NCBI GenBank assembly: GCA_902783545.1
Contig: CACZRD010000046.1
Coordinates: forward strand, 1-32,706
Reading direction: 5' to 3'
Origin: an uncultured Bacteroidales bacterium
GTDB taxonomy: Bacteria > Bacteroidota > Bacteroidia > Bacteroidales > Paludibacteraceae
DNA length: 32,706 bases
The notes under the pieces are model-generated. The model had not been told where the DNA came from and made no database searches. It saw only the letters and a list, made by a program, of their open reading frames with translations. The translations under genes and the position numbers were made by a program. Positions 1 through 32,706 of the stretch are shown in pieces. Position 1 is the first letter of the stretch; each line of letters begins with the position of its first letter.

Positions 1-1
1 G

Positions 2-313
2 TTTTCTGAATTGGAAGCAGATAGATATGGTTATCTCGCTTGCGGCAGCATGGAAGCATATATATCATTTCTATATAAGTGTAGATGCGGACTCGATTTT
101 AGTAAAAGTGGAGTTTCTATCCAGCAGTTCCTTGAGGGTAATAGCAGTCGTGCGCAGTTTTTTATAAACGGCAGCCATATGGGAGGCGCCACTCATCCCT
201 ATGATGCAATAAGAATAGAGGCTTTGCACAGATATGCTACTTCTAAAGATGCACACGAATTAAATTCGCGTATGTTCCCGCTATTATATTACCTTAATCG
301 TTATGCAAAATAA
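2..313 (+). CDS. C-terminal end of an M48-like zinc metallopeptidase (partial)
   Basis: The reading frame is open at the left edge, so only about 103 C-terminal residues are visible. It begins F-S-E-L-E-A-D-R-Y-G-Y, which fits the third zinc-ligand motif of M48 peptidases (E-x-E-A-D-x-x-G). Further on it has T-H-P-Y-D-A-I-R-I-E-A-L, which fits the T-H-P...R-I-x-A-L signature near the end of that family. The HExxH motif would lie upstream of the window. The gene ends 3 bp before the deiminase-like gene, suggesting one transcript. The family role would be peptide-bond hydrolysis, but the substrate is unknown. The assignment rests on these two motifs only. Confidence 0.55.
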   Translation, partial: FSELEADRYGYLACGSMEAYISFLYKCRCGLDFSKSGVSIQQFLEGNSSRAQFFINGSHMGGATHPYDAIRIEALHRYATSKDAHELNSRMFPLLYYLNRYAK

Positions 314-316
314 ATT

Positions 317-1132
317 ATGACTAACCTTGTTTGTTTTTCTCAACATCTAACCGCATATAAATGTTGGTCGGAATTATCTGCTGCACTTGCTCGTCAGCAT
401 GTGGATTACGCTTTGCTTACGAATACAAAAGACATCTGGATGAGGGATTATATGCCTATACAATGTACCCCAGACCATTTCGTCGCATATCGCTACGAAC
501 CTGATTATCTGCGTGGACAATCGCAGTATATTACGAACTGGAAACATGTGATTGCTCCAAATCGTATCCCGTATGTCTATTCAGGTCTTGTACTTGACGG
601 AGGGAATGTAATCATGTGCGACAGCAAAGTAATTCTAACAGAGAAAATATTCCAAGAAAATCTCTCTTTACTTCCGATGCAACTCATTCATCGCTTGGAT
701 AATGCTTTTCAAGCAGAAACGGTAATTATTCCCTGGGATCGCCATGAACCATATGGTCACGCAGATGGTATGGTACGCTATATAGGTAATGGTAAAGTAT
801 TGATAACCAATTATTGTGACTTTGACAATGAACTGCGCAAGAAACTACTCGACGCACTTCTGCATCATTTTGAGGTTATAGAACTACATTATGACACACC
901 AAGACCGCACAAATGGAACTGGGCATATATCAATTTCCTTATGACAGAGGGTAAACTGTTTATCCCTCGCCTCAACTCGCTGGAGGACGAGCAAGCTTGC
1001 GCACAAATAGGCTCTGCTTTCGGAATTCCGCGCGAGCATATTGAATTAGTGGACATTACCGGGATCTTAAAAAATGGCGGTGGACTGAACTGTATATCAT
1101 GGAATGTAACATTATATGATTCAATATTATGA
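317..1132 (+). CDS. Short agmatine deiminase / Porphyromonas-type peptidylarginine deiminase family protein
   Basis: A 271-residue protein with the ordered motifs of the guanidino-group-modifying deiminase family: W-M-R-D-Y-M-P-I (Asp44), L-D-G-G-N (residues 93-97), G-H-A-D-G-M-V-R-Y (His148, Asp150) and a C-terminal G-G-G-L-N-C with the presumed catalytic Cys259. Known members hydrolyse the guanidinium of agmatine or peptidyl-arginine to a ureido group plus ammonia. Agmatine deiminases usually have about 340-370 residues; this one lacks the usual N-terminal block, yet the catalytic set looks complete. No signal peptide is visible, so it is probably cytoplasmic. It lies 3 bp after the peptidase-like gene and overlaps the next gene by ATGA. 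The true substrate cannot be read from sequence. Confidence 0.75.
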   Translation: MTNLVCFSQHLTAYKCWSELSAALARQHVDYALLTNTKDIWMRDYMPIQCTPDHFVAYRYEPDYLRGQSQYITNWKHVIAPNRIPYVYSGLVLDGGNVIMCDSKVILTEKIFQENLSLLPMQLIHRLDNAFQAETVIIPWDRHEPYGHADGMVRYIGNGKVLITNYCDFDNELRKKLLDALLHHFEVIELHYDTPRPHKWNWAYINFLMTEGKLFIPRLNSLEDEQACAQIGSAFGIPREHIELVDITGILKNGGGLNCISWNVTLYDSIL

Positions 1133-1341
1133 AAGACGAGTTCACATCTGCTATGCATGAGGAGTTTACCATAGATGCCGACACCGAACTCAAACACAAA
1201 GCCATGTGTATTCGAAAACTCCTCGGCTCCTCTTATACGCAAGAGGAATTAGAGACCTATTGCAAATTATATGGTATAACGACAGAACAATTCGAGTTAT
1301 GCTTCCCTTATCCCAGCATCCTTGCTATTTGCTCCAGATAG
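1129..1341 (+). CDS. Small hypothetical protein, 70 residues
   Basis: The ATG overlaps the stop codon of the deiminase-like gene (ATGA), which indicates translational coupling. The product is charged and probably mostly helical, with a central S-Y-T-Q-E-E-L-E-T-Y-C-K-L-Y-G-I-T stretch that could be a small helix-turn-helix-like or partner-binding segment, though this is only a guess. No signal peptide or membrane segment is seen. Its last 34 bp overlap the end of the convergent methionine sulfoxide reductase gene. I do not recognise the family; coupling to the deiminase-like gene is the main clue. Confidence 0.5.
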   Translation: MKDEFTSAMHEEFTIDADTELKHKAMCIRKLLGSSYTQEELETYCKLYGITTEQFELCFPYPSILAICSR

Positions 1342-1760
1342 TGCCGATCTGTCTCGTCGAAGGTGTTGAAATCGGTGCTGTCGATGTCGAGGACTGCCAC
1401 AACTCTTCCGTCGTGCAAGATCGGGACAACAATCTCGCTGTTGGAGGCAGAGGAGCACGCTATATGTCCGGCAAACTCATGAACGTTGGGCACGATGACT
1501 GTCTCGGCGCGTTGCCAAGCCGTACCACAGACACCACGCCCAAAGGGGATGCGTGTGCAGGCAATAGGACCTTGGAAGGGACCTAAGATGAGTTCGCCTA
1601 TTCGTTCATTCGATACCCGATAGAAGCCAGTCCACCAGAAGCCGAAAGCCTCGTGGAGTGCTGCTGCGACGTTAGCCATGTTCGCAATAGCGTCCGTCTC
1701 ACCGGCTACCAGCGATTCGATTTGTGGGATAAGGGTTTGATATGTTTCTTGTTTGGTCAT
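1308..1760 (-). CDS. msrC: Free methionine-(R)-sulfoxide reductase (GAF domain)
   Basis: A 150-residue single GAF-domain protein that should reduce free L-methionine-(R)-sulfoxide with thioredoxin. The family signatures are present: A-C-T-R-I-P-F-G-R-G-V-C-G-T-A and G-H-I-A-C-S-S-A-S-N-S-E-I-V. The three redox cysteines (68, 78, 102) keep the 10- and 24-residue spacing of the E. coli enzyme. The Met at 1760 was chosen because the sequence from there (M-T-K-Q-E-T-Y...L-V-A-G-E-T) matches the usual start of the family; the frame stays open upstream to 2087, but that part has no family similarity. A near-perfect promoter ends only 5 bp upstream, so the mRNA is probably leaderless or nearly so. 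It converges on the 70-residue gene with a 34-bp overlap. Confidence 0.9.
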   Translation of the reverse strand: MTKQETYQTLIPQIESLVAGETDAIANMANVAAALHEAFGFWWTGFYRVSNERIGELILGPFQGPIACTRIPFGRGVCGTAWQRAETVIVPNVHEFAGHIACSSASNSEIVVPILHDGRVVAVLDIDSTDFNTFDETDRHYLEQIARMLG

Positions 1761-1765
1761 ATGTA

Positions 1766-1797
1766 CAAAAGTACGGAAAAATTCTAAGATTTGCAAA
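1766..1797 (-). promoter_or_regulatory. Bacteroidota-type promoter of the methionine sulfoxide reductase gene
   Basis: On the minus strand the sequence reads TTTG, 20 bp, TACTTTTG, which matches the Bacteroidota consensus TTTG-N19-21-TAnnTTTG. The -7 element ends 5 bp before the start codon at 1760, so transcription should begin at or within a few bases of the ATG. Confidence 0.8.
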
Positions 1798-1951
1798 TGA
1801 ATTGAGGGGAAAGTGGTAGATTGCGGGAGAAAAATGGAAAATAGGCATGTGGGGTGAGCAAAAAGCGCGACAAGAACCCCCGCATCCCATGCGGGACAAT
1901 AGACGAAATATAAAATGTCTTGCAAAACGTAGATTTTCGAACATATTATGG

Positions 1952-2013
1952 ACATATTGGCACGGAAGATGGACAATTTGGCACGAGAGATGGACAGATT
2001 GGCAGAAAAACGG
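1952..2013. repeat. Three imperfect 21-bp tandem repeats
   Basis: Units at 1952-1972, 1973-1993 and 1994-2013 share the pattern acaNNttggcacgNNagatgg; the third is degenerate and 20 bp long. A partial fourth match (caatggcacagg) follows. They are intergenic, between the reductase promoter and hsp20. Confidence 0.7.
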
Positions 2014-2170
2014 CAATGGCACAGGATTTGCACTTTATCAGGTGAAACGCAACTACGCAAAATACGCCAACAACGTACACTACGCACACTACGTTAAACA
2101 GATGTCAAACGATGCAAACAACATCAAACGACATCAAACAATGTTTAACTTAAAATTAGGAGGATTGATT

Positions 2171-2617
2171 ATGAAACCTGCAATTTATCGTAGAAACAGT
2201 TGGCTGCCGACAAACGGATGGTTCCCCAGCGTATTCGATGAGTTTCTGAACAACGACATGCTGAACACGGCGAACAATGTAGCACCGTCCGTCAATGTCA
2301 AAGAGACCAGTAATGCTTACATCGTTGAACTCGCTGCACCGGGTGTAAAGAAAGAGTACTGCCGCGTACATGTCGATGAAGAGCACAACCTGTGCGTCGC
2401 CATCGAAAACAAGTTCGAGCACAAGGAGGAAGACAAACATGAACACTACCTGCGTCGCGAGTTTGCTTACACGAACTTCGAACAGAAATACACCCTGCCG
2501 GACAATGTCGATGAGGCAAAGATCGCCGCTAAGGTCGAAGATGGTATCCTGACCATTGAGTTGCCGAAGATCAAACGCGAAGAAGGCAAGACCGGAAGGC
2601 AGATTGCGATCTCATAA
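2171..2617 (+). CDS. Hsp20 / alpha-crystallin family small heat-shock protein
   Basis: A 148-residue ATP-independent holdase chaperone that should bind unfolding proteins in the cytoplasm. The alpha-crystallin domain starts near P-S-V-N-V-K-E-T and contains A-A-P-G-V-K-K-E and the conserved A-K-V-E-D-G-I-L-T-I-E-L-P strand. The tail has an I-x-I-like Q-I-A-I motif used in oligomer assembly. The ATG at 2171 follows aattaggaggattgatt, an unusually good purine-rich ribosome binding site for this genome, and fits the normal family length. It is monocistronic and ends at a strong hairpin terminator. The promoter was not identified; heat-shock control is expected from the family only. Confidence 0.93.
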   Translation: MKPAIYRRNSWLPTNGWFPSVFDEFLNNDMLNTANNVAPSVNVKETSNAYIVELAAPGVKKEYCRVHVDEEHNLCVAIENKFEHKEEDKHEHYLRREFAYTNFEQKYTLPDNVDEAKIAAKVEDGILTIELPKIKREEGKTGRQIAIS

Positions 2618-2644
2618 ACCGGCATGCAACATGGCATGATACAG

Positions 2645-2674
2645 AAAAGAGCACTCCGAGCGAGTGCTCTTTTT
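2645..2674 (+). terminator. Rho-independent terminator after hsp20, probably bidirectional
   Basis: A perfect 12-bp stem (2645-2656 with 2662-2673, aaaagagcactc/gagtgctctttt) encloses a 5-nt loop and ends in a T run. It lies between the ends of the convergent hsp20 and bcp genes; the A run on the left gives a shorter T run on the minus strand. Confidence 0.85.
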
Positions 2675-2694
2675 AGGTTATAGCAGCCCGGCGG

Positions 2695-3138
2695 CTACAA
2701 GATCTGCGCGGTGTGGTTCTTGGTATCGACTTTCTCGATGATGCGGGTGAGGATGCCTTCGGCATTGAAGATGAAGGTCTTGCGCAGGGTGCCCATGGTT
2801 ACTTTGCCGTAGTTGCGTTTCTCGCCCCACGCGCCAAAGGCCTGAAGCATAGCGGTGGTAGGGTCGCTCAGGAGCGGGAACGGCAGGTCGAACTTCTGCT
2901 TGAACTTGATGTGCGAGGCTTGGCTATCCTTGCTTACGCCGAGCACCTGATAGCCCTGCGCGAGGAACGCGTGATAGTTGTCGCGGATGTTGCATGCCTC
3001 AGCCGTGCAGCCGGGCGTTGAGTCCTTGGGGTAGAAGTAGATGACTGTAGGTTTGCCGATCAAGTCATTGTTCGTGACGATCTTTCCTGTCTCATCTGCC
3101 GCGCTGAATGTCGGCATTTTGTCTCCAATTTGTAACAT
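2695..3138 (-). CDS. bcp: Thioredoxin-dependent thiol peroxidase (Bcp/PrxQ peroxiredoxin)
   Basis: A 147-residue peroxiredoxin that should reduce hydrogen and organic peroxides. The motif Y-P-K-D-S-T-P-G-C-T-A-E-A-C carries the peroxidatic Cys44 and the resolving Cys49, at nearly the same positions as in E. coli Bcp. The active-site Thr in T-P-G-C-T and a downstream Arg in T-L-R-K-T-F are present. The length is normal and no signal peptide is seen. It is the last gene of a minus-strand run starting with the tyrosine phosphatase gene at 6538, with the hsp20 terminator at its end. It pairs logically with the nearby methionine sulfoxide reductase and chaperone as stress defence, although these are separate transcripts. 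Confidence 0.95.
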   Translation of the reverse strand: MLQIGDKMPTFSAADETGKIVTNNDLIGKPTVIYFYPKDSTPGCTAEACNIRDNYHAFLAQGYQVLGVSKDSQASHIKFKQKFDLPFPLLSDPTTAMLQAFGAWGEKRNYGKVTMGTLRKTFIFNAEGILTRIIEKVDTKNHTAQIL

Positions 3139-3174
3139 GATATCTTTGTTTTAGAATTTTTTCTTGGGTTAAGA

Positions 3175-4065
3175 TTATTCGCTCCTTAGTTGTGCGACGA
3201 GGGTGTCGCTGATGTTGTTGCCGAGTTGACGGCAGACATCCTGGCTCCAGCGTTGCGCCATGGCAATACGGGAAGGCTGGTCGTCGATACCACGGAGTTT
3301 GGCGTAGATGTAACCGGCATTGAAATTATCTCCGGCTCCGACGGTGCTGACGGTGTCGATTGGTGCGACGGGATAGGTGTCATAGCCGTCGGGAGTATAG
3401 ACGCGGATGGAACGTGCTCCATCGGTTAGGATGAGCGTCGGGCAATACTGCCCTACCCGCTCGTAGATAGCGTCAGGGTCTTGCAAACCAAAGAGATAGT
3501 CGAAGTCCTCCATTGAGCCGCGGACGACGGAAGCAAGGCGCATGTTCTCTTCGATGTTCGGTAGAATGTTCGGCAGGTCGGCTATATGGTTCTTGCGGAA
3601 ATTGACATCATAATAGAGCCATGCTCCGGCTTCGCGGGCTTCGTGTAGGAGTTTGCGGGTGACAGGGCGAATGACGGGATTGATGGCAAAGAACGAGCCG
3701 AAAAGGACGATATCGTCAGCTGTGATGTGCGGCAGCGGGATGTCTAACAGGTCGGATGCATGATCCTTGTAGAACTCGTACTGCGCATCATTGTGCTCGT
3801 TGAGGAAGGCGAGCGTGATGTGCGACTTGGTGTTCGGCTTGCGGCAGACGAACTCGTCAGAGACGCCGTTCTTGCGCAAGAAGTCGCAGATCATATCTCC
3901 GATATGGTCACTACCGGTTTGGGTGATCATGGCGCACGGCACTCCGGCACGACCGAGTGAGACGATACTGTTGAATGTCGAACCTCCGGGTACGGCTTTC
4001 TGCGGTTGGTCGTTCTTGAACAAGATGTCCAGAACGGTTTCTCCTATTCCGATTACGCGTTGCAT
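3175..4065 (-). CDS. PfkB-family carbohydrate kinase (fructokinase-like)
   Basis: A 296-residue ribokinase-fold sugar kinase. The N-terminal substrate signature is P-G-G-S-T-F-N-S-I-V-S-L-G-R-A-G, and the C-terminal PfkB signature is T-V-G-A-G-D-N-F-N-A-G with the catalytic base near Asp246. A D-V-N-F-R block corresponds to the family's D-x-N-x-R motif. Family members transfer phosphate from ATP to a sugar hydroxyl; fructose is a reasonable guess from overall resemblance, but ribose or a nucleoside cannot be excluded. It starts 3 bp after the MATE gene stop, so it is co-transcribed. Nothing looks broken. Confidence 0.88.
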   Translation of the reverse strand: MQRVIGIGETVLDILFKNDQPQKAVPGGSTFNSIVSLGRAGVPCAMITQTGSDHIGDMICDFLRKNGVSDEFVCRKPNTKSHITLAFLNEHNDAQYEFYKDHASDLLDIPLPHITADDIVLFGSFFAINPVIRPVTRKLLHEAREAGAWLYYDVNFRKNHIADLPNILPNIEENMRLASVVRGSMEDFDYLFGLQDPDAIYERVGQYCPTLILTDGARSIRVYTPDGYDTYPVAPIDTVSTVGAGDNFNAGYIYAKLRGIDDQPSRIAMAQRWSQDVCRQLGNNISDTLVAQLRSE

Positions 4066-4068
4066 AAG

Positions 4069-5484
4069 TTATTCCTCCGTGGTATTTAATCTGTTATATG
4101 ATAGTATTTTTAGTTGCCTATGGAAGCGGATGTGGAACAGGACAGCGGGGATAGCCAGTGCGATGATGAAGGCGAGCCACATGCCTTTGGCGCCAAGCCC
4201 AAGCCGGAAGGTGAGTGCGAGACCCAAGGGAAGCGCCACACCGATATAAGAGAACAAGGCAATGCGCATCGGCACACGTACATCCTGGATGCCGCGAAGC
4301 ATGGCTGCGCCGATACATTGCAGTCCATCCGCGTATTGGAACGTGCCGGCAATGATGAGCAGCGTGGAAGCGATAGGAATCACTTCCGGATCGCTGGTGA
4401 AGATATACGGGATGATGTTGCGGCCGAAGATCATGATCGCTGCGCCGATGGTGTTCATCAGCAGACACAAGTGCACCGACGCACGGCTCGCCATGCGCAC
4501 GGCATGCAGGTCACCTTTGCCCAGTTGGTGCGAGACACGGATGGTGGTAGCCGAACCGATACCGAGCGCCAGCATGAACGTCAGATCAGCCATCTGGTTG
4601 GCTATATGGTGGGCAGCCAAGGACTCCTTGCTAATCCAACCGATGATAACGAACGATGCCGTGAAGAGGAAGGCTTCCGCGAAGGACTGAAGGCCTATGG
4701 GAGTACCGATAGTAAGGAGATTATTGACTTCGCGACGAGTAATGAGATAGCGCCGCATGGATACGATGTAACGTCGCCATTCGGCTTTGCGGAGCATAGC
4801 GACAAAGAAACAGACAGGCATCAGGCATCGCGCGATGAGCGACGCCCACCCTGCTCCTTCGGCGCCCATTGCGGGGAAGCCCCAGTGGCCGAAGATAAAG
4901 ACCCAGTTCAGTAAGATATTGAGCAAGTTACAGCCGATGGTGATGAGCATGGCGATGGTGGTATTGCCGAGCCCTTCGAGAAACTGCTTGCTGAACGTGA
5001 ACAGCAAAAACGGCACGATGGAGAGCACGATGAGGATGTAATACGGCCGTGCACATCTGACGACTTCAGGTTCTTGGCCAAAGGCATCCAGAAAACCGAT
5101 ACAGGGAGCAAGTAGCAGCAAGGAAAAGACGCACATCAGCGCCGTGAACACCAAGCCGTTGGTCAGATAGGATGTGATCTGCTCATGTTTATGCGCAATC
5201 TCTTCGTCCGTTGTGCCCTGTTGAATCAGTTTCTCCAAACGTCCGTGGACTTGCCCGACCAGCGGCGTGACGCCCATGAGGGCACCCATAGCGAACACCA
5301 TCACCGTGAAAAACAGCGCATTGGAGAAGCTGACAGCAGCCAGGTCAGCCGTGCCGTAGTGCCCCACCATGATCGAGTCAGCGAGTCCCACCAGCGCAGC
5401 TCCAAACTGCGTCAACATGACGGGAAACGCCAACTTCAAGTTGCGCTTGTAGTACGGGTAATATGCTCGAAACGAATAACTCAC
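4069..5484 (-). CDS. MATE-family multidrug/toxin efflux transporter
   Basis: A 471-residue integral membrane protein with about 12 hydrophobic segments in two halves, typical of MATE/NorM cation-coupled exporters. The first helix carries P-V-M-L-T-Q-F-G-A-A-L-V-G-L-A-D-S-I-M-V-G, the standard opening of the family. The start is a GTG at 5484, immediately after the TAA of the upstream YbaK-type gene; the next Met (residue 23) lies inside the first helix and would truncate it, so GTG is preferred. The substrate is unknown. It sits between the tRNA editing gene and the sugar kinase gene in a tightly packed operon. Confidence 0.93.
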   Translation of the reverse strand: MSYSFRAYYPYYKRNLKLAFPVMLTQFGAALVGLADSIMVGHYGTADLAAVSFSNALFFTVMVFAMGALMGVTPLVGQVHGRLEKLIQQGTTDEEIAHKHEQITSYLTNGLVFTALMCVFSLLLLAPCIGFLDAFGQEPEVVRCARPYYILIVLSIVPFLLFTFSKQFLEGLGNTTIAMLITIGCNLLNILLNWVFIFGHWGFPAMGAEGAGWASLIARCLMPVCFFVAMLRKAEWRRYIVSMRRYLITRREVNNLLTIGTPIGLQSFAEAFLFTASFVIIGWISKESLAAHHIANQMADLTFMLALGIGSATTIRVSHQLGKGDLHAVRMASRASVHLCLLMNTIGAAIMIFGRNIIPYIFTSDPEVIPIASTLLIIAGTFQYADGLQCIGAAMLRGIQDVRVPMRIALFSYIGVALPLGLALTFRLGLGAKGMWLAFIIALAIPAVLFHIRFHRQLKILSYNRLNTTEE

Positions 5485-6027
5485 TTAACAAGTTGTGATA
5501 TACTCCACTTTGTTGCCCACGCAAGACAGATACTGCTGAAAAGCGGCTTGGCTGATGACTACCGTGCCGCGGCAGTCGTTGGGGTGGAAGCTCAGCGATG
5601 GAGCGTCCTTAAGTCGGCTGTCGAGGAAGAGGATGACATGGTGTTCGCTGTCGTTGATAAGTCCGAAAGGACTGACGCTACCAGGCTCCAAGCCAAGGTA
5701 TCGCATCATCCGTTCGGGAGAGGCGAACGAGAGTTTGCCGGGCGCTCGGAGACCTTGCGAGACCAGGACATCCTTGAGCCAATGCTCGATATCGTGGATT
5801 GCCAGGTCGTCGTCGCAGGGGAAGCAGATCAGGTAATGCTGGTCGCCCTTGTGGTTGCGCATGAAGATGTTCTTGCAATGCAGGCTTCCGTCATCGTGCC
5901 ACCAGCGTTTGGCCTCCTCGATGGTCTTGCCTTCGGGGTGGTTGTAGGTCGTAAAGGGGATGTGGTGCTCGCTGAGATAGCGAAGGACGCGCTCTTGACG
6001 ATCGGAGATAATATCGTAGTTTTCCAT
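5485..6027 (-). CDS. YbaK/ProX-type aminoacyl-tRNA editing protein (PrdX-like)
   Basis: A 180-residue single-domain protein of the YbaK family, which hydrolyses mischarged tRNAs in trans. The motifs C-K-N-I-F-M-R-N, G-S-V-S-P-F-G-L-I-N-D and I-L-F-L-D-S-R-L match the PrdX/ProX branch, whose members remove Ala from tRNA-Pro. The Lys in C-K-N and the G-S-V-S-P-F-G loop are the parts used for catalysis and substrate binding in that branch. The length is normal. The stop codon touches the GTG start of the MATE gene. The assignment is firm at family level; the exact mischarged amino acid is inferred. Confidence 0.88.
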   Translation of the reverse strand: MENYDIISDRQERVLRYLSEHHIPFTTYNHPEGKTIEEAKRWWHDDGSLHCKNIFMRNHKGDQHYLICFPCDDDLAIHDIEHWLKDVLVSQGLRAPGKLSFASPERMMRYLGLEPGSVSPFGLINDSEHHVILFLDSRLKDAPSLSFHPNDCRGTVVISQAAFQQYLSCVGNKVEYITTC

Positions 6028-6061
6028 TGATTAATATATAACAAAAACCTAAAAAACATTA

Positions 6062-6538
6062 TTATAGTTGACTTAACATAGCTTGGCAGCCTTCGAGGAT
6101 ATCGTCGTAGGCGGTTGTGAAATCTCCGGTGTACCAGGGATCAGAGATATTTACCATTTTGTCATTTACCATTTGGTCATTTATTGGGACATTAAGCCAT
6201 TGTTTCAGTAACGAAACTTTGTGGTCGGGGGCATCGCCAATGATGTAGCGCAGCCAACGGAGATTGCTCTGATCCATGCAGATGATATAGTCGTAGTAGG
6301 CGTAATCGGCACGCGTCATCTGACGCGCTGCGCGACGGGTAAACGGCACACCTTTTGCTGTCAACATCCGCTTTGCCGGAGGATAGATGTCGTTGCCAAT
6401 CTCCTCGGTAGAGACAGCAGCAGAGGCAATCTCGAAGTCGGCAGAACGACCGGCTTGCGACACCAACTGCTTCATGATAAACTCAGCCATCGGTGAGCGG
6501 CAGATGTTACCGTGACATATAAAAAGTATCTTCGTCAT
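6062..6538 (-). CDS. Low-molecular-weight protein-tyrosine phosphatase with an in-frame repeat insertion
   Basis: A 158-residue cytoplasmic phosphatase. The P-loop I-C-H-G-N-I-C-R-S-P-M-A-E provides nucleophile Cys8 and Arg14, and S-D-P-W-Y-T-G-D-F provides the general acid Asp133. Family members dephosphorylate tyrosine, or arginine in some bacteria. Just before the acid loop, residues 120-130 read N-D-Q-M-V-N-D-K-M-V-N, encoded by a 15-bp tandem repeat (6150-6184) that also occurs in the HAD-HD gene and in an intergenic region. This loop is normally short, so the repeat looks like an insertion that keeps the frame. It is the first gene of the operon ending with bcp, with a promoter 25 bp upstream. 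Confidence 0.93.
   Translation of the reverse strand: MTKILFICHGNICRSPMAEFIMKQLVSQAGRSADFEIASAAVSTEEIGNDIYPPAKRMLTAKGVPFTRRAARQMTRADYAYYDYIICMDQSNLRWLRYIIGDAPDHKVSLLKQWLNVPINDQMVNDKMVNISDPWYTGDFTTAYDDILEGCQAMLSQL
6150..6184. repeat. 15-bp tandem repeat (family A) inside the phosphatase gene
   Basis: The units atttaccattttgtc and atttaccatttggtc are followed by a partial unit, attt. On the coding strand each unit encodes N-D-[QK]-M-V. The same unit occurs at 8237-8266 in another gene and, in degenerate form, at 10080-10137 between genes. Confidence 0.85.
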
Positions 6539-6562
6539 ATTCCGTGTTTACGCATTTCGCCA

Positions 6563-6594
6563 CAAAATTACAAAAAATTCCGCATATTTGCAAG
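6563..6594 (-). promoter_or_regulatory. Bacteroidota-type promoter of the phosphatase-to-bcp operon
   Basis: The minus strand reads CTTG, 20 bp, TAATTTTG. The -7 box is perfect and the -33 box has one mismatch. The expected start is about 19 nt upstream of the phosphatase ATG. It is divergent from the zeta-like kinase promoter 15 bp away. Confidence 0.6.
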
Positions 6595-6609
6595 ATTCTC
6601 CCCTGAAAA

Positions 6610-6641
6610 TTTGCATAATTCAAAAAAAAGTTGTAACTTTG
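6610..6641 (+). promoter_or_regulatory. Bacteroidota-type promoter of the zeta-like kinase pair
   Basis: TTTG at 6610-6613, a 20-bp spacer and TAACTTTG at 6634-6641 form a perfect match to the Bacteroidota consensus. The predicted leader before the ATG at 6675 is about 27 nt. Confidence 0.8.
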
Positions 6642-6674
6642 CAGCCGAAAGTTGCAAAGGTTGTGAATAAATAG

Positions 6675-7253
6675 ATGCAGCACCCGAATTTATATATTAT
6701 CGCGGGCCCGAACGGTGCGGGTAAGACAACAGCCTCGTTTAACTTGCTTCTCGATGTGTTGCATTGCCCGAACTTTGTGAATGCAGATGAGATAGCTCGC
6801 GGCTTATCGCCTTTCACACCGGATACGGTTGCTGTTCAAGCCGGTCGTATCATGCTGCTGCGCATAGAGGAATTGCTGCCACAGCGTGTGGATTTTGCGA
6901 TTGAGACGACACTGGCTACGCGTTCGTACGTGCAACTGGTGCGGCGTGCACAAGCGTTAGGATATAAGGTACACCTGATCTTCTTCTTTTTGGAGAATGA
7001 GGAGCAAGCGATGGCTCGAGTAGCACAACGTGTCAGCAACGGTGGGCATGACATTCCGGAAGAAGACATCCGTCGTCGCTTCAAGCGAGGCATCTATAAT
7101 TTGCTGAACTTGTATATGCCGATTTGCGACAACACACGTGTATATAACAATGAACATGGAGAGCCGATTTTTGTTGCGAAATACAGCAAGGCAACGGATC
7201 AAATGTATATATATGATCAACAGATGTGGAACCTACTAATTAATTGTATATGA
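6675..7253 (+). CDS. Zeta-toxin-like P-loop kinase (predicted ABC-type ATPase, COG4185 type)
   Basis: A 192-residue P-loop protein. A Walker A motif A-G-P-N-G-A-G-K-T-T (residues 10-19) opens the protein, followed by N-A-D-E-I-A-R-G-L-S and F-A-I-E-T-T-L-A-T-R-S-Y, which match the substrate-binding strand and the E-T-T block of zeta/COG4185 kinases. V-A-Q-R-V-x-x-G-G-H-D-I-P and R-R-F-K-R-G are the lid-region basic residues. Zeta toxins phosphorylate UDP-GlcNAc; for the COG4185 branch neither the substrate nor toxicity is well established. It has its own strong promoter, and its TGA overlaps the ATG of a 50-residue gene that resembles the small partners often seen beside this branch. Confidence 0.82.
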   Translation: MQHPNLYIIAGPNGAGKTTASFNLLLDVLHCPNFVNADEIARGLSPFTPDTVAVQAGRIMLLRIEELLPQRVDFAIETTLATRSYVQLVRRAQALGYKVHLIFFFLENEEQAMARVAQRVSNGGHDIPEEDIRRRFKRGIYNLLNLYMPICDNTRVYNNEHGEPIFVAKYSKATDQMYIYDQQMWNLLINCI

Positions 7254-7402
7254 GCGAACGAGAATTAGATGAATTACTGAGTGACGGACTAAAAAAGTCC
7301 TTCCAGAAAGTTGTTGAGCAACATCGTCGCGACAACCAACCGCTCATTTGTAGTGAGAATGGTCAAGTGCAGTACGTGGATCCGTTCACGGTTGCTATAT
7401 AA
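7250..7402 (+). CDS. Small partner protein of the zeta-like kinase, 50 residues (candidate antitoxin)
   Basis: The ATG overlaps the kinase stop codon (ATGA). The product starts M-S-E-R-E-L-D-E-L-L-S-D-G-L-K-K-S-F-Q and ends Q-V-Q-Y-V-D-P-F-T-V-A-I. An acidic/amphipathic helix is followed by R-R-D-N-Q-P-L-I-C-S-E-N-G-Q-V, a hairpin-like 'x-P-L-V-x-x-x-x-G-x-V' pattern. Small proteins with this layout commonly accompany COG4185 kinases, which suggests an antitoxin or modulator. In many such pairs the small gene comes first; here it is second. The function is inferred from position and shape only. Confidence 0.65.
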   Translation: MSERELDELLSDGLKKSFQKVVEQHRRDNQPLICSENGQVQYVDPFTVAI

Positions 7403-7410
7403 CTATCGTC

Positions 7411-7437
7411 TTGCTCCGGGACGCTAAAGCGGAGCAA
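7411..7437. terminator. Hairpin between convergent genes, possible terminator
   Basis: A perfect 8-bp stem, TTGCTCCG (7411-7418) with CGGAGCAA (7430-7437), encloses an 11-nt loop. It lies exactly between the end of the small zeta partner gene and the end of the HAD-HD gene. There is no clear T run on either strand, so it may act by another mechanism or as a 3' stabiliser. Confidence 0.5.
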
Positions 7438-7438
7438 T

Positions 7439-8716
7439 CTATCGGGCAATGGGTGGCTGTTGTTGCCTAAAAAACCACTCTTTGCATAACGCACGAAGTT
7501 TCTTTTCATTCCGAATCAACGCACGGAGTTCTGCTAAACCTTGGAGATTGCGCTCGCTGTTGAGCCAAAGGTGAAGATAACCGCCTTCGGCGTATTTCTC
7601 GTGCAAGTGATCGAGGCTGCGCTGATAGAGAGCCTCGAAATAATCTTGACCTTCGGAAGCTAAGAAATGGGCTTCCGGGAGGAGTTTTTGGCTATACGCC
7701 ATGGTGCGATGGATGACGGTGAGGGGATCGATTTGGCGGTCGGCTTCGGCGACGATGGCGCCATAGATGGTACGCGGAGGGTTTTTGCTGCTGGCACGAT
7801 GATCCTCTACGGCATCACGCATAGTGAGCAGTTGGTCGGGAGTGAACCATTGGCGGAGGGTTTCGTCAGCCATCAGGATCTCACCCGAATGGATATGATG
7901 ATGCTCGCGGTCGAACTTTAAGCCCAAGTCATGGTACGCGGCAATGACGTACGCCATGGTCTCGTCGGCGTTGTAGGCACGCGCCAGTTTGATGCTTTCG
8001 CGGATGACTGTTTCGGCATGATCGCGCTTGTGACCACCATCGAAGACGTCATATTGCGGGAGGATGGATTGCTGAATATAGACATCCAGAAGCAGGTCTT
8101 GCGGCTTGTCGATGATGCGCGAGACCCCGGCTTCTTGCAGCGCCTCTTTGCGCACGAAGCCCCACGAACACGCAACGAAAGGCGTATTCGCATTCGCGGC
8201 AGTGTCGCGATCTACGAGGCTGTCGCCAATGTAAAGTACCATTTGGTCATTGACCATTTGGTCATTTAATATATCGAAGACGATTTGGGGATCGGGTTTA
8301 CGAGGGATGCCATCGCGTTCGCCGAGGATGACATCAAAGATGCCGGGGAAGAAGTGATTGACGATCTTTTCGGTGGCGGCTTGGTACTTGTTGCTGGCAA
8401 CGGCAAGTTGATGACCTTGGGATTTGAGTGCGGCGAGGAGCTCGGGGATACCGTTGTAGGGATGCGTGTAGTCGCAGTTATGATTGTTATAATAAGGAAC
8501 AAAATGCGCGCGCACGCGAAGGATGTTCTCTTCCGTGCGTTCGGATTCCGGCAAGGCACGACGAATGAGGTTATTGATGCCGTTACCGACCATGCGCGGG
8601 TAGTCGGCTATCGTGTGCGTCGGATAGCCGGTCTGCTCCAAGGCGTAGTTGCACGCGTAGCCCAAGTCGTCGATGGTGTTGAGCAGCGTGCCGTCCAAGT
8701 CAAAGATTATTGTCAT
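7439..8716 (-). CDS. Fusion of a HAD phosphatase (phosphoglycolate phosphatase-like) and an HD-domain phosphohydrolase
   Basis: A 425-residue two-domain protein. Residues 1 to about 212 are a HAD hydrolase: F-D-L-D-G-T-L-L (nucleophile Asp6, acid Asp8), V-A-S-N-K, K-P-D-P and Y-I-G-D-S-L-V-D-R-D. From about residue 225 an HD domain follows: G-G-H-K-R-D-H-A-E-T-V, then A-A-Y-H-D-L-G-L (His262, Asp263), H-H-I-H-S-G-E and E-A-D-R-Q-I-D, a complete metal-binding set. HAD members remove phosphate from small metabolites; the HD substrate is unknown. Residues 151-160 (N-D-Q-M-V twice) are encoded by repeat family A and replace the loop before the last HAD motif. The Met at 8716 starts right at the HAD fold; the frame is open to 8797, but that part encodes an inverted repeat. 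Confidence 0.88.
   Translation of the reverse strand: MTIIFDLDGTLLNTIDDLGYACNYALEQTGYPTHTIADYPRMVGNGINNLIRRALPESERTEENILRVRAHFVPYYNNHNCDYTHPYNGIPELLAALKSQGHQLAVASNKYQAATEKIVNHFFPGIFDVILGERDGIPRKPDPQIVFDILNDQMVNDQMVLYIGDSLVDRDTAANANTPFVACSWGFVRKEALQEAGVSRIIDKPQDLLLDVYIQQSILPQYDVFDGGHKRDHAETVIRESIKLARAYNADETMAYVIAAYHDLGLKFDREHHHIHSGEILMADETLRQWFTPDQLLTMRDAVEDHRASSKNPPRTIYGAIVAEADRQIDPLTVIHRTMAYSQKLLPEAHFLASEGQDYFEALYQRSLDHLHEKYAEGGYLHLWLNSERNLQGLAELRALIRNEKKLRALCKEWFFRQQQPPIAR
8237..8266. repeat. 15-bp tandem repeat (family A) inside the HAD-HD gene
   Basis: Two units, taccatttggtcatt and gaccatttggtcatt, differ at one base. On the coding strand each encodes N-D-Q-M-V. The same unit lies in the tyrosine phosphatase gene about 2 kb away. 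Confidence 0.88.
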
Positions 8717-8730
8717 TTGCCACAAAACAA

Positions 8731-8783
8731 ATTCCCCCTTGGCGAGGGAGTGGTAAGAGAGCCACATGAGTCGCCAAGAGGGA
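8731..8783. repeat. Imperfect inverted repeat between the nucleoside phosphorylase and HAD-HD genes
   Basis: The arms 8733-8745 (tcccccttggcga) and 8771-8783 (tcgccaagaggga) pair at 12 of 13 positions. A small inner stem, gtgg/ccac (8750-8753 with 8761-8764 region), is also possible. It fills most of the 84-bp gap between two co-oriented genes, so it could be a processing site, an attenuator or a dispersed palindromic repeat. Confidence 0.65.
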
Positions 8784-8800
8784 TTGGTATTACACAAGGA

Positions 8801-9676
8801 TCAGATACGCTCCAGAACGGTGCGTACGAGTTCCTTGATACGGGGTTTGTAGTCGGTGTTGGCGGCTTCGATCTTACGCTGTGCGATAACGCAGCAGACA
8901 GTCATAGCGCGGTGTCCCATGTGCAGAGCGAGACCTGCGATGCATGAGCCTTCCATCTCGTAGTTGGTGATGCGTTGTCCATGATAACGGAACGCGGTGA
9001 TCTTCTCGTTAATGTCGGGCACAGCCAGATCAACACGGAGCACACGACCTTGCGGGCCATAGAAACCGTTGGCGGCAATGGTGCAGCCACGCATCATATC
9101 GTCCTTAGCGATACGATCAACGAGTTCGGGGTTAGCAGCAACAACGTAGGGCACAGCGGCTTTCTTGGGGTAACCGATGAAGTCCACGAGAGCCTGTTCG
9201 AAGCCAACGTCGGCAATCTTGTCACGGTCGTGATAGAAAGCGAGGACGCCGTCGAAGCCGATGGACTTCTGGCTAACGAGGAACGTGCCGAGAGGTATAT
9301 CCTCTTGCATGCCGCCGCACGTACCGATACGCACGATGTCAAGGCAACGTTTCTCAGCCTTCTCGGTGCGGGTAGCGAAGTCGATGTTAGCCAAGGCGTC
9401 AATCTCGTTCATGACGATGTCGCAGTTGTCTGTACCGATACCGGTAGAGATACACGAGATACGTTTACCTTGGAACTTACCGGTGATGGTGTGGAACTCG
9501 CGGCTCTGAACGTCGCACTCGATTGAGCCTTCGTCAAAGAACGAGGCCACCATATTCACACGGTCTTGGTCGCCGACGAGGATCACCTTGTCAGCGAGGA
9601 ACTCGGGTTTGAGATGCAGATGGAACGCTGATCCGTCTGCATTGATGATCAATTGACTTGCTGGGAATGTTTTCAT
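8801..9676 (-). CDS. Nucleoside phosphorylase (uridine phosphorylase-like)
   Basis: A 291-residue protein of the PNP/UDP phosphorylase fold, which splits nucleosides with phosphate into base and (deoxy)ribose-1-phosphate. V-G-D-Q-D-R-V near residue 35 and I-S-T-G-I-G-T-D-N match the phosphate and nucleoside loops. R-I-G-T-C-G-G-M-Q-E-D-I-P-L-G is the family signature, and N-Y-E-M-E-G-S contains the Met-Glu pair that holds the ribose. The length is somewhat above the E. coli Udp (about 253 residues), as is usual in Bacteroidota. Uridine is the likeliest substrate, but I cannot separate uridine from other nucleosides by eye. It lies in the middle of a long minus-strand gene run. Confidence 0.85.
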   Translation of the reverse strand: MKTFPASQLIINADGSAFHLHLKPEFLADKVILVGDQDRVNMVASFFDEGSIECDVQSREFHTITGKFQGKRISCISTGIGTDNCDIVMNEIDALANIDFATRTEKAEKRCLDIVRIGTCGGMQEDIPLGTFLVSQKSIGFDGVLAFYHDRDKIADVGFEQALVDFIGYPKKAAVPYVVAANPELVDRIAKDDMMRGCTIAANGFYGPQGRVLRVDLAVPDINEKITAFRYHGQRITNYEMEGSCIAGLALHMGHRAMTVCCVIAQRKIEAANTDYKPRIKELVRTVLERI

Positions 9677-9703
9677 GATTGTAGTATTTTAGTTGTTATA
9701 GAT

Positions 9704-9757
9704 GCTCTGGATGATCCGGAAGTTCCGGAGGTTCTGGAAGTTCTAGAAATTCCAGAT
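9704..9757. repeat. 9-bp tandem repeat array (family B) in the DUF3467-phosphorylase gap
   Basis: The units read ccggaagtt, ccggaggtt, ctggaagtt, ctagaaatt, ccagatt from about 9716, preceded by degenerate copies. The array begins right after the stop codon of the DUF3467 gene. The same 9-bp unit, with the shared core ttccggaggttctgg, lies inside ligA at 20669-20719. Confidence 0.85.
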
Positions 9758-10068
9758 TAGGCTTCGCCGCTGCCGAAGGACAGGGGGAAGGTAGAGCCGG
9801 GTATTGGCTGCTGACGATTGTTCAGGTTAATTTGCCCGAACTGTTTCTCGAACTTCGCTACGTTGTCCTGGAGCGCGAGAAGCAGACGTTTGGCGTTCTC
9901 GGGCGTCATGATGACGCGGCTCTGGACTGCAGCTTGTTGAACACCCGGCATCACAGATGCAAAGTCCATGATGAACTCATTCTGCGAGTGCGCGATGATA
10001 GCAAGGTTCGAATACGTGCCGGCAGCTTTGTCCGGCGCAATGCTAATATTCATTTTTTTCTCTTCCAT
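9757..10068 (-). CDS. DUF3467 family protein
   Basis: A 103-residue small protein. The core (Y-S-N-L-A-I-I-A-H-S-Q-N-E-F-I-M-D-F, then R-V-I-M-T-P-E-N-A-K-R-L-L-L-A-L-Q-D-N) matches the DUF3467 pattern common in Bacteroidota, where the function is unknown. The tail after the core is Gln/Pro/Gly-rich and probably flexible. No signal peptide or membrane segment is present. The neighbouring gap on the upstream side contains a degenerate copy of repeat family A, and the gap after its stop contains repeat family B. Confidence 0.85.
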   Translation of the reverse strand: MEEKKMNISIAPDKAAGTYSNLAIIAHSQNEFIMDFASVMPGVQQAAVQSRVIMTPENAKRLLLALQDNVAKFEKQFGQINLNNRQQPIPGSTFPLSFGSGEA

Positions 10069-10079
10069 AAAGCAATTTA

Positions 10080-10137
10080 CAATTTATTCATTTACAATTT
10101 TATCATTTATTTTACCATTTGGCTATTGGGTTATTTA
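10080..10137. repeat. Degenerate 15-bp repeat (family A) between glycosyltransferase and DUF3467 genes
   Basis: The sequence can be cut into atttacaatttattc, atttacaattttatc, atttattttaccatt and tggctattgggttatttacc. This resembles the atttaccatttggtc unit found inside two coding regions at 6150 and 8237. It fills nearly all of the 66-bp gap. Confidence 0.6.
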
Positions 10138-11436
10138 CCAGCGTTTGGGTTTGGGGCGCAGGGGCTCGATGAGCATCATCGTGAGCGTGATCAGCGGCAA
10201 GATGATCTCCCAAACGGGTATGAGCAGTATTGTTTTTGTTGTGCCCCAACGCGAGGCAGGGATGTTCAGTAAGACGCATTGCCAGATCCAGCGGAGCAAC
10301 ATGGCGCCAGCGGCTATGAGTAGTGGCCATTGGCTGCCATCACCCCACTGCCAGTTAGTTGTGGGGACCCCGAGAGCCGTTAGCTGTTGGCAGTAGAGCA
10401 CGATGAGTGCTATCAATGCGGCGTAGAGCAGTCCGCGGGTGAAGGGCTCGAGGCAGAGCCGGAACTTGGTGGACGGCTTGTACTTAGGTGCAACACTCAG
10501 GTGACGGCGTTTCTGGCGAAGCCAGTCAGCAAGCGAGGATTTGGGTACAGACCACGTCAGGCTGTTGCGGGTGCAGACTACGGCTGTGTTCTGTCGGGTT
10601 GCCTCGCGGTTGACGAACAGGTCGTCGTCACCGGCTTTATTGTCGAGCAAGCCGACAAAGCCTCCGTGCGCAAAGAACAGCCGTTTGCTATACGCGAGGT
10701 TGCGTCCTACGCCCATGTACGGGTGACCGGCAGCAGCCATGCCGAGGTATTGCAAACCGTTGAAGAGCGTATCGAACTGAATCATCCGGTTCAGCAGCGT
10801 CGGTTTGACGAAGTAGGCGCCGAAGCCGAGGACGATGTCGATTGGCTCTTGGCTTTTGGCCATTGGCTGTTGGCCTGTGAAGCCGGACATCATCTCACTG
10901 ATCCAGTGGGTTGATTCGGGACGGCAGTCGGCATCGGTGAGCAGCAGGTAGTCATATTGTGCGGCTTTCGCACCGAGCGTGATAGCAAGTTTCTTTGTCG
11001 AGGTGATCTTAGCGCCAACGGGAACGAAGGTCAGACGAAGGTTCTTGTAGCGCTTCTGCCAGTACTCGAGATAGGTGCGCGTGTCGTCCACACTGCCGTC
11101 GTTGACGATGATCACCTCGTACTCGGGGTAGTCTTGCGTGAGGAGGGCTTGCATGAAGTCGCGCAGGTTCGCGAGTTCGTTGCGTGCGCAGACTATGACA
11201 CTCACTCCCGCGTTCGGCAATGGGGACGCAACAGATACCGCATCGCGGTATAAAAGCGTCCCATGCCTCCGCTCCTCCCCACCACAAACACTTTGTTGGT
11301 TTGTGTTGGGGACCCCATGTCTGGTGCGACGAACAGCGGCGAGGATGTACCTCAAATAGAAGTACACCTGATACAACCACGCGAGGGCAAAGATGCCAAG
11401 CGTAATCTGTTCGATCAATGTCCAGTCAGTTAGCAC
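10135..11436 (-). CDS. Membrane-anchored family 2 glycosyltransferase carrying several in-frame repeat insertions
   Basis: A 433-residue protein. There is one N-terminal membrane segment (about 8-30), then a GT-A catalytic domain: V-S-V-I-V-C-A-R-N-E, V-N-D-G-S-V-D-D-T, the metal-binding L-L-T-D-A-D-C, G-D-D-D-L-F-V, and an R-Q-K-R-R-H block like the Q-x-x-R-W motif. Two to three C-terminal membrane segments follow. It should transfer a sugar from a nucleotide donor to a surface glycan precursor. Residues about 40-75 (H-G-V-P-N-T-N...) lie between membrane anchor and catalytic domain and are encoded by nested hairpins; another stretch (T-G-Q-Q-P-M-A-K-S-Q-E-P) is encoded by five 7-bp repeats at 10842-10876. 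Both look like tolerated insertions that lengthen the protein. Confidence 0.87.
   Translation of the reverse strand: MLTDWTLIEQITLGIFALAWLYQVYFYLRYILAAVRRTRHGVPNTNQQSVCGGEERRHGTLLYRDAVSVASPLPNAGVSVIVCARNELANLRDFMQALLTQDYPEYEVIIVNDGSVDDTRTYLEYWQKRYKNLRLTFVPVGAKITSTKKLAITLGAKAAQYDYLLLTDADCRPESTHWISEMMSGFTGQQPMAKSQEPIDIVLGFGAYFVKPTLLNRMIQFDTLFNGLQYLGMAAAGHPYMGVGRNLAYSKRLFFAHGGFVGLLDNKAGDDDLFVNREATRQNTAVVCTRNSLTWSVPKSSLADWLRQKRRHLSVAPKYKPSTKFRLCLEPFTRGLLYAALIALIVLYCQQLTALGVPTTNWQWGDGSQWPLLIAAGAMLLRWIWQCVLLNIPASRWGTTKTILLIPVWEIILPLITLTMMLIEPLRPKPKRW
10842..10876. repeat. Five 7-bp tandem repeats inside the glycosyltransferase gene
   Basis: The units are ttggctc, ttggctt, ttggcca, ttggctg and ttggcct. 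They encode the hydrophilic stretch Q-Q-P-M-A-K-S-Q-E-P on the minus strand, in a place where related glycosyltransferases have only a short turn before the I-V-L-G-x-G-A-Y strand. Confidence 0.8.
11223..11262. repeat. Nested perfect hairpin inside the glycosyltransferase gene
   Basis: The outer arms GGGACGC (11223-11229) and GCGTCCC (11256-11262) and the inner arms ATACCGC (11235-11241) and GCGGTAT (11245-11251) are all perfect, with a 3-nt loop. A second inverted repeat follows at about 11277-11311 (cccca-cacaaac arms). Both fall in the linker between membrane anchor and catalytic domain. Confidence 0.85.
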
Positions 11437-11442
11437 AACAGT

Positions 11443-11470
11443 CAGCTATCAGTAATCAGCAATCAGTTAA
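11443..11470. repeat. Four 7-bp tandem repeats overlapping the end of the PCMD gene
   Basis: The units are cagctat, cagtaat, cagcaat and cagttaa. The last one supplies the stop codon (TTA on the plus strand at 11467) of the PCMD-protein gene. The array fills most of the 30-bp gap before the glycosyltransferase start. Confidence 0.75.
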
Positions 11471-12417
11471 TATTCGAGTTGTATGTTATCGACCCAGAGG
11501 GTGTTACCTTCGCGTCCGACATAAGCCTCTTGTGATCCTGCGGAGAAGTTAATGAACATGTGCGTGGGCGCTTTTGTGTCATCCCAACCTTCCTCAATGA
11601 CATTCACCATCTTGCCTTTGGAGTTCATGGCGTACATGTCTTTTTTGAGCGCCATGTACGGTTTGTAGAACGGCTGTTTGGTTATATCACCGTAATGCAC
11701 CTCAATGCGGTGGGCATTCTGCCATGTGCTGACGGTTTTCTCGAAGCGCTGCATGGCAGTACCGACACGCACGGCGTGGATGTTTCCGTCGGCATCTTCC
11801 CAGCGGTGGATAAGGATCATGAACGCTTGTGCGCAGTCATGTCCGGCGATGGTCTTGGGTTTGCCACCGCCCTTGGTGCTGGTCATCGTCTGTTCGGGCG
11901 ATATGCGGCACTTATAGTCCAACACAAGCGCTTTGGGGCGTTTGGTGAAGGGGACGCCGCACTCGATGTTCTTGTTCGGATTGTCGGTGGACTTGATCGG
12001 TTCGATGGTGCGACCGGTGAAGAGTGTACCCCCCGCCACGACGGAGACATTGACTATGCCAAGTGCCTTGACTGATTGGAGTTCCACATCCAGACGGCAG
12101 CAGTGTCCGCCGTCCTCGCGTTTCTCGGGGCGCATGGTACAAGCGCCCTTCTCCACTCCGGAGACCTTGGCGTAGGCATTACTACTCGACCATGGGCTAC
12201 CCGAACGGAGGTAGTCGTACGCTTGATTGACGCGGATCGTATCGGACTTGCCGAGGCAATAGATGGCGCGCGTCTGTCCACCGATGATACGGCTCTCCTT
12301 GATGAGACGAACCACCCAACTCTCCATATCGCCGTAGGGCAGCGGTTCGAGTTGCTGAGCGTACGTAGTTGATACACCGAGCAGCAGGGCTGCAAGGATA
12401 ATTATTCGGTTCTTCAT
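11467..12417 (-). CDS. Secreted PCMD-domain protein (putative carbohydrate metabolism domain)
   Basis: A 316-residue exported protein. The signal peptide M-K-N-R-I-I-I-L-A-A-L-L-L-G-V-S-T-T-Y-A is followed by Q-Q-L-E-P. The mature part shows the PCMD pattern: P-Y-G-D-M-E-S-W, V-A-G-G-T-L-F-T-G-R, G-V-P-F-T-K-R-P-K-A-L-V-L-D-Y-K, and a final W-V-D-N-I-Q-L-E-Y strand. PCMD proteins in Bacteroidota are thought to bind or process surface carbohydrates, but activity is unproven. The ATG at 12417 gives a clean signal peptide; a Met 21 bp upstream (12438) is possible and would overlap the previous gene. It lies 7 bp after the SGNH-like gene and is surely co-transcribed with it. Confidence 0.8.
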   Translation of the reverse strand: MKNRIIILAALLLGVSTTYAQQLEPLPYGDMESWVVRLIKESRIIGGQTRAIYCLGKSDTIRVNQAYDYLRSGSPWSSSNAYAKVSGVEKGACTMRPEKREDGGHCCRLDVELQSVKALGIVNVSVVAGGTLFTGRTIEPIKSTDNPNKNIECGVPFTKRPKALVLDYKCRISPEQTMTSTKGGGKPKTIAGHDCAQAFMILIHRWEDADGNIHAVRVGTAMQRFEKTVSTWQNAHRIEVHYGDITKQPFYKPYMALKKDMYAMNSKGKMVNVIEEGWDDTKAPTHMFINFSAGSQEAYVGREGNTLWVDNIQLEY

Positions 12418-12424
12418 TATGATT

Positions 12425-13168
12425 CTACTTTTTTTCATTACTACTTTGCTCTTCGATACGCAAGCGTTTGAACAATACATTCTTTTTGTCGGCACGTATA
12501 GCGTCGCCGATGAGTTGTGCGACCTTCTGTGCACCGGCTTCGTTGAGGAGCACGCCTTCGCGCGCTACCTTGTGGGCAGCAACAGGTGTAGCGGGTTGTA
12601 CGGGGACAAAGAACGCAGCCGTGCTGTCCAATCCGGCTTCGGTGAGCCAGTCGAAGGTGAGTTGCTCGAGGTCGATGAGCTGCTGGGCGTCACGTTTGCA
12701 CAGACGGCGAACAACATCGGGGTAGATGCCCTGACGGTGCACTTGGATGCTGTCAGCAGTGAAGTAACGGACACATGCCGGTGTGAGCCAGACGAGCTTG
12801 ACGCCTTTCTTTTTGGCGAGCGGAATGATAGGGAGCAGCTGGTCAAGATAGACATCCGACTGGAGTTTGCCCTCAACTTCCATTTCCACAGGAAGCTTGC
12901 AGAGCAAGACGATGTCGCCCTTCTTTGCGGGCTGGAGCAACGCAGCCGGATCGCTCGGGAGAAGCGCAGCCGAGGCTTGTACGTCCACAGTCACCGCAGC
13001 ATCAAACAGCGGCTGGAGCATTGTGGCGTAACCGACAGAGCCGGAAGCGGGATCACTGACCATCATAGGGTCATCGCCCAGAACAAGCACACGCAGAGGC
13101 TTGGGCTCTGCCATAACAAGCACGCTCACCATGAGCAGCGAAAGGAGAAAAAACAGTTTGCTTTTCAT
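12425..13168 (-). CDS. Secreted SGNH/GDSL-hydrolase-like protein with degenerate active site
   Basis: A 247-residue protein with a signal peptide (first about 20 residues, ending V-M-A). The fold signature of SGNH acetylesterases is recognisable: L-R-V-L-V-L-G-D-D-P-M-M for block I, D-I-V-L-L-C-K for the middle strand, and a final L-L-N-E-A-G-A-Q-K-V-A-Q-L-I helix as in rhamnogalacturonan acetylesterases. The nucleophile serine of G-D-S is replaced by Asp33, and the D-x-x-H pair before L-N is missing. It is therefore probably not a normal esterase; it may bind carbohydrate or be structural. It is coupled to the PCMD gene downstream, and a perfect promoter lies about 100 bp upstream. Confidence 0.68.
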   Translation of the reverse strand: MKSKLFFLLSLLMVSVLVMAEPKPLRVLVLGDDPMMVSDPASGSVGYATMLQPLFDAAVTVDVQASAALLPSDPAALLQPAKKGDIVLLCKLPVEMEVEGKLQSDVYLDQLLPIIPLAKKKGVKLVWLTPACVRYFTADSIQVHRQGIYPDVVRRLCKRDAQQLIDLEQLTFDWLTEAGLDSTAAFFVPVQPATPVAAHKVAREGVLLNEAGAQKVAQLIGDAIRADKKNVLFKRLRIEEQSSNEKK

Positions 13169-13269
13169 ATCGATTAATCGATTAAGTTTACTTTATTGTG
13201 TCCGTGCACACGCACCTCTATTTTGCATGCACGCGCAGCGTTCTACGCGGACGCACACAATTGAGGCTA

Positions 13270-13301
13270 CAAAGATACGAAAAATTTTGCAAATTTGCAA
13301 A
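13270..13301 (-). promoter_or_regulatory. Bacteroidota-type promoter of the SGNH/PCMD/glycosyltransferase run
   Basis: The minus strand reads TTTG, 20 bp, TATCTTTG, a perfect consensus. The predicted leader to the ATG at 13168 is about 95 nt and includes a GC-rich stretch with repeated gtgcac/gcacac words (13200-13258). Confidence 0.8.
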
Positions 13302-13318
13302 TATTTCCCGAACTTTTT

Positions 13319-14188
13319 TTATTTTGTAACGGATTTCGTCAATTTGCGCTCCATGAGGACATGGTTTATGCCGGCTTCGATAAAGGGTTCGCCGATCATG
13401 CGGAAGCGGAAGTGGCGATAGAAGGGGACGGCTGTAAGTTGCGCGTGGATGCGGAGGATTCCGGCGCCTTGTCGTCTGGCTTCGGCGACAAGATGCTGCA
13501 TGAGGATACGCCCGTAGCCTTTGCCCCGGTCGGTGGTGAGCATTCGTCCGGCACGTAGGATGCGCGGTTGGGGCTCGAGTACGCCAATGGTATTGAATAC
13601 GGGGGCATTGTCTTCAGGGAGTTCGTAGAGGCGCGCGTAGGCAACGACCTGCCCTTTGTTGCGCAGAGAGAGGTGCGTGGCAGCGAGATCGAGGCCGTCT
13701 TCATCAAGGTAACGGATGCCTTGTTCGAGCACAAAGACCGCGAAACGCGACTTGAGGATCTCGTAGAGTTCAGGGGCAGCGAGTTCGGCAAAGGGCTTGA
13801 TTTGCAGGGTTACGCCACGCGGAAGAGGAGTACGGGCGGTAGGTTTCTGCTGCTTGGGGGGAGTTTGCTGCAAGAGCTGCTGCCGGATCTTCCAGTAGGC
13901 ATATTTGCGAACGGTGGGGAACTTATCGAACATGTGCTCGCGGTTGTAGTTCTCCATCTCTTGTGTGAGTAGGCGCACTTGCTCGGGATCGACCATTAGC
14001 GGATTGAGGATGGCGCTGATCTTGCCATGCAGGGCGCGGTGGGCTTTCTGCGCTGGGGTGGCAGGGCCTTTGTAGGGATTCATGTGGTACTGATGCTCCG
14101 CGCCATTGCGTGTACGGTGCACTAAGTCGCTCTTTTTGTTGGTTTTTCCGCTGACTTTTGAGCCGTCAATTCTGCTTACTTTTGCCAT
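13319..14188 (-). CDS. Two-part protein: Bacteroidota small domain plus ElaA-type GNAT acetyltransferase
   Basis: A 289-residue cytoplasmic protein. Residues 1 to about 105 are basic, with H-R-T-R-N-G-A-E-H-Q-Y-H-M-N-P-Y-K-G-P-A-T-P-A-Q, resembling short Bacteroidota proteins of unknown function. A Gln/Pro/Thr-rich linker (about 108-125) leads to a GNAT domain of the ElaA type: F-A-V-F-V-L-E-Q-G-I-R-Y-L-D-E-D-G-L-D, then G-R-M-L-T-T-D-R-G-K-G-Y-G-R-I-L-M, which is the acetyl-CoA loop R/Q-x-x-G-x-G/A. It should acetylate an amine, substrate unknown. The combination is unusual; the first part may direct the enzyme to a target. Its leader is about 255 nt and full of repeats. Confidence 0.75.
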   Translation of the reverse strand: MAKVSRIDGSKVSGKTNKKSDLVHRTRNGAEHQYHMNPYKGPATPAQKAHRALHGKISAILNPLMVDPEQVRLLTQEMENYNREHMFDKFPTVRKYAYWKIRQQLLQQTPPKQQKPTARTPLPRGVTLQIKPFAELAAPELYEILKSRFAVFVLEQGIRYLDEDGLDLAATHLSLRNKGQVVAYARLYELPEDNAPVFNTIGVLEPQPRILRAGRMLTTDRGKGYGRILMQHLVAEARRQGAGILRIHAQLTAVPFYRHFRFRMIGEPFIEAGINHVLMERKLTKSVTK

Positions 14189-14205
14189 GATTTTTTATCT
14201 TAAAG

Positions 14206-14229
14206 TATATATATACTAGTATATATATA
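14206..14229. repeat. 24-bp perfect palindrome centred on CTAG
   Basis: An alternating AT sequence with central actagt; all 12 base pairs of each arm match. It lies 18 bp upstream of the GNAT start codon, inside the predicted mRNA leader, so it could form a hairpin near the ribosome entry site or a protein-binding site in DNA. Confidence 0.9.
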
Positions 14230-14352
14230 GTATCTGTTAACAAATTGAAAAATAGGCGTTTTATCCTATGGTTATCTTATGGTTATGTTGTGGGTATCCT
14301 ATGGTGAGGGGTGCTTCCGGTCTCGTTTTTGGTCGGTAACAGTTCTGCAAGT

Positions 14353-14418
14353 GCGCTGTGTGAGTGCTGCGTAGGCGCTGTGTGAGTGCTGCGTGGGCGT
14401 TGCGTGGGCGTTGTGTGA
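14353..14418. repeat. Six 11-bp tandem repeats in the GNAT leader
   Basis: The units are gcgctgtgtga, gtgctgcgtag, gcgctgtgtga, gtgctgcgtgg, gcgttgcgtgg and gcgttgtgtga; pairs form two 22-bp higher-order copies. They are transcribed as part of the long leader of the minus-strand GNAT gene. Confidence 0.85.
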
Positions 14419-14450
14419 GGGACATGGGTGGCAAGAACGGAAACTGACAA

Positions 14451-14482
14451 CAAAGGTACAAAAAATAAATGAAAGATGCAAA
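14451..14482 (-). promoter_or_regulatory. Bacteroidota-type promoter of the GNAT-fusion gene
   Basis: The minus strand reads TTTG, 20 bp, TACCTTTG, a perfect match. The nearest minus-strand gene starts at 14188, giving a leader of about 255 nt that includes the 11-bp repeats and the AT palindrome. Confidence 0.75.
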
Positions 14483-14529
14483 TAAAAAAGCAAAAAAATG
14501 CATAAAAATGCGAAAAAAAACGGGAATTA

Positions 14530-14561
14530 TTTGCATTTATGCAAAATTTTTCGTAACTTTG
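14530..14561 (+). promoter_or_regulatory. Bacteroidota-type promoter of the BspA-like gene and following run
   Basis: TTTG at 14530-14533, a 20-bp spacer and TAACTTTG at 14554-14561 form a perfect match. The leader of about 100 nt carries a hairpin, CTCGGCG/CGCCGAG with a 6-nt loop (14582-14601). Confidence 0.82.
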
Positions 14562-14666
14562 TCGCGGAAATAGGAAATACGCTCGGCGACTTAACGCCGA
14601 GAGCTGAACCGAGGAGCAACGGGAATGGGATCGAAAATGTAAAACTAAGATCTAAATACCAAGGTT

Positions 14667-16655
14667 ATGAAACGGATTTGTACGATGCTGATTGCCGGAG
14701 TGGCAAGTGTAATCTGTGTGATGACGCAGGTGCAGAGTGTAATGGCGCAACAGGCGCCGAGTATTACGATTGACGGGAGATTCTCGGATTGGGAGAGAGT
14801 ACCGTCAGACTATCTGGTGGAGGATACAGTGGACGATCGTTCCATTTATGATTACTTGTACCGTGTGCGGTTCTGCACGGATGCGGACTACATCTACTTC
14901 TACGCGGAGTTCAACAATGATATAGCCCAGAATCCGACAGGTCAGGCTGAAGGGGATACGACCACTCACTATAATGTCAAAGTCGTTGATCTGTTTATGG
15001 ACACCGACAACAGTGCGAGAACAGGTTATCAGATGTGGACATGGGAAGAGTGCGGCGCAGACTACATCTTAGAAGGCAGGCCACGTGAAGACTATGGCGA
15101 GCTATCCAGCTTCGCAGGTGGAGAAAAACAAAGTGAATGGGAATGGGAGCAAATAGAAAGTTCGGGAATGATAGGAGCGTCGGGCATAACGGTGCTTGCC
15201 AACGGCCACGCAGCTATTGAGGGGTTTGTAGCCAGAGGTATACTTTCAATCCCGGATGGCGCAGAGAGTATAAAGGTTGGTGTGCTGACGCAAAGTTCTG
15301 ACTGGCAAGAGACCGGTGTATTGCCAGAAGTACGCATGCGCGATGATGGGTTCCAAGTTAAAAGCAACCTGCTTGATTTGCCGCTTTATGTTTGCGAGGG
15401 GATGACGTGGGGATTGAATAATATGATAACGGCTCACTTGGAATGTGACGGGAATATGTTCCTGTGGGGCGAGGGCGAGATGCCGGACTATTCGTACGGG
15501 AAGTACGCTCCGTGGCACGAGAAGGACTATGTGGAGCAGGTACTGCATCTGTATCTGGACAGTGCGATCACCACGGTGGGCAGTTATGCATTCTATGACT
15601 GCAGTTACATGCAGAGTGCAGAACTGAGCAATCATCTGACCACGATCAGTTGGAATGCGTTCTACGGTTGCACGAGTCTGAAGAGCATAACGATCCCTGC
15701 GAGTGTGACGACGATAGACAACAATGCATTCGGCGATTGCAGCGGTTTGAAAGAGATGATCTGCATGGCTGTGACACCTCCGGATCTGGGTAACACGGTG
15801 TTCCTCGGTATGAGCAGCAATGCGCCGCTGTACGTGCCAGCCGAGTCGGTGGATGCGTACAAGCGGAACAGCGAGTGGGAGCAGTATCCGGGACCGATAT
15901 TGTCGATTGAGGAGAGACCGGGATCGTCGGTAGTGGTGATTGGCGGCGATACGGTGATGGTTGATCCGACGACGAGTGTAGTGGATATCAACGGCGACGG
16001 AACGCTTGTGTATGACGTGGACGAGAACACGCTGACGCTGACGGGTCTGGAGATCAGCGGCGAGATAGAAGGTACGGCTATTGACTATTCGGGTAGCGAG
16101 CCGCTGACGATCGTGCTGAACGACGAATCGAGCATCACGGCGGATGTGGTTATTGCTTCAACGGGCGATGTGATCATCACCGGTGAGGGCACGCTGACAG
16201 CGGAAGGTATTGCGCCTATCGTGGGTGTGGAGTCGGCGACGATCACGTTTGATGCCGTGCGGATGGTTGTGCGTTCGATACCCGCGAACGCAGCAGCAAT
16301 GCGCAGGCTGAAAGGATTGAAGTTCGGGAAGTATGTTGACGAGAACGGTGGTCCGGCCTTGTCGGGCTTCGGTAGCGCGGACTTCGACAAGGTGAACATC
16401 AGCCCATCGGACGCATCGTACGGCGCAGTGAGCGACGGCGAGGGCGGAAGCATATATACATTGTACACGGAGAACAACGGCGAGCAAGAGATCGTGACGG
16501 AGTTTGAGACTACGCCGAAAGAGGATGCCGTGGAGAAGGTGCAGACAGGCAAGATGCTGGATGTGACGAAGCCGATGTACAATATATTGGGCATGCAGGT
16601 GGATGCATCGTACGAGGGGATCGTGATTCAGCAAGGGCAGAAATTTGTGAAGTAA
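14667..16655 (+). CDS. BspA-like leucine-rich repeat surface protein with N-terminal carbohydrate-binding-like domain
   Basis: A 662-residue exported protein with a signal peptide of about 27 residues ending V-M-A-Q. Residues about 30-245 begin I-T-I-D-G-R-F-S-D-W and include Y-I-Y-F-Y-A-E-F-N, the pattern of CBM9/DOMON-like sugar-binding domains. Residues about 288-405 hold BspA-type LRR_5 repeats (T-T-V-G-S-Y-A-F-Y-D-C, T-T-I-S-W-N-A-F-Y-G-C, T-T-I-D-N-N-A-F-G-D-C), ending in the usual L-Y-V-P-A-E-S-V-D-A-Y. A beta-rich domain follows (about 430-560), and the tail K-P-M-Y-N-I-L-G-M-Q-V...G-I-V-I resembles Prevotella-type C-terminal sorting ends. BspA proteins bind host matrix or other cells; the ligand here is unknown. 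It is first in a run of eight plus-strand genes. Confidence 0.85.
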   Translation: MKRICTMLIAGVASVICVMTQVQSVMAQQAPSITIDGRFSDWERVPSDYLVEDTVDDRSIYDYLYRVRFCTDADYIYFYAEFNNDIAQNPTGQAEGDTTTHYNVKVVDLFMDTDNSARTGYQMWTWEECGADYILEGRPREDYGELSSFAGGEKQSEWEWEQIESSGMIGASGITVLANGHAAIEGFVARGILSIPDGAESIKVGVLTQSSDWQETGVLPEVRMRDDGFQVKSNLLDLPLYVCEGMTWGLNNMITAHLECDGNMFLWGEGEMPDYSYGKYAPWHEKDYVEQVLHLYLDSAITTVGSYAFYDCSYMQSAELSNHLTTISWNAFYGCTSLKSITIPASVTTIDNNAFGDCSGLKEMICMAVTPPDLGNTVFLGMSSNAPLYVPAESVDAYKRNSEWEQYPGPILSIEERPGSSVVVIGGDTVMVDPTTSVVDINGDGTLVYDVDENTLTLTGLEISGEIEGTAIDYSGSEPLTIVLNDESSITADVVIASTGDVIITGEGTLTAEGIAPIVGVESATITFDAVRMVVRSIPANAAAMRRLKGLKFGKYVDENGGPALSGFGSADFDKVNISPSDASYGAVSDGEGGSIYTLYTENNGEQEIVTEFETTPKEDAVEKVQTGKMLDVTKPMYNILGMQVDASYEGIVIQQGQKFVK

Positions 16656-16665
16656 GAAATCAGAT

Positions 16666-18300
16666 ATGAATACCATCAGAAAACAGCTATTTGCGGCGGT
16701 TGCCGCAGGGTTGATGCTCGCCATGGGCGGAGAGGTACAGGCGAAAGTCTATGTGATTGACGTGCCGGATGCCGCTACGTGGTCGAACAAAGCCATCCGT
16801 GAGCGGAACGAAGGCGACACGATACAGTTCAACGTGCCGGTGATTGTGAACAGGAACTACGGTTACAGCGGATTCACGGGGCTGACGATGAGTGTGCGGA
16901 GGATCTATTCGCCGACGAACCAGGCTCTACCACTCAGCGAGGCGTACTCGGAACAGATCCGGCTGAACAGCATAGCGCCGTTCACGCTGACGGGTTGCGG
17001 ATACAAACGCAACGGCGAGCGGTTGCACAACCTGAAAGCCGTGAAGACGGACGAGACGACCGTGAAGTACGTGTCCGGCACGTGGGAAGGCAATAACACC
17101 CGCAAGGCGCTGGAGAACAATCCGCCATCGGTGGATATGAACGGTGAGCATAACGTGCTGGTTTGCGGTGCGAACCTCGAGTATTACCTTGTGCAGAGTT
17201 TGGGTACGGGATACGGTCCGGATAGTTACTCCGAGCATCAGAAGCAACGTACGAAGGTAAAGAATGCGCTGGCAACAATCCACGCGGATGTATATGGTCT
17301 GGTGGAGATCGAGCAAGGTCAGGCAGCCTTGGCGGAGATTGCTGCTGATCTGACGGAGTACTGGAAAGAAAAGACGGGCGACCATTATGACTATATACGG
17401 GATAAAGGCACGTTGGACGGTTCGTACACGAAGGCGGGATTCGTATATAACAGCGACAGGATACAACCGGTGGGCATCCTGTCGGAGAACAACTCGATAG
17501 TACGTCACAGGAAGATGGTGCAAGGGTTTATCCTGATAGAGAACAACGAACGGTTCATATACAGCATCAACCACTTCAAGGCGAAATCCGGTTCAGCCTC
17601 AGGCAGAAACGCCGACCAAGGTGACGGACAAGGATCATACAACTACAACCGCGTACAGGAGTCGATGAGTGTGCTGCAGAACGTTGAGGCCTATGTGAAC
17701 TACTACGAGGATAACGACCTGCTGATCATGGGCGACTTGAATGCCTACGCGAAGGAAGACCCGATACAGAAGTTCGTTGAGGCGGGGATGTACGATCTGC
17801 ACCGTTATTTCCACGCGGATAGCAGTTATTCGTACGTGTTTGGTGAGCAAGCGGGATACCTTGACCACGCTATTGCGAACAAATCGCTGCTGCGACAGGT
17901 GACGGGAATGGCAGCCTGGCACGTGAACTCCGACGAGTCGGACGAGTATACGTACGACAAGTCGAGTGATCTGAGCATCTTCCGCTACAGCGATCATGAT
18001 CCGGTGCTGGTGGGACTGAGGCTGGATAGTACGCTGTCTATCCCGCTGCATGGGGAGGAGCTGATCGAACACGTGAAAGTGGTATATAGCGACGGCGATA
18101 TTATGCTGACGAACGTGGGCGAGCTGGGCGAGCAGAATGGGTACTACGAGATTTACAATACCACCGGCACACTCGTTCAGTCTATCACACGTATCGAAGA
18201 GTCTCCCTGCCCTATTGCAGCCAGTCTGCCTGCCGGTATTTATATCGTTCGCGTGTATTATGCTGACAGAATCAAATCCATTAAGTTGCTAAAAAAATAA
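16666..18300 (+). CDS. Secreted endonuclease/exonuclease/phosphatase-family nuclease with T9SS tail
   Basis: A 544-residue protein. A signal peptide (about 1-26, ending V-Q-A) is followed by a beta-rich domain (about 27-155), then an EEP nuclease domain from about residue 160. Nuclease landmarks are N-L-E-Y-Y, V-Y-G-L-V-E-I-E (metal Glu), N-H-F-K-A-K-S-G, G-D-L-N-A-Y (near 355) and Y-S-D-H-D-P-V (near 442), as in ExeM/NucH-type extracellular DNases. The last 70 residues (G-Y-Y-E-I-Y-N-T-T-G-T-L-V-Q-S, A-S-L-P-A-G-I-Y-I-V-R-V, ending K-S-I-K-L-L-K-K) are a type A type IX secretion sorting domain. It probably degrades extracellular DNA or RNA at the cell surface. It starts 10 bp after the BspA-like gene. 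Confidence 0.9.
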   Translation: MNTIRKQLFAAVAAGLMLAMGGEVQAKVYVIDVPDAATWSNKAIRERNEGDTIQFNVPVIVNRNYGYSGFTGLTMSVRRIYSPTNQALPLSEAYSEQIRLNSIAPFTLTGCGYKRNGERLHNLKAVKTDETTVKYVSGTWEGNNTRKALENNPPSVDMNGEHNVLVCGANLEYYLVQSLGTGYGPDSYSEHQKQRTKVKNALATIHADVYGLVEIEQGQAALAEIAADLTEYWKEKTGDHYDYIRDKGTLDGSYTKAGFVYNSDRIQPVGILSENNSIVRHRKMVQGFILIENNERFIYSINHFKAKSGSASGRNADQGDGQGSYNYNRVQESMSVLQNVEAYVNYYEDNDLLIMGDLNAYAKEDPIQKFVEAGMYDLHRYFHADSSYSYVFGEQAGYLDHAIANKSLLRQVTGMAAWHVNSDESDEYTYDKSSDLSIFRYSDHDPVLVGLRLDSTLSIPLHGEELIEHVKVVYSDGDIMLTNVGELGEQNGYYEIYNTTGTLVQSITRIEESPCPIAASLPAGIYIVRVYYADRIKSIKLLKK

Positions 18301-18311
18301 CAATTCGCGCT

Positions 18312-21525
<3,214 letters not shown>

Positions 21526-21558
21526 GTCAACTATTAAAGACTAATAAAAACAATTTAG

Positions 21559-22074
21559 ATGATAGACAATTGGTTATTCAGATATAAGAAAAAGAACATG
21601 CCACAACGAGAAGTGGTTTTTCCGAACTATAGCAAGGTTCGGTCGGTGGCTGTGGTGTATGAACAAGGCGTGGATGACAAGGGGATAGCACTGCTGGTCA
21701 AACAGCTGGAACGGGACGGGATAATGGTGGAGGTTGTGGGGTATGAGCCCAAGAAAGATTTCAACCGACTGGGGAAGGTGCGTGAGGAAGCGATGAGTGC
21801 CCTACCCTCGCAGCGGTTTGATCTGCTGATGGATCTGAGTACGCATTACTATCTGGGAACGCAGTATATCGTGATGGCTGTGGATGCGACGTTCAAGGCG
21901 GGGCTGCGGTTTGAGCAAGTCGAGGAGAAAGACCAACAGGGGATACTGGATATGATGGTGAGTCTATCACCCCACGGCGCGATGCTTGCGGGTACCCCGA
22001 GCCCAAAGGACGAACCCGAGCCGGAGCAGATTGCAGAACAGATTGTTTATTACCTAAAAATGATAAATGCATGA
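21559..22074 (+). CDS. Conserved Bacteroidota protein of unknown function (DUF6913-like)
   Basis: A 171-residue cytoplasmic protein with a predicted alpha/beta fold: R-S-V-A-V-V-Y-E-Q and R-F-D-L-L-M-D-L-S-T-H-Y-Y-L-G-T-Q-Y-I look like core strands. Proteins of this size and pattern commonly sit immediately upstream of dapA in Bacteroidales; I associate them with DUF6913, but the number is from memory and uncertain. The ATG at 21559 follows a 33-bp gap after ligA; an internal Met at residue 14 (MPQREVV) is an alternative start. The stop codon overlaps the dapA start (ATGA), indicating coupling. No catalytic motif was recognised. Confidence 0.7.
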   Translation: MIDNWLFRYKKKNMPQREVVFPNYSKVRSVAVVYEQGVDDKGIALLVKQLERDGIMVEVVGYEPKKDFNRLGKVREEAMSALPSQRFDLLMDLSTHYYLGTQYIVMAVDATFKAGLRFEQVEEKDQQGILDMMVSLSPHGAMLAGTPSPKDEPEPEQIAEQIVYYLKMINA

Positions 22075-22955
22075 GAATAACGGGATTAGGAACAGCGTTG
22101 GTGACGCCATTTACGGAGACGGGAAAGGTCGATGAGGCGGCACTGAGGCGGATACTGGACAGGCAGATAGAGGCGAAGGTGGATTTTCTGGTTGTGCTGG
22201 GTACGACCGGTGAGGCGGCGACGATGACACCACGGGAACAGGCGTTCGTCAGGAAGACGATTGTGGAACATGTGGCAGGTCGAGTGCCGTTGGTGCTGGG
22301 CGTGGGCGGTAACTGCACACAGGAAGTTGTGGAGCGATTGGGACTGCTGAGAGAGGAGTTGAAGCGGGATTATGCGGCGATACTGAGTGTGTGTCCGTAC
22401 TATAACAAACCGCAGCAAGAGGGATTGTACAGACACTTTGCTGCGATTGCCGAGGCATCGGTTGTGCCGGTGATACTATATAATGTGCCCGGACGAACGG
22501 GGGTGAATATGTTGCCCGAGACCGTGTTGCGTTTGGCAGCGGCTTATCCGCATCAGATCATCGGTGTGAAAGAGGCGTCGGGCAAGCAAGAGCAGATAGA
22601 GACAATCATCCGCGGGACACGAGGCAGCGAGTTTGTGGTGCTTTCGGGCGACGACGGGCTGACGGTTCCGCTGATGATGGCAGGTGCGCACGGATTGATT
22701 TCTGTGCTGTCGAACGCCCTGCCGGAGGACACGATGCGACTGGTGCATCAGCCGACGATGGCCGGGCAGGAAGCACTGGACGGGCTGATCCGGGCATTGT
22801 TTGCCGAGGGGAACCCGACAGGCATCAAGGCGCTGCTGGAGATACAGGGCGTGGCGAATGGGAATGTGCGTCTGCCGTTGGTTGAGGCAAGCGAGGGACT
22901 GAAGAGTGATTTACGAAAACTATTAGAGGCTTATGAAAATAGCGATTTTCGGTAA
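22071..22955 (+). CDS. dapA: 4-hydroxy-tetrahydrodipicolinate synthase
   Basis: A 294-residue TIM-barrel enzyme that condenses pyruvate with aspartate semialdehyde, the first committed step to diaminopimelate and lysine. The substrate loop G-T-T-G-E (44-48), P-Y-Y-N-K-P, catalytic Tyr137 in Y-N-V-P-G-R-T and Schiff-base Lys167 in G-V-K-E-A-S-G are all present. The length is normal. It overlaps the preceding gene by 4 bp and the nadK gene by 23 bp, so the three are one tightly coupled unit. Confidence 0.97.
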   Translation: MRITGLGTALVTPFTETGKVDEAALRRILDRQIEAKVDFLVVLGTTGEAATMTPREQAFVRKTIVEHVAGRVPLVLGVGGNCTQEVVERLGLLREELKRDYAAILSVCPYYNKPQQEGLYRHFAAIAEASVVPVILYNVPGRTGVNMLPETVLRLAAAYPHQIIGVKEASGKQEQIETIIRGTRGSEFVVLSGDDGLTVPLMMAGAHGLISVLSNALPEDTMRLVHQPTMAGQEALDGLIRALFAEGNPTGIKALLEIQGVANGNVRLPLVEASEGLKSDLRKLLEAYENSDFR

Positions 22956-23802
22956 TGCAATGAAACACAACACCTTGGATGAGGTGTCGCACTTATTGGA
23001 GTTCATGGAACTCAGGCAGGTGGATGTCTATCTGTCGCAAGAACTGAGGCAAGAAATGAACCTGAGGGAGTACCCGGCTTTCCCTGCGGAAGACGAGGCG
23101 TGGCGAGCGTTCACGGAGGAAGGGAACATGATCGATTTCGCGCTGTCTATCGGCGGCGACGGGACGTTCCTGACGACTGCGTCGATCATCGGGAACAAGA
23201 ATATTCCGATTGTAGGCGTTAACTGCGGGCACTTAGGGTTCCTGGCCGAGGTGCAGACGAATCAGGTGGACATCATCATGGAGCAACTCATCAAGGGACG
23301 CTACACGATAGAGCAGCGTTCGCTGCTGTGTGTGGAAGGCGAAGGCGGACACCTGTCTGCGCCGTTCGCGCTGAATGAGATAGCGGTGATGAAGTCGGGA
23401 TTGTCATCGATGATCATTATTGACGTGAGCGTCAATGGCGAGCACCTGCATTCCTACGAGGCAGACGGGCTGGTTATATCCACGCCGACGGGTTCGACGG
23501 CATATAACCTGAGTGTGGGCGGTCCGTTGATGGAGCCGCATGTGAAGGCAATCATCCTGTCGCCTATCGCCACGCACAGGCTGTCGGTTCGGCCGCTGGT
23601 TATACCCGATGACTGGACGATCGACCTGAAGATCAGCAGCCGTAACGGGAACTACCTGATTTCGGTGGACGGTAGGAGTCGGTCGCTGGTCAACGAGGTG
23701 CAGTTACACATAGAGAAAGCGCCTTATACGACGAAGGTGGTGCAGTTGGAGGAGCATTCATTTATACAAGCATTGAAGGACAAACTACAGTGGGGCAAAT
23801 GA
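22933..23802 (+). CDS. nadK: NAD kinase
   Basis: A 289-residue enzyme that phosphorylates NAD+ to NADP+. The signatures are G-G-D-G-T-F (residues 74-79), N-x-G-x-L-G-F-L (here N-C-G-H-L-G-F-L), N-E-I-A-V, and the Gly-rich T-P-T-G-S-T-A-Y-N-L-S-V-G-G. It starts inside the end of dapA (23-bp overlap) and its stop overlaps the fmt start. No truncation is seen. The reading start M-K-I-A-I-F-G-N is the standard opening strand of the family. Confidence 0.97.
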   Translation: MKIAIFGNAMKHNTLDEVSHLLEFMELRQVDVYLSQELRQEMNLREYPAFPAEDEAWRAFTEEGNMIDFALSIGGDGTFLTTASIIGNKNIPIVGVNCGHLGFLAEVQTNQVDIIMEQLIKGRYTIEQRSLLCVEGEGGHLSAPFALNEIAVMKSGLSSMIIIDVSVNGEHLHSYEADGLVISTPTGSTAYNLSVGGPLMEPHVKAIILSPIATHRLSVRPLVIPDDWTIDLKISSRNGNYLISVDGRSRSLVNEVQLHIEKAPYTTKVVQLEEHSFIQALKDKLQWGK

Positions 23803-24695
23803 GAATCATATATATGGGTACGCCGGAGTTTGCCGTGGCGCCGTTGAAGGCACTGGTCGAAGGCGGGTATGAGATTGTGGCAGTCGTGACGATGCCTGAC
23901 AAGCCGGCAGGTCGCGGACATCATGTGCAGTATTCGGCAGTGAAAGAATATGCGCTATCGGTGGGATTGCCGGTGCTGCAGCCGGAGAAACTGAAAGACG
24001 AGGCGTTTGTGGAGGAGTTGAGAAGTTACAAGGCGGATCTGCAGATTGTTGTGGCGTTCAGGATGTTGCCGGAGGTTGTTTGGGCAATGCCGAGGCTGGG
24101 GACGTTCAACCTGCATGCCTCGCTATTGCCACAGTACAGAGGCGCTGCGCCAATCAACTGGGCGGTGATCAACGGCGACAAAGAGACCGGTGTGACGACG
24201 TTCATGCTCAAGCATGAGATTGATACAGGAAATGTGATATTGCAAGAGCGAATACCTATTGGCGATAACGAGAATGTGGGTTCGGTGCACGACAGGCTCA
24301 TGGAATTAGGAACAGGGCTTGTGGTGCGCACGGTGGATTTGATTGCAAAATCCGACGCGGAAGGCACGCCTTTGCCGACTACAGCACAGGCAGAGATTGA
24401 GGCCGGTGAACTGCGTCCCGCACCGAAGATCTTCAAGGAGACATGTGAGATTGATACGACCAAGACTGTTGCCGAAGTGCATAACTTTGTTCGGGGACTC
24501 AGTCCCTACCCTGCGGCGTGGTGCAACCTGACGATAGGCGGGACGACCTACGAGAATGTGAAAGTCTTCGCCACGGAGAAAGGCCACGGGCCGATTAGTC
24601 TGCAATGTGCCGACGGCGAGATCAGTCTCACTGAACTCCAACTCCCCGGCAAGAAACGCATGCCCGCCAAAGCCCTCCTCAACGGCTTGAGGTAA
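23799..24695 (+). CDS. fmt: Methionyl-tRNA formyltransferase
   Basis: A 298-residue enzyme that formylates initiator Met-tRNA with 10-formyl-THF. The family opening M-R-I-I-Y-M-G-T-P-E-F-A-V, the catalytic block F-N-L-H-A-S-L-L-P-Q-Y-R-G-A-A-P-I-N-W-A (Asn104, His106) and E-T-G-V-T-T-F are present. The C-terminal tRNA-binding domain is shorter than in E. coli (315 residues) but ends in the usual P-G-K-K-R-M. The ATG at 23799 overlaps the nadK stop (ATGA); a GTG 9 bp upstream is in frame but would add only M-G-Q. It is the last gene of the plus-strand run. Confidence 0.96.
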   Translation: MRIIYMGTPEFAVAPLKALVEGGYEIVAVVTMPDKPAGRGHHVQYSAVKEYALSVGLPVLQPEKLKDEAFVEELRSYKADLQIVVAFRMLPEVVWAMPRLGTFNLHASLLPQYRGAAPINWAVINGDKETGVTTFMLKHEIDTGNVILQERIPIGDNENVGSVHDRLMELGTGLVVRTVDLIAKSDAEGTPLPTTAQAEIEAGELRPAPKIFKETCEIDTTKTVAEVHNFVRGLSPYPAAWCNLTIGGTTYENVKVFATEKGHGPISLQCADGEISLTELQLPGKKRMPAKALLNGLR

Positions 24696-24723
24696 TCTAA
24701 TTAACTAAGATACAATGGCTTGC

Positions 24724-24743
24724 ATCCGCCATATATGGCGGAT
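24724..24743. repeat. 20-bp perfect palindrome upstream of the RAYT-like gene
   Basis: ATCCGCCATATATGGCGGAT is its own reverse complement. It sits 24 bp before the transposase-like start codon. A second palindrome, differing by one compensated base pair in each arm, lies inside that gene at 25162-25181. Confidence 0.9.
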
Positions 24744-24767
24744 TACTACGACTGAGATAGGACTACT

Positions 24768-25898
24768 ATGGTGACTGACTGGTACACATATTGGAAAGAG
24801 CACGATGGACTGCTGAACTATGTCCATCGCCCTCATTCTGTATGGCGGGATTACACGGCACGCGGCATATACCATATCACAATCGTTACATACAAGCGCA
24901 CCCACGCATTCGGCGAACTGAATAATGACCTAACCCATCCGGCTGTTGTGCTAACAGAACTGGGGCAAGCGGTTGAACAGAATTGGTTGGCGATTCCGAA
25001 TCTCCATGGCACTCATGGTCGCCGACTGCGTCTGTTAGGGCATCAGATTATGCCGGATCATTTCCATGGCATCCTACAGGTGCTTGATCCTATGGATGTC
25101 GGCATCGGTGAGATCATCCGCGGCTTCAAGATCGGTTGCACGCAAGCGTACCGGACTATAGATCAGCCATATATGGCTGATTCCATTGATCGATACACAT
25201 TAGCCCACTCCTCTCGTAAGCAACGCGAGGATTACTATGCAGAACAAGGCCTGAAGCCACTATTTGAGGACAACTACGACGATACTATTTGCTATCGCAA
25301 AGGACAACTGGCTAATATCATCCGCTACGTGCAAGACAATCCCCGTCGGGCAATCATGCGCGCCAAGTATCCGGATTTGTTTAGGCATCGCCAACACATA
25401 ACGATAGCCGGACATGATTACGCGGCGTACGGCAACCTCTTTCTGTTACGGCGTCCGTGGAAAGAGCAAGTCTTTTGTCATCGCTGGCGGATGATCAACG
25501 GCAACCGTGATTATTCAACACCTTACGAGACTACCGACGATTTCCGTATCTGCCGTGAGAGCTGGATACAAGCAGCCAAAGACGGGGCTGTATTGGTTAC
25601 ACCGGGAATCTCCAAAGGCGAACAACAACTGGTTAAAGACTGCATTGAACAAGCCTTGCCGCTCATTCACTTGCAGAAGGAGCCAATGCCCAACGGCTGG
25701 AATCCAGAGATGCGCAGACATCAGCTGTGCGAGATGGGACAACTGCTCATCTTATCGCCATGGCAACTGGCTGAGATGTCGGATTTCGCAGGTGTACCTG
25801 CTGATACCGACTATAGCATGTTCCACAACATGAACACCCTTGCCGAACAATTATGTTCAGACGACATGGGCGGAGATTACCGCATCAAGCAATCATGA
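24768..25898 (+). CDS. REP-associated Y1 (IS200/RAYT-like) transposase with extra C-terminal domain
   Basis: A 376-residue protein. The N-terminal half is a Y1-type HUH domain: Y-H-I-T-I-V-T-Y-K-R, the metal-binding I-M-P-D-H-F-H-G-I-L (His-Phe-His near 97-101) and a downstream catalytic Tyr near 187 in I-I-R-Y-V-Q-D-N-P-R-R-A, the form seen in REP-associated transposases. From about residue 205 an added domain contains A-V-L-V-T-P-G-I-S-K-G-E-Q-Q-L-V and L-C-E-M-G-Q-L-L-I-L-S-P, resembling a Rossmann/DprA-like segment that accompanies such proteins in Bacteroidales. It is probably domesticated rather than a complete insertion sequence, since no IS ends are seen. Two 20-bp palindromes next to and within the gene are candidate substrates. 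Confidence 0.75.
   Translation: MVTDWYTYWKEHDGLLNYVHRPHSVWRDYTARGIYHITIVTYKRTHAFGELNNDLTHPAVVLTELGQAVEQNWLAIPNLHGTHGRRLRLLGHQIMPDHFHGILQVLDPMDVGIGEIIRGFKIGCTQAYRTIDQPYMADSIDRYTLAHSSRKQREDYYAEQGLKPLFEDNYDDTICYRKGQLANIIRYVQDNPRRAIMRAKYPDLFRHRQHITIAGHDYAAYGNLFLLRRPWKEQVFCHRWRMINGNRDYSTPYETTDDFRICRESWIQAAKDGAVLVTPGISKGEQQLVKDCIEQALPLIHLQKEPMPNGWNPEMRRHQLCEMGQLLILSPWQLAEMSDFAGVPADTDYSMFHNMNTLAEQLCSDDMGGDYRIKQS
25162..25181. repeat. 20-bp perfect palindrome inside the RAYT-like gene
   Basis: ATCAGCCATATATGGCTGAT is a perfect palindrome. Compared with the copy at 24724 it differs only by C-to-A in the left arm and the matching G-to-T in the right arm, so base pairing is conserved. It encodes Q-P-Y-M-A-D in the linker before the catalytic Tyr. 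Confidence 0.9.
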
Positions 25899-25943
25899 TT
25901 CTACACATCATGACAGCGCTCACTCCCAACATTGCTCCGTAAA

Positions 25944-26010
25944 CGGATCGGAATTGCATCGAAAATGCATCGGAAACGGATTAGGAATGCATTAGGAATG
26001 CACTTGATGA
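25944..26010. repeat. 11-bp tandem repeat array downstream of the RAYT-like gene
   Basis: The units are about cggatcggaatt, gcatcgaaaat, gcatcggaaac, ggattaggaat, gcattaggaat, gcacttgatga. The 153-bp gap to the AT-rich operon holds nothing else recognisable. The 11-bp period matches that of the unrelated array at 14353. Confidence 0.75.
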
Positions 26011-26051
26011 CTGATTGTTGACTTGGATATTTTTTGGTTTATGGGTCAAAT

Positions 26052-26549
26052 CTAATTTGTAGAGGTTCGCTCAGCGAATGTCACAGTGCATGATTCCAGA
26101 ATATTAAGAATGCGAGGCAATAACTGATCTATGTCTGTGTTGGAATCTGCAAATTGTTCTATTGCAAATCCCACAACATTGTCATTGCGAACCATCACTT
26201 TGATATACTGTCTATCTAACTCGATATCGTTTGCATTGTTAAGCAGCATATTGTGATCTTGCACACCAGTATCCCAAGCAGAATAAACAGTCATATACTC
26301 TGAGCCATCAAACAAAAAAGTATAGCAAAAATCGTTGTGTATAAATTGGTATTCAAGAGAATCGAGCTGCTCGTACGTGATACTATTCTCTTCGAAGTAC
26401 TCAAGAACTTTTTCGTTTAGAGGCTTATTTGCCTCAGCATTACGGCGATCTTCAATTGTGTCAATGCCCCAAAGAAGACCAACAAAAACACATACCGAGA
26501 TGATTGAACAGATACTTGACACAAGCAGATTTTGGATGAAGGGTTTCAT
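26052..26549 (-). CDS. Hypothetical membrane-anchored protein, 165 residues
   Basis: An N-terminal hydrophobic segment (about residues 8-29, S-S-I-C-S-I-I-S-V-C-V-F-V-G-L-L-W-G) is followed by a mixed alpha/beta domain rich in Asp, Glu and Tyr; Y-E-Q-L-D-S-L-E-Y-Q-F-I-H-N-D is typical of this part. It is probably anchored in the inner membrane with the rest outside the cytoplasm. I do not recognise the family. It is the last gene of the AT-rich five-gene operon, 63 bp after its neighbour, and has the same base composition as the rest of that block. Confidence 0.7.
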   Translation of the reverse strand: MKPFIQNLLVSSICSIISVCVFVGLLWGIDTIEDRRNAEANKPLNEKVLEYFEENSITYEQLDSLEYQFIHNDFCYTFLFDGSEYMTVYSAWDTGVQDHNMLLNNANDIELDRQYIKVMVRNDNVVGFAIEQFADSNTDIDQLLPRILNILESCTVTFAERTSTN

Positions 26550-26612
26550 GATGTTTACTACTAAAAGTATTAATGGTTAAAATTATTTGCTCACAAAATA
26601 ACGTGTTTCGTA

Positions 26613-27212
26613 TTATTTTAATAGATTATCCAATACGTTTTCCGCTTTGACGTTAGGATTGTTTACGTATCTCTCTGTTGCATGCTGAAGAACATATATA
26701 AAATCATCTATTCCTTCAGCATCAAGATAAAATGATAGATTATTATATGTATCACAAATATTACATTCGACGAAAGTGTTTCCTATTTTATTTAAAAAGA
26801 AATCATAAGAAAATTTCATTCGTTTTGCCGACTGATATTTTCCCTCTATGCTGTAATAACTGTGCCCATTGTAGTACAATATAAGAACATCAGTAATGGA
26901 CTCTATGTGTCTTGTACACATCGGAACATCCTTCATTCCTTTTAGTTCAGCAGTCCACTGATTGTATAATTCTGCTGCTCTTAAAGTATAATCAAGAAAC
27001 TTATCCAAATTCTGATATTCTATGAAGAAGGGCTTAGCCCATGGGGAATCTATGTAAATATAGTCCCACTGTTGGGGAGATTTTCCGCAAGCATAAATAG
27101 ACATACGGGTACCTTGTAAACATTCAAATCTGCCGATTTTGACTGTGCGCGCAGAACAGAATTCAACGGTTCCCACTATTAAGCAACTAATAATAACCCA
27201 TTTTGTTTTCAT
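26613..27212 (-). CDS. Hypothetical secreted protein, 199 residues
   Basis: A signal peptide (M-K-T-K-W-V-I-I-S-C-L-I-V-G-T-V-E-F-C-S-A, cleavage near residue 21) leads to a 178-residue domain with six or more cysteines (C-L-Q-G, A-C-G-K, M-C-T-R, E-C-N-I-C) and many aromatic residues. It ends N-V-L-D-N-L-L-K. The family was not recognised. The cysteines suggest disulfides in the periplasm or outside. It is the fourth gene of the AT-rich operon. Confidence 0.72.
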   Translation of the reverse strand: MKTKWVIISCLIVGTVEFCSARTVKIGRFECLQGTRMSIYACGKSPQQWDYIYIDSPWAKPFFIEYQNLDKFLDYTLRAAELYNQWTAELKGMKDVPMCTRHIESITDVLILYYNGHSYYSIEGKYQSAKRMKFSYDFFLNKIGNTFVECNICDTYNNLSFYLDAEGIDDFIYVLQHATERYVNNPNVKAENVLDNLLK

Positions 27213-27236
27213 TGTCTATGCAATTAGATAATATGA

Positions 27237-27818
27237 TTATATGTCATCTATTGTCGTGTTTTGATATTTTCTGTTTTCTTCGACAATATACATCACTGTA
27301 GGACTATGATACTCTTCATCTTCGGAATTCTTACTTCGACAAATTTCAAGCAATATTTTTACATCAGACAATTTCCATTCAACTCCTATTTCATCCCAAC
27401 TATTGCGTTCAATAGTATATCTCTTATAGTTATTGCCATATTTCTTTCTATATATTTCAAACACGTGAGTAAAGTTCTTCAAACCTATTACATAGTGTTT
27501 TAATCCTTTCTCTCCATAAGATTGAACGGATTTATCTGACGGAATGACAATTGCCAATTCTTGAACTTCATTTGAGTTATCTTTGCGAAAAACATTTAGG
27601 TGACAACCTTCTATATCTAGAAATGTAAGGTAAAACTCACATAAAACTTGCTGAGAATTAGGTTCTGGTATTTGATGATTAGGATTACGCTTGTATTTCT
27701 TGGACATCTCTGTACAAAATGTACTAAACTGTTGATTTATTACAATCCCAGAGAATTTGGTTTGAGCGACCATGGTTAGACTCATAAAAATAAAAAATAG
27801 AGTAACTATACGTTTCAT
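27237..27818 (-). CDS. Hypothetical secreted protein, 193 residues
   Basis: A clear signal peptide (M-K-R-I-V-T-L-F-F-I-F-M-S-L-T-M-V-A-Q) precedes a charged domain with K-F-S-G-I-V-I-N-Q-Q-F and E-I-G-V-E-W-K-L-S-D-V-K-I-L-L-E-I, the latter resembling a secreted alpha/beta fold. No family was recognised. Its ATG overlaps the stop of the DUF2971 gene (ATGA), so the two are translationally coupled, which suggests a shared function. Confidence 0.75.
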   Translation of the reverse strand: MKRIVTLFFIFMSLTMVAQTKFSGIVINQQFSTFCTEMSKKYKRNPNHQIPEPNSQQVLCEFYLTFLDIEGCHLNVFRKDNSNEVQELAIVIPSDKSVQSYGEKGLKHYVIGLKNFTHVFEIYRKKYGNNYKRYTIERNSWDEIGVEWKLSDVKILLEICRSKNSEDEEYHSPTVMYIVEENRKYQNTTIDDI

Positions 27819-28528
27819 AAAACAGATGTTTTGATAAAGTTAGTTAATATAGGATACATTTTTTCCACATTAGATATTTTATCCTTATTCATCAATCTAA
27901 CAATAATAGTGTTAAAGAACAAGTTATGATACAATGGCAATTGATAATAATTTACTTCATTATGTCTATCTGTAAAGAAATAAAACCTCAATTCTTCTTC
28001 CACATCAAAATTTCCTTCTTTTAGAAACAGAAAATCATGCAATGAACCTTTGGGGCCTTCTTTTTGGCAATACAGCATCTTATCACATACAATAGTGTGG
28101 AAATCTCGTGTATCTATAGCTGATAATAATTGCCCTATTGTTGTTTTTATTAAAATTTCACGATTCCCATCCATTTCCCACATTTCAAGTTTCTCTTTTT
28201 GTGAATATGTCCAACAAGATGTTAATGTATCGTATGATTTCTCAATGTTTTCGTAAAATATCACGTTTTCTTTTTCATGCGCAATACGTTCTTCTTTTGT
28301 CTTTCTGCTCATGAATTCAAACGGATACGACATGGATCTATTTGTATAATTACCTCTTTCGTGCGGATCATCATAACATTTCCTTTTGCTCACATAAAGT
28401 TGATTTTGCATAATTTGTTCCAACGTGCGCAACGAAGTATATCTCATTATCGGGGTGCTCATATCTATGTTTTTCCCGATATATATAGCTTGGAAATTCC
28501 TAAAATCATCTATATTCCACATACTCAT
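27815..28528 (-). CDS. DUF2971-like cytoplasmic protein
   Basis: A 237-residue protein without signal peptide. I-M-R-Y-T-S-L-R-T-L-E-Q-I-M-Q-N-Q-L-Y-V-S-K-R-K, Y-D-D-P-H-E and S-C-W-T-Y-S-Q-K-E-K-L-E-M-W-E-M match the DUF2971 layout (Y-R-Y-x-S-L..., N-D-P-x-E, C-x-S...W). Members are scattered in bacterial genomes, often in variable islands, and their biochemical role is unknown. Only this member of the operon is clearly cytoplasmic. It is coupled by ATGA to the secreted protein after it and lies 3 bp after the gene before it. Confidence 0.72.
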   Translation of the reverse strand: MSMWNIDDFRNFQAIYIGKNIDMSTPIMRYTSLRTLEQIMQNQLYVSKRKCYDDPHERGNYTNRSMSYPFEFMSRKTKEERIAHEKENVIFYENIEKSYDTLTSCWTYSQKEKLEMWEMDGNREILIKTTIGQLLSAIDTRDFHTIVCDKMLYCQKEGPKGSLHDFLFLKEGNFDVEEELRFYFFTDRHNEVNYYQLPLYHNLFFNTIIVRLMNKDKISNVEKMYPILTNFIKTSVL

Positions 28529-28531
28529 TCA

Positions 28532-28963
28532 TTACTGACCACTATACGTGTACTTCTCCTTGTCTATGTCAACTAAATTATGTTCTATATTTTCGTATGA
28601 CTCAATTGCAAATGGAATTTGTAATTCTCCTTGTTTGTAAATAGCAAAAAATACTCGAGAATATTTACCTCCGAAAACGAATGATTTATAGCCATCATAC
28701 AATCTTACATATATTTTGTCAATCCCACAATAATTACAAAAGATTGCAAATGGTTTATCATTGACGATTTCCCACTTAATCTGCTTGTATTCATCTGAAT
28801 ATAGTTTTCTAATGCATAGTCCACAATAATCTTTGCGCTCTAATCCATATTGTACTTCAATGCCTGTTAATTGAGCATTTAGCCACCACTCATCAAAAGG
28901 AATTGTTTGCGTAAATGCAGAAAGGCTGATTGACAACGCCAAAGTCAATAATAATTTTTTCAT
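28532..28963 (-). CDS. Hypothetical secreted protein, 143 residues, first gene of the AT-rich operon
   Basis: A signal peptide (M-K-K-L-L-L-T-L-A-L-S-I-S-L-S-A-F-T-Q, cleavage near 19) is followed by a compact domain with four cysteines in two C-G pairs (Y-C-G-L-C, Y-C-G-I) and several strands (I-Y-V-R-L-Y-D-G-Y, S-R-V-F-F-A-I-Y). No family was recognised. It stands first in the operon and its ATG lies about 340 nt downstream of the predicted transcription start, after a strongly folded leader. Confidence 0.72.
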   Translation of the reverse strand: MKKLLLTLALSISLSAFTQTIPFDEWWLNAQLTGIEVQYGLERKDYCGLCIRKLYSDEYKQIKWEIVNDKPFAIFCNYCGIDKIYVRLYDGYKSFVFGGKYSRVFFAIYKQGELQIPFAIESYENIEHNLVDIDKEKYTYSGQ

Positions 28964-29053
28964 TTTGTAAATTCTTAGATAGCCTACTCTTTAGCGGATT
29001 TTCGGCAACACTCCGATTATGTTTTTACGTATTATTCACTCATAAACATAGCA

Positions 29054-29235
29054 AAAGCGTGACTTTTCGTCGCTTCATTTGATGATTAGAGGTTCTCGAC
29101 TACCTTACAACTTCAAATTTACACACGGAAAACTCACGCTAATAACGTGAGCGTGCATAAACCATGCTTGAAGTTGTATAATGGTTGTGAAACTGTCGAG
29201 ATTTCTAACCATCAAGTTTTGGCTTATTACGCTTT
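29054..29235 (-). ncRNA. Candidate structured leader RNA of the AT-rich operon
   Basis: Nested helices pair across 182 nt: 29054-29060 with 29229-29235 (7 bp), 29079-29090 with 29204-29215 (12 pairs), 29094-29100 with 29195-29201 (7 bp), 29106-29116 with 29168-29178 (11 bp), and inner hairpins 29133-29138/29146-29151 and 29155-29158/29164-29167. In the 12-pair helix the plus strand would have an A-C mismatch that becomes a G-U pair on the minus strand, favouring a minus-strand RNA. A perfect minus-strand promoter lies 73 bp upstream. No terminator was seen before the first gene, so it is most likely a 5' leader. A dispersed repeat is an alternative. Confidence 0.55.
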
Positions 29236-29307
29236 ATTTTATATGTATTGCACCGCCTTTACGATGCTGGTTTGTCATAGGCTAAGTGTTTAATTCGAAT
29301 TCACGTG

Positions 29308-29339
29308 CAAAGATACGAAAAATATTTGACAAAAGCAAA
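29308..29339 (-). promoter_or_regulatory. Bacteroidota-type promoter of the AT-rich operon and its leader
   Basis: The minus strand reads TTTG, 20 bp, TATCTTTG, a perfect match. Transcription is expected to start near 29300 and run left through the folded leader into the gene at 28963. Confidence 0.8.
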
Positions 29340-29397
29340 TGATTGCTGAGAAATTTTATAGAAAAGTTATTGTTTTCCATAACTTTTTCTTGAAAAA

Positions 29398-29429
29398 CTT
29401 GCAAATGTGAGATTTTTTTTGTATCTTTG
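29398..29429 (+). promoter_or_regulatory. Bacteroidota-type promoter of the palindrome leader and HD gene
   Basis: CTTG at 29398-29401, a 20-bp spacer and TATCTTTG at 29422-29429: the -7 box is perfect and the -33 box has one mismatch. The expected start is near 29436, giving a leader of about 260 nt to the HD gene at 29696. Confidence 0.72.
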
Positions 29430-29447
29430 CGTGGTAATTTGTGAGGG

Positions 29448-29522
29448 ATGAATGCAGAGAAAGTTTACGCAATGCGACATATGAGTAGGGGGACAAATTG
29501 TCCCCCACCTGAAAACAAATAA
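29448..29522 (+). CDS. Short open frame of 24 residues in the HD-gene leader (doubtful)
   Basis: It starts M-N-A-E-K-V-Y-A-M-R-H-M-S-R-G-T-N-C and ends P-P-P-E-N-K. The ATG is about 12 nt after the predicted transcription start, so it would be the first codon a ribosome meets. Its second half runs through the first inverted repeat. It may be a leader peptide, the start of a decayed gene, or chance. The frame from GTG at 29573 to 29692 also contains T-N-C followed by H-A-L-K-L-P-T-A-D-G-K, hinting at a broken gene in shifted frames. Confidence 0.3.
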   Translation: MNAEKVYAMRHMSRGTNCPPPENK

Positions 29523-29668
29523 AATCATGACACAAACATTAACAGCGTCTTAAAACAGAAAGCAATGAAACCGTGACAAATTGTCACGCTTTGAAATTAC
29601 CTACTGCTGATGGTAAATTGCTAATAGGTGATGTAACTGAAATTTCAAGTGTCCCAATTTATGGGACA
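29494..29668. repeat. Three perfect inverted repeats in the HD-gene leader
   Basis: The sites are GGGGGACAA-A-TTGTCCCCC near 29498, GTGACAA-A-TTGTCAC near 29573, and TGTCCCA-N5-TGGGACA near 29650. The first two share the core GACAAATTGTC. They may be operator sites for a dimeric regulator or hairpins in the RNA. Confidence 0.75.
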
Positions 29669-29695
29669 GTTAATAGTTTGAAATTTATTTAAGCA

Positions 29696-30235
29696 ATGGA
29701 TTACCTTGGATTAATTGACAAATACTACGCTGGGCAGGAGGAACTGAAAGCGTTGCTGATGCATCACTCGCGGCAGGTGGCAGAGATGGCGCTGGAGGTG
29801 TGCGACAAGCATCCGGAGTGGATGATTGACCGGCAGTTTGTGGAGGAAGCGGCGATGTTGCACGATATTGGTATCGTGTGCTGCGATGCTCCAGGGATAC
29901 TATGCAAGGGCACAGAGCCGTACATCCGTCACGGGTATATTGGTGCGGAGATACTACGTAAAGAAGGATTGCACATGCACGCGCGCGTAGCGGAGCGGCA
30001 CACAGGCAGCGGACTCACCAGAGAGCAGATCATTGCCGAGCGGTTGCCGCTTCCGGAGCAAGACTTTCTGCCGGAAACGATCGAGGAGAAGGTGATCTGT
30101 TATGCAGATAAGTTTTTCTCAAAATCTCACCCCGAGCGTATCGCCTCACCGGAACATATCCGCACCACGATGCAGAAGTTCGGCTACGGGGCAGCGGAAC
30201 GTTGGGCACAACTGGAAAAAGAAATGACACATTAA
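29696..30235 (+). CDS. HD-domain phosphohydrolase
   Basis: A 179-residue HD-superfamily protein. The metal-binding residues are H-H-S-R-Q-V-A (about His24), A-M-L-H-D-I-G-I-V (His-Asp near 55-56), R-H-G-Y-I-G-A, E-R-H-T-G-S-G and Y-A-D-K. The H-D-I-G form is common in small standalone HD hydrolases acting on nucleotides or phosphate esters; the substrate is unknown. No other domain is present. The gene restores the higher-GC, chromosomal-core composition seen left of the AT-rich block. It lies 14 bp before the esterase gene, and its leader carries three inverted repeats. Confidence 0.85.
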   Translation: MDYLGLIDKYYAGQEELKALLMHHSRQVAEMALEVCDKHPEWMIDRQFVEEAAMLHDIGIVCCDAPGILCKGTEPYIRHGYIGAEILRKEGLHMHARVAERHTGSGLTREQIIAERLPLPEQDFLPETIEEKVICYADKFFSKSHPERIASPEHIRTTMQKFGYGAAERWAQLEKEMTH

Positions 30236-30249
30236 TACATATTTATAAT

Positions 30250-31053
30250 ATGAAAAGACACATATTTATCCTATTCATCATGCTGACAGCAGTTGTCAGC
30301 CGTATATCCGCCTCGCGGGTTGATACGATCATGTTTCGCGGTGACTCGTCGCATATCATCCAACGGGTGTGCGTCTATACGCCGGAGAACTACGATGCCA
30401 ATGCCGACGAGAAGTATCCGCTCGTCTATCTGCTGCACGGCATTCACGGCAACCACTACTCGTGGCTGCGTGACGGAAACATCCGATACACGCTGGACAG
30501 CCTGATCGGCAACGGGCTGATTCGTCCGATGGTGGTTGCATTCCCCTACTGCCAGCGTTTTGACACGACCGATGTGGATGAGCCCAAATCGCTTATACAC
30601 TGTTTGTTCCATTACGGATCGATATTGCGCGGGGAGTTTGAACAGACATTCTTCGAGATTGACGACTGTGTACAAGCGCATTATAATGTGGATACCGCGC
30701 GTACGCAGCGCGCGATAGCGGGACTGAGTTGCGGTGCACGCCAAGCAGCAGTCATTGCCAAGACCGGACGATACGACAAGGTCGGTCTGTTCTGCCCGGT
30801 TATCTATCGGCGCCAACTACCCGGCGATATTGAACCGGCGCAATACTGGATTGGTGTGACGGAGGGTGATGTGTTCTTGTACAAAGGCAGACGATTCCGT
30901 ATAGGCTGCGAGAAGAGAGGCTTCCCCGTGACGTTATACCAGGACAAAGGTTCGCACAACTGGAAAGCCTGGCGAACGATGGTAGTTTTGTTCCTTGAGA
31001 AGTTTTTCCCGGTGAACGGCGATGCGTCCGAGCAGCCTGCAGAACAAGAATAA
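30250..31053 (+). CDS. Secreted esterase (esterase D / CE1-like alpha/beta hydrolase)
   Basis: A 267-residue exported hydrolase. The signal peptide starts at the ATG at 30250 (M-K-R-H-I-F-I-L-F-I-M-L-T-A-V-V-S-R-I-S-A); the frame is open to 30202, but that part overlaps the HD gene and lacks a signal. L-V-Y-L-L-H-G-I-H-G is the oxyanion block, A-G-L-S-C-G-A-R-Q-A carries the nucleophile Ser in G-x-S-x-G, and D-K-G-S-H-N-W-K-A-W carries the catalytic His, as in feruloyl-esterase/CE1 members. It probably removes acyl groups from polysaccharides in the periplasm. The Cys within G-L-S-C-G, in place of the usual Met, is a mild oddity. Confidence 0.85.
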   Translation: MKRHIFILFIMLTAVVSRISASRVDTIMFRGDSSHIIQRVCVYTPENYDANADEKYPLVYLLHGIHGNHYSWLRDGNIRYTLDSLIGNGLIRPMVVAFPYCQRFDTTDVDEPKSLIHCLFHYGSILRGEFEQTFFEIDDCVQAHYNVDTARTQRAIAGLSCGARQAAVIAKTGRYDKVGLFCPVIYRRQLPGDIEPAQYWIGVTEGDVFLYKGRRFRIGCEKRGFPVTLYQDKGSHNWKAWRTMVVLFLEKFFPVNGDASEQPAEQE

Positions 31054-31076
31054 TTGACTGCTGTATATTGATTTTT

Positions 31077-31110
31077 GCCGTGCTACAAAATTGTGGCACG
31101 GCTTTTGTTT
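31077..31110 (+). terminator. Rho-independent terminator after the esterase gene
   Basis: A perfect 7-bp stem GCCGTGC (31077-31083)/GCACGGC (31096-31102) with a 12-nt loop is followed by ttttgttt. It separates the HD-esterase pair from moxR. Confidence 0.8.
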
Positions 31111-31190
31111 ATAATTAAGCGGAGAGCCAAACTCCACGGATTGCATAGCATAAAAACACAACTGTATATTCTAAAAATTACTACATAACA

Positions 31191-32186
31191 ATGACTAACA
31201 CTGTTGACATTCGCGAGCTGCAAGAGCGCATTGAGCGTGAGAGCTCGTTTGTAGATGCCCTGACGATGGGCATGAACCAAGTGATCGTGGGACAAAAACA
31301 CTTGGTAGAGAGTCTGCTTATCGGTTTGCTGTCTGACGGACACATCCTGTTGGAAGGTGTTCCGGGCTTGGCAAAGACCCTGGCTATACGCACACTGGCA
31401 GACCTGATCAAAGCTAATTTCAGCCGTATTCAGTTTACGCCGGACTTGCTGCCTGCCGATGTGATCGGTACGCAGATCTATTCGCAGAAGTCCGAGGAGT
31501 TCAGCATCAAGCGCGGACCGATCTTCGCAAACTTCGTGTTGGCGGACGAAATCAACCGTGCTCCGGCAAAGGTGCAGTCGGCACTGCTCGAAGCTATGCA
31601 AGAGCGCCAGATCACCATTGGCGACAAGACGTTCAAACTCGACGAGCCGTTCCTCGTTCTCGCAACGCAGAACCCTATCGAACAGGAAGGAACCTACCCG
31701 CTGCCCGAAGCTCAGACCGACCGATTCATGCTGAAGGTGGTTATCGGTTACCCGCAGCCGGAAGAGGAGCGTCAGATCATCCGTCAGAACATCACCGGCG
31801 AGAAGAAGGTCATCACGCCTATTCTCTCGACCGAGGACATCAAGAAAGCCCGCGAAGTCGTTCGCCAAGTCTATCTCGACGAGAAGATCGAGCGCTACAT
31901 CGTGGATATCGTGTTTGCTACCCGTCAGCCGGAGAAGTACGGTCTGGAGAGCCTGAAGCAGATGATCGCTTTCGGCGGAAGTCCGCGTGCAAGTATCAAC
32001 CTCGCTCTGGCAGCCCGTGCGTACGCATTCATCCATCGCCGCGGCTATGTTATCCCCGAGGATGTGCGTGCCGTTTGCTATGACGTATTGCGTCATCGTA
32101 TCGGTTTGACTTACGAGGCAGAAGCCAATAACATGACAACAGAAGATGTAATTACCGAAGTGCTCAACGCAGTTCAAGTTCCCTAA
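31191..32186 (+). CDS. MoxR-family AAA+ ATPase
   Basis: A 331-residue AAA+ protein. Walker A is E-G-V-P-G-L-A-K-T, Walker B is L-A-D-E-I-N-R-A-P, sensor 1 is L-A-T-Q-N-P-I-E-Q-E-G-T-Y-P-L-P-E-A-Q-T-D-R-F, and sensor 2 lies in G-G-S-P-R-A-S. MoxR proteins act as chaperones in maturation of metal enzymes or protein complexes and in stress tolerance, usually with DUF58 and von Willebrand A proteins (the Bat cluster in Bacteroides). The DUF58 gene following after 131 bp fits this. No clear TAnnTTTG promoter was seen upstream. Confidence 0.93.
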   Translation: MTNTVDIRELQERIERESSFVDALTMGMNQVIVGQKHLVESLLIGLLSDGHILLEGVPGLAKTLAIRTLADLIKANFSRIQFTPDLLPADVIGTQIYSQKSEEFSIKRGPIFANFVLADEINRAPAKVQSALLEAMQERQITIGDKTFKLDEPFLVLATQNPIEQEGTYPLPEAQTDRFMLKVVIGYPQPEEERQIIRQNITGEKKVITPILSTEDIKKAREVVRQVYLDEKIERYIVDIVFATRQPEKYGLESLKQMIAFGGSPRASINLALAARAYAFIHRRGYVIPEDVRAVCYDVLRHRIGLTYEAEANNMTTEDVITEVLNAVQVP

Positions 32187-32317
32187 ACAGACCGCTACGC
32201 TCAAAGAAAAAAGACCGCCTACGGCTCAAAGACCGCTAACGCTCAAAGACTAATTAGGCTTTTATCTTTTCTCTTTGAGTAGCCAAAGGCTACGGTCTTT
32301 CGACTAAACTAACTCTT
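32187..32317. repeat. Repeat family C array between moxR and the DUF58 gene
   Basis: Three direct units of about 18-23 bp (gaccgctacgctcaaag, gaccgcctacggctcaaa, gaccgctaacgctcaaag) are followed by an inverted copy (ctttgagtagccaaaggctacggtcttt). A perfect small hairpin, GTAGCC-aaa-GGCTAC, lies at 32279-32293. The gap is unusually long for this operon, and a related copy lies inside ligA. Confidence 0.82.
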
Positions 32318-32706
32318 ATGACAAGCGAAGAATTACTACAACGTGTCCGGAAGATAGAGATCAAGACCCGAGCTCTGTCGCATAACATCTTTGCCGGAGA
32401 GTACCACAGCCAATTCAAAGGCCGCGGTATGGCATTCAGCGAGGTACGCGAGTACCAGCCTGGCGATGATGTGCGTTCCATTGACTGGAACGTGACGGCG
32501 CGAATGGGTAAGCCTTATATCAAGGTGTTTGAGGAAGAGCGCGAACTGACAGTGATGCTCCTGGTGGACGTTTCCGGCAGCCGCAATTTCGGTACGCAGT
32601 CGCAGTACAAACGCGACACCATAGCCGAGGTAGCAGCCACGCTCGCCTTCTCAACCATCGAGAACAACGATAAGGTGGGTTGTATCTTCTTCTCCGACAA
32701 GATCGA
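32318..32706 (+). CDS. DUF58 family protein (partial, runs off the right edge)
   Basis: At least 129 residues from ATG at 32318 with no stop before the window ends. The DUF58 signature is clear: F-K-G-R-G-M-A-F-S-E-V-R-E-Y-Q-P-G-D-D-V-R-S-I-D-W-N-V-T-A-R, then L-L-V-D-V-S-G-S, the MIDAS-like D-x-S-x-S start of a vWA-type fold. These proteins accompany MoxR ATPases and the Bat proteins in Bacteroidota. Position after moxR supports this. No signal peptide appears at the N-terminus; it is presumably cytoplasmic. Confidence 0.9.
   Translation, partial: MTSEELLQRVRKIEIKTRALSHNIFAGEYHSQFKGRGMAFSEVREYQPGDDVRSIDWNVTARMGKPYIKVFEEERELTVMLLVDVSGSRNFGTQSQYKRDTIAEVAATLAFSTIENNDKVGCIFFSDKI

Follow-up and report, generated by a model that had tools for sequence, protein, structure and literature searches.

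Heptamer-type repeats are already known in bacteria. Direct repeats of the heptamer TAACTGA occur in marine Beggiatoaceae, Cyanobacteria and five Bacteroidetes, and two sets of such repeats were reported for Paludibacter, according to MacGregor 2015 (PMC4679880). Cyanobacterial STRRs are described as 7-bp units in short tracts, one of which lies between hupS and hupL (PMC2670836). Rickettsia palindromic elements and REPs were found inside ORFs (PMC3733652), and the GGGAATC heptamers of Xanthomonas and Nostoc are G-rich, quadruplex-forming and under-represented on the coding strand of ORFs (PMC4692102). Our literature searches found no paper on the 15-mer repeat described here. An STRR is also said to lie inside the RNase P RNA gene, going by the title of a 1997 work by Vioque.

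We analyzed a window of 32,706 nucleotides, the whole stretch of DNA under study, which comes from a gut bacterium. The first-pass annotation had recorded a 15-nt unit in tandem in two enzyme genes and in degenerate form between genes. A mismatch search and TRF recovered both tandem arrays within about 1 nt of its coordinates, and the degenerate copy was also found. The features are as follows.

6062–6538, minus strand: low molecular weight (LMW) protein-tyrosine-phosphatase gene, host of a copy (Pfam LMWPc, E 2.8e-31)
6149–6183, minus strand: 15-nt tandem array in the phosphatase gene (2.3 units, TRF score 63)
6183–6196, minus strand: 5′ flanking sub-word of the phosphatase copy, CTTAATGTCCCAAT in gene sense (sequence; copies compared by eye)
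7439–8716, minus strand: HAD phosphatase and HD domain fusion gene, host of a copy (Pfam HAD_2, E 3.3e-36; HD, E 8.5e-05)
8238–8266, minus strand: 15-nt tandem array in frame in the HAD-HD gene, ahead of Y-I-G-D-S (1.9 units, TRF score 58)
9757–10068, minus strand: DUF3467 gene, with the junction copy as its leader (Pfam DUF3467, E 7.1e-27)
10075–10124, minus strand: degenerate junction copy between the glycosyltransferase gene and the DUF3467 gene (sequence, TRF, junction listing)

At up to 3 mismatches, the window held eight occurrences of the 15-mer against 0.88 expected, and this number was reached by none of 100 shuffles. Within the whole genome, 65 matches were observed at up to 2 mismatches, compared with 0 for the reversed control, so the spread that had been supposed is genome-wide. 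The shuffles and the reversed genome control together reject a chance origin of the matches.

Next, we compared the copies inside the two enzymes with related proteins. The phosphatase array reads AAATGACCAAATGGT in gene sense and translates in frame as N-D-Q-M-V-N-D-K-M-V-N, and the HAD-HD array gives N-D-Q-M-V-N-D-Q-M-V, so that the N-D-Q-M-V frame annotated before is correct (NDQMVNDKMV and NDQMVNDQMV). The two proteins are unrelated, as had also been stated, their Pfam families being LMWPc on one side and HAD_2 plus HD on the other. The repeat had been described as inserted in both. This holds for the phosphatase, where a net insertion is seen: the KVS-to-DPWY distance is 26 residues in the window protein, compared with 16 in the seven uninserted relatives printed. 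The HAD copy, however, aligns without gaps to the solved homologue 2hi0, indicating that the repeat there replaces loop sequence of about equal length. NDQMV-type sequence occurred at the phosphatase site in 3 of 110 aligned rows, including the window's own, indicating that it is not ancestral there. A conserved peptide motif of these enzymes was rejected, as relatives lack NDQMV sequence. The proposed position in a surface loop beside a catalytic motif fits the phosphatase copy, which is modelled as a low-confidence loop close to DPWY (pLDDT 57 for the block 121–130 versus a mean of 91.5), but the same element also lies in frame in RNase R, a ketoacyl synthase and an NRPS-like protein, which are unrelated to the LMW-PTP, the HAD-HD protein and one another. 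The unit length being a multiple of 3 had been thought to matter; it is not the key, because many 7-nt words also occupy ORFs. Decisive for ORF copies is one open frame on the sense strand of the word.

The placement of all copies was then analyzed. In this genome (G000), 47 arrays, each having a unit within 2 mismatches, included 27 in sense and 3 antisense between co-directional genes and 8 internal to ORFs in sense, of which 7 were in the N-D-Q-M-V frame; the degenerate window copy has no unit at that threshold and lies outside this set. Although the unit does occur in ORFs, most copies in this genome are intergenic; the 15-mer is not mainly a protein feature. We pooled the 47 arrays with 58 from another genome, G035 (110 matches in total), sampled as 40 stretches around listed places. 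Co-directional junctions held 60 sense and 8 antisense copies, and ORFs held 15 sense and 2 antisense internal copies, the NDQMV frame being read by eye in 14 of the 15. One G035 gene segment (L245 and L255) was counted twice among these 15 and in the Q-codon tally below, and once in the tail-score and ATG-contrast tallies.

The arrays also kept a register to the following start codon, as judged from gene calls of a custom script rather than a standard gene finder, whose start positions are uncertain. The first open ATG lay exactly 7 nt after GTAAA in 26 of the 70 sense junctions from the two genomes. The ATG of the DUF3467 gene (10068), like that at many other junction copies, is exactly 7 nt past ..TTGTAAA. 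Among the 53 sense junctions with an ATG within 40 nt, the start was in the NDQMV frame in 39; the other 17 of the 70 had no open ATG in that range. The unit ATG 15 nt upstream was lost in 21 of 33 junctions with a +7 start versus 1 of 14 ORF copies, a contrast that is partly built in because a +7 start is superfluous for genes that begin with the unit ATG. Furthermore, 32 of the 102 junction units had TAA, a stop, as their Q codon, compared with 0 of the 26 ORF units, and the NDQMV frame was not closed in the remaining 70 junction units. Among the eight antisense junction copies, six started directly after a stop codon (gap 0). Some arrays stood ahead of terminator-like hairpins, as seen by eye, and convergent-gene spacers held 5 of the 58 G035 arrays. 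These results showed that most copies occupy 5′ leaders or spacers separating co-directional genes, where they run in mRNA sense and keep a preferred register to the start codon.

Comparison of the copies indicated that the 15-mer, itself a 7+8 composite, forms the core of an element that is short (roughly 45–60 nt), non-palindromic and made of ordered 7- and 8-nt sub-words: a 5′ part such as CCAAATGACCAAAT, AAATGGT repeats, AAATGACC, AAATGGTAAAT, about 7 nt and the start codon. Its consensus is AAATGA..AAAT.GT, with variable positions in between. The sub-word flanking the phosphatase array resembles, by eye, the 5′ part of junction copies. The degenerate units of the window begin at 10075, 10090 and 10110. 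Evidence for a conserved 7-nt tail in ORF copies was weak (mean score +2.0 versus −2.0, sd 3.7; 15 copies, one of them C-terminal). Neither a palindrome nor an inverted repeat was found in the unit, and the insertion-site loops are too variable to show target duplication. Stretches of 30–40 nt of ordered sub-words were common to different loci; what is copied thus seems to be an element about 50 nt long. Exact stretches of at least 30 nt were present in 36 of 4435 locus pairs; these 36 include same-genome pairs of different loci and may also include orthologous pairs. Unit differences were 1.92 within a locus and 2.13 between loci, within-locus pairs being slightly more alike than permuted pairs (91/2000), so that some local slippage is possible.

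The 15-mer was amplified in one genus. Among 61 genomes, all drafts or MAGs, at least 10 matches were found in 24, and the amplification was confined to that genus; 24 genomes of other families had 0–4 matches each, with controls of 0–6. Within the genus, the amounts were patchy, from 0 to 116 matches. Similarly, the TAACTGA repeats are short, non-palindromic, forward, patchy and placed just upstream of start codons, at times overlapping the upstream stop, in PMC4679880; the 60 sense versus 8 antisense copies and the 26 of 70 exact 7-nt spacings place the 15-mer alongside them. However, the TAACTGA unit carries stops in all three forward frames, and the unit here is a different one, a 15-nt composite with one open sense frame, which accounts for sense copies inside ORFs. 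Many words also coexist here, and related species have different ones at a given site. As in the STRRs of PMC2670836, dispersed 7-nt units in short tandem tracts were observed here for the word class, but here protein loops are hosts as well and a register to the start codon exists. The Rickettsia elements and REPs share the same short element in frame in unrelated protein genes (PMC3733652); theirs are palindromic, whereas ours are non-palindromic tandem words mainly in leaders and spacers. The GGGAATC heptamers are likewise dispersed, with a preferred copy number of four, and differ in being G-rich, quadruplex-forming and rarer on the ORF coding strand (PMC4692102).

The 15-mer is one among many words, mostly of 7 nt. 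The window contains further tracts.

9706–9752, minus strand: tract of a 9-nt word of the TTCCAGAAC type, filling the junction upstream of the 8801–9676 gene (TRF, junction listing)
10849–10875, minus strand: 7-nt word of the AACAGCC type in frame in the glycosyltransferase gene, ..GQQPMAKSQEP.. (TRF, word survey)
11437–11466, minus strand: TAACTGA-like word tract in the junction upstream of the glycosyltransferase gene (junction listing)
20678–20715, plus strand: 9-nt word tracts in frame in DNA ligase LigA (two overlapping TRF rows; LigA by NCBIfam)

A TAACTGA tract was also found in this genome (L220). Another word found here, AATGACC, is up to rotation the reverse complement of the STRR word TTGGTCA. 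Lag-7 tracts numbered 42 in the G000 and 71 in the G035 stretches, compared with 1 and 4 at lag 6, the G035 densities being biased upward because the stretches were chosen for holding arrays. For all words, ORF tracts numbered 67 (G000) and 78 (G035) against 56 and 65 in co-directional junctions, in stretches with far more coding than non-coding sequence. The density control used taxon groups hand-made from record titles, and its genus loci surround the phosphatase and HAD genes, whose loops hold tracts. Between G000 and G035, words turned over at matching junctions. At the RNase R loop and the Ffh leader, compared in the best 30 of 56 and the best 30 of 59 matching genomes, close relatives carried the 15-mer word, another word or none. 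Set by eye, the RNase R loop was empty in 16, held a clear word tract in 10 and was long with no clear word in 4; one tally put these four with two of the tracts as "other". Genome G001, whose Ffh is 98.8% identical, has no element before ffh, indicating that the element is not needed there.

We therefore propose, as the probable reading, an STRR-like leader element of SD-less mRNAs that is still spreading and whose in-frame copies are tolerated in loops. The element may have begun as a spacer or leader before start codons and may still serve as one, in a lineage that presumably does not use Shine-Dalgarno sequences; it could provide the gene before it with a stop codon and set the start of the one after it. 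A putative recombination or copying process would carry it from locus to locus, and copies landing in or overwriting loops would persist if the frame is open and the peptide polar. The peptide shared by the two enzymes would thus stem from the arrival of one DNA element, in mRNA sense, in both genes rather than from protein function, and essential enzymes would gain peptide loops from apparent leader DNA. A bolder proposal, put forward only tentatively, is that an active process draws on a stock of mostly 7-nt-based words common to the genus and writes interchangeable mRNA-sense tracts of about 30–60 nt into leaders, as well as into permissive loops of essential enzymes, with words swapped on the species time scale. 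If true, such a system of dispersed repeats would be of a new kind, its sites being kept while the words at them are exchanged. Since species with 80–99% identical proteins differ in whether the same leader or loop has the 15-mer word, a different one or none, the genus offers many natural experiments on the role and spread of such repeats and makes "leader function or parasite" directly testable. Gene callers should be cautious, as N-terminal extensions (MVNDQMVN...) may not be real.

Alternatively, the words could be neutral or selfish STRR-like repeats that have no leader function, land at any site and persist in spacers and soft loops alone, the sense bias reflecting selection against out-of-frame starts and hydrophobic antisense peptides. 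The patchy amounts, the different words at the same ffh leader and RNase R loop, the copies in loops of essential enzymes, the antisense copies (8 junction and 2 ORF) and the lack of special RNA structure in leaders are consistent with this. However, the +7 spacing and the NDQMV-frame preference of the following start argue against it. So does the strong preference for sense copies in junctions, which are free of peptide selection; nor do the antisense copies there lie at random, six of the eight directly following a stop codon. We regard this alternative as unlikely.

An improbable alternative is that the repeats are binding sites of a sequence-specific RNA- or DNA-binding regulator. The consensus with its variable positions and the comparable proposal for TAACTGA repeats in PMC4679880 point this way, but related species carry other words or none at the same junction, and copies sit in ORF loops.

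It is quite improbable that the element is moved by a REP-associated tyrosine transposase of the single-strand (HUH) type, like that encoded at 24768–25898. The product of that gene matched NCBIfam REP_Tyr_transpos distantly (E 9.8e-9), but below the family cut-off (35 versus 80 bits), and no Pfam Y1_Tnp match was found in the window protein or this genome. The link of homolog number to 15-mer number was weak, being significant in the first 37 genomes, all of the genus (rho 0.50; 0.43 in all 61; integrase control −0.01), but not in the 24 added (rho 0.20, p 0.35), and these correlations ignore relatedness. Furthermore, 3 of 19 genomes with no homolog had at least 10 matches, and no correlation was seen with the AATGACC word (rho 0.18), whose probe had a reversed control that was unclean in some genomes (up to 31 matches). 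The palindrome adjoining the gene differs in sequence from the repeat, which is itself non-palindromic.

That the arrays were born locally and independently at each gene, through slippage during replication of A-rich leaders, is highly improbable, and slippage as a sole cause is weakened by the ordered 30–40-nt stretches identical at different loci, the near absence of within-locus homogenisation, ORF copies with no leader and the narrow length range (25 of 285 7-family tracts reach at least 45 nt), against which stand the slight within-locus unit similarity and the AAATTGTAAAT contained in the array-less ffh leader of two species (G003, G034).

Returning to the proposed leader element, we note that the main habitat of the 15-mer is the stretch just ahead of start codons, where the earlier annotation had recorded only one intergenic copy. 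Array leaders showed no deficit of structure relative to GC-matched leaders (mean MFE −5.48, n=33, versus −4.68, n=59; not significant), so an unstructured-leader advantage is unsupported. The difference from all other genes (−7.04, n=211) was not significant, and the leaders folded no better than shuffles (mean z +0.08), indicating that they are not hairpin-forming. At position −3, T was present in 58% of array leaders, whereas other genes had A in 50%; the array leaders are thus unlike the A-3 rule reported for Flavobacterium (PMC6847099).

The first-pass annotation had reported the same 15-mer in two unrelated enzyme genes and, in degenerate form, in a junction. Its positions proved right to about 1 base, and the host genes were as it had named them:

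6149-6183: tandem 15-mer array, in the low molecular weight phosphatase gene
8238-8266: tandem 15-mer array, in the gene encoding a HAD phosphatase-HD domain fusion
10075-10124: degenerate 15-mer units, the junction copy

At up to 3 mismatches, the window contained 8 matches against 0.88 expected, and 0 of 100 shuffles reached 8. The genome-wide count that the annotation had proposed placed the unit far beyond the window. In the window's own 1.92-Mb draft genome (G000), an 18-base core gave 65 matches at ≤2 mismatches (reversed control, 0) and 87 at ≤3 (control, 19). In a first survey of 61 genomes (37 from the genus, counting the window's own, and 24 from other families of the order), the 15-mer was amplified in the genus alone; the 24 other-family genomes showed 0-4 matches, with 0-6 in the controls. 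Among 61 genomes of a genus-only set, 24 had at least 10 matches and 15 had none. The phosphatase's nearest named relatives were MAGs labelled Paludibacteraceae or Bacteroidales, several of them from ruminant stomachs.

Next, we analyzed where the arrays sit. Stretches were taken around the places with a unit at ≤2 mismatches in G000 and around 40 places in G035, a relative; genes were predicted by an ORF caller that had these same stretches as its training set, and sense was defined as the mRNA reading AAATGACCAAATGGT. Of 47 arrays in G000 and 58 in G035, co-directional junctions held 27 and 33 in sense, and 3 and 5 in antisense, respectively. Within ORFs, sense arrays lay at 4 and 6 N-termini, 8 and 7 internal sites, and 1 and 0 C-termini, and one antisense array was found in each genome (in a weak ORF in G000). 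The remainder were at contig ends (3 in G000, 1 in G035) or between convergent genes (5 in G035). One array, L207:2543-2575, forms the C-terminal end of an ORF (..NGSINDQMVND) directly before the next gene. The sense strand of the unit has a single open frame (N-D-Q-M-V), with TAA and TGA in the remaining frames, and the antisense strand has no closed frame. Therefore, the 15 internal sense and 2 antisense ORF copies (one gene counted twice) are far from the 1:3 ratio of random landing. By eye, 14 of 15 internal sense copies in the two genomes used the NDQMV frame; the sole exception, L198, carries a modified word. Selection against hydrophobic antisense peptides may contribute to this bias. 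One unambiguous in-frame copy in antisense (L236:2469-2486, ..VHLPFGHLP..), within a 696-aa ORF that scored well, shows that such an insertion can be tolerated. Among antisense junction copies, 6 of 8 started directly after a stop codon.

The junction copies, which terminate in ..GTAAA, were in register with the following start codon, scored as the first ATG opening at least 60 codons within 40 nt after the array. This ATG lay exactly 7 nt past ..GTAAA in 26 of 70 copies and 4 nt past in 7; 17 of 70 had no qualifying ATG within 40 nt. The window's junction copy fits the +7 register, with the DUF3467 start 7 nt past TTGTAAA. In 39 of the 53 junctions having an ATG within 40 nt, the start was in the NDQMV frame. 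Among junctions with a +7 start codon, the ATG within the unit itself (15 nt further upstream) was missing in 21 of 33, compared with 1 of 14 internal ORF copies, which suggests one start site per junction; this contrast is partly built in, since a gene starting at the unit ATG needs no +7 start. TAA occurred in the NDQMV frame in 32 of 102 junction units and in 0 of 26 ORF units. In several genes, the array was closely 3′ of TACCTTTGC or similar, which we take to be the Bacteroidetes −7 promoter box. Sense orientation, register, reading frame, common ordered sub-words and word turnover are observed; from the analysis as a whole we infer the element's role in leaders and its route of copying. 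Two features count against a strong leader role: array leaders are no less structured than GC-matched ones, and their base at −3 is T instead of A.

The annotation had further placed both repeats as insertions in loops. This held for the phosphatase, whose model (mean pLDDT 91.5) falls to 57 over the repeat (block 121-130), a predicted flexible loop. Of the 110 aligned rows, 7 (counting the window's own protein) had a clearly extended loop, three with NDQMV-type sequence and others with AATGACC or GGGTTAC words. For the HAD protein, an insertion was not supported: the repeat lies in a gap-free section of the alignment with 2hi0, so it has overwritten loop sequence. The HAD-HD fusion itself (7439-8716, − strand) had matches of at least 415 residues at 82-85% identity in five relatives (G035, G030, G026, G079 and G021); in most other genus genomes the HAD and HD parts matched separate places, with a few longer low-identity matches (e.g., 38% in G020).

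Different words also occupied the same site in other genes. In the RNase R loop, the best 30 of 56 matching genomes comprised 16 empty loops, 10 word tracts and 4 long loops without a clear word (by eye), and one well-supported clade united G000 (NDQMV), G001 (GCGGTCTAACAGCGAA type) and G007 (empty). The tree requires 11 changes of loop label, compared with a mean of 13.1 for shuffled labels; 12 of 200 shuffles gave a value this low, indicating some clustering. Among these 30, NDQMV appeared in two separate clades. Because odd flanking details such as KSPN are common to G000 and G035, common descent or exchange is as likely as two landings. The ffh leader array was the same in G000 (L262) and G007 (L264), identical across the 100 nt of leader compared, with Ffh 97% and RNase R 81% identical. 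This hints at recent exchange, or alternatively a binning error. G001 (Ffh 98.8% identical) had no array there; G035, G021 and G069 had related A-rich arrays, and the remaining 24 of the best 30 of 59 Ffh genomes had none, G003 and G034 having array-less leaders with AAATTGTAAAT. Across 29 G000/G035 orthologous leaders, the sense word was flagged in both for 4, in G000 only for 3, in G035 only for 3 and in neither for 19, one of which carried an antisense array in both genomes.

The 15-mer was accompanied by many further short tracts, mostly 25-40 nt with period 7. A lag scan gave 42 (G000) and 71 (G035) lag-7 tracts compared with 1 and 4 at lag 6. With taxon groups assigned by hand, the density of 7-family tracts per 10 kb was 3.23 (G000) and 6.30 (G035) in the stretches selected for arrays. 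It was 2.35 for the 58 genus loci surrounding the phosphatase and HAD genes, 0.81 for the 36 other loci of Bacteroidales type and 0.62 for the 25 loci that were mostly from Firmicutes; shuffles gave 0.00-0.23. These words lay inside ORFs, where AAATGGA is translated as MENGKWK and AACAGCC as SQQPTAN, and also in junctions, one of which has a TAACTGA tract. A 17-base AATGACC probe was amplified in species partly unlike those rich in the 15-mer (61 matches, control 0, against 27 in G030; 1 against 114 in G009), its reversed control being unclean in some genomes (up to 31 matches, G003 and G035). An NRPS-like protein with two modules (L184:81-6101), truncated at the edge of its stretch and so 2007 aa or longer, carried six TRF tracts made of different words, of which two lie side by side. 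Another class, of period 11, was intergenic at 14261-14410 and 25947-26002 in the window; 11-nt tracts recur in relatives.

The array copies have in common an ordered chain of sub-words extending past the 15-mer. Identical runs of 30 nt or longer were common to 36 of 4435 locus pairs, the longest being 40 nt (one gene present twice excepted); same-genome pairs of different loci were among the 25 longest of these 36, and some of the 36 pairs may be orthologous. Adjacent units from the same locus differed by 1.92 bases, and those across loci by 2.13. This slight excess of likeness was matched in 91 of 2000 permutations for all arrays and in 674 of 2000 for G035 by itself. The arrays seem to arise by copying, not by slippage alone.

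This kind of repeat is already known. TAACTGA leader repeats (PMC4679880) and cyanobacterial STRRs (PMC2670836) are among the closest systems, and Rickettsia palindromic elements (via PMC3733652) are closest for in-frame copies. No system that combines a register to the start codon, sense copies in frame and turnover of words at fixed sites was found in searches of open-licence papers.

As to the route of copying, a transposase is a lead only:

24768-25898, + strand: tyrosine transposase of the REP-associated type, a distant match that scores below the family cut-off

Its homolog count correlated with the 15-mer count over 37 genomes (rho 0.50), with no clear correlation in 24 further genomes (rho 0.20, p 0.35); an integrase control gave rho −0.01 over 61 genomes. 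A perfect palindrome, ATCCGCCATATATGGCGGAT, lies just upstream of the gene (24724-24743), and a related one inside it (25162-25181). Elsewhere in the window, 6675-7253 (+ strand) is a Zeta-toxin / AAA_33-like ATPase gene by Pfam, with no NCBIfam match, and is followed 3′ by a small same-strand open frame.
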